This document shows, one piece after another, positions 1 through 64,000 of a stretch of DNA of 64,000 nucleotides (positions are counted from its first letter, which is position 1; each line of letters starts with the position of its first letter). This stretch comes from Sialis fuliginosa (taxonomy: Eukaryota; Arthropoda; Insecta; Megaloptera; Sialidae). The translations under genes were made by a program, and so were the position numbers. The notes beneath the pieces were generated by a model that was given only the letters and a program-made list of their open reading frames with translations, made no database searches and was not told the origin of the DNA. Location: NCBI GenBank assembly GCA_961205875.1, contig OY540815.1, positions 21,947,638 through 22,011,637 of the forward strand, read 5' to 3'.

Positions 1-1070
1 GCTTTAAATTAAAATACTCAAATGCTTCTTCAAAATGGAGCACACTCTTCTATGGCGTCTCAAAATCTTCGTAACAAAGAGAAGAATAATTGGTCTCAAT
101 TTCAGGAGTGTGCTTCGGATGTTCCAAAAGTTACAGCAAATAAACCAAATAAAAAACGCTGAAATTGCCGTTCGCTGGATAAAACAATCGCGCATATGAA
201 ATGTAAGAGGTGTGCGCCTTTGAAACTCCGGGAAAAGGTTCATTGTACCAAAAAACATGTCCAGTAAAAATTTCAGATTCATTGGTTTGAATCTGAGAAA
301 ATTGCGGTGGTATGAATTTTTCTTTTTTTTAAAAGTTCCATTCTGAAAACGTGAAAATAACCGATTTTTCAATGCAAATTGTGCTGCAGTTTTTATATGA
401 ATCAAGCAATCGACTTGTAACTCCATGTATACATCCACAATAAAGTATACTTTGAGTTCGTGTACTTATGGGTGGGTAATATACATTCCCACACGCGCAC
501 TATTGCCGTTCCCCCAAAGCGGCCACGTTCTGTGGATTTGCCCATATATTTGAGTTATCTCGTATTGGTTTTCAAACAATGTACAATACTACATCCAAAA
601 TTATTCCTCGAGTAACGTTGACCTATTTTACAAATATTACATCCTGAAAATATGAAAAATATATATATACAAATATACAAATAAACGTTTTAAATGTTGT
701 ATTGCAATGACACATTGGAAATATGATAGTATCGATAAATATCGAAATGTAATATTTAATACTGTTTATTTGCTTCATATTTGTATCTTCAATTTTCATC
801 CCACACCTGCATGTTATGAAATATTGTAATTTCATTTTATATATTTCTCCAGTGTCAAATTCCCGAGACATTTACATATAACATTAATAGGTATAAATCA
901 TACTTCATTATAAAAGGTATTACAGTAAGCCTTCGCTATTACGAACACATTATTATTCCGTATGTTGACCTATTCATATCCATACGAATTTCCATATAAT
1001 ATATAGTTAATTTACGTCTGAACTAATATTTTATTTTATTTATGTCCGGTATTATAAAGGAGCTAGAAAA
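1..1070. other. AT-rich intergenic DNA, no gene recognised
   Basis: A 144-codon minus-strand frame (4-438) has no recognisable domain and an AT-driven Phe/Ile/Leu/Lys composition. Short plus-strand frames around 20-260 are interrupted by stops. Nothing else is supportable. Confidence 0.5.
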
Positions 1071-1965
1071 TTCTTGTTTTTTAGTCGATGTTTGTATGAC
1101 GAGTTGAAGTTCACTGCAGGAAATTTCACTAAAAAATTTCAAATTTTTGATTTCGTTAAAAGTATGTTCATTGTATAGAAAATGGCGTGAAAAGTTGTTT
1201 GTTTCAAACCGCAGGTCTGTATCTTAAACCGTTCTCGAGATATAGCCTCTCAAAGTTTTAGTTTTTTCAAATTTTTGGAGAAAAAACGCCATAACTTTTG
1301 AACGGGTGGTCGGAATTGATTTTAGTTGACGGATTTGAAATCAGCGTGTCAAAATCTATATAATGACATGTATAATACCTTAAAATTCGGAAATAAAAAT
1401 TACGCGAAAAATCGAAAAAATTCAAAGGGGTATACCTTAAAAAAATGTCGATTTTTGACCAAAAATTTTTTGTCGGATTTTAAAGTATTATACATGTCAT
1501 TATATAGATTTTGACACGCTGATTTCAAATCCGTCAACTAAAATCAATTCCGACTACGCGTTCAAAAGTTATGGCCTTTTTTCCCCAAAAATTTGAAAAA
1601 ACTAAAACTTTGAGAGGCTATATCTCGAGAACGGTTTGAAATACAGACCTGCGGTTTGAACAGTTCAACTTTTCACGTCATTTTCTATACAATAAACATA
1701 CTTTTAACAAAATCAAAAATTCGAAATTTTTTAGTGAAATTTCCTGCAGTGAACTTCAACTCGTCATACAAATATCGACTAAAATACAAGAGAATAAGAC
1801 GTAGAATCATTTAGTTACTATATAAAAATATAAGAATTTATTTAAAAAAGTAAAAGCTTGAACTTAAAGTGTTTCATAACTAGTTTTTTTTGTTAATAGG
1901 AGGGGGAGGATTGACAAAATATGCTTCCCTTATTAAAAATTTCACGCGTCGCCACTGATGTACAT
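1071..1965. mobile_element. Foldback element, copy 1
   Basis: Two inverted arms of about 350 bp (1071-1430 and 1435-1795) share TTAGTCGATRTTTGTATGAC, AAACCGTTCTCGAGATATAG and GTCGGAATTGATTTTAGTTG. The centre carries an asymmetric spacer. A right tail (1796-1960) with TTGAACTTAAAGTGTTTCAT and ACTAGTTTTTTTTGTTAATA ends at GTCGCCACTG, which on the minus strand reads as a CAGTGGCG hAT-type terminus. The 62-codon frame at 1326 lies in the hairpin and recurs in another copy; it is not a gene. Confidence 0.75.
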
Positions 1966-2590
1966 ACTTGCTTAAATTATGATTATATTTTTACAACTGT
2001 TTTTTTTTAAATCAAAAATTTTAAACTGTTGGCGAGAATCCTAAATACTTCCTTTACGGCTAGATAGCACTACAGTTGTACAGGAGTGAACATTAAACAA
2101 ATAAATTTTTTTAATCAACTTGGGTTCTAAAAAAAAAATTAGGGGGGCCGTGGGTTATCAATTTGAGTTGCAGGGGAGCCGCGACATCAAAAAGTTCTAT
2201 ATAATGTCTAAGCAAAGTATCATTTTTTGCCTGAAATCGTTAGGCATTAAATATAATTCCTAGGAAATATATAGAATGCCTGAATTACATACATTGCCGG
2301 TAACATATTCTAAATAGATTATTGTTAGATTTGATCAACTTCCGCACTTGACTGCGACAGTCGTAATATAATAAACCCAATGTACTTTGAAGATTATTCT
2401 TGTTCAAAGGACACGACATAAATGTCAAGAGGTTAAGTGTATTATGACCTTATTTTGTTTTAATAAAGACCATTACCTCGACAAATAAACAACTATTGAA
2501 CACATCGGAAACAAAATTAACTCATAGAAAATTGTATTATCATGATGGACATTTCAGAAACTTGCGCGCTGAAATCAGTTTATAATAAAA
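1966..2590. other. Intergenic DNA without recognisable features
   Basis: AT-rich with homopolymer runs; no frame or repeat that I can assign. Confidence 0.4.
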
Positions 2591-3090
2591 CTAGCTGGGC
2601 CCGCGCGGCTTCGCTCGCGTGGACTACGGAATTATTGTTTAGGATTTAAATAATATATAGTTGAATTAAGTACAAACAACAACACTTAAATTACCTACCT
2701 AACAAAAACGAATCAGAACACAAAGTAAAAATAATTTTTGTTCTATTTAAATTTAATTATTTAAAACAAAATAAACAATTGAAAATCAAAAGAATACCGG
2801 CCTGTGATCATTCCCTCTGCCCTGCGTCTACTCGGCACGCTCCCTCCTTACCTCACGCCGCGACACGGGTCGCCATATTTCGATATTTTCTAAACTAAAA
2901 TACCAAATTGGATGCTGTAAAGGGCAAATTATATCTACATTAATTAAGTACTTATGACGATGAAATAATTTATTTCGATAAGGATTAATGTTTTGTAGTT
3001 CATAATCACGTAAATCTGATAAGTGGTTCTCGAGTGATAAGCGCACTAACGGACAGACAGACAGACGTTGAACTTTATATATATTAAGGA
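2591..3090 (-). mobile_element. Short non-autonomous Helitron-like element
   Basis: On the minus strand it begins TCCTTAATATATATAAAG after an A and ends with a GC-rich hairpin (GCGAAGCCGCGC) followed by CCCAGCTAG and then T. TC start, CTAG end, 3' hairpin and A/T insertion site are the Helitron rules. The CTGTCTGTCTGTC run near the 5' end and the hairpin sequence are common in insect Helitron-type repeats. A 136-codon frame inside (2828-3238) crosses the element border and is spurious. Confidence 0.7.
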
Positions 3091-4364
3091 TATAATATAT
3101 TGGCATTGAGTATTGATTATACATATGTATAATATGAATTATATTTTTTTTATTATCAAAACAAAGTTTCGATGTTTTCAATAAAAATCTGATTAAACAG
3201 TCCATAAAAATAAAATACATTTGCTTCGATAAAATCACACGTAAAATGTTTATACTTTATGGCATCGTTTATTTTTCTGAGACATTTTTATTTTACTTTC
3301 TCTCATTTGTAATAAAATCAGGGTTGTTTTGATTGAAATCAAACTGATTTTTTTTTATTAAAATATTATTTCGTTCTTTTATTTATATAAGTTAGAAAAT
3401 AATAATTATAACTCTAAATGTTTTATGAGATGATCTTCTACACTGGAATTATTGCGTGGGTGGAAAAATATACGCAAAAAGAAAAACAAATGCATCATGT
3501 TGTATCTCCCCAACATAAATATTAATTTTGCTTATTGTATTTTTTTTATTATTTAGTTCTTGTGCAAGAATTTAAAAAAAAATTCAGGGCATATAAAGAA
3601 TAATGATATCTATCCAAATGTGAAATTTTAAAGAGATCGACCGTTTTAAACTCGAGATAATTGTCATCAAAGTTTACCACTTTTGTACGTATCCACTATA
3701 TCAAGTTTGTATTATGTCCATTCTCATGACTAAAAAGAAGCAACAAGAATTGAGAACATGACCAAAAAATTCGAAGAAATAAAATGTAATGGGTTAATAT
3801 TTTCTCTAAAAACTTTTACTAAAACATTTTTTTTAAATAATGAATATTTTAGAAACTAAGAGCAATATTCCATATTTTTAACTCACCCTGTATACTTTAT
3901 TTTTATGTATATAAAAATATCTGATCCAATTAAAAAAAGTACAAGTTTCCAGGTATGTTTTTTTATTCGGTTTTTCGAGATTAATCTTTTCGGACTTATA
4001 TCCATGTCGAATTTTATCCGAATCCAGTAAATTCCATTTATATTCAGATTAGTGTTTATAAATACATTATATTTATTAATACCTGAGGCAAATTTTCGGT
4101 TGTTTTGAATACAATTACATTTTACCCAATATCACTTTGAATTCTGCGAGCACAATAATTTAATTAGGTAATCAATTAAGGGTAAAGACAACAGAGATTT
4201 AATTACGTTTGTACACATCGCTATACAATTCTACCGGATTCAAATATCGCCTTTTAAGAATAATTAATTTATGATTCTAACATCGCAGTAGAGCTAATGT
4301 CTTGGAAAGTATTTTGTTTTGAAATAAAAATAGAGGTCGATAGTATAGCTGGGCGCCCAACGTT
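3091..4364. other. Intergenic DNA without recognisable features
   Basis: About 1.3 kb of AT-rich DNA with poly(A)/poly(T) runs and many stops. No gene or repeat assigned. Confidence 0.4.
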
Positions 4365-4860
4365 AGACTATTTAATGCCCTAAGACCGTCGAGACCGCCT
4401 TCGGCAATTATTAAGAAATTTTGTAAAATTGATAATTTAACAAATAAGTTGAATAGTTAATATGTCAGCTTGGCGCGATCCTACAGACTCCATTTTTTTT
4501 TAAATATAGCTTACACCATTATCTTTCAGACTATCTAATACCCAAAGACCGTCGAGACCGCCTTCGGCTATTATTAAGAAATTAAAATTGATAATTTAAC
4601 AAATAAGTTGAATAGTTAATATGTTAGTTTGGCGCGATCCTACAGACTCCATTTTTTTTTAAATATAGCTTACACCATTATCTTTCAGACTATCTAATAC
4701 CCAAAGACCGTCGAGACCGCCTTCGGCTATTATTAAGAAATTAAAATTGATAATTTAACAAATAAGTTGAATAGTTAATATGTTAGTTTGGCGCGATCCT
4801 ACAGACTCCATTTTTTTTTTAATATAGCTTACACCATTGTCTTTAAGACTTTTACATACG
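4365..4860. repeat. Tandem array, about 160-bp unit, three copies
   Basis: The marker GACCGTCGAGACCGCCTTCG recurs at 4384, 4547 and 4706 (spacing 163 and 159). Each unit also carries GAATAGTTAATATGT, TTGGCGCGATCC and ATATAGCTTACACCATT. Parts of the unit match the 184-bp array at the right edge of the window. Confidence 0.85.
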
Positions 4861-5479
4861 TTAATATTGTGTCATACTGACTGACAGACTGATTCATCAT
4901 CGCCGAGCCAAAACCCCTGGACCTAGAAACGTATAATTTTTGGGGTGTCTTCCTTTTATGAAGTAAGCACCCACTGAGAAAGGATTTTTCGAAATTCAAC
5001 CCCTACGGGGGTAAAAGAGGATGTAAAAGTTTGTATGGGAAAAATGTTTTTTTTGTTTTGACATGTTTATTTGCATAATTTCTTTAATTATAAAGGTAAA
5101 TTAGGGAAAAATAGTCTTCTATTAAAATAAAAAAATCGACAATCAACCCCTAATAGCTGGGGTAGACAGGAGGGGGGGGGTGTGCAATTTTTTTACAAAA
5201 ATCCGGGATATTTACGATTTTGTATAGTGAATAAAAATAAAGAATAATTAAATATTTCATCCCTTGTCACGTATGAAGGGTTGTAATTAATTTCATTCGA
5301 TCCAGCGAGGGAAAAACAATCCCCTATCTCGCATAGGAGTCGAGATATTTACGATTTTGTATATATAATGAATAAAAAGCAAAAAAAATAATACTTCATC
5401 CACTGTTTTAAAATATTATTTGTGCTGCCAACATAAAAAAATTATACAACGCGGGCGAAGCCGTGGGTAAGTCTGCTAG
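4861..5479 (+). mobile_element. Helitron-like 3' segment
   Basis: Ends with hairpin GCGGGCGAAGCCGTGGGT, then AAGTCTGCTAG and T (CTAG at 5476-5479). The body (CCAAAACCCCTGGACCTAGA, AAGCACCCACTGAGAAAGGA, TTATTTGTGCTGCCAACATA) recurs at 56460-56850. The 5' end is unclear; the tandem array just upstream may belong to the same element. Confidence 0.6.
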
Positions 5480-5859
5480 TATATTATTCTATATAGACAT
5501 ATGTCACAAGAAAAAAAATTATGATATGATATAGAAATATATAAGCCACATTTATTTTTAAAACTCAACATTTTTTCTCAAATACAATTTTCATATGAAA
5601 AACCATTTCATCTTTAACAAGAAACATAGTTATTTAAAGGTACTTTATGTAGGTATACTACGCCTATGTAGGCATTAAATCGTATTGAGTTTCACATCAA
5701 TAGTCTTTGTGATACACAAGAAGTAAGATGAAAGATTCTTTAGTCCGATAAATATTGTAGGTATATACCGATCTATATATGTATATAATATATTGATACA
5801 TGTACTATAAAATATACAAGATAATGAAACGGACGAATTTTTTTATTAAAACTATAAAC

Positions 5860-6060
5860 ATTATAAAAAATATCTGCCATAGGTAACATGTGTCGTTCTT
5901 GAGATATCTTGAAAAAAATAAATATTTTGAATGTCACCCCTCCCCTTACACACGATTTTGACCCAACTATCTAACCAAGTTTCATTAATATCGGTTCAGT
6001 GGTTCATTAGTTATGCGTGTGGCAAGGATTCACTCGACAGACAGACAGACAGCAACAAAT
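5860..6060 (-). mobile_element. Fragment of the GACAGACAG / CGATATTAATGAAAC repeat family
   Basis: Reverse orientation of sequence also seen at 7320-7560 and 28560-28750: GTTCTTGAGATATCTTGA, CCTCCCCTTACACACGATTT, ATGCGTGTGGCAAGGATTCA and a GACAGACAGACAG run. Ends not defined. Confidence 0.55.
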
Positions 6061-6224
6061 GCAATTAAATTCAGATTGTCAAATTAGTTGTTCTATGAAT
6101 ATGTATTATGTTTTTGACATTAGGACATTAGAAAACTAATATTTATATACAAATGGCAATAATAGCTGTAACCGTCGTAAGTATATATGTTTTTTATGTA
6201 TTACGAAATTTATATTCATAGTAG

Positions 6225-6325
6225 TAGGTAAAATATTTAAAAAAAAATTCATATTTAAAAATTATTTAAAAAGATAGAAAGAACATGGAAGTCATGTATG
6301 GTTCTCCATACCGATATTTTATCTA
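6225..6325 (-). mobile_element. Solo end of the 42291-43065 repeat family
   Basis: Carries the complement of the family's terminal hairpin (AGAACATGGAAGTCATGTAT, then GGTTCTCCATACCGAT) with the adjoining AT-rich segment and ATTCATAGTAGTAGGT. Similar solo ends lie at 41938-42064. Confidence 0.6.
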
Positions 6326-6597
6326 TGAGACATGAACTTTTTATTAAAACTAATGGTATAACAACAGGATGTGTATTGATTAGCTACGATAATATTGTTA
6401 ATAATTTATATATAAATAGATTCCCCTGCACTTAATTAATTGATAATTATAGAAACTATAGCACAATGGTTATTTTGACAACATTGATTTTGTATCAGGA
6501 TTATCTCTATTTAACACGTTTGTGCAATTTCAGGCGCGATTTTAATCATTTTATAACAACTTTTTTGCTGAGTGTTTTTTTGTAAGTTGACATTTTG

Positions 6598-6873
6598 CAA
6601 AGGCGTAGGAACGGGGGGGTTTTGGGGTCGACCCCCCCCCCTGAAATTTTAAAATATATGAAATTAGTATTACAATTTTGAATTGAATGCCCTATTTTGT
6701 GATACCCCCCCCCCCCCGAAATATTCAATGAAAAAAAAAAAGGTCTTCAACAACTATTTATTAATTAATTTTCAATTGTGTGACCTTTTTTTCAATTAGA
6801 AACTGTAATAATAATATTTTCGCAATACCAAGCTTAACCCCCCCCCCCGAAAATTTTTCTTCCTACGCCACTG
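6598..6873. mobile_element. hAT-like MITE with near-perfect 8-bp target duplication
   Basis: Ends are CAAAGGCGTAGGAACGGGGG and CCTACGCCACTG. Flanks are ACATTTTG (6590-6597) and ACATTTTC (6874-6881), 7 of 8 matching. Three poly-C/poly-G blocks lie inside. Family resembles the element at 46407. No coding content. Confidence 0.75.
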
Positions 6874-7189
6874 ACATTTTCACACGTTTTATTAAAAATT
6901 TATGTTACAGAGACAATTGAAGCAGTACTTATAAATGTTATAATTCTTATTGTTTTTTTACACAAAAAAACAATTATAGATTTTTTTTATATATTTAGAT
7001 TTCTTGTTAAATGGATTTCACCCTTTTCCGACATCGTCGTGTTTTCATTTTTCTTGAATTTTCTTAGAATATATTCTATTTTATCGTCAATTCTTTTTAC
7101 AACGAATTTTAATCATTTACAATTTTGTCTTCAAATTTTCAATTTAATATATGTGATTCAATCGTTTTCTAATAAAGACGAGACAAAAC

Positions 7190-7885
7190 GAGAGTTTTTC
7201 TTACTCGTCTCGTGTAAATTTTTGCAATATCGAAGATACGAGAAGCTTTGTGATCATTTTTAAATGATTTAAAATTTTGAAATCTCCGAATTCAAAAATT
7301 TAAATTGATCTTTCCGTTTCAGGTCAACCGTGTTTGTCTGTCTGTGTGTCTGTGCCCTGACTCCTTGTCACACGCATAACTCATGAATCAGTGAACCGAT
7401 ATTAATGAAACTGGGTTGAATGGTTGGGTCTGGCTTGAGGACGGTCCCATTTCAAAATCATCAAAATCGTTTATAAGGGGGAAGGGTGACACACGTTACG
7501 TGAAAATTTTATAGAATTTTTTTTGTAGAGCATTCAATTTCCTATAATATGGGTTTACAACGTTTGTTGTAAAATATTCTCTTGCAAATATTTATCTCAA
7601 TTTGCTTTAAAAATCGTGTTTTTTTTAAACTGATATTAACTTTGACATATTAAATGTAATTTTAATAGACTGAAATTGTCAAAAAAATAAAAATACACGA
7701 AAAAATAATCAGGTGCGTCTTAAGAAAAATTTCGAACTAATATATTTTATTAAAATTGTATAAAAATTAAATGCCACTCGGTTTTTACTTAAATTTTCCA
7801 ACTACCTTTGGCGAATTTAGCACGAGGAAGCACTGTGCATTTACTTGGGAGATATTTAGATAATTTTCGCAGCACTCATTTTAAA
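7190..7885 (+). mobile_element. Dispersed repeat, copy without minisatellite expansion
   Basis: Matches 28440-29240 in order: ATCGAAGATACGAGAAGCTT, GTCTGTCTGTGTGTC, CACACGCATAACTCATGAAT, TGGGTTTACAACGTTTGTTG and GAGGAAGCACTGTGCATTTA. No coding content. The 74-codon frame at 7039-7263 runs into it and is spurious. Confidence 0.65.
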
Positions 7886-8984
7886 AGAACCTTTGTTCAA
7901 TTCCATTTTTTAAGTCAAGACACTACCCTTTAAAAAAAATCATATTTTTAACAACACAGTGTATTTTTAACTGCATTATCAGTAAGTATAACAAAAAGTA
8001 ATCTAATTATTACATAATTACAGATAACTAACAATAACTGATAACACGCGAGAAATCTTTATCATTACACGAGATACATTTGACCTATCTTTTATCACGG
8101 CGACACCAAACAGTCTAGTATGCATTTCATTCACGAGACAAAAAGGTGAAACAGATAACATTCATAACTACATACTTCCTCAATGAATTATCTACATTTA
8201 CAACACTTTTATATGATAAAACTAATTTCCAAAATTATTATATATTTTTACTAAACATATACCTAACAAATTTGCCCTTATATATTTAAAATATCATCCC
8301 TTATACATATATAGAGTTAATCTATATACTAGCATATAACATGTATTTATTTACCCCTTTTTCTAATAAAATCCCCTCGTCTATTTGATTATTCATTTAG
8401 TTTAATATAAAGTTAAATTATATATAATAATCATATACGTAGAATATATATACATTAAATCTATATAAGTATTACAAAATCGAAATAAATAAATAATTAC
8501 CTTCACACTGTTGTGAATGTCCCTCTCTTTTATTTTGTTTTTTCTAAAACTACACAAAATTATTAATTTTTATTATTTTTCCACAAGGCAAATCCTATAA
8601 CTAGTACAAAATATCTTGGTACCGTATAACATACAATTGTGTAAAGCTGCGTGCCAATGTTGGATTCAGGCGCACCTTCGACAGCGCACTTATCGATTAA
8701 AACACCACCGAACGCGGGGGTGTTTCATAGAGGGGGTGTTTTTACCTCCCCTAATCTTGGGGAGGCGAAATCATCATGACGGAAACTGAGATGAAATTTG
8801 TATCTTTTCATCGTATCTATCTAATTTGGTACCATTGTCGAAAAGTTAACACGTATGGTTTTTTTTGTGAAACAAAGTTTTTCTATTTGTTATTCGGGAA
8901 AAGGTTGACTTGGGGGGAAGTGGGTTAAGGGAGAAAGTCACTCTGACCGGAAAAAAATTATTTTTTAAAGTATACATATTCAAA
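7886..8984. other. Intergenic DNA, nothing assigned
   Basis: AT-rich. A short GC-richer patch (8650-8780, with CACCACCGAACGCGGGGGTG) has no sustained frame. Confidence 0.4.
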
Positions 8985-9575
8985 ATATCGGTATGGAGAA
9001 CCATACATGATTTCCATGTTCTTTTTATCTTTTTAAATAATTTTTAAATATAAATATTTTTTAAATATTTTATTTATATAACCTACTACTATGAATATAA
9101 ATTTCGTAATACTTTTTGTATTTAAAATTAAAATTTTGAGGTTGTTTTTCACCCCTTCAATGGCTGTTTAGGCACGTACAAATAATAAATGTCCCTTAGG
9201 TTCAATTGAACTACAAATGTACCAAGTCTTATCAAAATTAGTGAGATAATACTCGCAATATTCACTTTTTAGACGAAAAAAGTTACAAAATTTCGAATAT
9301 TTCCAAAACCCCTAATCCGATTAGCACCAAAAACAATAGGTCTGGAGTACTCACTGAGACAAATATTTTCCCCAAAAATAATTCAGATCGGTGCATTTTT
9401 ACAGTAGTTATCGTGAACGAAATAAAATTCTACATCCAGACACACGCACAGCCGCCATGCGGAAATTACTTTTACTTTACGTTTTGAAGTTAGTACAATC
9501 AGAAGCTGTCATTATCTCGGACACAATTTTTCGATGGCATTACAATACTTCCATTTCTTTCAGAACATGGAAGTA
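8985..9575 (+). mobile_element. Internally deleted copy of the 42291-43065 repeat
   Basis: Starts ATATCGGTATGGAGAACCAT, ends TTTCAGAACATGGAAGT. TTCCATGTTCT near the start and AGAACATGGAA at the end are inverted. Shares CCCCTAATCCGATTAGCACC and CACACGCACAGCCGCCATGC with the longer copy but lacks about 180 bp near its left end. The 61-codon frame at 9391 lies wholly inside. Confidence 0.7.
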
Positions 9576-10560
9576 AAAATTAAGTTAAAATTCCGAAAAT
9601 TGATTGAAATTTAATGAAGCAGATAGCGGGGCCGTTTATTAAATTACAAAAAACAGATTTTTACAATTGCACGTCGATTCAAACCTGCCCTAAAAAACAG
9701 GATCCAAATTTATTTATTTGGGGGGGGGGGGGGAACTGCCTCCTCCCCCTCATCTCAGGTGCCACTACTTTGACCCCATTAATATTTTGATAAATTTGCA
9801 TTCAAAATCAATTTAAATTAATTGTCAAAAAGCACAAGAATCATTTTAGTAATTTTGAAGTTTATTGCATACAAAGTATTTGATTTTTCTTTCAGGATAA
9901 TTTTTAACCTTGCCTTTGAATTGTTTTCTAGTTTTCTCCTCCAAAATTATCCGATAAATTCGTCCTGTTTTTTCTAATCGTCAAATTTTAATTTAAATAA
10001 AAGCTGCAAATAATTTTGTAAAAATAGTTATTACATTGTCGAACTAACCGTGTATTAAATGAATATTAAGGTTTCAGGAATTATCAAAAAAACATATCAC
10101 ATAAAGGCAAAGGTTTATAATATTAATAATATAGTCGTTTGAATAACTCCTTGCCTTTTCATATTACTTAAAATATCAAAGACATAATATATTTAATATA
10201 TGCTATCTTTGAAGACTGGTATTTTATAATTCCCCACCCCCTGCGCTGCGAAGGCGGACAACCGTATTATACATATGAATTTTTGTTGGTCACGTTTAAG
10301 AATGATCAATTTAAATTTACCCTCGAGGACGCTGAAAGAATTTGGTATTATTTTATAAATTTCAATTTAAAATAATATGTTTATTGTTTCTAGACCCTTA
10401 AAAATAATTATGCAAGTGGTCAAAATAATTCTCAACCAAAAAAGCGCCATTTTTGATATAAAAAAGGGTTAAACTCCACTGGTTTGGTTATACATTATGC
10501 CTTTTATTTTTTTGCTTAGCTCTTTCGCGCACCCTCTGAAAAATCTTTTTTTTTTCAATG
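9576..10560. other. Intergenic DNA, nothing assigned
   Basis: AT-rich, with a G run at 9719-9732 followed by a C/T-rich patch. No gene or defined repeat ends. Confidence 0.4.
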
Positions 10561-10975
10561 TACGTATTTTACTAGAGGGTATCATTTTACATGTTCAGTA
10601 AAAATTTCAAGTTTCTAGCTTATATAGTTTACGAGATATTTTGCTTTGACTGAAAAGGACGGACGGACGGACGACAAAGTGAGATTAATAGGGCGTCGTA
10701 CATATTTTACTTGAGGGCATTATTTTACATGTTCAGTAAAAATTTCAAGTTTCTAGCTTATATAGTTTACGAGATATTTTGCTTTGACTGAAAAGGACGG
10801 ACGGACGGACGACAAAGTGAGATTAATAGGGCGTCGTACATATTTTACTAGAGGGCATTATTTTACATGTTCAGTAAAAATTTCAAGTTTCTAGCTTATA
10901 TAGTTTATGAGATATTTTATTTTGACTGAAAAGGACGGACGGACGGACGACAAAGTGAGATTAATAGGGTTTCTT
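10561..10975. repeat. 138-bp tandem repeat, three units
   Basis: TACRTATTTTACT recurs at 10561, 10699 and 10837. Each unit contains TTACATGTTCAGTAAAAATT, GTTTACGAGATATTTTGCTT and GGACGGACGGACGGACGAC. Units are nearly identical, so the array is recent or homogenised. Confidence 0.92.
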
Positions 10976-12594
10976 TGGAACCCTAAAACTTTTTGTATAC
11001 AGAATTTCAATAACTATTTATGATAAATAATTTTTAAAAACACCATTTTGTTCGAAATTGTGTTATTCCCAAATAACTGATTTTAGACAGTTTTGTAAGC
11101 CCCTAGAAAGTTACTCACCCCCCTTCGAAAGGGGGGAAAAGTTATTGTCATATTCTATACCTCAAAATCTACCAATTTCTTGACAAAAAAAATGTTCTCC
11201 GTCATTTTTTTCTAGCTCAAATTTTCTAATGTAAAAAATTGTTTTATAGAAATGTTATTTCGACTTCTGTAACATGTACCCATAAACTTCATCATTTGAG
11301 TATGGCATGTATGTATATGAATTTATATTTAAAGAGAAATACGTGTAAAGTCTAACGCAAATGCATTCGTAGTTTTTCCTTCAATGATTTATAAAGCAGT
11401 TTATTTACGATACATTTACTCAACGTTTGATTTATCACATGTAACGGTTTTGATATGACGTGAAATTTACATCGCAAAGCTTTGACGAAAAAAATAAAAT
11501 AAAAAGTATATAGATGGATAACCTACGTAATTATACGGGAAATAGGTTTCTCAAATCGCTTCCGGCAATGAAAATTTAATATTGTGTAAAGTAAAATGTA
11601 CAATGTAATGTACTTATTACCGTGTATATAATTTAATTTAAAATTATACGATGAAGTTATTAAAACTAATTCCTCTAATATTAAATTTAAATCTGTACTT
11701 AATTATTCATCAAATATCTATAATATCTAAAACCGCACACGATAAAGACGAAAGACAGATAAATATCGTCTCGTTATCTCTCTCGACTCATATACGTATC
11801 CGAAATCGAGACCGAAGTGGAAATTTTTCTCGGTCTAGTAATTTTTTTTTATAAAAAGTATTTTTTCATTTTATTTATATAACGAATCTTATATATACCT
11901 ACCTTGTCACGTATGGAGGGTTGTAATTGTTGTTTTAGCTGACCCGACAAACGTTGTTCTGTCCAAAAATAATTTGTTTAAAAATCATACCATAAATACA
12001 CATTTTCGTAAATATCTCAACTCTCAACTGCAGCACCACCTACCGGATTAAAAAAAAAGATAAACCTAACGGAGCACCAAACGAACATATGGTGTAAATA
12101 TGGCTTCGATACGTCCAGTGGTTTAAGCCTCATGATCTCTCATACTAACGTTTTGATATATTTTTTATATGGAAAAAATAAAAAAAATCGAAATATCTCG
12201 ACCTCAGTTGATAATCTTTTAAAACCGAGTATTTTTACGAGACTTATAAATAATGTTGATATCGTCTTGGATTTGTCCCGTTCGAATTTAAGGCATTCTC
12301 GTGCCAGTCTCGTCTCGTGTTAATTTAAGACAATCTTGTTTCGAGATCGATACCGAGAAAACTCCCTCTCGGTGTACAGCTATAACAACATCAAAAAAAT
12401 TGCAATCGTTACTTGAAAATGGAAACGAAAAAAATTGTATACGTGAAACCTATAAACGTATAATGAATAAAATATGAATACAAACCTACCAAACGTTTAG
12501 CATTTTATCTAAAATTGAAAGTAATATATTACCGAAGCAACAACTTTAAAGATGTGTATATTACTCGATATGTACTTTAGTCAAAATCAATAGA
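10976..12594. other. Intergenic DNA, nothing assigned
   Basis: AT-rich. Short frames at 11651 and 12132 show low-complexity composition. A patch at 11900-11960 (ACCTTGTCACGTATGGAGGG) resembles 5270 in the Helitron-like element. Confidence 0.4.
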
Positions 12595-12613
12595 ATTTGA
12601 TGAAATTGTTCAT

Positions 12614-13217
12614 AAATGGGGGCAGACTCAATTGGGACTTCCCATTTTTTAGCCACGCATTAAAATAATTAATAAAAAAATGTTTTTCCACATGAAAGAT
12701 ATGTATTTACAGCAAACATTGTAATTTTTTTATGGCAAAATATTAAAAAAATAAGTGGGATACAGCAAATTTGGGAGGGGTCCAAAAAAAAGTGTTTTAT
12801 TAGCTAATGTTCGAAGGGATTTGAAAAATTTTGAATTTTCACAAAATGGCAGATATTGAAAGTCGAAGTTATTCGATTAAAATTTCACTCGCATTTTCGG
12901 CTATAAAAAAAATCCTTCGTTCATCCGGAGGACAATTATGTATAGAATAAGTGAGAAAAATTTCAAACCGATCGGCAAAGCCGTTCTCATGTTACAGTGA
13001 TCACCGACTTTGAAAACATGGTTTCGAGAAAAACGCGTTTAAAGTTTTGAGTACGATTTGCATGCAGATAAAACATGTACTTTGGAACTTACACTGAATC
13101 GTCTATGGACAAGACATTTGTCTGAAATTTTCAGAGAATACTTTTGACATATTCTACTTTGAGAAAATGTAAAAAAAAATAGATTTTTTCAAAATTCTAA
13201 CTGGGTCTGCCCCCTTA
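12614..13217 (-). mobile_element. TTAA-ended element, copy 1 (decayed left end)
   Basis: Inverted relative to the other two copies. Right end GGGTCTGCCCCCTTAA; left end reads AAATGGGGGCAGACTCAATT, so its TTAA is lost. Interior shares CTCCGGATGAACGAAGGATT (complement here) and GCATGCAGATAAAACATG. Confidence 0.7.
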
Positions 13218-13494
13218 ATCCGGCACTGAGAAAGTAAAAAAGATTATAAATGTTACACATATATTTATATACAATATTTCATCGAGAAAAACGGTATACG
13301 TGCATATATACTTTATCGAACAAAATTTATTAAAAACTTTTCGAGCAAGTGTGCGATGAAAGTTCGTGGGCCAATAACGGCCCCGGCTGACGCCCATTGT
13401 GTCGTTAGTTTTTCTCCTCTGGCTGGCAATGGTCCTACATTTATTCTACAATATTCCTTTACTGTACAAATATTGGCAAACGTATGATGTAGAA

Positions 13495-14551
13495 CAGTGG
13501 TCTTCAAACTGTGTTCCGCGGAACCCCACACGGGTCGATTTTTTTATAAAAATTAATTGCCGATTAAAAATTTCAATTTTGTATAAAAAAATATACTATC
13601 AGTTTTAACGTGTACTGTCAATTGAATTAATCTTAAATAATTTTTTTTACCTTTCTACGATTTGTCGTATTTGAGTTACAGCGCTTATATTACAGACCGA
13701 CCGATAGCTAGACAAACAGACACACAGATATCATTGCGAAAATAGTCAGAATTGATTCAGTAATAAGGTATGGCACCAGTTATGGCCCCTATAAGAACAA
13801 GGTTTACTGTTTTTGTGATTGACGGGCTTCTTTTTTGTAATTCTCATGAACTCATGTTACTAATAAAACAACTAACTCTTTATAATAGCCTTTTATTTTG
13901 TTTATGTTTTTTCTCCAGTAATGGATAAAGGAAAACCAGTAATGAGCACGCAGAGATAGAAACTTGCTAATGATTACAAAATGATAAGTACTACGACACA
14001 AAAGATATAAAAGAAAGAATCGTCAAATTTAAAACAATGTTGCTATGATAATATAATAATTAATAAATAAATTATACTAATAATTAGTTTAAATGCCCAC
14101 CATTTTGACACCTATTAGCCGATTGTCATCAAATCACGCTGTAAGACAGTTAAATGTATATAGATTAATATTCAGAAATGGTAGTAATCAAATATCAACA
14201 AATATCTCTAATTCAGTACATTTAATTAAAAAATAACAATTACTGTTTTTTGAAAATAAAATTCCCTAACTTTCCCTGACCACAGATTCAAAATTCCCTG
14301 ACCATTGAAATGTATACACTTTTTTTCTTCTTCACTGACTTCCCTGATATAATAAATTTCCTGATTTAAAAAAAAAAGTGTGTTCCCTGACTTTTCAGAA
14401 TTTTAAAGAAATTGTCTGACTTTCCAGAAAGTGGACACCCTGTGGTTTCATATACAAGATTGGCCAGTACCTTATATGTTAATATATTTCATGGGTATAA
14501 GAAAGTAAATAATTACAATAGTGTACGTTAAAATACGTTTGAGAAACACTG
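13495..14551. mobile_element. hAT-like element hosting another insertion
   Basis: Ends CAGTGGTCTTCAAACTGTGT and GTTTGAGAAACACTG. The flanks ATGTAGAA and ATTTAAAA match at 6 of 8 positions, as expected of an old 8-bp duplication. The interior is mostly the separate TA element at 13766-14472. No transposase frame. Confidence 0.65.
13766..14472. mobile_element. TA-inserting element nested in the hAT-like element
   Basis: Flanked by TA (13764-13765, 14473-14474). Left end AGGTATGGCACCAGTTATGG, right end TTGGCCAGTACCT. Same family as 31436-31700 and 48487-49290. Contains CCCTGAC/TCCCTGACT-like repeated phrases around 14270-14440. Confidence 0.72.
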
Positions 14552-14953
14552 ATTTAAAAAATTGATAAGTAACACACTGTAATAATATGTACCATTAAAA
14601 TGGTTTATTTATAAAACACTTGAACATAAAACTTAATCATTTTCTACAATTCTTATTTTCAAAATGAATAAATTAGGCTATGTTTACATTCGGCGTTTTA
14701 TTCATTCACAATTATATATAAATATTTTATTGTATTATTTATTAATCACCACGCAGCCAGATATAACTGTTGCTGTTATTTATCAACTTCCTCTTTTATC
14801 TGCAGAATTTCCTCTGATAAAAGACATCGCTTTGTTAAAATGATGATCTGTAACTAGCATCACTCGCAAAAATTATAATAATTGTATTAACCGAAAAGAA
14901 TACATACACAAACAGGCGCGGATCTAGATTTACAACCTGGGGGGGGAGGGGGG
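14552..14953. other. Intergenic DNA, nothing assigned
   Basis: AT-rich, ending in the sequence CAGGCGCGGATCTAGATTTA and a G-run, which resembles a hAT MITE end without a visible partner. Confidence 0.35.
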
Positions 14954-15390
14954 TTAGGGTGACCAGATGTAAGTTCTTATAAACCCTGACATGTATTTTA
15001 TTTTGTCCTTTTTATTTTATTTTAAATAAAATTATTAAATAATTATTTTAATTTAATTCCAAGTATAGGCTAAGAATTAAGATAGAAATAAGAACCTATT
15101 GTCTGTTCCTAGGACGTTACCCGTGGATGAAGTGGGCTTCGTGACTGTTTCCTGCCCTGATTACCCCAGGGCACTTCCCGATCCCTCCAGTCATCCATGT
15201 CTGGTAGTGGCATAGTGACGTTAATAACTAGCTGTATATGAAAATAAATGCTAAACAAATCAAAAATTAAATCCAAATCGTCACTTTTGCGGCCCCCTAC
15301 TTTTTTTTTATAGTCGTCATCATTTACAAAACCCGGAGAAATTACATCAAAACTTGGAGCCGGAGAAAACCTGAGACCTGGTCACCCTAA
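14954..15390. mobile_element. TTAGGGTGACCAGAT element inserted in a G-tract
   Basis: Ends TTAGGGTGACCAGAT and ACCTGGTCACCCTAA, with poly-G on both sides (14940-14953, 15391-15403). Inside, about 15100-15210 is GC-richer, and its minus strand reads MDDWRDREVPWGNQGRKQSR then SPLHPRVTS to a stop. I do not recognise it; it could be a captured fragment. Confidence 0.65.
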
Positions 15391-18300
15391 GGGGGGGGGG
15401 GGGGTGAAATAGAAAAAAGTTAGTTTAGTATATTTAATAAGAATGTATTTATTTAATTTGCTTTAATTTAAAAGGGTTGAGGAAGGGGGGGAGGGTCATG
15501 TCCCCTTTTTCTATATGCAGTTGCATGTGATTTTTAAACATGCAATTCATTTCAAATCATGCATCGCTAAATTCCTGTTATTGTTTTAATATGTTAGTAA
15601 TAAAATGTCTACTTTATCTGCTTTTTATCTTACAAATATTAAAACCGATACTGTTCATTTACTAAAATTTATTTCCCCTCAATTAACAATCAATTTTAAT
15701 ATACCTATGTATATAAATATCTGCTAGGCTTTTTTCTGTAGGTACAATTAAAATATTTAGGAATTTTTGAGTTTGTACATCGCTATTTAAGCAATATAAA
15801 TATAATCCATTTTGATATGTTGAATGCATTAAAAAATATTTTCGTAGTTTTTATTGTTTATTTGCTATGCAACCCCCTCCCCCCCTCCCCAGTGGTTCAT
15901 GAGTTTGCGTATGACAAGGATTCAGGGGACAGACAGACACAGAATGAACCTGAAACGAAAAAATCAAATAGAATTTTTTTAAATCGGAGAACATTTTTGT
16001 CTGTTTTAATAAATGATCACAAAGCTTCCCTATTCATTCGGATATGACGAGGAAGCAATATTTTGTCATTTTTCACACACCGATGTATTATTATGTGTAT
16101 TAAAACTTTCACAACAGCCTAATGAGTTGATTTTTTTTTACTTAAACACTGTCGTTCATAATAATAATTAATAATACGAAATTATAATAACAAATTCCAT
16201 AGAAAACGCAGTCAGACGATTACTTGTTGATGACAAACATTCTTTGAGAATTTGTGAAAATTCTTCACTTGTTTTGAATATATACGTGAATATTTCACAT
16301 TGTAAGAAACGAGACAAAAATTTTTGGGAAATGGGTCATTCAAAAATCAAATATATCATCTACACTTTTCAGTTCATAAAACAATGCTTTAAGTTGACTA
16401 TTACTGAAGTGCACCCAGGAGTCCAGAATATCATAAGGTCTTGCGAAGATACTAAACATAATTTATTGGTTTCACATAACAATATCATTACTAGATCTAG
16501 AGATAATCTAACATTTAATACTTCTTAAAGTGGTATTCAATTTCTAAAGAAGCCTTTGCAAATCCTTAACAGTTAATGTGCTTGTTAAACAAAGAGGTGG
16601 GAGGGGGTTAATATTTATACACACACATACAATACGGTAACTAAGGCAGTAGATAGGGGTTGTAATATCCGAAAGTGGGGAAGGTTGATTTTTTATTTAA
16701 TTTAAAAAAATGAGTGTACCTACTTCATTACATATAACTTTATATATTTGAATATTAAACTTTTACAGTGATTCTTAAATTGGACGAATAAGACGCTACT
16801 TATACCAAGTAGATAAAGAGATAAATATATATTTAATGTGTAATGTGTAATCACTGTTCGTATTTAAGTGAAACAAAATTAATCAACAATACACAGACAA
16901 TATTGTTTGATAAAAATGTTAAATTAGTAACATTGAAATTGATATTGCAAAAAAATGAAAAACATATTTTTTATAGTTTAATAACTATTACCTTATTATA
17001 TGTGCATAATTACTGCATGAATATAACTAGCACATAGTAAAGTTAATAATATATTATAATATCGATACAACTTTAATTTCATTATTGTAAATAATATGAA
17101 ATTACCAAGGACACAATGTTTGGCCACCCAGGGTTTAAAAATCAATATGATAAAACAAAAAATGAATGGAATAACACTTACCAAGAAAATGTCGTCTGCA
17201 ATTACACACACTAACACTATTTTAACTAATAAACACGTTTTATTTATTCTTTTTCAAATAAAATTATTAACCTTAAGATGTATTTTAATTTCTTTGACGT
17301 CTACGAGTTGTCAAACTGTAATAGCATTGATCAAAAAAGGAACTAAAAAATACTGTATATATATGTGTCGGTAACTTAGAGTTCAATGGTTTGTAGCACG
17401 GATATAAATGATGTAAAATTATCGTTATCTAATAAAATGATATATTTATGAGAATAGGCTTTATAAAATTTAAAATAACTTTTAAATTATACTTAAAAAT
17501 TTAAAAAGTGCAATTCAATATTAAATTAACTTTATTTAATCATAATACATCAGATAATAATTAATTAAACCGTCATATTACTTAAATTACAGTATAATGA
17601 GTAAAAAAAATGAAAATATTGTGTATTTTGAGTATATTCAATACTCTAATATAATTTCCATAATACATATTGTTTTATTTATAATTACGACTGGAAATTT
17701 TTAGAATTCGTGCACCTAAAATTAAATATGCGCAAAAAAATGAGATAATAAGATTATGAATTCCTACTTAAATAATGAGCAATGAGCATTGAAAATATTG
17801 TACAATGATATTTTTTGTGTTTGTTTTTTAAATTATTTTCATTTTTAATAATGGTTTATTTAGAATTATTGCGCATCATATATTGATTTATATATGATTT
17901 AAGAATCTATTAATATTTACAGTATTTCAAAATAACACAACAACCAAAATTCAATATTTTTAAATTATAGACGTTAGGAAAATCAGAAAAAAAACGTGGT
18001 GACATCTATGCTGGTTGCTAAAACTAGATTTGGTTTATATCTTAGATAAGCAACTAACAACAATTGAAAATATTTATGGGGTTTATTAAAAGGTTCTTAA
18101 GAAAATTTAAACATTTATTCATAACTAGAAATATAGAATTAAATATTTTATTCATCCTGACCTGCAGGACTATTTATTACACATTAACAATAAAATTTAT
18201 ATTATATTATATAAGTAATTTCAATGACATAATACTGTAGCTTATTGGAAATTTTAATGTAACATTTGATAAAATATCCATGTACATCTTTTACAACAAA

Positions 18301-21289
18301 TAATACTCTATTCTAACATAAGACAAATAATTCACAATAGTTTTTTTAATTCAATATTTTAGAAAAGATTTACACATATTTTCCAGAATCAGATATGTTT
18401 CAAGAAGGTTATTATTTTTCTAACTGATCTCAATTTATATAAAAGCCATTTTGTGCAATATTTTCTATTAGGTATAAATATTAGATATGCCGATCATAAT
18501 ATGGCTCAATATATTTATTTAAAATATAATTCAAAACGAACATTTTTCAGTGACAGTTCTTGTTTAAATTAAAAATTTCAAAAAAATAGGGTTATATTAA
18601 AACAAAGTGAAATTACCGCTGAATGTATAATGTTGTACAATCTTAATTTAAAGTATGTGTTAAATAAATTGCTCTTGATTAAAAATTCTCTGCGGATTAT
18701 TTTAATTATCAAATCATAATTCAATAACAGAATACACAACCATAGATGCATGTTAACTGTCAAATCTGAATTCAACAATTGAATAAACAAACGCCACATA
18801 CCTCTATTTTACATTAAAATTGAGTTCAGTGTTCTGTCTCGCGTATGCGCAATATGAAATTTAAAATTTAACCATCCGATTTAATTAATAGAAATTCCAT
18901 AAGCACTCACTATCCAGTTATGTATATAATACCAGATCAGTGACAATACCAGATTAGTGACAACAATGAATTTGTCACAAATGTATTTGAACAATAAAAT
19001 GCAATGAGAAGTCAAATAAAACACAAATTTTTCCTAAATTTGGCACCACTATGTACCATTTTCCATAGAAAATCATCATAAAACAGATAAATATTCAAAA
19101 TAAATTTAAAATTAAATTAAATCAATTTACTATAATTATTTTGTATGTGAGTGCAACTAATATCAGATTGTTACCAACATAAAAGCAAGTGGCGATTTCA
19201 TATTGAACTCTAACCTAAATAAAATTTGAATTTGAACATTTTATTATGCATGCACGATAAACTGTAGATGAATTTTTCATTTAAATAAAAACTGCCATAA
19301 TTTAAGTATATTACAATAGATAGAAGTTTTATAATAAAAAATATATATTTCTAATCTTTTTATAACAGTAATTATAACATATTCTTACAACCTGAATGAT
19401 TGTAACGTTGTACGAGAACAAGTTAGCATGTTAAATAGCGTTTCAAGTATTAATATTATTATGTACTTATTAATTTTACAAATAGTATAGACGCTATGAA
19501 CTTTACAATATATAAAGATATGTCAATATTTGTATATATAAATTAGATCTGTACACTCTAAGTTATACAGAGTCATTTAATATAATAGGCAAAAACAACC
19601 ATTGTAGGTTTAGGGGATCACAGATGAAGTTCAAAATATAAAGGTTAATATTTTTATATATACAGTCCATATCAAATACTTGCGTCAGAGCAAAGTTAAC
19701 TCAGAATATACTTTAATCTAAAATATTCTCTCGACTTAAACTATAAATGTTCTACATCAGGAACCTCCAAATTAATATACAAAATTACTCAATTAAATAA
19801 ATAATAGGATCAAAATTATTCAAATGTTCGTAAATATTTTGTATTATTAAGATTTTCATTTACTTCCTAAAGACCATTCCTCTTTTTTTACTTTTTTATA
19901 CATACATGAAATGTACTGTATAATAAAGTACGTCTGTCTGTCTGTAAACGCTCTACAGCCAAAACGGTGAGACTTACAAACATGAAATTTTAAACTGAAT
20001 TATTTTTTAAATGGTGCGCAGTAGAAAAAAATATTTCTAATTAAAGTTGTAGAAAACACTATTATCTATAATTTATGTTCTGTTTATCCCCTCCACCCCA
20101 AATTTGTTTTAGGAAATAATCGATTTTCTTCAATTTTTGAATTTTTCGAATTACTTTTTTAAAGAGAAAAATTGTTATACCGGTTTATGATACAAACGTT
20201 TGAAATAAAATCACAGAATATATTACCAAAAACAACAATTAATATATATGTATTATAGTTTATATTCAATTTCTCAGCAGAAATTGTTACTTATATAACT
20301 TCTTCTGTATCATGATGTATAAAAAAGTCTTGTGCCGACCAAGGCAGTTTAATTAGAAGGGGTTTTATGTTGACGATAATTTTGAAATATAAAAATAATA
20401 TTAAATTATATTTGCCAATTTCTCCACCAATTGTAAGTACTTAAAATTGACAAATATAATACAGGCTTTTATACAAAAATCTCGATCCTCTAAAATATTT
20501 TATGAGCATATTCTAACAGTGGATATAAAATAATAAAATATTCGTAACATTGCCGATAACTATCTGTAATTTTGGAGATAACTGATCTAATTTACGAGCC
20601 ACGAGACTAGAATTGGTCTTTGGCACACAACAAACAATACATCGATATTATAACAACCATTTTGAATGATAAAGTCACAAAAGGTGTTTAATTATTGACA
20701 CAACAATCATTGACAATAACAGATTAGATAAGTTAGAATTTTTAATGAGGTTAGGTTAGCTGCAGTCACTTATTTACGATATACTCAGGTAACTGTGACG
20801 TAGCAAAACAATCTGCCGGACGGTTTATTCAGAAAACCGTCTACTATATAACAAATTGCATACTATACTGACATTAATACTAATTTACCATAATATAAAT
20901 ACACATACATACAATATATTTTACCTGTCATACAAAGGTTTAGTCAACAAATATAATAACTTTATCGTATTATGCGCTTCTCTTTAATATGCACATTTTC
21001 AAACAATAAAATTACTACACGTATTAAATATATATGTATATTTCCAACAACTACATAAAAAAAGAAAAAACATTCAAAAACACCTCAAATTATAGAAAAA
21101 TTGCGCAACTGCAACTAACCATATGGATGCTTGCGTGTGAAAATAATGTCACCTTAAAATTATATTTCTATTGATAGAAATTTCTCACTCTGGTCATGTT
21201 AGAATCTAGTTACAGAACCTGTTGCATTTTAACTTTACTTACGGTTAATTAGTTATTTTGTTCTTTGCATATAAACATTCAGGGAAAAA
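15391..21289. other. Intergenic DNA, no gene recognised
   Basis: About 5.9 kb. Frames at 15817, 16244, 16843, 17096 and 18578 are short, AT-driven, show no domain and have no coding partners in phase. A fragment at 19880-20170 (AAGTACGTCTGTCTGTCTGT, AACGGTGAGACTTACAAAC) resembles the 26931-27607 repeat. The rest is unassigned. Confidence 0.45.
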
Positions 21290-21625
21290 TCAACATATCT
21301 AATTAGATCACATCTGATCAAATAGAATTTTGTATCCAGTCAGATCTGCTTGGATCTCATCATATCTAATTCTATATCCATAATAATTTAACTCTTGCTA
21401 ACAATAACATCAGATCCAATTCGATCCAGCTAGATCCAATCAGATATAATTAGATCTAGTTATATCCAATTAGATCCAGCTAGATCCAATTAGATCCAGC
21501 TAGATCCAATTAGATCTAATTAGATCCAGCTAGATCCAATTAGATCTAATTAGATCCAGCCAGATCCGATTAAATCCAGCTAGATCCAATTAGATCCAAC
21601 TAAATCTAATTATATCTAATTTAAT
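21290..21625. repeat. 10-bp periodic GATC-rich repeat tract
   Basis: Degenerate units of AGATCCAATT, AGATCTAATT and AGATCCAGCT repeat head to tail, most regular from 21420 to 21600. Dense in GATC and AGATCT sites. Confidence 0.9.
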
Positions 21626-23185
21626 ATTAATAATAAGGTCTATGCAAAGAACAAAAAAATTATAAAAGGGATAAATAGTTGAGAAGTTGTAGAAATTAAT
21701 TATTATTACGATTATGACTACATAGAAATCCAATACACTATATGTCCTAGAACCATTCATGATTGTGGTTCTCAAAGTCTAAGAACGGAAAAACTATCAT
21801 TATAACTATTAATTTTTTGACTGTTTTCTATTCCTATCATCTTACAACTATTACAGATAAATTGGCCACTAATTTTTTTTGTAACATAACCAATATCTGC
21901 ATCAATAATACTGTAAATTGTTACAATATGAACTGAATCAAATGGCAATTGTACACTCAGTGGACAAAAAAAATTTCAGTACAATAAAAATCAAAATATT
22001 GGTAGAAAAAGTAGGGTAATATTGAAACCTCTTTAATAATGTTAACATAAATAAATAAATAAACATTTTAAAGAATGACACCTCTACTTTTTATTGCAAA
22101 TATAAATTAATTAATTTTCTACAAATTTATATGTATTTGTCAAGGTACACAGAGTTAAAAAAAAATTTCTCTTAGAAATATTTTGATTAAGCATATTGGG
22201 ATCCATCAAATGGAAGGAGCCTAAAAAAAGCCTAAAAAATGGCGCTGATCAGGATACATTTTTCATAGTCCCTATATGTATTTGGAATTTTTAAAAACGA
22301 TATAAAATTATTAGTATTAGCACAATATGTGATTGGGCTGACACAAATCCTAGAAAAAGGAATTTTGCTTAAGGTGACCGCGATTTTAATGTCGGTCATA
22401 TTATAAAATTTGGAAAAAACAAATCCGAAAGTGAACCTTCAAATGTTGTCAACTTTAGTGCCTACTGTTTACAAAAATTAGATTTAAAAAATGATTCGTA
22501 TGAAATAAATGAGTTGACTCTAAGTGGCAATATTGTATTGTTGCAAACATATTATTGCAACAGATAGATTCCTAACCTCAAAACAGTTATATTGTATTAT
22601 TGGTATCGAGTTAACTTAATTATTATATATATATATATGTATATATATTATATCTATAAACAAAGAGTAATAAATAATAATTATTCAATTTATGAATTAA
22701 GTTTTCAATATTAAGGTTAAGTATGATATCTACTTACTTGGTAAGAATTCACTTCTTTGATGCCTATCGCTTTCATTTTCATTTATTAACAGGTTTTATG
22801 AATTTAATAAACAATTTTACGATCCACGTGCATTATTCCCATGTAATTTGTCCTTCATTTGAGTTACAAGTTTTGCCACCAGGTGGTGTATGTTTATTTG
22901 ACAGATCCCAACATAATATATAAAATTTTGCCCAGTACTTTCAATACCACGAAATAAGTTCCAAAAATGATCAGTTTACAGCCCACTAGATATTTTTCAA
23001 CCTAACCACTGTACATCATCCATTTCTTTCACGCCAATTACAAACATAACCTCAATTAACGGGCATATCTAGAAATTGAATAGATTGTCTGTTTTTTTTA
23101 TAATACACAAAATTACTGGTAACATCTATTTGCTTTTAGATTTCTCGTACCCACGACTAACATTGACTACTATTATTATTTTATT
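21626..23185. other. Region downstream of RasGRF (3' UTR or intergenic)
   Basis: AT-rich with a TATATA tract near 22625-22650. Part of it is presumably the RasGRF 3' UTR, but the end cannot be fixed from sequence. Frames at 21590 and 22723 are not supported. Confidence 0.4.
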
Positions 23186-23407
23186 TTACGGTCTCGGAGG
23201 TGGCGTTTGTGGCGGGGCCGACATCTGTGTGATTGTAGACGCGCTGAGCCTCGATGTCCTCGGTTCGATCTCGAGCGACATCCTGTACAACTCATCATCA
23301 TCCAGTAGCAGTGACGCGTCGAGCAGGTAATTGGTGACTTTGGTAATCAGTTCAATCTTGTACGGCGTTTGTTGAAAATGCCGTATTTCACGTATCACAT
23401 GAGCAAT
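23186..23407 (-). CDS. RasGRF: RasGRF terminal exon: end of CDC25 domain and stop
   Basis: Residues 1342-1414 plus TAA (23186-23188). [20 protein letters not shown], then [20 protein letters not shown] and IEPRTSR; the tail ends PPQTPPPRP. Matches the final helices and L-S-L-x-I-E-P-R end of vertebrate RasGRF. Acceptor CCATTCCAG. An AATAAA on the minus strand begins right after the stop (23185-23180), but other AATAAA matches are common in this AT-rich DNA, so the true poly(A) site is unknown. Confidence 0.95.
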   Translation of the reverse strand: MAHVIREIRHFQQTPYKIELITKVTNYLLDASLLLDDDELYRMSLEIEPRTSRLSASTITQMSAPPQTPPPRP

Positions 23408-26400
23408 CTGGAATGGAAAATTCATTTGTGCAAACATAACCTAAATTTCAGTATGCAAAACATACCATTCTCATTTTTGAAAAATTGAGCAGACCATCTT
23501 CAGTAAAGTTAGGCGTCCCTTCCTCGATAAAAGACAAGTCAGTTAAGTACATTCCCAAGTAGGGAATGCACGGAGGGTCACATCGGTGAAGTGCATCACG
23601 TAGAGACCTGAATCTGCCGTCTGATGAAACTATGGCTTGTAGCTTTTCGATAGTTTGCTTCGTCTGAAGAATATTACATAAAATTGAACCACCTTTTTTT
23701 GTTAGAAACTATAACACACCCCAAGCAAACTTTGATGATTTTTTTGTGTATGTACATTGATAAAATAAACATTATATTTTAAATTTCTTTAGTAACCCAC
23801 TTAAAAGTGTACAGTCTCCATATTTACTTAGTTTAATATCGATTGGTTTTCATTTTCTGTTATAAAAATATAAACAAAGTTAAATTTGTCTAGAAATTGA
23901 AATTTTTAAGTGATGGCAACACACTACAGGTCGCAAAACGTAATAAATTAACAGAAATCCTTTTGAATTTTCTTCATCTATTATCAGAATAGAACCCTAT
24001 TAAAACTCAGCCAAATATGATAACTGGAAGTAAGAAAATTTTTAGTTTATCTAAAAAACGATATTTCTGAAAAAATTTTATTGTGAAATATTAGTTAGTC
24101 TAGTTAAAAAAATATCCGCCGAGAAGCGCCACAATAGCTGCAACTGATATATGTATTACTGCAAGGTTAGTAAAGTAATAGGTTGCCTCATGACTCTGGC
24201 GGGGAGTGGCATGAGAGGGAAGAACGCGTCATCGTGAGGAACTCTTTGACATTATAAATGGCTGTCAAACTATATTTACTCTTTATTTTAGTTAAGCTGA
24301 TTTATTGTAAGTTGTTTTTAAATATTTTCATTTGATATTGATAGTGTACTGAGTTTTAAATCTAAATTTTTATTATTATAAATTATAGTTTTAAACAAGT
24401 GTTTTTTTATGTGTAACCAACAAATGTATTTTCTTTAAGCATTGATTTCTGACATCATTTTAAAGTTTTTATGAAGAAATATTATATGTAATAATTTGTA
24501 CTTCTGTAATAAACAATAATATTTACTTTTTTTAAATACAAATATCCAAAAATTCGAAATAATTTGAAAAAAAACTTAATATATGAAACAACGTTTAAAG
24601 GTTCCTCAGGGTGACGTCATCACACGCAGCCGCTGATTGGTCAAAAAGTTATGAGGCAACCTATACATATACTAACCTTGATATTACTGTACATAAGTAT
24701 CTAAATCTACTGTGTTGTATTTTAATTATTTTATTCAAAGGTATGATTTTTTTTGCAAATTACAATGATTGAATTTTTATCTTGAGTTCTGTTTCATGTT
24801 ATGTTTGCATTATAAAATGTGGAGCATATTAATTTATATCAGACATACACAAAGCGATAGTTTTGTTTGTTGAAATTGAATATTTTTAATTCTAAAAAAT
24901 TATAACCGTATTATGTATTATAATAAATATAAGTATTATTTATTATTTGTGGAATACTTTTTTCAGTTTTTGTATTTATTTATTCATTTGTGACAGATCA
25001 ATGTAAGAAAATATATAATTATTAAGTGAGGTTATGTCATTTCTAATCACTATTATTACTAAAATTGATAAAGTTATATATTACTAACCGTTTTTGAGAC
25101 TTTCTCCCAAGTTTTCTTGAGCCGGTACACAGCGCTGTTTGTAAACGCAGCACATATCTGCAGAACTCCGTTGAAGTTATGCAAACACCGTGAAATATCC
25201 GCGACAGCTGCCCACTTCTCGATGGCTGCGATTCGGGCAGACAGCGTGTTGCGTCTGACTATTTCGGACACAATCAGTCGAGATACTTCATTAAACCGAC
25301 GTGTCATTAGAATTATATGCGGTGCTTTGGTGGCTTTATCGTTTTTCATCCACGCTTGACCGAGAAACTCCCTGAAAACGATCAGTATTAGCATTTATAC
25401 CAAGTAAATAAATGAGTCAGTAAATGAGACTTACTCGCTTGCGATAGATACAAATATCTGATGGTCTAAATAAGTCATTTGTTCTGCAATCTCCAACGCA
25501 GAAAGTGTTTCTATACTTTCTTTACTCGGTGTCTAAAAAATAAATATTGTTTTTAAAATCAATACTGATTTAAAATTAAATATAATTTTCGTACCATTGG
25601 TGGTGCTAATAATCTATTCAGATCTATTTTAGAACTTTCTGGATCTTCTTTTGTAATTAATCTCAACAGTTGTGCGGCTGCTTTATGTTCAGCCGGGAGA
25701 AGATTTGGACTGTAAATTATATCATCTAAAAATTCAATTGTTAAATTTTTCAACCGTTGATCCATTTCAAAATCTTGAGCGTGTTTTGAAACCCAATGTC
25801 TGAAATAAATTATTTTTTATATTATAAACTAGAAAACATTAAAAATTAGTTCAAATCGAAAATATTGCCTGTAAAACGACAAATGCCCTAAAATATATAT
25901 ACAGGGTGGGGCATTTAAAGTGTTACAGATTTTTATCTCAGAACCATTATTATATTTTTAAAAAATGTTTAGTTGTGAGGGGGTAATTGAATTGTAATAT
26001 TTATTTATTATTTTAACGTGGCTTTATAGGTTATTTGAAGGTCAATATCATTTTTTTAAATAGGAACCTATAGTTTTTATTTAGTAATCTTACTCTATGT
26101 AAAAAAAACACGAATCTTTTATTGAAAACTTTTTTTTGAACAACCTAAACTTTATAAGATATTTAACAAAATAATTTTGAAATTTTGAACATTCAAGAAT
26201 TTTTTACTTAGAAATTATCAACTTTAGAGAAAAAATACAAAATACAAAAAATGTTTATTTTGGTCTAATGAAACTTGGAGACTTATTCTAGAATTTTTTG
26301 TATTTTTTTTTTGCTAAAATAAAATAAATAGTAAAAAAAATTTAAATAATTCTCCAAGCTTTATTAGACCAAAAAAAACATTTTTTTACCACGTACTTTT

Positions 26401-29400
26401 CTTCTAAAGTTTATGATTTCTAAGTAAAAAATTCTTGAAAATTCAAAATTTCGAATCTTGTAAAGCTTAGGATGTTCAAAAAAAAGTATTAAATGAAAGA
26501 ATCGTGTTTTTTTACGTAGAATAAGATTACTAAATAAAAACTATAGGTTCCTATTAAAAAAAATTAAATTGACCTTCAAATAACCTTGAAGGCCGCGTTA
26601 AAATAACAAATAAATATTACTATTCGGTTACCCCCTCACTACCAAACATTTTTTTCAAATATGCGACGGCTCTGAGATAAAAATCTGCAACACTTTAAAT
26701 GCCCACTCTGTATATACAGGTAAACGTCGTTTTGCGCCGGTTCGATTTACGCCGATCACCAAGGCGTGGGATTCCCCGGTTCGGACGACAGTAGGCGCCG
26801 CGATTCTAATAGCAGACACACTTTTACACGTTGTTTTATTCTATTACCATTATATTTGTGTTCATTTTACGCCGGTATCTCTCGGAACGGAACCCCGGCG
26901 TAAAACGACGTTTACCTGTACTTTTTTTTACTTTCTTATACCATGTATATGAAATATACATTAGTATAAGTAAGTATAGTGAAGCCGATTTTTTTCGAAC
27001 TCTATTTTGACCTTCCCTGAATCCATTCTGACTATTTTCGCCATGATGTCTGTGTGTCCGTCTGTCTGTAAGCGCTGTAACTCAAACACGACAAATCGCA
27101 GAAGGGTGATATTTTATATTTAAGATTAATTTTTGGCTGGGAAGAAAACGTCCTATTTTTGAAAACGATCTTTCAACCGGATACGGATGTTTACCTACGT
27201 CGATTTTTTAATTTTTCGAATTACTCTGAAACAGTGCGAAATAGAGAAAAATGGTCAAGTTAAAAAATGTAGGTAATATCTATATCTATAATTTATGCTC
27301 TATTCATTTTTTTGTAAAAACGAATTTTTGAAAAAAAAATTATTATAATTCAAATGGTTCATAACAGAGAAAAAAATAAATTATAGATAATAACATACTC
27401 GACATTTTTTATCTAAAACTTTATTTTCTTATTTCAAAAATAATTCAAAAATCCAAAAATTTACAAGAGTAAACATCCGTTTTCAGTTATTACGTTAAAA
27501 AATCACTTGTTATATAAATATAAAATTATTCTTTCTTGTTAGTTTGTTAGAAATGTTTTAATAAACAAAGAATCACGTATACAATTCACTGGTTAGGTAT
27601 AAGAAAGTTCCGTGGTTCCCAAGGCAGATATTTTTAAATCAGTTCGTTTCTTTGCTCATACCTGAGTACATTCAAAACACGCATGGTAGCCGCTGTGGAC
27701 ATGACAGATTCCTTACGCCTGTTCCTGTCCCTGCAGCTGCCGGATCTGATAGACGCATCGCCGATACTGCACCTCGCGCTGCCGCCCGTAACACTGCCCG
27801 GCACCCCGGTCCTTATCGGCACGACGGGGCCACCTCCGGGACCATCTCGCGGATTACTGGACGCAGACGTTGCTATGGCAAATGCAGCGGCGGCCGTTGA
27901 AGTGCTGCTCCTAACAGGAGACCAGTAATCAGTGGAAAGTTTTATTTGCATGTTGGTTTTGGTTTAGTAAAAGTTAAACACTTTATTCTCAGATTTTTTT
28001 TTTATTAGGCAACCAATCACATGTACAGTCGCCTGCAGAATTCGTCTGGCACCCTAAAGGCTAGAATCGCTTACAACAGATTCAAAATTTAAAGACAAAC
28101 ATCATCGGTTATCTTTTTCTATCAAGTTTAATATATTTAAATACTAAAATTCGGAATATCAAATATTTATTGCCACAAAATTTACGTATACAATTTTCAA
28201 TAGATTATATAATAATTTAATTGTACAAATATATATGAGTACCTATTATAAACGAAGAGTAGTTCTTTATCTAGCAAATGAATTTCAAAATATCTGTCTT
28301 TGTTTGATACATGGAGAAATGATTTAAATATTATAATAATCAAATGGGAGGAGCCTACTAAGTTTGTGATAAACGAAAATGAATACAAACTGCAAGACCA
28401 TTAATGCAGGCGACTGTACGTTAGGGTGTTCCAAAAAGAATACTATTTTGCTTCCTCGCAATATCGAAGATACGAGAAGCTTTGTGATCGTTTCAGATTG
28501 AGATAAAAAAAATTTTCTCCGATTTCAAAATTCGTTTCACGTCAAGACAAACACTTTTCGTTTCGTGTCTGTCTGTCTGTCCCCTGAATCCTTGTCACAC
28601 GCATAACTCATGAACCACTGAACCGATATTTCAAAATCATCAGAATCGTGTGTAAGGGGGAGGGGTGACAACCCAAAATATTAATTTTTTCAAGATATAT
28701 CTCAAGAACGACACATGTTACGTGAAAATGTTATAGAATATTTTTTGTAGAGCATTAAAATTCCTATAATATGGGTCTACAACGTTTGTTGTAAAATATT
28801 CCCTTGCAAAAATTTATCTCAATTTATTTTAAGAAATCGTGTTTTGTTTTTCTAAATTGATATTTGATTGGATATATTAAATGTCATTTTGACGTTTTAA
28901 ATGTCATTTTGGCGTTTTAAATGTCACTTTGACGTTTTAAATGTCATTTTGGCGTTTTAAATGTCACTTTGACGTTTTAAATGTCATATTGGCGTTTTAA
29001 ATGTCACTTTGACGTTTTAAATGTCATTTTGACATTTGCATAAATTTAGATTTAGATTGAAATTGTCAAAAAATTCAAAATATATGAAAAAATATTCAGG
29101 TGCGTTTTAAAAAAAATTTCGAACTATGATTTTTTAGTAAAATTTGTATAAAAATTAAATAGTTAACCAATGCCAGGCAATTTATCTGAACACTATCGGT
29201 TTTAGTGAATTTAGCACGAGGAAGCACTGTGCATTTACTTGGCAGATGTTTTTTTCCAGGCAATTTATCTAAACACTATCGGTTTTTTATTTAAATTGTT
29301 CAATAATTTGGTGAATTTATCACGAGGAAGCACTGTGCATTTACTTGGCAGATGTTTTTTTTCAGGCAATTTATCTAAACACTATCGGTTTTTATTTAAA

Positions 29401-32400
29401 TTGTTAAATAATTTGGTGAGTTTATCACGAGGAAGCACTGTGCATTTACTTGGCAGATGTTTTTTCATTGTTAGGCCAAAGACTTCTCATTCTATCTTGT
29501 TTGACAAAACTAGGGCTTCGAACCGTTATTTTTTTCGTTTCGGTTTTCGTTCCGGTTCGAGTAAAAAAATATATTTCGGTTCGGTTCCGGTTTTCGTTCC
29601 GCAAAAAATAACAGTTTTTCCGGTTCAGTTCCGGTTCGAAGCCTTGGACAAAACTGTCAACTGCACTCATACTTTGTGATAATTTATTTATAATATCAGG
29701 CATTTGTTTAATTGTGAATATTTAGCGAGTTTTATTTATTTTTATTACAAAAATAATCAGTGCTGTTATTTAGTTGAAGAATAAACATCCAATAGGAAAT
29801 AATACAATAATAGCAAACATCCGTGCAAAAAAACATTCAAAAAAACAAATGTTATTCTGGCCTGCAGTATTTAAACTTTATTTTCGATGTTATGAAATAA
29901 TAAAAAAATTTAAGCTAAAATCATGCCAGTGCAAGTGGAAGAGACACAGGTGTTCAAACTATTAGAAAGTGTAAATTAAATGAGAAAAACTAACTTAATA
30001 AGGACATAGAGAAGTGCAGAACTATTATTTATACTTATCCATATATTTTTATATTTGAATTTATTTATGTATTAAGGGGGCAGACCCAGTTAGAATTTTG
30101 AAAAAAAATCATTTTTTTCCAAGTAGAATATTTTAAAAGTATTCTCTGAAAATTTCAGACAAATGTCCTGTCCATAGACAATTCAGTGTAAGTTCCAAAA
30201 TAAATTTTTTATCTGCATGCAAATCGTACTCAAAACTTTAAACGCGTTTTTCTCGAAACCATGTTTTCGAAATCGGTGATCACTGTAACTTGAGAACGGC
30301 TTAGCCGATCGGTTTGAAATTTTTCTCACTTATTCTATACATAATTGTCCTCCGGATGAACGAAGGATTTTTTTTTGGACGAAAATGCGAGTGAAATTTT
30401 AGTCGAATAAAGAACTTTGACTTTCAATATCCGCCATTTTGTGAAAATTCAAAATTTTTCAAATCCCTTCGTTCATCCGGAGCATTATGTCATTAGCTAA
30501 TGATCCCTTTTGTTTTTTTTTATTTCAGATGATCTAGTGACGAGCAGCAGTGATCACGGCAAAACACTTTTTTTTGGACCCCTTCCAAATTTGCTGTATC
30601 CCACTTATTTTTTAATATTTTGCCATAAAAAAATTACAATGTTCTCTGTAAATAGTAAATACATATCTTTCATGTGGAAAAACATTTGTTATTAATTATT
30701 TTAATGCGTGGTCAAAAAAAAATCCCAACTGAGTCTGCCCCCTTAAATCAGTTAAATGTTATAGCCAATTTTTAATAAATCGTTTCATCACATGGAAAAT
30801 TAATTAATTAAACATGATTTGATGTGATAACGATGAGTGTTTCTACTCTAAATTTGGTCAATGTTAGTAAATGACAAGGTTGCCTCATAACTTTTTGACC
30901 AATCAGCGGCTGCGTGGGATGACGTCACCCTGAGGAACCTTTAAACGTTGTTTCATATATTAAGTTTTTTTTCAAATTATTTCGAATTTTTGGATATTTG
31001 TATTTAAAAAAAGTAAATATTATTGTTTATTACCGAAGCACAAAATATTACATATAATATTTCTTCATAAAAACTTTAAAATGATGTCAGAAATCAATGC
31101 TTAAAGAAAATACATTTGTTGGTTACACACATGGTGGAAAGATTACAAGGTGAGCTCGATAAACAAATGACATCTACTATTGTGACGTCACGTGAAGTAC
31201 TTTATGTGTCAGATGGAAAATTCGTGTATTGTTGTTGTGTAGAATTCGCTTTGATATATGGTGAAAAGTAAATAATATAGAATGCCGGGTGTTTATTGTG
31301 CAGTGGAAATTTATAAAACTTCAAGTTATCTTAATAAGAAAAAGGATTCTGAACATATTAAGTTTTTGTTAATTCCCAAAAATAGAGAAGTGCGTGAATT
31401 GTGGTTGAAAGCATGCGGGACTAAAAATATCAATAAGGTACTGTCACCAGTCTTAGATCATACCCTAGTGCTGGATTCTTGTTTAATTAAATGTACTAAA
31501 TTAGAAATGTTTGTTGATATTTGATTACATACTGTCATTATTGAATCATAATCTATAAACACTTGACTGTAAAACAGCTTAATTTGATGACAATCGGCTA
31601 ATTTAAAGTAATTATTAGTGTAATCTATTTATTAATTATTATATTATCATAGCATCTGCTTTACTTGCTATTAAAGCGTCCAAGACTTGTGCCAATACCT
31701 TATAAAGTCAAGCAGAGTTTGCTCGCTGAATTTTACTGACAAAGATTGGCGACTCAAATATATTATTTTGAATAATCCTGTCATCAAGAGGTTACTAAAT
31801 CCAAATGCTTTGCTTTCAATAAAACTTTTAGATTTAGAAAAAGGGTTTTTTAAAATTAATTTAAATAGTTTAAGTTAAGCATACGCTATGATTTCTTAAA
31901 AGTCAATGTAATAACATTAACATACCTGAAAAAGCTAAGCAATCATTTTTTAGATGCAGATTATATTTTAGATTACGTAAATTAAATAAGTAGCTAATGT
32001 ATTATAAATCTCAAAAAAGAAAATTTATTAAAACTATAAAATAAAAACAACACTTGTTCTTTTCATTTATATAAACGATTATCATTTTATTTTTCAGTTT
32101 GCACTGACAATTATGGTTACTTCATTAGTATCTAGTATAGGTTCTTCCTCTGGAGTTTTTATTACAAATTTAGATTCTTCTAAGCGGTTTCTATTACGTC
32201 TTCATTTGCTTCTTTTAAATCTACATCGATTTATAATATTTTAATTAAAACTAGAACATAAAATACCGGTATGGAGAACCATACATGACTTCCATGTTCT
32301 ATAATATCGTTTGAAATAATTTTTAATATATGAAAAATTTAATAGAAATTTGTCAGATATAAAACTCACCTTTGTATTAAAAATATTAGTCCTATAATGC

Positions 32401-35400
32401 CCTAATGTTAAAAATATAATACATATTCGTAGAATAACTAATTTGACACTTTAATTTAGTTGCATTTGTTTCCAAGGCAACATGAATTCTGCAATTTCGA
32501 TGACGTCACAACATTCAAGGTCAGAGCTGTCAATCTTACCTTGTATATTTGTATCATGGGTTACACATAAAAAAAACACTTGTTTAAAACTATAATTTAT
32601 AATAATAAAATAATAAAAATTTAGATTTAAAACTCAGTACACTATCAATATCAAATGAAAATATTTAAAAACAACTTACAATAAATCAGCTTAACTAAAA
32701 TAAAGAGTAAATATAGTTTGACAGCCATTTATAATGTCAAAGAGTTCCTCACGATGACGCAATCTCCCGTCTCATGCCACTCCCCGCACAGAGTTATGAG
32801 GCAACCTTGTACTTTACTAACCTTGAAATTTGGTATTATTTACAGACAATAACCTAACTTACCAAATGGGTTCAGGTCCAATGCTGAGGCCAGAAGAAGA
32901 GCACATTAAACAATCAGACAAACATTTAATATAACATCATCGGACACCAACATCTGAAAGGCTTTTATCATCAAAATCATAGGTACCAGTAGGAGAAACG
33001 TGTTGCTATCCCAAATTTACTTATTTATTATGCTGACGTTCAGTATTATCAAGTTTAACTAAATGCTCCTTTAACTAACTGTCATATTATTACCAGAACC
33101 AAGTATAATATATTTAATCAAATGGGTTTTTAATTTTCTACACTATGTTTTTACAACGCATATTGTGTACATTTTTCAATGAGAGCCTTAATATTGATTT
33201 AAATCACGTTTGTAATATACAAAATTTAAGTTAAAGGAGCATTTAGCGCTAAAGGAGCTTTAAATTGGTTGATAATACCGGGCATTAAATTATGAAACGT
33301 TAATGCTGGAAATAATAAATAAATAAACTTTTCAGCTACAGTGGGTGTATTCCGTATAGAATTTTTTTCGTCAAATAAGGTTGGTAGAAGCGCGCGCACG
33401 ATTTTTTACTTTTGTGAGAGAAACGTCAAAGATACATGTAAAAAGTTTTTATTTTAATTGAAGTAAATTTAATGGATTAAATAATTTTAAAAATTAATTA
33501 TAGAAATGAAATGTTTACTTTTATAGACATCAAACAAAATGATATTTTCTTTTTCCATTCTGTCATTAGATCTATGATAATTAGGGTGACAATATAAAAA
33601 AAGACCATCAAAAATAGCAGGGGACACAAATATGAAGATTAGGTTATTTAGGTGTCGACGAAAATAAAATAATCTTTTTCATCTCAGGATTTACAATAAC
33701 TAAAATCTGGTCATCCTAATGATAACGTATAACAATTACAACAATCACTTTTTCTTATTTGAATGTAACAGCTGATGTGGAACACAAATGTAAAAAATCG
33801 TGCGCGCGCTTCTACCAACCTTATTTGACAAAAAAAATCCTATACGGAACACACCCTATCTCGATTTGAAAAATTACAGCACAACAATTACAGTTACAGG
33901 AGGTGGTCACTAATATCTGGAAAAAATATGTTTAATAGCAAGCTATTTAAAATAATATAAAAGTGATCTAAAAGAGCCTCATAATCTTCATAATTTAACA
34001 TAAAATAAATTGTAATTAATTTTTGTATAATACACCCCCTAAAAACAGTCATTTCTGTCACAGTAGCATTTAATATTAACTTACACGTTCAATTATAAAA
34101 CTATAATACCTCTACGTCTTATTTTCTTGTATTTTAGTCGATATTTGTATGACGAGTTGAAGTTCACTGTAGGAAATTTCACTAAAAAATTTTGTGTTTT
34201 GGATTTCGTTAAAAGTATGTTTATTGTATTGAAAATGACGTGAAAAGTTGTTTGTTTCAAACCGCAGGTCTGTATCTCAAACCGTTCTCGAGATATAGCC
34301 TCTCAAAGTTTTAGTTTTTTCAATTTTTTGGAGAAAAAAGGCCATAACTTTTGAACGCGTGGTCGGAATTGATTTTAGTTGACGGATTTGGAATCAGCAT
34401 GTCAAAATCTATATAATGACATGTATAATACCTTAAAACTCGAAAGAAAAAAAATTCGCGAAAAATCGAAAAAATTCAAAGGGGTATATCTTAAAAAAAT
34501 GTCGATTTTTGACCAAAAATTTTTTGTCAGATTTTAAAGTATTATACATGTCAATATATAGATTTTGACACGCTGATTTCAAATCCGTCAACTAAAATCA
34601 ATTCCGACCACACGTTCAAAAGTTATGGCCTTTTTTCTCCAAAAATTTGAAAAAACTAAAACTTTGAGAGGCTATATCTCGAGAACGGCTTGAGATACAG
34701 ACCTGAGGTTTGAAACAAACAACTTTTCACGTCATTTTCTATATAATAAACATACTTTTAACGAAATCAAAAATTCTAAATTTTTTAGTGAAATTTCCTT
34801 CAACTCGTCATACTAATATCGACTAAAATACAAGAAAATAAGACGTAGAATCATTTAGTTACTATATAAATATATAAGGATTTTTTTTAAAGTAAAAGCT
34901 TGAACTTAAGGTGTTTCATAACTAGTTTTTTTGTTAATAGGAGGGAGAGGATTGACAAAATATGCTTCCCTTATTAAAAATTTCACGCTTCACTAATTAT
35001 TTTTTGCAAAATGGGACACTTTTTTAAATGTCAGATTTTTAAAATATTTTTCAACTGTAAAGAAAAAAATTTATATATATTTTAAAACCCAATTTTTTGT
35101 GTTTTTGTTTTTGAAATTCTTTCTAAAATAAAAAAAATTGCTCATTCAAGAAAAATTGTTTTCTTGACTTTTCCAGATATGTGGCCACCCTGAATTACAT
35201 ACAATAGAATATCGTTTGTACAAAAGAGCACATTAAAATAAACCCAATTTGCTAATTAACAAAAAAAAAACTACATTTGTTCCTTTTAGAAAAACTTATA
35301 AACAATTTTCTACTGTAAGTACATATTAATATTTCTATCTATAGTCTATTTATAATTGTTATGCTAGAGAAAGAGCTATTAATATTCTTTTATAAATTAT

Positions 35401-38400
35401 ATAAAACGTCCTACCAATATCTGTACAAAAAGGAGGACACTGTAAAAGCATTGCATGCTGAATTTATTCGGGGTAAAACATTTAATTTTGTTTCAACAAC
35501 AAACGAAAAGTTTAGTGTGTGGATACTACAGAACAAATCAATCTACCTTCTCTGCGACTGTCTGAACGAGGTGATCACTACACCTGCTTTGCTCGAGTTC
35601 TGCGGCGAGTCGTGTTGAAAGCTAGGTCTCGAAGATGCATTCGTCGAGTCATCCTGCATAGATCTGCGTCCACCGTAGTAATTCTGTATTATCAGAGTAA
35701 ACGAGATTAGTTAGTTGAACGTCAACGCTGTTTATGTATTTTGTACAAACCTGAATAACAGCACTGGTCGTGTTCATAGAGATCGAAGCAGATCTAGTTG
35801 AACTGCAAGATGGACGGTGAGAGGTATCGTGCATTGCTCCGTCTTCATCTAAAATATAATATATATGTAAATTATTAAACTGCTCCCATAATAAATTATA
35901 TTTTATTATGAAAAGGTTCAGAGAGAATTTAATGAGATGGCCACTTGTTTTTTTGTACTTTTAGGTTGGTAACAGTGCTGTTTGTTAGGGTGGCCACTTT
36001 TTATCTAGAATAAATTTCCCTTTCTTTTTCAAAACTCTGTAACTATTATATAAGAGTATAATATGAGATGGCCACTCGCTTTTTGTACTCTTAGGTTGGT
36101 AATAGTGCTGTGTTTGTTAAAGTGGCCACTTTTTTCTGGAATATATTTCCCTTTCTTTTTAAAAACTTTGTAACTATTATAAAAATGTTCATATAGAGTT
36201 TAATATGAGATGGCCACTTGCTTTTTGTACTGGTAATAATACTGTGGATGTCAGGGTGGCCATTTTTACTCTGTGATAAATAAATCTTTCTTTTTCAAAA
36301 CTCTATTATAAAAATGTTGAGATAGAGTATAATATGAGATGGCCACTCACTTTTTGTATTGTTAGGTTGGTAACAGTGCTGTGTTTGTCAGGGTGGTCAC
36401 TTTTTCCCTGGAATTTAATTAATTTAAAGCACAACCCATGATTTACATACCATCATTTCTGCTTTTATTCCCATCGGACACCCTCCTCTTGCTTATACTC
36501 CTTCGTTCGGGCACTTTGAGTGGGGACTTAACATCCTTGAGTACGATTTTCTCAATTACAGGCGGGCTGACCGGTTTTTCATAGAGGAAATGCACCTCAG
36601 GCTGGCTGTCGACAGCAGAGGACTGGGGCTCGGTCGTCTCTCGTGCTGCCTCGCGGCCCTCGGGTGACTTTCCTCCCATGTCCGTTGGGTCAGACCCTGA
36701 ACTCGTCGAGCCGACTAACGTCACAGAACTCAAGTTGCTCGGGGAGCAAGGAGCACTGATCACAGTGTTATCTGTAATGGGGAACAAAGAAGCTGAAACA
36801 TACACTATTTCTTGTATATATACACATACCTGTTAAAGTTTCGCTACTGCTGGACGCAGCAATGACTTTAGGGATAGCCAAATGACACCCATCCTCATCT
36901 TGTGTACCTTCAACACGTATAGAAACACTCTTGCGTGGAGTACCCTCACCAGAGGAGTCTGACGCACCGCCACTGCTTGCAGCGCCGTCAGATGGAGGCG
37001 TCTGTTTCACTATCACGGGGTTTGGACCTTCCGTTATTAGTGTCAGCTCTCGGGTGTCCTCCTCGACTGAAACGTTATGGACTAAATTTACAAATATGCC
37101 AGCATCTGTGTGACGTACAAACCACATTATAATAAATTTGATCTGTACGTCGTGCATTTGGTGATGATCACATATCTAGTATAGATACGTGATTGTTTAT
37201 AGTTTTTCCAAATAGAACAAGTCTTTTTTCTCTATGTTTTTATTTTTGAATAATAAATTCTCTAATAAAATATAATTTTCAGGCTTCTAAAGATCAAGTA
37301 TCTTACATTTACGGAAGCTAGTTCTCCAATTCCTGTGTCCTTGGGAGTCGTAACTATGGCTCCGGTCTCTGTCACTCATCTCAGACCCGTAGCCGGAGAC
37401 AGAACTTGCTCCGCTCGTACGTCGTGGTGAAAAACTACTCCTCCTGTAAAACGCATGAATCTCTACATATCTACGTCAACTTACAATATAACTCATCGTA
37501 CCTCCGATCATCGTAAAGTTGTAAAGTATTATCATCCCGATTTGCTAAAGCATCTAATGACACCATTGACCCTTGCATCGGCTCAGGTTCCAGATTATAA
37601 AATACTTTCTTCAAAGCTTCCAGCACGGTCACACCATCAGTAAATACACGATAAGTCAGTAAAAACGTATTCAGAAAATCAATCGAAAGAAAACGAAGAT
37701 CTGTAAAGTAACAACCAATCATTTATATACATATAATAACATGTCCTGACTCTATAAGAAACTTATGAGGAAAAAATTGGTATAAAAGTTTGTAAGGAAA
37801 ATTTGTAATTCATTTGAGTGAAACCACGGGTTTCAACTAGTATAAAATATTAACTTTTTCTTATAATCATTTTCTAACTAACCTGTCAATCTTTGCAGTA
37901 GTCTTTCGGGTGTTGCATATCTGATCTGTGGAACTTTACAAGAATTTAAAGTCCTACTAAACCTGATATCAACATCATCTTTAAACAGTTTCGGATCGTT
38001 TTTAATAGACTGCGGCATCGTGACAGAGCTCGTGTCAGACATAGATGAATGTAACAAATCGTTGAAGTGTACATTGTCCATACACTGGCTGATATCAGAT
38101 ATCCATGCGGCTTTCTCTTGTATTGTTGGAGCTACCAAATGTACAGCGACCTGTGCAGTGAAGAATGTTGTATAGAATAATATAACTAACAATACCCTTT
38201 TATTATCATACCTGTGATCCGGTCTTCATGTCGACGATTATTTTAAAATCTCGATTATGTAGATGACAGCTACCGCTTGATGTTTCGCTGATCCCTGAAG
38301 ATTGGCTTGACATTGAACACACTGACGATTCTAAATAATCAAAGTATTTATTTTGTAGTAAATTATATTCTGTCAGACCATAATTTTTTTTTAAAATAAA

Positions 38401-41400
38401 TAAATATAATGTAATAAGGGGCTACAATTTACATACACATAGGAAGGTAAATAAAAAAAATCGATTTTCCAAAAATATTTTTATTCAATAGTACCAACAT
38501 TTAAGTATATTCTCTGAAAATTTCATTATAAAATTCTAAAAATGAAGTTACAGACCTAACCTAACCTCACTGAGTTGTTATGTAATTAGCAGGTAAACAA
38601 TAGAATTGTCATTTATTGAAATGTGATGTTTTACCCATGGACTTTAAGGTTTTTTTTTATATATATTTATATTTAAATTGTTGGTACTGCAGACACTGTA
38701 TGCAACAATCTTATTTTTCTCAACAACAATTACATGGAGAAGATAAATAATTCCTGATTTAAAAAAAATATGTTCTTTAACACCTTTATAATGGTTATTG
38801 ATTAATAAAATTATTTAAACACACACAAAATCATGAAAATGTGATTTTTTCAATCTCCCAAAGTGTAGTTACCCTTAAAATATTTTATTCAATAAATATG
38901 CATGCGCAAATATTTAATATCATAAAATAAAGAGCGCTACTATGGCAAAGTATCTACCAGCATGAAGACAAACTATAGACAAAAGGTTTTAATAAGAGAC
39001 AGTAAACAATAATATCTATACCTATCTAGTTACAGCCCTGAATGTAAAAATAAATTTTAAAAAAATTCAAATAAATAGGTTTTTACACGGTACTATAAGC
39101 ACTACAGTAACACCAAATGAAGATTATTTATTCTTTTGTTCAAACATGCATAGTTATAAAAAAACATTGAATTAAGAATTACAAAATATTTTTATGTAGA
39201 GCTATAACTATGGGATTAGGTTAGATTAGATAAAGTGTGGTTATGTTAGATATTTTTTACATTTAAATAATATATTTACATTCAGTGGTTTTCTTACACA
39301 CAGGAAAACAGACAAGTCACAAAAACTAACAATTAATCACGTTATTACGCAAACATACTTTTCTGAGGAAGTATCAATCGTTCATTTGTTTCAATGCAGC
39401 AATTGTCTACAAGCAGAACGTATCTCATCAGAACTCAAAAGACACACAGTGATTGTAATATACTAACCGTCATCGTCGGTGTTGCCATGATCGCTCGGGT
39501 CTTCTATCAACAATGCGTCGGCCAGAGGAATTTTACCAATGTCTGCAACCAGATGTAGCCGACCTCCGGATGTTCTAAAATAAATAATAATATAATGTAG
39601 GTACAATAACATAAAAGAATTCCAATAGTAAATACCTTGTAGCTAAAATGAGATGATTTGAGAATAAGAAGCATTGCCTTAATGCTTCTTTTTCACTTTT
39701 AAAATTCGTTAGTCGACTCCTTGGTGTTCTTGGTTTATCTATAGGTATTTGAATAAGACTTCCTGAAAAAGATAAATGATTACAATAAATTTAATAACCT
39801 TACTAATAACAACAATCAAAATTTAAATCTACCTTAATAAATTGTTAGTTATCTCCGTAATTGAAACGAGCTAATAACCAAATATCGTACTAAATGCTTA
39901 AAAAAAATCATCAATACATTTTCTAAATTTAGATAACTGAAGGAGAAAAGCGATCAGCTGATCTTATTGAAAGCTTTCAGCCCTTTCAACCGTTAAGAGC
40001 TTGACGTATTGAATATTTAAAAGAAACAATCACTGATATTACTGAATAAGAGTACACAATTCTCGTATACACCTTTGTTTTTATAATTTTTTAAATACTG
40101 CACGTGTTAACGTGTATAATTCGTTCTAAATCAATATTTTCTCTTGTATTGTTTCCACTTGTAGAGTGTGTGTGACTTAATTATGTGAAAAACATTATTG
40201 AGTTTCTTCATGTATTGTCACAGTCTAATTTAGATGACATTGTTGATATAATATACCCAAGCTACAAACCTCTCGCGGTACGGTTTGACTTTTCAGCAAT
40301 AGATGGCGCATAAACTCAAAACTAAATTTATATTTTATTTACCTTGCCTGACAAATACTTGATTTACATCGAGTAAAATATCACAGCCTTCAACGATCAT
40401 TCTTTCAACTGCCAAGTTTTTCCTCAAGTTTTCTGTTTCGCTAACCTGAAATTAATAATCAAAAATGATTGTTGAATTCAAACTACAACAATATGATTAG
40501 TTTAATTTAAAAACATACCTCGTCATGCATTTGCCGCGACAAATCTTCCAGCTGTTGTCGCGCATTCATTAGGCTCTTTCTTTCGACATGGTCGTGCGGA
40601 GTATGGGCCAACAGCTCATGCAATGTTATAATGTAGCGTGGTATCTGTCATAGTAAATAAACTTCATTGTTTTTATTTATTTATTTATTTGAATTATAAC
40701 TAACTAGTATTAAGTAAGGTTAAGCGACGTTTAAGGGCCCCAAAATCCCAGATTAAACTGACAATGAGATATTTACGGCGTCTCAGAAATTTTCACAAAA
40801 AAACTAGTTATAAAACACCTTAAGTTCAAGTTTTTACTTATTTTTTTTTGTATTTTTGTCGATATTTCTATGACGAAGTGAAGGAAATTTCACTAAAAAA
40901 TTTAGAATTTTTGATTTCGTTAAAAGTATGTTTATTGTATAGAAAATGACGTGAAAAGTTGTTTGTTTCAAACCGCAGGTCTGTATCTCAAACCGTTCTC
41001 GAGATATAGCCTCTCAAAGTTTTAGTTTTTTCTAATTTTTGGAGAAAAAAGGCCATAACTTTTGAACGCGTGGTCGGAATTGATTTTAGTTAACGGATTT
41101 GAAATCAGCGTATCAGAATCTATATAATGACATGTATAATACTTTAAAATCTGACAAAAAAATTTTCGTCAAAAATCGACATTTTTTTAAGGTATACCCC
41201 TTTGATTTTTTTCGATTTTTCGCTAAATTTTTTTTTTCGAGTTTTAAGGTATTATATATGTCATTATATAGATTTTGACACGCTGATTCCAAATCCGCCA
41301 ACTAAAATCAATTCCGACCACGCGTTCAAAAGTTATGGCCTTTTTTCTCCAAAAATTTGAAAAAACTAAAACTTTGAGAGGCTATATCTCGAGAACGGTT

Positions 41401-44400
41401 TGAGATACAGACCTGCGGTTTGAAACAAACAACTTTTCACGTCATTTTCTATACAATAAACATACTTTTAACGAAATCAAAAATTCTAAATTTTTTAGTG
41501 AAATTTCCTACAGTGAACTTCAACTCATCATCCAAATTTCGACTAAAATACTAGAAAATAAGACGTAGAGGTATTATAGTTCTATAATTAATCATGTAAA
41601 TTAATATTAAATGCTTTTTTTGGTTAAAATGTTTGATTTGTGCATAAAAATGAATATTCTAATAATATTTTTAAATTATTTACTAACCAAAAACACAAGT
41701 TTGTATTAATTTGTCATTTTGACATTTGCATAAATTTAGATTTAGATTGAAATTGTCAAAAAATTAAAAATATATGAAAAAATATTCAGGTGCCTTTTAA
41801 GAAAAATTTCGAACTAAGATTTTTTAGTAAAATTTGTATAAAAATTAAATGGTTAACCAATGCCAGGCAATTTACCTGAACACTATCAGTTTTTGGTGAA
41901 TTTAGCACGAGGAAGCACTGTGCATATACTTGGCAGATGTATTTTTTTATGTATTACGAAAATATTCATAGTTGTAGGTTATATAAATAAAGTATTAAAA
42001 AAAAATTATATTTAAAAATTATTTAAAAAGAACATGGAAGTCATGTATGGTTCTCCATACCGATATTTTTATTGTTAGCTCAAGGACTTTTCAGCCAATG
42101 TAAGTAGAGTGACCAGGTCTCCGGTTTTGATCCGGAGTCTCAGGGTTTGCACACTGAATCTCCGGGCTCCGGGTTTGGGTGCAATTTCTCCGGGGTTTGC
42201 AAAAAATGACGACTAAAAAAACATAACAGTGCAGATTTTGGTAACAAATCTTATGAAAATAAAAATAAAATAGATAAGATAAAATAAAATATCGGTATGG
42301 AGAACCATACATGACTTCCATGTTCTTTCTATCTTTTTAAATAATTTTTAAATATACATTTTTTTAAATATTTTATTTATATAACCTACTACTATGAATA
42401 TACATATCGTAATACATTAAAAAAAACATAAATACTTACAACGGTTACAGCTCTTTTTGCCATTTGTATATAAATATTATTTTTCTAATGTCAAAAATAT
42501 AAAGCACATTCGTCGTAGAAAAACTAATTTGACAATTTGAATTTAGTTGCATTTGTTTTCCAAGGAAACATGAATTAATGACATATTAGTATTTAAAATT
42601 CAAATTTTAAGTGTGTTTTTCACCCCTTTAATGGCTGTTTAGGTACGTACAAATAATAAATGTCCTTTAGATTCAATTGAACTGCAAATGTACCAAATCT
42701 CATCAAAATTAGTGAGATAATACTCGCAATATTCACTTTTTAGACGAAAAAAGTTACAAAATTTCGAATATTTCCAAAACCCCTAATCCGATTAGCACCA
42801 AAAACAATAGGTCTGGAGTACTCACTGAGACAAACATTTTCCCCAAAAATAATTCAGATCGGTGCATTTTTACAGTAGTTATCGTGAACGAAAGAAAATT
42901 CTACATCCGCACAGACACACAGACACACGGACACACGCACAGCCGCCATGCGGAAATTAACTTTTCTTTAAGTTTTGAAGTTAGTACAATCAGAATTTAT
43001 CATTTTCTCGGACACGATTTTTCGATGGTATTACAATACTTCCATTTCTTTCAGAACATGGAAGTAAAAAGGGGTTTTCATTTACATCTCAGGGTTTACC
43101 CTAAATGTAAGTATGTAGTTACTATACCTGATGCATCGGGTACGTAAGAAACGTCTCCAGCGAACGCCCTTGGCACGCGGGTTTATTCTCCAGCCTTGCG
43201 AGTAGGGCCGCGAAAGGTGGTGACTGCTTGCACTCGGTCAACACCTGCAGTGAATAGTGATGGTTCCTCACGTACTCTTGATAGATACTCAGCATTGGCA
43301 GCAGCATATCGAACAGGTCTCCTGACACAACAACCACTCCAGTCACACGGCTCGGTCACATTAGCCGGCGGGTCACCGGGGTCACGCATGCCTCATTGTC
43401 TAGCTACTGTCTACTCATACCTCTAACTCATACTTTCAATTATTTTCTACAAAACTAGCAGTTTGGAAAATTCTAAATTATTAAATTACTAAATTTAAAT
43501 AAGATTGAAATAGGGTTGCCAACTATATCTTCCTTTGGAATTACATTTTGTCCCATGTCCTTATAAACATTAACATTTTGTATTTATACTTATTAAAAAA
43601 TAAAATAAAAATTTAATCACAATTAGATGTCGGAATATGGATCACATAACTTAAGGGGGCAGACTCAGTTAGAATTTTGAAAAAATCCATTTTTTTTGCA
43701 TTTTCTTAAAGTAGAATATTTCAAAAGTATTATCTGAAAATTTCAGACAAATGTCCTGTCCATAGACGATTCAGTGTAAGTTCCAAAATACATTTTTTAT
43801 CTGCATGCAAATCGTAGTCAAAACTTTAAACGCAATTTTTCTCGAAACCATGTTTTCGAAGTCGGTGATCACTGTAACTTGAGAACGGCTTTGCCGATCG
43901 GTTTGAAATTTTTCTCACTTATTCTATACATAATTGTCCTCCGGATGAACGAATGATTTTTTTTTATAGCAAAAAATGCGAGTGAAATTTTAGTCGAATA
44001 AAGAACTTTGACTTTCAATATCAGCCATTTTGTGAAAATTCAAAATTTTTCAAATCCCTTCGTTCATCCGGAGCATTATGTCATTAGCTAATGATCCCTT
44101 ATGTTTTTTTTTATTTCAGATGATCTAGTGACGAGCAGCAGTGATCACGGTAAAATTTGCTGTATCCCACTAATTTTTTAATATTTTGCCATAAAAAATT
44201 ACAATGTTTTCTGTAAATACATATCTTTCATTTGGAAAAACATTTGTTATTAATTATTTTAATGCGTGGCCAAAAAAATCCTTCTTTTGGAAGTCCCAAC
44301 TGGGTCTGCCACCTTAATTAATTACCGAATTTTTTAATTCCAAAATGCAAAAATTCTACGTTCGATTTTTACATGTGATATTAGTAGAGGGGTGCTTTCT

Positions 44401-47400
44401 GGGTATAAAATAAATTTTTTTTGTCTGTTTGGTGTAATTTCACCATCATTTAACCTACTTGCACAGTATCTTGCAGATGTAGTAACAAAGTTGGTTTCTG
44501 GACCCATTATTTTTTTACTCATTTTAATTAGTACATTTTTTGAGTTTTTTTCAATCCCCTGTGGACGAAAAATTGTAATATGACATTACTAGACACCTTT
44601 TCTTCACAGGAAATATAAAAAAATTAAAATCACGTCTTTCTCTTCCCTGAAATGTGCTACGATTTTGTTATAAAAAAAAAAAAACAATGTTTCTAATTTT
44701 CTCGTAAAGCAATCCAAAGAGTTGGTAACCCACAGTAAATTTATAAATAAGTGTTTTCAAGGGACATATATTATTTACGTATATATAGAAATTTAATTTT
44801 TAGTTTTATTTTGATTAAAACTTTTATGTTATAGTTAAAAATAATATGCATCAATTTAAATAAACATCGTTCAACAAAAAGTTCACGGCTGACCAAAAAC
44901 AGTGAACAATGAGCTTTGATTGGTTGATTCATGGAATTTCTGGTGGAATGTACCAGAAATTAAAAGAATGTCATTTTTTCAGCGTGTAAGGAAGTGAGAC
45001 AGAAGTATCCATAAAGATATAGAAACTATAGTGTTCTGACAGAAATGCTCAACATGAAGTGAACATAAAAGTTCTTTGGTTAGCCTGTTCACTAGTTTCT
45101 ATCTCTTTCTAGTTTCTTCTTTCTCACTTCCTTACACGCTTAAAAAAATGACATTCTTTTAATTTCTGGTACATTCCACCAGAAATTCCATGAATCAACC
45201 AATCAAAGCTCGTTGTTCACTGTTTTTGGTCAGTCGTGAACGTTACCAATGTAATATAGGCGATATATTTGATTTTAAATTTCACAAACACTACATCAAA
45301 AAGGAATAGTGAAAGTACACGATCAAGAAAAGAATGCAATAGCTGAAAGAATAGCAAAAAGTCGTTAATAGTTGAGATAAATATAGATTTAACATTTACA
45401 AAGTCTGTCGATAAGAACGGAATTTTTTTTTTGTAATTTTTAAATTGTTGCTTATTTTAATTAACAAATGTACGTGGACTAATTGAAAAATTAGCAATGC
45501 GCGTTTGTACCCACTACTGGCTAAAAGCAAAAGCTTCTAAAAGCTGCCGCTAAAAAGCAAATATTTTCATACAAGCGTAGATTTTCTCCATAGTTTTAAT
45601 TCCATGCATAACTTTTCAAATGCAGCCTTTTAAAAAAACTTTATTCTTATTTATAAACTTATTTTATATATATTTCTGACATATTCTGTGAATATATTTT
45701 GGTATCCGGCGAGGTTTTCGAAACACAATTTTTCGAAACACAATTTTTCGAATCACAATTTTTCGAATCACAATTTTTCGAATCACAATTCTTCGAATGA
45801 ACAATTTTTCGAAAAAATTAAGTTTTGGGTTTTTTAAATTAAGTTTTACACAAAATTTGATAAAGGTAGAAATGAAAAAAAATAAAGAAAAAGCAAACTT
45901 TTATTTAGTAAATAAAATATAAAGTAAAGTAATATTTGGAAATTTTACGAAATATATTTAAGTTGTATTTGCATGTTTTTTGAAAGTTTGTTTATTAATA
46001 AATTCAATTTAAGCGATTTTCTTTTGTTTTTTAAATCCCAATAAATGTTCTTTTTGACGCGTATGTTATTATTAACATTAAACAAAATTTGTTTATTGAT
46101 GAGAGGATTAGCCATAGCCCTCTCACAAACTGCATATGAACTAACATATGAATGTATGTACCTAAATAAATTACATGGCTTTTTGTTTATTAAACATATC
46201 GTAAAATGTCCAAATATTACTTTCCTTAATATTTTATTTACTAAATAAAATTTGAATAATAAAACTTAAATTTTTCGAAAAATTGTTCATTCGAAGAATT
46301 GTGATTCGAAAAATTGTGTTTCGAAAAATTGTGATTCGAAAAATTGTGTTTCGAAAAATTTACACCAAACCATATATTTTTTGTGTTGGTTATTTTATCC
46401 GTTAATCAGTGGCGTAGTAATGGGGGGGTGAAAGTTGAGGACCCCCCCCCCCACAGTGTTCTTAAAAATGAGAAAACATCAGTTCAAAATACCTTCATAA
46501 AATTTAACTCATGTACTTATCCCCTTCGAAAATTTTTCTTACTACGCCACTGCCGTTAATGCTGCAAATATGAAGTAAGTATATTTAAGTTATGTATTAG
46601 ATTTCGTTCAAAGGGTTCAGAAAAAGAAAAGTAGTACACATAATATAGAAAATCTAACAGATAGAATTATAAAGTGTGTTCACTGCATCCATTTTATTAA
46701 ATTTATCTATTTACCACAATCCCATCAATAGATTAAGAACAAAGGCTTAATTGTGCCGACATGAATGTTAATATCATTTCATTTATGGTTTTAATTCAAA
46801 TAAATAAAAAGATCATATTAATGGGAATGTTTAGTGTATAAATAATTTCCAAATTAGTTATCGTTCGTATGTGTATATAGTATAGGTATATATATATATA
46901 TCGACAAAATATGCCTTGACGATTCTTGCAAATAGAGAGAGAAAATTAAAAACTAACTACATCTACATCCCAAAGTACACCTAATCTAAGCAGGGCCGTT
47001 TTAAGACCTTTGTAGATAATGGAAACATAGTCCTAAATTAACTTTTGATAACTGTATAATCTTTATTTTCTGAAGCTTTAATTATTTAGAAATATTAATA
47101 TTAATTATTGAATTATTATCAATTCCGTATGTACGTACCTAGAGAGAGCTAGAAGGACTATATGGCCCGAGCCTCTGGGCTTCAGGGCCCCGAAAATAGT
47201 TTATATTTTACATAAATATTTATAATTTTATGATGAGTTCAAATAAAATTTAAGATTAATACGGAATTTGTTAGAATTTTTCTTAAGCTTGCAAAACGTA
47301 GGGGTATGGGCCCTCCGAAGTGTTGTTTGGTCCAGGCCCATTTGAAGCTTTCTTAAAAATTAACATTGTTTATATTTAGCTATATTCTTTGCAGATCGAC

Positions 47401-50400
47401 AAAAAATTTAAAGATTAAAAAAAAGTTTAGTCAAAAATTACAGCCTGTACAGTGATTTGAACCAAAAAAGTCACTTATGCTTCATTGTATGCCGCCCCAC
47501 CTAGCCTGGCGCCCTGGTCCCCCCCCCTAAAGCCGGCGCTGTCTGTAGATAGCGTTTACTTAAGAACAGAGCAAATATTTGTATGCATCTGAAATTACAT
47601 CGATTTCCTTATATATAACGTATATATAAAGAAGGAGTCAAATAGCAGAAAATATATTTTCATAAAATTAATATTTAATTGTATATAATATGTATGTATT
47701 TTATTATAAGGTGCAGTGGGGTAAGTGCAGACCGGTTTTTGCATAGTTTGACTTTGAACCCATATATTTTCAATCTGTTATATAAATACTTAATATTTTC
47801 AGTATCAAATGATTGTGCAGTTATTACTGACTAGTTTAAATTGAATAGGACGCCAAATTTCTTTGTATATTTGCATTATGATAGAAATTGTAAAAAATGT
47901 CAACTACAGTGCACTTGCCCCATTTTCGGGGCAAGTGCATTACCGGTAGTTAAAAACGCTTTGAAGCATTATTTCATATGCTATGGGGCAAGAGCAGAAT
48001 TGTGAATACGCCTAGTATAAAATGCTTTTTACCGCATCAAGATACGTTGTTTAGTTTTGGAGTAATGAACTTTTTAAACAAGTTGGTATTAACTTTTAGT
48101 TGTTCACTACAATTTCACTCGTATTATAATAAAAAGAACCCGTTAATGCACTTGCCCCGTTTCTGCATTTACCCCACTGCACCATATATGATATTATTTA
48201 ATATTCTTGTTCATTTCCGCAAAATAGCATACATATTTGATTAATTAACGAGAATATGTTCCTGAGATACTCTACCAATTAATTTAGTAATGTAGGTATA
48301 GAATATAATCAAAGTGACATGCATATGTATGTATGTATGTCGTTGCCATGAACACATGTTTATAATTTATCGAAATCAAATCACCAGAAAACCGCACTGT
48401 TTCCAGTTGATTGAATAGCTAATGCTAATAGGAATATTCAATCAGGTCCAGAATTGCATAAAAATCAGATTTGTTAAATCTAAATAAGGTACTGGCACCA
48501 GTTATGGCCTTTATAAAAGCTGTTTTTTGTAATTCTCATGAACTTATGTTACTAATAAAACAAGTAATCAATTTAATTACCAAAGTCCGCAAATATAGTT
48601 TTTTTTTTAAATTAAATTTTTGTGACCAAAAAAAAATAAAAAAATAGATTTTTTTTTGCAATTTTGAAAGTAACCACGAGGATGTTTAATTTTTTTTCCA
48701 AAATTTCAAGGTAACCATTTTGTAGGAAATTTTGTCAGCTTTAAAACAGTTTTTTCAAATTTGTTTTATAATTTTTTAGTGTCGCGATATTCGAGTTTGA
48801 AGTACTAAAAAGGTTTAAACGACCATAAAGGGTCTAATTTTGATCACACAGAAAAAAAAGAATATTAAAGCTTAATAGTCTAGTAGCATTTAAAAAATGT
48901 TTAATTTTAACTTAACCCTTCAAATACGAAAAACAAAACAATGTTCGAATTTAAATAATCCTGTAAAAATAACCTTTTTTTAATCATATATTATCTAATG
49001 TTTAAAATGTATCCAGAAATTAAGTTCTATCAAAGAATACGAAAACTGACTTATTACCTTCTATGTGAACAAAGGTTTCAGTAAAAATCTTTTAATTTGG
49101 CTGAGAAATTGCATTTTGAATTTTTTGTGTACGTTTAGGACTTGACCGTACTTTTTATAACAAGTTTTTTTTGGGATTTAAAAAATTGTAAGAAGGAAAT
49201 AGTTTTTTTCATAATTTTTTGTTCAGATGTTTTAATTTAAAAATAACCATCACTGGGGTCATATCATATCCAAGACTGGTGCCAGTACCTTATCCCTAAA
49301 AATAAAATCAGTAATTTTCAAAAATAAAGATTATACTGTATGGCAATATTTATTATAAACCTTGTCAGGTACAAAAAACGGCCCTGAAGCTATATCTATG
49401 TGTCTAACTCGAATCTACCAATACAGCTATTGAACGTATCGGGCACTCTCTCACCGAGCACTAGAGTCGGCCACGACTCCATGCGAGACGTTAGGCCTTT
49501 GAGGAAGATCTGGTGCAGGAACAATACCGTCTCGCTGTTCAAGAAGATGGAGTTGACGTCCTCGTGCGAGCAAGGGGGTTTCTTCGACGAAGCAGCCATC
49601 TTGAACGGACGAAGGAAACATGATACAAGGACCTCCATTTGTTCCATGTATTCCTCCTCGGCTTCGACCATTCGGAACACTAGGCTGAAATTTAAACATG
49701 GATAACTAACCTACACTGAAAAAAATATCGTTCATTACAAAAAATAACCTCAAAAAATATTTTTTTTATAAAATTCAATAAATATGTAATTTTTATTTTT
49801 GATGTATCACAGTTGTTAAATTAAACAAGGCATATCGACAAATTGGGGGGGGGGGGTAACCCCTAACCCCCCTTGTAAATTTTATTTTATTTTGTAAATT
49901 TTATTCATCAATGTTTTGGCTTCTGAACTACGTCTGGTCCGGTTTGAGATACAGATATTATAAGAGCTGATTATTTGGGTCATTGTGAGTAAAAAATTGT
50001 ACGGGAAGATGGGGTCTATCTTCAACCCCCTCTGAGCTAAAGGATGTTTAAAAACTTCCTTCAGAGTAGTACTTACAAAAACAAAGATTATCTCGTAACT
50101 TTTAAAGTAACGTAACTAGAGCAACCACAATGAATCAGTTTCATAGATAAATAACTAACGTATTTTTCAGTATTAACGTTATTGCTACCGTGTTTCCAGC
50201 TCAGAATTATTGCTCATCAAAGTCAAAAAATATATATTTTTTAATTTTTATGAAAATGACATTTTTCCCCAAAAGTACCTATAATATATGGTATTTTTTA
50301 TCATTATTTTGGTGTGTCATAATGTTACCTACAAATTCACTATACCAAGTTTGGACCTAAGTCTTACAGTTTTCCAGTTATAAATTTATCTAAATAATCC

Positions 50401-53400
50401 CTAAAGTGACTATTTTGCTACCTACCCTATTACATTTTTTTTATAACCACCCTGTATATCTACTTAGTGAGTGACGCAAATACAATATGCAATGTAATAA
50501 TACCCAAAGAATAATTAAGTGTACGCAAGTCGGTAAAATTCTACGAAGAAAATCTTAATTAAATAATCTTAACGATAACGAAATATTCAAAACAACGACG
50601 TTGATAACGATCAAATTAAATTTCGATTATGATTTCCTTTAATCTGACTTCTTGGAAACTTTAACGTGCTCAAACAATAAACTAAAAAGGGAACAGTTCA
50701 AATAAATTCAAAACAGAAACGAGCCGCTGTTAATAAATATAGTAAAATTTATATCTCTTCCATTATTTGCTTGAATATTAAGCAAATTAACTTAAATATA
50801 AATCATTTTATGTATTTAAATAATTACTACGATACACTTGCCAAATAAATTAATTGTACAGCGGACAATATTTTACAAATTTAATATATCAATTCAAATA
50901 TTTAGCAATTAAGTTTGAACGAATGTATTTCTGCTATAGTTGAAATGTGACCATACAGGGGCTTCCCCTAGAGCAGGGGTTTATAACCTTTTTCTAGTCA
51001 AGAGCACATTATAAAATAACGATATGGCGGTGAGCACTATCTATTTTTCCAAAGTTTATAGTTGGTTATAGTTTTTTTTCATATTTTTCTTACATGATAA
51101 TTTTAGATATATTGGTCAATCTATTTTAGATTTAAAACGCGTCTGAATAAAAGGGGAAAGTATGGTATATAAAACCACTCGCTAAATTGGACCACCGTTA
51201 TATCTCTTAAATGACAACACTGTGTGATAGGCGCCTATCTTTATTGCATATCAGCTATATTGTTTTCCTCAGAAATAAAAAAAAATTAAAAAAGCTATTC
51301 ACGCGTAAGTAAAAAAGTAATTTTTCCCATGTAAACCTGAAATTTTGGGACAATTAACTTTTGATCCAAAGCTAAAATATGGGCCAATAGGACCGAAAAA
51401 ATAAAAATTAAAGAAAACACTCACTGTAGTCTGATTAACCTAAGTAAAAATTTCTAGTCTGGTTAAGAACGTAATTTTATTTCCTCATCGAAACCATACA
51501 ACGTTTGTTTGATATTTTATAAATAAAACTTGTAGGTATATTTTAATATTCTTCACTTTATACACTCTGATAAAATATATTTTAAAATTAATTATAAACT
51601 TTGCTTTTAACCAAAACAATAAATTTTAACTTCGTTTTAAAAAAGCGTATTGCTGTAATTGCAAATTTTCGTCAAAACACAAATCAAAACGAATGTAGAT
51701 GTATATCGTCGATAAAGTTTTTATTGAGCTTCACAACGTGGTAGTGATTAATTTTATTATCTTTTATCATTCAATAAAATGAATAATCGCCTATACATTC
51801 AGATTTTATAAATAAATAAAAAAAACACGCGCGTAAAAATGAACCAAGTTTTATGAAAATGATTAATATTGTCCCATTGCAATTAACTGCCAATTGTTAA
51901 ATAAAATTCGCTGAAACTTTAACTGATTTTATAACTGCCATTATCGCATTAAATTTGATTTTATATATACATATTTATCAACATTCGTAATCTAGAATTT
52001 ATTCGGTTTTCATTATACTATACAATAAGCTCTCGTTAGTGCGAATTATTTTTAGTAGAATGTTGATTTCAAATAGACACAATAATAAAATACTTTACAG
52101 TAAAGTGAAACTTCTCTAAGCGATATTTTCTCTTACAAAACCCCTTTCTTAAGAACTTTTTACTCAGAAATATTTAACTTTAGAGAAAAATAATTTCTGA
52201 GTAAAAAATTCTTGAATGCTCAAAATCTCGAATTATTTTATTAAATATCTTGGAAAGCTTAGGTTGTTCAAAAAAAAGTTTTCAATGAAAGATTAGTGTT
52301 TTTTCACGTAGAATAAGATTAATAAATAAAAACTATAGGTTCTTTTAAAAAAATGATGATTCTTGAAGGCCATGCAAAAAAAAAACAAATAAATATTACT
52401 ATTCGAATACCCCCTCACAACCAAACATTTTTTCAAATATGCAATGGTTCTGAGATAAAAATCTGCAACACTTTAAATGCCCCACTCTGTGTATACAGTT
52501 TTACCACAAAAGATTCTTCAGTTCAGTGGCGTAGATAGGGGGGGGGATTAAGGTGACCAATCCCCCCCCCCATGAGAAAAATCCAAGAAATTTTTTTAAA
52601 CTGTTCTAATATGAAGAAAATAGTTAAAGGAAATAGGAAAAATTGGGTAAATTAAGAGTAAAAAAAAAAAAATTAAAATAATAATATTTTTTTATTTTAC
52701 ATATTTTATGTAAGTTCAGTTTGGAGAAGTTTCACTGTAATTAGTTACTCAGATCATCGTACCTGTTGCGTTTCCGCATACTCTCAGCATGCGGAGACTT
52801 GATGTACTGCTCGACGATTTGCTTCCACCGTCTGCGGCACAACCAGCCCCTGAAGAAGCTCTGCACTTTCTTGATCTTCCGCAGCTCGAGTGACTCCTGC
52901 TCTGAGATGGTGGCGGCACCACCGGCGGCACCTGCAGCATCCCCAGCGCCCCCCACACCTCCGGTGGCACCCAACAATCCGCCGGCACCAGCGGCTGCTA
53001 GGCCTATGGTACCGCCGTACTGCACGGGCCTCCATTCCTTCTTCAATGCGCACAACTTATATTAAAAATAAGTATTTTAAAAGGGCTATGATTTAAACAA
53101 TGATTTTAAATCCAAAGATGGCTATGACAATCAACAATAAGATTTAAGGATGTATTTCAAAATGCTACCAAATACATGAAAATTGGTTGGAATGTTCCCA
53201 TTAGCATTCTTATGCAATAGACAAAATATTAAATTGATTCACTAAGCCGTTTAGGAATTATATTGATTTAAATTTAACATGTGTTCTTATGGGAAACTGA
53301 TATTTTTCGGCATTTTTTAGGTAAAACACATTGATAAAATGCTACCGATTTTCTAATTTTTTGAGGGAGTGTAGTATTTGATTAGTTGAACAATTATGCA

Positions 53401-56400
53401 AAATATCATATGTTTTCACTAAACCGTTTCCGAGAAATAAATTATAATACAACAAAATTTTTAATTTCTCGCTCTACGACTGTTATGCATGTAAATTTGA
53501 TAACAATGTAAACAAAGTATTTTTTGAAAAACGATTATAAAAGATCTTTGTTTTTTATAATTAGGTCATATATTATGTTTCTTATAGAGAATTAAAGAAA
53601 AATTTAGTACATAGTGCAATTAAAAGTGCATAAATAATAAAATATCAAGATATTCTATTAGTGTTTGACAGCAATATTTACCAACCTGAAAATGACAATA
53701 GCGTTGTGAAAACTGATAATTAGAATGTGAAATATTTATGTTAATAATGATAAATAACAATAATTGTTATATTTATAACACAGGATTAATTATATAAACT
53801 ATATTTATTAATTTGCAGCTATAAATAACGTAAATTATGTTTAAAATATATTTTTGTTAGGTTCAATTTGCCGTATAGTCAGTGTCAAAATAATAAACTA
53901 TCTTTATTAGAATTTGTACAAATTTAACAAAATAGTCATTGGAGAGGAATGATTAGCTTCATATATGTAAGTTAACGACTCTAGTTATAATTTGTATTAT
54001 TTATAACATCTATTACGATATTTATAACGCAGATATTTGTATATTTCAAAATTTAGCTACTTTTGTATCTGATTGTCCGTCCATATAACCCTTAATAAAA
54101 AAAGACATATTATTTTATTTATTTAATACACAATACCAGCCAAAGATGGCTATGGCTATCAACAACAATATTTAAAAAAAAAAAACAATTGATAATTTAC
54201 TTATAAGCCTTTTTAATTAATACACAATACCACTCAAAGATGGTTATTTTCAGTTGTTTTTAAATCTTAGTGTTGATTGTCATAGCCATCTTTGGATCAT
54301 ACAGGGTATTAAATAAATAAAAAATACTTTTTGATCATTTTTTGAGATATTTTGAAAAGTGAGTACATCAAGTTGCATATCATTGAAAAGGTAATAAAAT
54401 CTTCTGTTCAAAAATTACAAAATTTTATATTGCTTCTATTTAAGAAAACATAAGTTAGTCTCATATCTCATTTTTGAAAATTAAAAAATATTTTTACTTA
54501 AATAGATTTAGAATTTATTTGAAATATTTTTTTAAATTTTAAGTCGCTTAAGAAATAGGTATTTATGATGGAAAAATTCGGACTAAAATGGTTTTTGGCT
54601 AATATCTAGTAGGCTCTGAAATTTTTGTGAAATGTAAATACACCATTGTACTGTCCACTTTTAAAGGTCACTTTTCTCTCATTTAATCGAATCTTTTAGT
54701 TTCCAAGATCACCATACTGTCCCCTGGTATTTAGACACCCTGTATATTACAGTTTCAGTCAGTTGAATAAATACTTTGGGGAAAAAAAATCAAAATTTGT
54801 AATAAGTAATACAGAGTAAAACTTTCCTTGCACTGCCCCGCTGGTAGTTACGGCCCTGAATACCTAAGTGTTTGCAAGCTTGCAAATTTTGAGAGCTCCT
54901 TTATAATACCGGCCATAAGACATTTTTTTTATTACAATTAATAGTTACACAAACAAAAAATGTTTGACTACACATTGTAGTCAAACATTTTTCAATTTTA
55001 TGAAGTGCTGAACTTATTCTGAAAAGCACTTCGATAATCAATTACTCCGCAGTATATAGTGCTTAAAACAACTTTCTCCATTATCGAAATGAATTACAAT
55101 CGGTTGAATTCTTTTATACCACTTAGCATGTCCATTATGTACCTACATTTATTTTAATTACTGTATATTTAGCAAGGACCAAATCTACATAAGTACAATG
55201 AATACGTTACAAATGTGCGTCGAGATAGCCTTAATTATTTGTTTAGGACAATTGTGATTGTTCTCGGTTGGTAATATGTATCTGCGAGTATGTGTTTATG
55301 TGCGTGCAGGGGCGCCGACTTGTTAAAAATATTGGGGGGGCCCAATATTTTTTGGACTCTCTCCTCCATTATATATGATAAAATAATAATATCATGTACC
55401 CCCACCCCCCATAAAGTTTACGTTAGATGCTTTATCAATAAATAACCATTTTAAGTTTCGTTTTTTTAGTCGCAAGTACGTTTAACAGTAATATAACTGG
55501 CTATAGGTCCAAGGAGGTATATTATTATTATTATTATAAGAAGGTATATTAACGTGAACTTTCTTTTAAATAAAATTCTGCAGTCATTTATTTTGTATGG
55601 ATACAAATAAGCAAAGATATGTGCCATATAATCTTATATTAGTGCGCAACTCAGTTAAAAAAATAAAGATAAAAGAAATACTATAGATAAGAATCGACGG
55701 GCCCGAATCAGAGCGATCACCCGGGGCGCCAGGCCAGGTGGGGCGGCGCAGAATGGAGCGTAAGTCACTTTTTTGGTTCAAATCAGTGTACAGGCTGTAA
55801 TTTTTGAGTAATATATAGATTTTTTGATTTAACTATGCTTTTTTTAAAAGGATTTGTTCAGCGTTTCAAACCTTAATTCTACCCTGTCTATATCCTTTGT
55901 GTAATTTAAAAAAAATTCATCACTGATGCCTTAAATAGAGTGTTTAATGAGAGAAAAAGTGGAGTTGGGGAAGACGGTTTTATACAAAGTTTGATTAATT
56001 AACTCTATTAAAGGTTCATTAGTGGTGTTTATCCCGCGCGAGTAAGCCCTACCCCCCCCCCCCTCTACACCAAATCATACAGCATTGCATGCATTCCCTG
56101 CGTATTTGTAACAACAGGAATATCGAAGTATTTCCGATAATATCGGTTTGACAGTTTTGCAAAAAATGGAAATCCTTTGTTTAGTAATTTGACATAAACT
56201 ATTTTTGTTATAGTTTTTATTATAATTTTTATTGAAAGTACTAATTGAAAGCTACATTCTGGCTTTTTTGTATCGGGAGGGAGGGGGACGCTTTGAAAGC
56301 AATATATCGTGACTGAAGGTTTAAAATCAAAAGGTATGCTTAAAATAATTTTTGGTGCATTTTAGGAGACCTTTCTAAAGACAGTCCACTCAATAGGTAA

Positions 56401-59400
56401 GTGAATTTTTTTTTAATACACTTTTTAATCTATGGGGGGAGGGTGAAAATTATTTTTTCAAAAATCTTATCATGTATGTTTTTGGTCATTAACTAGAAAC
56501 CTGAAATTTCAGGAGTGTATTCCTTTTGTGATAGAAGCACCCACTAAAAAAGGATTTTTCGATATTTACCCCCTACGGGGATAAAAGGGGGTGTAATAAT
56601 TTGTATGGAAAAAAAATAAAAATAATAAATTACGTATTTCAGCATTTCTCAAAAAGGGGGTGAGAAAGACAGGTTGTTGCAACTTTTAACTAAAATCCGA
56701 TATGATTTTGTATATTTCATCCCCTGTCACTAAAGATCAAAAAGCAAAAATAAATAAAAATTTGATATTTCATCTCCTGTCTTAAAATATTATTTGTGCT
56801 GCCAACATAAAAAAAAATTATACAAAGCGGGCGAAGCCGCGGGCAAGTCCCCCTATAAATGAGAGAATATGAGGGCTGTGAGTATGTGATATACAGACAG
56901 CCGGACATTTTTGTTTTCTAAATAAAATATCGTATATGCAATAATTCTGAGATAAATTATTTATTGCCCACCCGCTAAAGAAAAACTGGTATAGCAAATA
57001 GATTTCGATTAGGTAATTAATTTATTTCGTTGGTTGAACAAACTTAAACCTAGTCAAGTTCCGGTTTGTAGGGCCGTGAGTGTGATATACAGACGCCCGG
57101 ACAATTTTTTGTTTTCTAAATAAAATATCGTATATGCAATAATTCTGAGATAAATTATTTATTGCCCACCCGCTAAAGAAAAAACTGGTATAGCAAATAG
57201 ATTTCGATTAGGTAATTAATTTATTTCGTTGGTTGAACAAACTTGAACCTAGTCAAGTTCCGGTTTGTAAGTATCATGTGTATCGAGTGGAAAGGTCATC
57301 TGTCAGACGCTGTTTACCTCTGCCCTGAGTTTTTTTATTTCCGACGCGAGCTCTTCGCACTGCTGAGTATACTGCCACTTCGCCGTCTTCTCCGATTCGA
57401 CAATTTGCAACAAATGGAGATGTTTCTGCTCCAGTTCCTCTTTTTGAAGCAGCAACTTGTTGAAACTGGAAAATCGACAGAGACGTTTATTTATAAAACG
57501 TAAGAATGTCATAAATTACGTATTGTTGTTTGGGAGGTTTGCACTGAATAAAACATGAGGCCTAATTTTTAAAAACTATTTTATGATGATCTTACGTGTC
57601 TCCTATTTCCAAAAAAATACATTTCTGCAGAAAATAAAGGTTTAATCACAAAAATTGACTATTTTAAAACTAATTTTGAAGAAAAAAGTCAAAAATAGCA
57701 TTTAATAATAATTTACACGTTGAATTATAAAACTATAATACCTCTACGTCTTATTTTCTTGTATTTTAGTCGATATTTGTATGACGAGTTGAAGTTCACT
57801 GTAGGAAATTTCACTAAAAAATTTTGTGTTTTGGATTTCGTTAAAAGTATGTTTATTATATAAAAAATTACGTGAAAAGTTGTTTGTTCCAAACCGCAGG
57901 TCTGTATCTCAAACCGTTCTCGAGATATAGCCTCTCAAAGTTTTAGTTTTTTCAAATTTTTGGAGAAAAAAGGCCATAACTTTTGAACTCGTGGTCGGAA
58001 TTGATTTTAGTTGACGGATTTGGAATCAGCGTATCAGAATCTATAAAATGACATGTATAATACTTTAAAATCTGACAAAAAAATTTTCGTCAAAAATCGA
58101 CATTTTTTTAAGGTATACCCCTTTGAATTTTTTCGATTTTTCGCGAAATTTTTTTTTTCGAGTTTTAAGGTATTATACATGTCATTATATAGATTTTAAC
58201 ACGCTGATTCCAAATCCGTCAACTAAAATCAATTCCGACCACGCGTTCAAAAGTTATGGCCATTTTTCTTCAAAATTTTGAAAAAACTGAAACTTTGAGA
58301 GGCTATATCTCGAGAACGGTTTGAGATACAGACCTGCGGTTTGAAACAAACAACTTTTCACGTCATTTTCTATACAATAAACATACTTTTAACGAAATCA
58401 AAAATTCTAAATTTTTTAGTGAAATTTCCTGCAGTGAACTTCAACTCGTCATACAAATATCGACTAAAATACAAGAAAATAAGACGTAGAGATATTATAG
58501 TTTTATAATTGAACGTGTAAATTAATATTAAATGCTATTTTTGACTTTTATATAATATTCTAATAATATTTTAAAATTATTTATTAACTGAAAACACAGA
58601 TTTGTATTAATTTACCCATAAAGAAATGGAAGGACTGGACGTTCGTCACTGGCTTATACAATTAAAAAAAGTTTTCAATTAACAAGCTGGTAGTGACTTT
58701 TAGGATACCTATAAAGTGTTAATTTATTATTTGAAAATCTATTCGAGCTAAATATTTAAGAAATCAATTAAAATTATAAATAACTTTCTCTCTTGTATTT
58801 TATTAATATACCCCCCACCCCCCCACTCTAAAAAAAGATCTATATGTAATTAATAGACGCTCCCTAACAGTTACTCATGAAAAATCTATAAATGTAACTA
58901 AATAAATTGTACCATAACCATGTTTTCATTTTCTAATAAAAAAACGACCAAATTTACGATCGAGCACTATACATATAAAACATAATGCTATTGGATTTCG
59001 ACAACAACACTTTTATGCCGATATTTTTTGTGTTATTGAATACGTATTTCAAAATCGAATTTCCATACACAGTAAAAAAATTTGTGTAAAATCAACACAA
59101 TCCTAGTGTTAGAATCCGTCGACACAATTTTAGTGTTAATTTTCAACACAAAAAATAGTGTTGAATTTTTAACACAAATATTGTGTCAAAATTAACATTA
59201 ATTTTGTGTCGACTGTATCTAACACTAGAATTGTGTTGATTTTACATAAAATAAGTGTTAGTTCATTTATTATTTGAGTTTGAATATAAAGGTTAGGGAA
59301 TTAATTAAGAATAAATAAATTTTTCATGCTTATGAAGAAAATTAGTTTATTTCATTTCTTTAAATTGTTCAAAGTCTGTAGTTTTTAATAACTATTATAA

Positions 59401-61039
59401 ATTGTATCGTTAAATAACAATTTATGTAGCAAATTTCTTATAAGAAAGTGAGGTTAGTTGAGCATTTTATATGATTATAAATACAGTAAACTTTTACTTA
59501 CTTTAATTAATATCAATTTTACTTTTTTTTATTCAGAACAATCTGGTTTTTTTTATCAAATATATTTAAATAAACTTTTTTTCATAAAATTTAACACTAT
59601 AATTTATACGCCCGAGTGGTTAAGTAGCTGTCCGGTAAAACAATGCGTTTGGCGCGTAAACTGAAGAAAGGACGCGCCAACAACACAAACTTAGTGTTAA
59701 TATTTCCCGCTTGACACTAATTTTGTGTCATTTTATCTAGTAACACACAAAAAGTGTTAATATCGTGAAAACAACACTATTTTCATGTTAAAATTCAGGT
59801 AACACAAAAAAAGTGTCAAATTAACACACAAAAATCAACACACAATTTTTCAACACAGACCGTTTTTGACGCAAATACACAATATTTTTTACTGTGTAGG
59901 ATGTATGGTTTACGTTCAGTGTATTAAACTACAACATACGAATTCAATTTTCAAAATATACCTGTGTTATTGCTATATAGCGGACAAGAATAGAAAGCTA
60001 ACGTAACACAATACAAGATAAATAAACTGCATATTTATTTTATATACAGATGGCCCATATTAACATGGACATCACCATCATAATACTGTGTATTCCAAGT
60101 TGATTAAGGCGGCTATTACACTATCAAATAAATATGTCAAAGATCTTTGACAAAGATTTGATCATATTTCTTTGATAAAATACGAGATTTTGTTTTATTA
60201 CACTATATAAAATATTTGATAATATTTTCTCAATATTATCTAGGGATATTTTCTTCTTTTTTGGTGCATTTTGATTATCAGTGCGTGGATGTTCGTCAAT
60301 TGACGCGATCGAGATTTGAATTTACAACCGTGTATTGTGGTTTTTATAATCAATAAGAAGATTATCATATAATACTGGATTTTGTTGATATTCATATATT
60401 AATAATTGTATAACTGTAACTGTCAGTGATAACTTGGTAGTCGCCATTTTGTTTTTGACGTCAAAAAACTTTGATCAAATATAAGAGACTGTCATTAACT
60501 ATGATCATAGAAATATTATGAAGGTAAATATTATAAAAGTTGACTTATTACACTGTCATATTTCTTTGATCAAAGAAATTTTATCATATTTCTTTGATAG
60601 TGTAATAGCCGCCTAAGACATAGGAATATTAATATGGGGACAATTAGAAGTGTTGTAGTAACCTTTGAACGCCTCGAAACTAACTAATAAATTTTAAATT
60701 AATCAACAGTATTTTGTTTTCAACATTAATGAAATTAAAGTAAGCATCCTAGATAAAATTATAATACTATTTTTTGGCAGATATAAATTTGAAAACAAAA
60801 TACTAATGACAATTTTACTAAATTTTGTGGCGCCATTTCAAAATGCACCAATCACACATCGTTAAATTTTTTAATTATATTATGTCATTATATTAATGTT
60901 TTTAATTAAAGCATAGGTAAAGTTGCACTTACCTGGCTTCTCTGATGGCTTCAATCCAGTTCTTGCAATCGGTCTCTGTATTCGCCCGCAGCTCGTACTG
61001 TCGTTGATTCTCTCTCCGGTAAGAAATAGCGAAACAATG
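23186..61039 (-). CDS. RasGRF: RasGRF-family Ras/Rho guanine nucleotide exchange factor, 23 exons, 5' end outside the window
   Basis: The gene spans 23 coding exons on the minus strand: 61039-60933, 57465-57318, 53055-52763, 49684-49455, 43321-43128, 40644-40519, 40445-40343, 39762-39636, 39574-39468, 38330-38212, 38150-37883, 37700-37502, 37443-37307, 37105-36830, 36771-36451, 35848-35751, 35683-35547, 27910-27662, 25799-25595, 25532-25435, 25371-25089, 23663-23466, 23407-23186. All introns are GT-AG and phases are consistent; the sum is 4,245 bases including TAA. Domain order is PH end (1-36), coiled coil (36-85), Gly/Ala linker, IQ (149-159), DH (about 184-366), PH (about 395-550), REM (about 590-660), Ser-rich linker (675-1075) and CDC25 catalytic domain (about 1158-1400). 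This order is diagnostic of RasGRF1/2 and separates it from Sos, which lacks IQ and the first PH. By family knowledge the CDC25 domain loads GTP on Ras, the DH-PH unit acts on Rac-type GTPases, and the IQ motif binds calmodulin, coupling calcium to Ras at membranes. Human RasGRF proteins are about 1,240-1,270 residues, so this one is longer, mainly through linkers. RasGRF1 versus RasGRF2 cannot be assigned. Confidence 0.95.
23466..23663 (-). CDS. RasGRF: RasGRF exon: CDC25 catalytic core, helical hairpin region
   Basis: Residues 1276-1341, in phase at both ends. [40 protein letters not shown] and [20 protein letters not shown]. The PPCxPYLGxYLTDLxFIEEGxP block is the most conserved RasGEF segment and flanks the hairpin that opens the Ras nucleotide site. 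All recognisable residues are intact, so the enzyme is expected to be active. Confidence 0.97.
24162..24680 (-). mobile_element. Internally deleted P-like element (KP-like MITE)
   Basis: 519 bp, with TATTACTG at 24154-24161 and again at 24682-24689. Ends are CAAGGTTAGTA...AGGTTGCCTCAT and its complement. The left half (to about 24418) matches the reverse complement of the right end of the 30859-32826 element, and the right half matches the reverse complement of its left end. The junction falls at TGTGTAACC (24410-24418). No coding content. Lies in the RasGRF intron between the two main catalytic exons. Confidence 0.85.
25089..25371 (-). CDS. RasGRF: RasGRF exon: CDC25 catalytic core
   Basis: Residues 1181-1275. 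[60 protein letters not shown] and [20 protein letters not shown]. The EKWxxVADxCRxLHNFN block (here Cys is Ser) and the SAxxRLKxTW block, both central to Ras binding in RasGEFs, are present. Donor GTTAGT, acceptor CGTTTTCAG. Confidence 0.96.
25435..25532 (-). CDS. RasGRF: RasGRF exon: start of CDC25 catalytic domain
   Basis: Residues 1149-1181. [20 protein letters not shown] then [12 protein letters not shown]. The A-x-E-I-A-E-Q-x-T-x-L-D-H motif that opens RasGEF catalytic domains is intact. Donor GTAAGT; the last codon (Glu) is split with the next exon. Confidence 0.95.
25595..25799 (-). CDS. RasGRF: RasGRF exon: helical region before the CDC25 core
   Basis: Residues 1080-1148. [40 protein letters not shown] and [20 protein letters not shown]. 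Equivalent to HWVSKHSQDFE...L-x-x-E-x-KAAxxIxRxLTxEDP in vertebrates. Donor GTACGA, acceptor TTATTTCAG. Confidence 0.94.
25902..26710. mobile_element. Long inverted-repeat element (CAGGGTGGGGCATT family)
   Basis: Left end CAGGGTGGGGCATTTAAAGT, then GTTACAGATTTTTATCTCAG; the right end is the complement with a few changes. Arms of several hundred bp (for example CTATAGTTTTTATTTAGTAA on the left and TTACTAAATAAAAACTATAG on the right) make it nearly a palindrome. TATATA on both sides is consistent with a TA target. In RasGRF intron 25800-27661. Confidence 0.8.
26717..26918. mobile_element. pogo/Tigger-like MITE with TA duplication
   Basis: 202 bp between TA dinucleotides. Ends CAGGTAAACGTCGTTTTGCG and CGTAAAACGACGTTTACCTG are inverted. 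The CAGGTAAACGTCG start and TA target are typical of Tigger/pogo-type ends. No coding content. Confidence 0.8.
26931..27607. mobile_element. Repeat with CTTTCTTATACC inverted ends
   Basis: Left CTTTCTTATACC, right GGTATAAGAAAG. Contains GTCTGTGTGTCCGTCTGTCT and AACTCAAACACGACAAATCG, also found (complement) at about 13660-13750, and a GGTATAAGAAAG at about 14497. Ends 54 bp before the donor side of RasGRF exon 27662-27910. Confidence 0.6.
27662..27910 (-). CDS. RasGRF: RasGRF exon: conserved AFAIAT block, Gly/Pro linker, start of catalytic region
   Basis: Residues 997-1080. [19 protein letters not shown] matches the vertebrate SAxxAFAIATA segment. A Gly/Pro/Ser-rich stretch follows, then [20 protein letters not shown], which is the conserved (A/T)xxRVLNVLR-HWVSKH entry to the CDC25 region. 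Very GC-rich, so long open frames also appear on the other strand. It is separated from its upstream neighbour by the 7.6-kb intron that holds the P-like transposon. Confidence 0.92.
28026..28416. mobile_element. TA-inserting MITE with CAGTCGCCTGCA ends
   Basis: 391 bp between TA at 28024-28025 and 28417-28418. Ends CAGTCGCCTGCAGAAT and ATTAATGCAGGCGACTG. AT-rich interior. In the 7.6-kb RasGRF intron. Confidence 0.78.
28880..29036. repeat. 20-bp minisatellite, about eight units
   Basis: Consensus ATGTCATTTTGACGTTTTAA, with alternating TTTGAC/TTTGGC and CATTTT/CACTTT variants. The related copies at 7640-7680 and 41716 have a single equivalent unit. Confidence 0.9.
29150..29470. repeat. 105-bp tandem repeat, about three units
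   Basis: CACGAGGAAGCACTGTGCAT recurs at 29215, 29321 and 29426, with CAGGCAATTTATCTAAACAC between. Single units occur at 7820 and 41905. Confidence 0.85.
29511..29646. mobile_element. hAT-like MITE, perfect 8-bp duplication
   Basis: 136 bp. Exact GACAAAAC at 29503-29510 and 29647-29654. Ends TAGGGCTTCGAACCG and CGGTTCGAAGCCTTG. The inside is a run of imperfect TTCGGTTCCGGTTTTCG repeats. Confidence 0.82.
30072..30746 (+). mobile_element. TTAA-ended element, copy 2
   Basis: Starts TTAAGGGGGCAGACCCAGTT and ends GAGTCTGCCCCCTTAA. TTAA at both borders allows a piggyBac-type target, although the termini do not start CCC as usual for that group; TTAA could also be part of the inverted repeat. No transposase. 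In the 7.6-kb RasGRF intron. Confidence 0.75.
31282..31437 (+). pseudogene. THAP DNA-binding domain, first half (P-like transposase relic)
   Basis: The frame opens [15 protein letters not shown] and continues [20 protein letters not shown] then CG. It resembles the THAP start M-P-x-x-C-A-V-x-x-C, the F-x-x-(F)-P-K segment (P32 here) and the conserved Trp (W41 here). The second zinc Cys is replaced by Tyr11. At 31436 the frame is entered by a TA-inserting element, so the track beyond K52 is foreign. A GT at 31438 would serve as a splice donor in the correct phase. Function is probably lost because the C2CH zinc site is incomplete. THAP domains also occur in host genes, but the position inside a P-like element argues for transposase origin. 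Confidence 0.75.
31436..31700. mobile_element. TA-inserting element nested in the THAP frame
   Basis: 265 bp, flanked by TA (31434-31435 and 31701-31702). Left end AGGTACTGTCACCAGTC, right end GACTTGTGCCAATACCT are imperfect inverted repeats. Ends and interior match the two longer copies at 13766-14472 and 48487-49290; for example a stretch around 31585-31655 is the reverse complement of about 14045-14145. The TA target suggests a Tc1/mariner-like (IS630) MITE. No coding content. Confidence 0.78.
31708..31878 (+). pseudogene. THAP DNA-binding domain, second half (P-like transposase relic)
   Basis: Resumes [14 protein letters not shown] and runs to [11 protein letters not shown], which fits the THAP block (S/R)VCSxHFxxxDF...RRLKPxAVPS(I/L). 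The third zinc Cys is kept, but the histidine of the C2CH site is Asn, and the AVPT-type box is weak (ALLSI). The frame stays open to a TAA at 31876-31878, then no transposase homology is seen. It joins in phase with the first half if the element at 31436-31700 is removed. Confidence 0.72.
32094..32226 (-). pseudogene. Possible broken reading-frame fragment inside the P-like element
   Basis: Minus-strand reading ending at a TGA (32096-32094) gives [20 protein letters not shown] then EVTIIVSAN. Upstream, in a frame shifted by one base, it reads [16 protein letters not shown]. The acidic, non-repetitive composition is unlike the AT-rich surroundings and looks protein-coding, with one frameshift. 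I do not recognise a family. It may be a captured or older inserted fragment. Confidence 0.3.
32264..32500 (+). mobile_element. Truncated copy of the 42291-43065 repeat family
   Basis: Opens with the family's terminal hairpin ACCGGTATGGAGAACCATAC and TTCCATGTTCT. Later segments (ACTAATTTGACA..., TTTAGTTGCATTTGTTTCC) follow in the same order as in 42480-42560. The 3' half of the family is missing. Nested inside the P-like element. Confidence 0.6.
33344..33857. mobile_element. Inverted-repeat element hosting 33581-33719
   Basis: Arms of about 65 bp: GGTGTATTCCGTATAGAATT, AATAAGGTTGGTAGAAGCGC and GCGCACGATTTTTTAC on the left, with the complement at 33790-33857. No coding content. In the 7.6-kb RasGRF intron. 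Confidence 0.75.
33581..33719. mobile_element. Short TTAGGGTGAC element nested in a larger one
   Basis: Ends TTAGGGTGACAATAT and ATCTGGTCATCCTAA. TGATAA occurs directly on both outer sides. It belongs to the same terminal family as 14954-15390. Confidence 0.6.
34065..34988. mobile_element. Foldback element, copy 2
   Basis: Same arms as copy 1, spacer in the same orientation. The left side carries an extra segment (AGCATTTAATATTAAC to ACCTCTACGTC), and the right tail is the copy-1 tail up to AAAAATTTCACGC. In the 7.6-kb RasGRF intron. Confidence 0.75.
35547..35683 (-). CDS. RasGRF: RasGRF exon: linker
   Basis: Residues 952-997. [20 protein letters not shown], then [20 protein letters not shown] and RQSQR. 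The GVV(I/M)TSxR stretch matches the segment just before the conserved AFAIAT block of vertebrate RasGRF1. Donor GTAGAT, acceptor TGATAATACAG. Confidence 0.88.
35751..35848 (-). CDS. RasGRF: RasGRF exon: linker
   Basis: Residues 919-951. [20 protein letters not shown] then [13 protein letters not shown]. It is short and Ser/Thr-rich. The first codon is split with the previous exon (G plus AT) and the exon ends in phase 0 at a GTTTGT donor. Confidence 0.84.
35900..36425. repeat. About 130-bp tandem repeat, four units, in a RasGRF intron
   Basis: GAGATGGCCACT recurs at 35934, 36065, 36207 and 36336. Each unit also has TAGGTTGGTAAYAGTGCTGT, a GTGGCCACTTTTT box and AACTCTGTAACTATTATA. Fills most of intron 35849-36450 and ends 25 bp from the next exon. 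Confidence 0.9.
36451..36771 (-). CDS. RasGRF: RasGRF exon: linker, longest exon
   Basis: Residues 812-919. [20 protein letters not shown], then acidic and Pro-rich stretches including [20 protein letters not shown], ending [18 protein letters not shown]. Two RR-x-S type sites ([10 protein letters not shown]) are consistent with basophilic kinases; that is a motif match only. Donor GTATGT, acceptor CCCATTACAG. Confidence 0.86.
36830..37105 (-). CDS. RasGRF: RasGRF exon: linker
   Basis: Residues 720-812. [20 protein letters not shown], then a Ser/Gly-rich part ([20 protein letters not shown]) and [17 protein letters not shown]. No domain recognised. The open frame has biased composition and both splice sites (acceptor GTCACACAG, donor GTATGT) keep phase with exons on either side. 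Confidence 0.85.
37307..37443 (-). CDS. RasGRF: RasGRF exon: Ser/Arg-rich linker after REM
   Basis: Residues 674-720. [20 protein letters not shown] then [20 protein letters not shown]. No fold is recognisable. Phase and the GTAAGA donor support it, and coding composition is higher in GC than the flanks. The final base joins the next exon to make a Tyr codon. Basic Ser-rich stretches like this are usually kinase targets, which is inference here. Confidence 0.85.
37502..37700 (-). CDS. RasGRF: RasGRF exon: REM (RasGEF N-terminal) module
   Basis: Residues 608-674. [20 protein letters not shown] then [16 protein letters not shown]. The FLxTYRxF motif of the RasGEF_N domain is intact; this module stabilises the catalytic hairpin in exchange factors of this class. 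The exon then runs into a divergent acidic tail ending LYDDR. Donor GTACGA, acceptor ACTTTACAG. Confidence 0.95.
37883..38150 (-). CDS. RasGRF: RasGRF exon: end of second PH domain and start of REM module
   Basis: Residues 519-608. [20 protein letters not shown] then [20 protein letters not shown] closes PH2 with its C-terminal helix tryptophan. [20 protein letters not shown] then [17 protein letters not shown] begins the RasGEF N-terminal domain. [22 protein letters not shown] is a signature of RasGRF. Donor GTTAGT, acceptor CACTGCACAG. Confidence 0.95.
38212..38330 (-). CDS. RasGRF: RasGRF exon: second PH domain, Ser-rich loop and strand
   Basis: Residues 479-518. [20 protein letters not shown] then [21 protein letters not shown] Ser-rich loop precedes the DFKI(I/G)V strand of PH2. 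The Ser cluster is a plausible phosphorylation site, by inference only. Donor GTATGA, acceptor GATTATTTAG. Confidence 0.9.
38331..39467. other. RasGRF intron without recognisable elements
   Basis: 1.1 kb of AT-rich sequence with no repeat family seen elsewhere in the window; unusual here because other introns of this size contain mobile elements. Confidence 0.5.
39468..39574 (-). CDS. RasGRF: RasGRF exon: second PH domain, part 2
   Basis: Residues 443-479. [20 protein letters not shown] then [16 protein letters not shown]. Matches the GGKLHL...G-x-I-x-L segment and the variable acidic loop of vertebrate RasGRF PH2. Donor GTTAGT, acceptor ATTTATTTTAG. Confidence 0.92.
39636..39762 (-). CDS. 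RasGRF: RasGRF exon: second PH domain, part 1
   Basis: Residues 401-443. [20 protein letters not shown] then [20 protein letters not shown] and AT. The RQCFLFSxHLI core strand pair of PH2 is clear. Donor GTATTT, acceptor CTTTTTCAG. Confidence 0.93.
39763..40342. other. RasGRF intron without recognisable elements
   Basis: 580 bp, AT-rich, no repeat or frame assigned. Confidence 0.5.
40343..40445 (-). CDS. RasGRF: RasGRF exon: DH-PH hinge and first strand of second PH domain
   Basis: Residues 367-401. [20 protein letters not shown] then [15 protein letters not shown]. SETENxRKNLAxERMIxEGC is nearly invariant in RasGRF proteins and leads into the second PH domain. Donor GTAAAT, acceptor TTTCAG. 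Confidence 0.94.
40519..40644 (-). CDS. RasGRF: RasGRF exon: C-terminal DH helices
   Basis: Residues 325-366, in phase at both ends. [20 protein letters not shown] then [22 protein letters not shown]. The PRYxxTLHELLxHTPxxHxER stretch is the conserved long DH helix that contacts the GTPase in this family. Donor GTATGT, acceptor CTATGACAG. Confidence 0.94.
40801..41614. mobile_element. Foldback element, copy 3 (inverted)
   Basis: Arms as in the other copies, spacer inverted relative to copies 1 and 2. The tail (ACTAGTTATAAAACACC) is now on the left and the CGTAGAGGTATTATAG segment on the right, so the element keeps its internal polarity. Lies about 160 bp from a RasGRF exon (40519-40644). Confidence 0.75.
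41700..41945 (+). mobile_element. Partial third copy of the 7190/28440 repeat
   Basis: ATTTGTCATTTTGACATTTG, AATATTCAGGTGCCTTTTAA and GCACGAGGAAGCACTGTGCA follow the family order. The front half is absent. It abuts a solo end of another family at 41938. Confidence 0.6.
41938..42064 (-). mobile_element. Solo inverted end of the 42291-43065 repeat
   Basis: AAGAACATGGAAGTCATGTA then GGTTCTCCATACCGAT is the complement of the left end of 42291-43065, so the two face each other across about 225 bp. Confidence 0.6.
42291..43065 (+). mobile_element. Full-length copy of a hairpin-ended repeat
   Basis: About 775 bp. The left end holds a small hairpin, GTATGG-AGAA-CCATAC, then TTCCATGTTCT; the right end is AGAACATGGAA. 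No coding content is credible (the 87-codon frame at 42884 crosses into the RasGRF intron edge). Stops about 60 bp short of the donor of RasGRF exon 43128-43321. Confidence 0.72.
43128..43321 (-). CDS. RasGRF: RasGRF exon: central DH domain
   Basis: Residues 260-324. [20 protein letters not shown], then [20 protein letters not shown], ending [12 protein letters not shown]. This corresponds to helices around DH conserved regions 2 and 3; the [14 protein letters not shown] junction with the next exon is the hallmark of this family. Donor GTATAG, acceptor GTGTCAG. A multi-copy repeat ends only about 60 bases below the donor (42291-43065). Confidence 0.93.
43651..44317 (+). mobile_element. TTAA-ended element, copy 3
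   Basis: Starts TTAAGGGGGCAGACTCAGTT and ends GGGTCTGCCACCTTAA. The interior is close to copy 2 throughout, including AACGGCTTTGCCGATCGGTT and TCATTAGCTAATGATCCCTT. In RasGRF intron 43322-49454. Confidence 0.75.
44881..45241. mobile_element. Foldback MITE, arms about 120 bp
   Basis: Arms GTTCACGGCTGACCAAAAAC, TTTCTGGTGGAATGTACCAG and CAGCGTGTAAGGAAGTGAGA on the left, with complement at 45120-45241. Short AT-rich loop. No target duplication that I can define. In RasGRF intron 43322-49454. Confidence 0.8.
45720..46365. mobile_element. Foldback structure with 17-bp minisatellite arms
   Basis: The left arm (45720-45815) is six or so copies of a CACAATTTTTCGAAWCA unit; the right arm (46270-46365) is the complement, GTGATTCGAAAAATTG. 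The spacer of about 455 bp includes a 67-codon frame (46045-46248) with no known domain. Resembles in layout foldback elements with repetitive termini. Confidence 0.75.
46407..46552. mobile_element. hAT-like MITE with perfect 8-bp target duplication
   Basis: 146 bp. Ends CAGTGGCGTAGTAATGGGGG and CTTACTACGCCACTG. Exact duplication CCGTTAAT at 46399-46406 and 46553-46560. The frame at 46344-46559 is an artefact of this insertion. Confidence 0.88.
46980..47540. mobile_element. Probable hAT-like repeat (CAGGGCCG ends)
   Basis: CAGGGCCGTTTTAAGAC near 46991 and CTAAAGCCGGCGCTG near 47528-47542 are imperfect inverted repeats. No clear target duplication. GC-richer patches such as TATGGCCCGAGCCTCTGGGC lie inside. 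Weak call. Confidence 0.45.
47710..48183. mobile_element. Inverted-repeat element with GGTGCAGTGGGG ends
   Basis: Left GGTGCAGTGGGGTAAGTGCA, right TGCATTTACCCCACTGCACC. Additional GCACTTGCCCC motifs inside (47910-47945, 48148) repeat the arm sequence. The 88-codon frame at 47978 crosses the right end and is not a gene. Confidence 0.72.
48487..49290. mobile_element. TA-inserting element, longest copy
   Basis: 804 bp between TA at 48485-48486 and 49291-49292. Ends AGGTACTGGCACCAGTTATG and CTGGTGCCAGTACCT are near-perfect inverted repeats. AT-rich interior without a coding frame. In RasGRF intron 43322-49454, about 160 bp from the DH exon. Confidence 0.8.
49455..49684 (-). CDS. RasGRF: RasGRF exon: N-terminal half of the Dbl-homology (DH) domain
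   Basis: Residues 183-260. Contains [54 protein letters not shown] and [11 protein letters not shown]. The E-x-x-Y start of DH conserved region 1 and the F-L-N-S-E region are present. The frame runs on past the exon, but the homologous join TLVLG-DLFDML requires the GTGAGA donor just below 49455. Family role: exchange factor for Rho/Rac GTPases. Confidence 0.93.
49685..52140. other. RasGRF intron, mostly unassigned
   Basis: AT-rich. A G-run lies at 49845-49856. CAGGGGTTTATAACCTTTTT (about 50974) resembles a hAT left end, but no partner end was found. Confidence 0.4.
52141..52489. mobile_element. Truncated copy of the CAGGGTGGGGCATT element
   Basis: Right arm only: CAGAAATATTTAACTTTAGA, AAAAACTATAGGTTCTTTTA, then ATCTGCAACACTTTAAATGC and CCCACTCTG. 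The 61-codon frame at 52353 is part of it. In RasGRF intron 49685-52762. Confidence 0.65.
52527..52580. mobile_element. One end of a CAGTGGCGTAG-type hAT MITE
   Basis: CAGTGGCGTAGATAGGGGGG followed by poly-C matches the left ends of the MITEs at 6598 and 46407. I see no matching right end, so it is probably a fragment. Confidence 0.45.
52763..53055 (-). CDS. RasGRF: RasGRF exon: Gly/Ala-rich linker and IQ motif
   Basis: Residues 86-183. Opens [15 protein letters not shown], then has about 35 residues made mostly of Gly and Ala (about 103-133), then [20 protein letters not shown]. The IQ motif is V149-Q150-x3-R154-G155-x3-R159, a full match to [IV]QxxxRGxxx[RK], and continues [20 protein letters not shown] as in vertebrate RasGRF. 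In that family this motif binds calmodulin. The donor is GTACGA. The acceptor (TTTTTAATATAAG) is weaker than most here, so the exact 5' border is slightly less sure. The exon is much more GC-rich than its surroundings. Confidence 0.88.
53111..54296. mobile_element. Inverted-repeat element, about 36-bp ends
   Basis: Left TCCAAAGATGGCTATGACAA then TCAACAATAAGATTTAA; right is the complement (54261-54296). Extra copies of the AAAGATGGYTAT motif lie near 54140 and 54235, so the right side is compound. No coding content. In RasGRF intron 53056-57317. Confidence 0.7.
54297..56459. other. RasGRF intron, mostly unassigned
   Basis: AT-rich. Patches at 55310-55400 (CAGGGGCGCCGACTTG, then G- and C-runs) and 55690-55760 (GC-rich) look like decayed hAT-type ends without partners. 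Confidence 0.4.
56460..56850 (+). mobile_element. Second copy of the Helitron-like 3' segment
   Basis: Shares AAGCACCCACT, CCCCTACGGGGATAAAAG, TTATTTGTGCTGCCAACATA and hairpin GCGGGCGAAGCCGCGGGC with 4920-5479. The terminal CTAG is not kept (AAGTCCCCCTATAA), so the end is decayed. It lies in the RasGRF intron 53056-57317. Confidence 0.6.
56870..57270. repeat. Tandem duplication of about 196 bp
   Basis: GTGATATACAGAC occurs at 56886 and 57082 and the following sequence (TAAATAAAATATCGTATATG, GATTTCGATTAGGTAATTAA, TAGTCAAGTTCCGGTTTGTA) is nearly identical in both. Ends about 50 bp from the donor of the coiled-coil exon. Confidence 0.88.
57318..57465 (-). CDS. RasGRF: RasGRF exon: coiled coil
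   Basis: Residues 36-85. Starts [14 protein letters not shown], contains [16 protein letters not shown], and ends KKLRAE before a GTAAAC donor. The segment is Glu/Lys/Leu rich with heptad spacing. The [14 protein letters not shown] stretch is nearly the same as the vertebrate RasGRF coiled coil that follows PH1. A reading frame continues upstream of the acceptor, but the TTTTCCAG acceptor and the phase match to the previous exon fix the border. Confidence 0.92.
57686..58549. mobile_element. Foldback element, copy 4 (near-perfect palindrome)
   Basis: Inverted arms extend from AAGTCAAAAATAGCATTTAA on the left to its complement on the right, so both ends carry the segment seen on only one side of copies 2 and 3. 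Spacer oriented as in copy 3. Total about 864 bp, in the RasGRF intron between the coiled-coil and PH exons. Confidence 0.78.
59068..59896. mobile_element. TA-inserting element packed with AACAC/GTGTT motifs
   Basis: TA at both borders. Ends CACAGTAAAAAAATTTGTGT and ACACAATATTTTTTACTGTG. Both flanks of the interior (59068-59260 and 59680-59896) carry dozens of AACACA / TGTGTT motifs in both orientations, able to pair in many registers. No coding content. In RasGRF intron 57466-60932. Confidence 0.78.
60108..60613. mobile_element. Harbinger-like MITE with TAA duplication
   Basis: 506 bp. TAA on both sides. Ends GGCGGCTATTACACTATCAA and TTTGATAGTGTAATAGCCGC followed by C. A 3-bp TAA target suggests PIF/Harbinger. 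Inner TTTGATCA-rich arms repeat. 320 bp from the PH exon of RasGRF. Confidence 0.72.
60933..61039 (-). CDS. RasGRF: RasGRF exon: C-terminal part of first PH domain
   Basis: Residues 1-36. The acceptor is a TTTGTTGCAG tract just above 61039 and the donor is GTAAGT. The peptide [12 protein letters not shown]...[11 protein letters not shown] followed by [10 protein letters not shown] matches the last strands and C-terminal helix of a PH domain, including the helix tryptophan (W29). It enters in phase 0 and leaves with two bases of a serine codon. The preceding PH exons and the start codon must lie beyond 64000; nothing resembling them was found between 61040 and 64000. Confidence 0.88.
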
Positions 61040-61150
61040 CTGCAACAAAAAACAAATTGTAAGAAATATACCTACAAATTAACAAAATGCATTTGTACAA
61101 TCTAAACATTTCTACATTATCGACATCATAATAATCGTATTGTCTATATC

Positions 61151-61582
61151 CATAGACATAGAGAATGGACAGTGCATTCTGTATTAACACAATGGTGTAA
61201 CATCTGTTCAAAAAGTGTAGTTTGGAATATATCTATCTCTTTTTCTATGAATCTGATTGGTAGCTTACTATAGTTAAGGGTAGTATTTCTGTCAAATATA
61301 TTTTTGTATATCTATCTTGTGATTTTTGTGCAATAAGTTTTTTATTAGAACAGTAAATATTATAAACAATAAACATACTATAATGGTTCATATTTCATCG
61401 AGGAAATTTAAAAAAAATTTATAACGTTAATTATTTTTTGTTTTTTAACCTCTTTCGGGACCAATAATGAAATAGTTACACTCCTGTTTAAAAAAAGGAC
61501 AAGTATATTCCAAACCTGTTTCTATCTCTTTCTTTTGACACGACTCTGTTTTCGAGTCAGATGGTCCATTCTCTATGTCTAT
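61151..61582. mobile_element. Inverted-repeat element, copy A
   Basis: Ends CATAGACATAGAGAATGGAC and GGTCCATTCTCTATGTCTAT. Interior with TTGGAATATATCTATCTC and GTATATTCCAAACCTGTTTC. Lies just upstream (minus strand) of the first RasGRF exon in the window. Confidence 0.78.
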
Positions 61583-62449
61583 ATCTATATCTGAGCTTCT
61601 CAAAATTTAGATCTATTAAGGGGGCATGATATGAGCAAAAAAACATTATTAAAAAGAAAAAATCTCTCCATGTACATATGTTTATGTATATACTTATACT
61701 AATATATATGTAATATTAAATTTAAATACATATAATATCTGCTATACATATGATATCAAATAAGGTAGCACATTTTATCTCGTATTTTTGACCTCAGCCA
61801 AAATGATAAAATTAACGTTGATATGGTCAGATGAAATAAATAAACTTATGGTTGTTATTATTTGGAAGTTGTTGTGTAAAGATGGCTAACAAACGTAAGT
61901 AATTTATAAAAATTATTAACTTCTTCTTTTTAGGGTGTGTCAAAAAAAAGCAATATTTTTTTTTCTTCGCTCTCGTAATGACCTAAAATTAATCCACACA
62001 CAAGGATTACCCTGTAGTTCAATTTTAAGAAGTGCTGCAAGGGGGGTCCCGTTTCCCATTTAAATAACATTGAAAAAAATTATTCATCAATACGAAAATT
62101 GATGATAATTGATAAAAAAAATCATTTTGTAGAGAATAAAATTATTTTCTAATAATGTCAGATTTGACATATTAAAATTACACTTTTTTATTCAGTAAAT
62201 AAATTTTTTAGAAAAAAATAACTTAAAAAAAACAAATACATGAATTTAAAAAATACATAAATTTTATTTATAAACTTAGAGCATAAGCATAAGAAAATAA
62301 TACAATAATCTGAGATTCCATAGGAAGGTAGACACCCCCCCCCCCCCCCTTTCCCCTTACTACGCGGTAGTATATTTATCATATTTCAGAATCTGTACAA
62401 AAAGTTTTTTTTCTTTTGATATAAGATTATTACTACAGACATAAGATAA
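61583..62449. other. Unassigned intronic or upstream DNA
   Basis: AT-rich with a C-run at 62335-62349. I looked here for the missing PH exons of RasGRF and found none. Confidence 0.4.
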
Positions 62450-62587
62450 ATTATTAAAACGAGTAGCTTATGTCCCGGGATGCAAGCTATCTCACTGCCA
62501 AATTTCATCAAGATCGGTTCAGCGGTTTAGCCGTGAAAAGGTAACAAACAGACAGACACACTTTCGCATTTATAATATTAGTATAGA
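62450..62587 (-). mobile_element. Helitron-like 5' terminus, truncated
   Basis: On the minus strand, after an A, it starts TCTATACTAATATTATAAAT, then GCGAAAGTGTGTCTGTCTG and GCTGAACCGATCTTGATGAA. This is the classic 5' end of insect Helitrons. No 3' hairpin with CTRR end is visible below it, so only the 5' end can be supported. Confidence 0.6.
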
Positions 62588-62714
62588 TAAATTTATGTAT
62601 GTAATATTAATAATATAAATCTTAATTTAAATTCAAATGGCTGTTTGGGACCTTCAGAAGGATTCGAGTTTTATCCGATAGATGGCAGAGTGGTCACTGA
62701 TCATAGGTTAATCT

Positions 62715-63125
62715 ATAGACATAGAGAATGGACCAGGCATCTGACCCGAGAGCAGAGACGTGTCAAAAGAAAGAGATAGAAACAGGTTTGGAATATACTT
62801 GTCCTTTTTTTTAAACAGGAGTGTAACTATTTCATTCTTAGTCCCGAATATTAAAAATATTCGTAGATATTATCATAATATAGTATGTTTATTGTTTATA
62901 TTATTTACTTTTCTAATAAAAAACTTATTGCACAAAAATCACAAGATAGATATACAAAAATATATCTGACAGAAATACTACCCTGAACTATAGTAAGCTA
63001 CCAATCAGATTCTTAGAAAAAGAGATAGATATATTCCAAACTACACTGCATCTCTCTCTCCCTTTTTGAACAGATGTTACACCATTGAGTTAATACAGAA
63101 TGCATTGTCCATTCTCTATGTCTAT
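62715..63125. mobile_element. Inverted-repeat element, copy B (opposite orientation)
   Basis: Same ends and interior as 61151-61582 but reversed: AAGAAAGAGATAGAAACAGG is at the left here and its complement at the right in copy A. The two copies are 1.1 kb apart. Confidence 0.78.
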
Positions 63126-63349
63126 GGGTTAAGGATAGGTTCTCATCAAGCACGACCAAAAAATCGATTTTTTTTTTGCTTAAAAAGTTTGCAAATGTCT
63201 CGTAGAATACGCTCGTGAAACCCGTTTTGCCGAATTCAATTTTTTTTAAAAGTTATAGTCAATATATACACACATACACACACATATGTACATATATACA
63301 TGTTGTACTAAAACTTTAAACGCGTATTTCTCGAAACCATGTTTTCTGA

Positions 63350-64000
63350 GACGGGCGGCTCCAGTTTTTTTTTTAAATGTAGCTTACACTATTATCTTTA
63401 AGAGCATCACGCACTTAAAGACCTTCGCATGCTCCTTCCCTTTTTAAAAACAAGTTAAAACTAAAAAAAAACAAATTAAAACTCATACGCTAACAAAGAA
63501 GTAAATTGAATAGTTAATATCTCAGCTTGGCGCGATCGAGGAGACTCCAGTTTTTTTTAAAATGTAGCTTACACTATTATCTTTAAGAGCATCACGCACT
63601 TAAAGACCTTCGCGTGCTCCTTCCCTTTTTAAAAACAAGTTAAAACTAAAAAAACAAATTAAAACTCATACGCTAACAAAGAAGTAAATTGAATAGTTAA
63701 TATCTCAGCTTGGCGCGATCGAGGAAACTCCAGTTTTTTTTTTAAATGTAGCTTACACTATAATCTTTAAGAGCATCACGCACTTAAAGACCTTCGCGTG
63801 CTCCTTCCCTTTTTAAAAACAAGTTAAAACTAAAAAAACAAATTAAAACTCATACGCTAACAAAGAAGTAAATTGAATAGTTAATATCTCAGCTTGGCGC
63901 GATCAAGGAGACTCCAGTTTTTTTTTAAAATGTAGCTTACACTATTATCTTTAAGAGCATCACGCACTTAAAGACCTTCGCATGCTCCTTCCCTTTTTAA
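63350..64000. repeat. 184-bp tandem array running off the window
   Basis: AGAGCATCACGCACTTAAAG recurs at 63401, 63586, 63770 and 63954. Units contain ACCTTCGCRTGCTCCTTCCC, TTGAATAGTTAATATCTCAG and CTTGGCGCGATCGAGGAGAC. The last two resemble the 160-bp array at 4365-4860. Confidence 0.93.

Follow-up and report, generated by a model that had tools for sequence, protein, structure and literature searches.

Nested transposons and nine-base target duplications in an intron of a RasGEF gene of Sialis fuliginosa

When a stretch of an intron contains a THAP-type frame and is bordered by matched ends and a short direct repeat, does it represent a single decayed P element? This question is raised by a window of 64,000 nucleotides from Sialis fuliginosa (contig OY540815.1), in which a sequence-only reading had placed one P-superfamily element, without its catalytic core, at 30859..32826. 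The interval is instead a transposon fossil with three levels: an own-genome repeat search and a comparison of copies resolve 30859-32825 into three nested transposons (Table 1). The proposed intron position holds, in a gene that may be RasGRF or another with RasGEF_N and RasGEF domains, since Pfam matches on the minus strand are found on both sides, namely RasGEF at 23469-23663 and 25086-25493 and RasGEF_N at 37570-37710. A Pfam search with ten frames of the window gave no match at E 0.01.

The proposed borders were based on an exact 8-bp flanking repeat and on matched ends. The sequence AATTTGGT does occur at 30851-30858 and 32827-32834, but the true repeat is 9 bp long, AAATTTGGT, and the element therefore ends at 32825. 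The matched ends are also present, as inverted repeats of 40 nt that are 88% complementary, but together with the AATTTGGT flank they belong to an outer high-copy MITE of about 529 bp and not to the element that bears the THAP frame. The argument that an 8-bp duplication plus a THAP domain indicates a P element thus merged features of two elements, in both of which the duplication is 9 bp. In the own-genome search, query 272-1700 recurs at dozens of places where the flanks are missing, with its own 9-bp duplications in the copies examined, and the flanks are a repeat that is found joined elsewhere without query 272-1700. A single P-type element at 30859-32826 with AATTTGGT as its 8-bp duplication would fit the presence of AATTTGGT on both sides and the inverted repeats at the ends, but it is virtually untenable in view of these separate occurrences and the 9-bp duplication, and is refuted by the unoccupied outer copies. 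In particular, the MITE copy at 24162-24680 is uninterrupted and contains the target of the inner element, GGTTACACA, once; the target is likewise unoccupied in another locus, L013, where it has one mismatch.

Table 1. Features of the nested transposons, in positions of the window.
Feature	Position	Strand	Sequence or size	Remark
Second, uninterrupted outer MITE copy	24162..24680	-		same gene; unoccupied GGTTACACA site
Outer MITE, left target duplication	30850..30858	.	AAATTTGGT, 9 bp	
Outer MITE, left part	30859..31129	+	CAATGTTAGTAAATGACAAGGTTG...	final 9 bases are one GGTTACACA copy
Inner element, left target duplication	31121..31129	.	GGTTACACA, 9 bp	single copy in the 24162-24680 MITE
Inner element	31130..32558	+	1429 bp	non-autonomous P-superfamily derivative
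Inner left end	31130..31151	+	CATGGTGGAAAGATTACAAGGT	
Subterminal motif	31183..31190	.	TGACGTCA	candidate protein site; position 54 from left end
THAP frame, decayed first half	31282..31433	+		Tyr for zinc Cys
TA flank, left	31434..31435	.	TA	putative TA duplication
Third-level repeat	31436..31700	.	265 bp; inverted ends AGGTACTGTCACCAGTCTT..	inserted in THAP frame
TA flank, right	31701..31702	.	TA	
THAP frame, decayed second half	31703..31878	+	SRVCSLNF	Asn for His
Junction	31822..31823	.		catalytic region missing (about L049:1559-4612 in the full-length relative)
Subterminal motif	32501..32508	.	TGACGTCA	candidate protein site; position 51 from right end
Inner right end, read inward	32538..32558	-	CATGATACAAATATACAAGGT	compare Drosophila P CATGATGAAATAACATAAGG
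Inner element, right target duplication	32559..32567	.	GGTTACACA, 9 bp	
Outer MITE, right part	32559..32825	+	...CTAACCTTG	initial 9 bases are second GGTTACACA copy
Outer MITE, right target duplication	32826..32834	.	AAATTTGGT, 9 bp	

The left end of the inner element is found at 51 genome sites with at most three mismatches (43 exact, 5 with one, and 3 with three), against none for the reversed control; 48 of the left ends are near-exact. The ends of this family read CATGGTGG.../...TATCATG. From 38 loci we obtained 37 distinct left-ended copies, 30 of them two-ended and 7 with no right end found. An exact 9-bp duplication abuts both ends in all 30 distinct two-ended copies; a repeat of 4 bp also fits in one of them, and lengths of 8 and 10 bp fit in none. 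This departs from the canonical 8-bp duplication of P elements, but the length is no bar to membership of the P superfamily because Galileo, a member, has 7 bp. Alternatively, the duplication could be 8 bp long, as the accessible parts of the literature give for P elements, with an invariant additional base at one end that mimics the ninth. This is extremely unlikely: neither edge base of the 9-mer is constant among the 30 copies (A 11, C 4, G 12, and T 3 at the first position; A 4, C 11, G 5, and T 10 at the last), so that no fixed base belongs to the inner element. Moreover, all nine bases are present, once, at the unoccupied site. The target motif of the 30 copies is symmetric about the fifth base at one position pair, with T two bases outside the left border in 24/30 and A at the mirror position in 20/30; the overall palindrome test is weak, with 114/300 mirrored pairs versus 105.8 +/- 7.0 when columns are shuffled and 89.9 expected from composition.

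A genome search for a full-length relative with a P transposase core, as suggested in the sequence-only reading, identified L049, an element of 4935 bp whose left end differs from that of the inner element at 1 of 22 bases, whose right end is the same, and whose duplication is GGTATCTAT. Pfam detects THAP (5e-11), TNP-like_RNaseH_N (5.1e-18), GBD (9.3e-14), and RNaseH_C (3.9e-11) in L049, and its frames match the Drosophila P transposase 6p5a at 3e-47 and 5.6e-25 (RNase H-like domain) and at 2.4e-26 (GTP-binding region). It keeps the D230, D303, and E531 positions of the D-D-E RNase H-like catalytic domain; among the P criteria, it thus has the RNase H-like domain with D-D-E, the GTP-binding insertion, and the N-terminal THAP domain. 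The inner element aligns to L049 at 84-93% over the main blocks, skipping about L049:1559-4612, and the window copy is without the catalytic region. Hence, the idea of a P-superfamily member that has lost its core applies to the THAP-bearing inner element, if not to the architecture originally drawn around it.

The plus-strand THAP-type frame itself, from 31282, lies in this inner element, and the losses of zinc ligands are as described: Tyr stands where L049 has Cys, and Asn in the second half where L049 has His. The first-half frame matches the Pfam THAP domain with E 0.0023 and 19.1 bits, against a cut-off of 23.9. The third-level repeat that interrupts the frame is absent from L049; it has TA outside its ends on both sides and inverted ends of 84% over 25 nt, and is about 278 bp shorter than its form in other copies. 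The reading frame of L049 is also broken, with two frame changes where the 6p5a alignment leaves no room for an intron and a stop immediately ahead of the RNase H frame, unless that stop falls within an intron. No intact transposase of the same family was found in the genome; since L049 is broken and the next best match is 39% identical, no intact source is seen for copies that are about 99% identical. One scan of viral contigs gave no relative.

The P-type transposase domains encoded by L049, whose ends are almost those of the inner element, support membership of the inner element in the P superfamily. The two ends of the inner element are alike at 13 of 25-26 positions (shuffle p 0.026), that is, they are short, imperfect inverted repeats and not the ones of about 27-31 bp, near-perfect in most cases, of canonical P elements. 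The ends CATGG and CATGA do not fit the end consensus YARNG given in the accessible part of PMC2820524, but this is no bar either because Drosophila P itself reads CATGA. Another explanation is that the mobility of the family depends on a non-P transposase from a 9-bp group, for example a Mutator-like one, and that the family merely captured the P coding sequence. Duplications of 9 bp are typical of Mutator-like elements in the accessible text of PMC2774946, PMC3164196, and PMC3169594, and the genome search found no intact P transposase with inner-family ends. Nevertheless, we judge this explanation very improbable, as the inner ends resemble Drosophila P ends (CATGAT...AAGG), the domains encoded by the 4.9-kb relative are those of P and follow the P order, and simple deletion of the core derives the window copy from this relative.

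The outer MITE, whose family is designated by its CAAGGTTAGTA ends, has the same duplication length as the inner P family. Of ten sampled copies, nine have an exact 9-bp duplication and one has no match; the duplication is also exact in the window copy and in L013, and in the 24162 copy 8 of 9 bases match. This MITE is probably P-type. Its ends CAATG and CAAGG fit YARNG (PMC2820524, accessible part), unlike the inner CATGG, and ACAAGGT is present at position 16 of both ends, a feature shared with the left end of the inner element; TGACGTCA is at position 62 on the left, with no more than CGTCA on the right. Conversely, it may be unrelated to P, for example a member of another superfamily with 9-bp duplications, and P-like at the ends only. 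Outer and inner ends show modest similarity, being alike at 14-15 of 25-26 positions (four comparisons, with uncorrected shuffle p of 0.002-0.008), and among the loci examined no element was seen to combine the outer ends with transposase coding sequence. Given the end consensus, the common motifs, and the common duplication length, we regard an unrelated origin as rather unlikely.

Ends and duplications were also searched for automatically at L049 and at ten other P-transposase loci, which produced 39 candidate pairs versus 24 with one shuffle per locus. No pair was convincing, most being AT-rich, and the method also missed the imperfect ends of L049. The sole 14-of-14 pair was rejected, as it links one arm of an inverted duplication in L064 to the other. 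Loci L066-L068 gave 13 candidate pairs versus 0 in their shuffles; a looser search around them, run without a control, gave nine pairs, in none of which the ends matched. For a P family of 907 aa and another of 545 aa, boundaries cannot be fixed because all near-identical copies (seven and four, respectively) match across the entire queries of 7001 and 6420 bases. The genome also has P families of 860 aa and 853 aa.

Taken as a whole, a P-type element nested in a MITE, both with 9-bp duplications, and derived by core deletion from a P transposon of about 4.9 kb is a highly probable account of the interval. A 529-bp MITE would have entered the intron of the gene encoding RasGEF_N and RasGEF and duplicated AAATTTGGT, and a 1429-bp non-autonomous P-superfamily member would later have entered this MITE and duplicated GGTTACACA. 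The latter appears to be an internal-deletion derivative in which the two ends and part of the THAP region are retained and the RNase H and GTP-binding region is gone; its THAP fragment would have been split beforehand by the older TA-flanked repeat. Having no coding capacity for its own movement, it was presumably mobilised in trans by a P-type transposase. By analogy with Drosophila P, the THAP domain would bind subterminal sites, for which TGACGTCA is a candidate, and the D-D-E RNase H-like domain with its GTP-binding insertion would cut and join the ends; two joinings nine base pairs apart would leave 9-bp duplications after repair. The nine-base spacing may be set by the P-type transposase itself.

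On balance, we lean towards the view that a P-superfamily branch in Sialis fuliginosa, including several high-copy MITE families with CA-N12/13-ACAAGGT ends, joins its ends 9 bp apart, and that strand-transfer spacing is evolutionarily adjustable (7, 8, or 9 bp) with a constant domain plan and constant catalytic residues. The literature searched, with Repbase and most subscription papers outside its coverage, contained no P case with a 9-bp duplication. Duplication length serves as a fingerprint in sorting transposons into superfamilies, and a family with 8-10 bp was filed as Mutator partly on this ground (PMC4079207, accessible part). As 8 bp is commonly taken as the P hallmark, a P-type family fixed at 9 bp implies that this rule may mis-sort true P relatives and their MITEs. 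Such a family also offers a natural comparison with the solved strand-transfer complex of Drosophila P as to what sets the joining distance.

The Drosophila P element (DmTNP, PDB 6p5a/6pe2) and the inner family have in common a THAP domain and an RNase H-like D-D-E domain with a GTP-binding insertion. As far as the accessible portions of the papers cited here describe these systems, the ends of Drosophila P also start with CATG and have AAGG at about equal distance (CATGATGAAATAACATAAGG, PMC9682801), but its duplications are 8 bp and its inverted repeats are 31 bp and perfect (PMC7776569), in contrast to the 9 bp and the short, imperfect ends of the inner family. In Anopheles gambiae, full-length P elements likewise coexist with short non-autonomous relatives (P-MITEs) with common ends, although their duplications are 8 bp and not 9 bp (PMC1562414). 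Izanagi, in the dmrt1bY promoter of medaka, is similarly a non-autonomous P-type element that has a THAP remnant and no transposase and is interrupted by another repeat, but again with 8-bp duplications rather than 9 bp (PMC2820524). Zebrafish Pdre2 / THAP9 resembles the present case in having internally deleted copies that keep their ends and duplications, and differs in its 8-bp duplication and CATACCTG ends (PMC10983969, PMC7776569). Finally, Galileo is an accepted P-superfamily member whose duplication is other than 8 bp, but it has 7 bp (8 bp in three copies) and long, repetitive inverted repeats (PMC4168063).

Two transposable elements lie one inside the other at window positions 30859-32825 (the window being G000:C7:21947638-22011637 of a 392-Mb genome). 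The sequence-only reading had taken the interval as a single P-like element; its flanking repeat, inverted ends and THAP-like frame were all found, but they are not parts of one element, and the one-element reading is rejected because the inner and outer parts recur separately in the genome. In particular, when the 1968-base interval was searched against its own genome (71 matches from the 40 scored of 5370 first-look candidates), query positions 272-1700, or large parts of them, occurred without the flanks at dozens of places, mostly at 96-100% identity, and the flanks (1-271 and 1701-1967) occurred joined without interruption at C1:12446308-12446834. The outer element, a MITE of about 529 bp, is high-copy: scoring 40 of 699 first-look candidates gave at least 40 places of near full length, one of them the window copy, and an additional 507-base match. 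Outer copies carry the 9-mer GGTTACACA once, at the same position and unoccupied (exactly in the second window copy, with one mismatch in that of locus L013), so the outer element inserted first and the inner element second.

Coordinates of the elements, their relatives and the host-gene matches
Feature	Position	Strand	Remarks
RasGEF match	window 23469-23663	minus	
Uninterrupted outer-element copy	window 24162-24680		95% identical
RasGEF match	window 25086-25493	minus	
Inner element	window 31130-32558		GGTTACACA flanking both sides
Third-level repeat	window 31436-31700		265 bp; inverted ends, TA outside both; divides the two THAP halves
RasGEF_N match	window 37570-37710	minus	
4935-bp inner-family relative	L049:1152-6086		headed by left end C3:35975151 (one mismatch); same right end; duplication GGTATCTAT

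RasGEF and RasGEF_N matches bracket the element, which is therefore intronic, as had been proposed; its THAP frame is antisense to this gene.

The left end of the inner element was found at 51 places with at most three mismatches (43 exact, five with one, three with three), against 0 for a reversed-pattern control. One of these heads the 4935-bp relative at L049, which has P-type transposase domains and a near-identical left end. Its frames match the Pfam THAP, TNP-like RNase H N, GTP-binding insertion and RNase H C domains and align to the Drosophila P transposase structure 6p5a (E 3e-47, 2.4e-26 and 5.6e-25); at the positions of D230, D303 and E531, named as catalytic in a passage of PMC8230255, it has D, D and E. 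Aligned to this relative, the inner element matches its two ends and its THAP region, at 84-93% in the main blocks, and lacks the catalytic part, about L049:1559-4612; this agrees with the proposed loss of the core. The alignment marks the inner element as derived from a P-superfamily transposon by deletion of the core; the earlier assignment to that superfamily was thus correct for the inner element, though partly for wrong reasons. The inner ends are CATGGTGGAAAGATTACAAGGT and, read inward from the right, CATGATACAAATATACAAGGT, to be compared with the Drosophila P end CATGATGAAATAACATAAGG quoted in PMC9682801.

The inner element is itself interrupted by the third-level repeat. Similar ends occur elsewhere, mostly with TAA preceding GG, for example at window positions 48488 and 49289, which bound a stretch of about 800 bp with inverted ends GGTACTGGCACCAGT of the same TA-flanked family. 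The left end of the repeat is present in 28 of 30 two-ended inner copies, and its insertion therefore predates the spread of most of the inner family; the exceptions are L049, whose THAP region is without the repeat, and the 493-bp copy at L057, which has no such region. Between markers the repeat measures 262-263 bp or 541-557 bp (11 copies each), with a single copy of 1478 bp; whole inner elements measure 1428-1432 bp in 10/30 and 1700-1712 bp in 9/30.

The point of interest is the uniform 9-bp target duplication among the copies examined. The sample of 38 loci (L001-L028, L049-L058) gave 37 distinct inner copies whose left end could be recognised, of which 30 are two-ended and 7 lack the exact right-end pattern; L022 repeats the copy of L004, and L025 is a sub-stretch of L056 without a left end. 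An exact 9-bp direct repeat adjoins both ends in all 30 two-ended copies, and a duplication of 8 or 10 bp fits none of them. The 9-mer varies at its first and last base; two bases beyond the left border T is present at 24/30 sites, and A at the mirror position at 20/30, and the palindrome count (114) is only slightly higher than in column shuffles (105.8 +/- 7.0). For the outer MITE, the 8-bp duplication AATTTGGT originally read is really the 9-bp repeat AAATTTGGT. Among ten outer copies sampled from 40 places, nine have exact 9-bp repeats and one has none; the repeats match at 9/9 positions in the window copy, 9/9 in L013 and 8/9 in the copy at 24162.

The outer ends have a CA start and ACAAGGT at position 16 in common with the inner family, and comparison with the inner ends over the first 25-26 bases gives shuffle p values of 0.002-0.008, uncorrected. 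The outer left end also has TGACGTCA at 62, in common with the inner family, and the outer right end has only CGTCA. The P-superfamily end consensus YARNG, as quoted in PMC2820524, is fitted by the outer ends but not by the inner ends or the Drosophila P end. We prefer, and consider probable, a P-type origin for the outer MITE. In a third MITE family, in L013, ACAAGGT lies at 15 and TGACGTCA at 64; its p value is 0.001 in comparison with the right end of the inner element and 0.20 with the left.

This third family, with CAAGGTATATAAAGACAAGGT ends (L013:180-358, minus strand; C3:19268422-19268945; C3:6515322-6515845), is 100% identical across a 179-base query at no fewer than 36 places among the 40 scored of 1939 candidates, some of these places being both ends of a single copy; this looks like the result of a very recent burst. 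At L013:345-2345 (C1:12444500-12447200) members of three families (CAAGGTATATA, inner and outer, one of each) lie end to end at a single 9-bp target, GGCTGAAAC; fresh copies seem to land precisely on the duplication of an older one.

The transposase of L049 is broken: successive frames that adjoin in the 6p5a alignment at about 2685 and 3045 do not share a reading frame, and the RNase H frame has a stop directly before it, unless this is covered by an intron. A whole-genome protein search with the RNase H piece found no second transposase of the same family (next best 39% identical), and the 1429-bp copies share about 99% identity; the enzyme that moved them may therefore be lost, missing from the assembly, or another P-type enzyme of this genome, in which 87 candidates gave 68 PF21787 matches. 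Closest to the L049 transposase, at 35-39% identity, are long open frames of 569, 945 and 570 aa at L066, L067 and L068 (C11:19693537, C5:22933699, C2:27092411); searches around them gave no convincing ends or duplications, and they are possibly domesticated P genes or trans sources. A stretch at least 7 kb long, whose ends were not found, is present in seven 99-100% identical copies (L059, L060 and five further places) and carries a 907-aa open frame with a P-type RNase H domain. A repeat of about 775 bp upstream of a P transposase frame (L062:1060-1834) occurs at more than 30 places, mostly 95-100% identical. Fragments of P transposases, many of them containing stops, are concentrated in a few chromosome regions, C14:3.9-5.3 Mb, C1:43.5-44.0 Mb, C4:34.7-35.2 Mb and C13:0.2-0.3 Mb.

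A literature search found no P element with a 9-bp duplication, which is no proof of absence. In the passages cited, 9-bp duplications are reported for Mutator-like families (PMC3164196, PMC3169594), and Tetris (8-10 bp, with no known transposase) is classed as Mutator-like partly by duplication length (PMC4079207). The 9 bp of the inner family differs from the 8 bp given, in passages of the respective papers, for Drosophila P (PMC7776569), Anopheles P and P-MITEs (PMC1562414), zebrafish Pdre2 (PMC10983969), rust-fungus P elements (PMC3164196) and medaka Izanagi (PMC2820524), and likewise from the 7 bp, or 8 in three copies, described for Galileo in part of PMC4168063.
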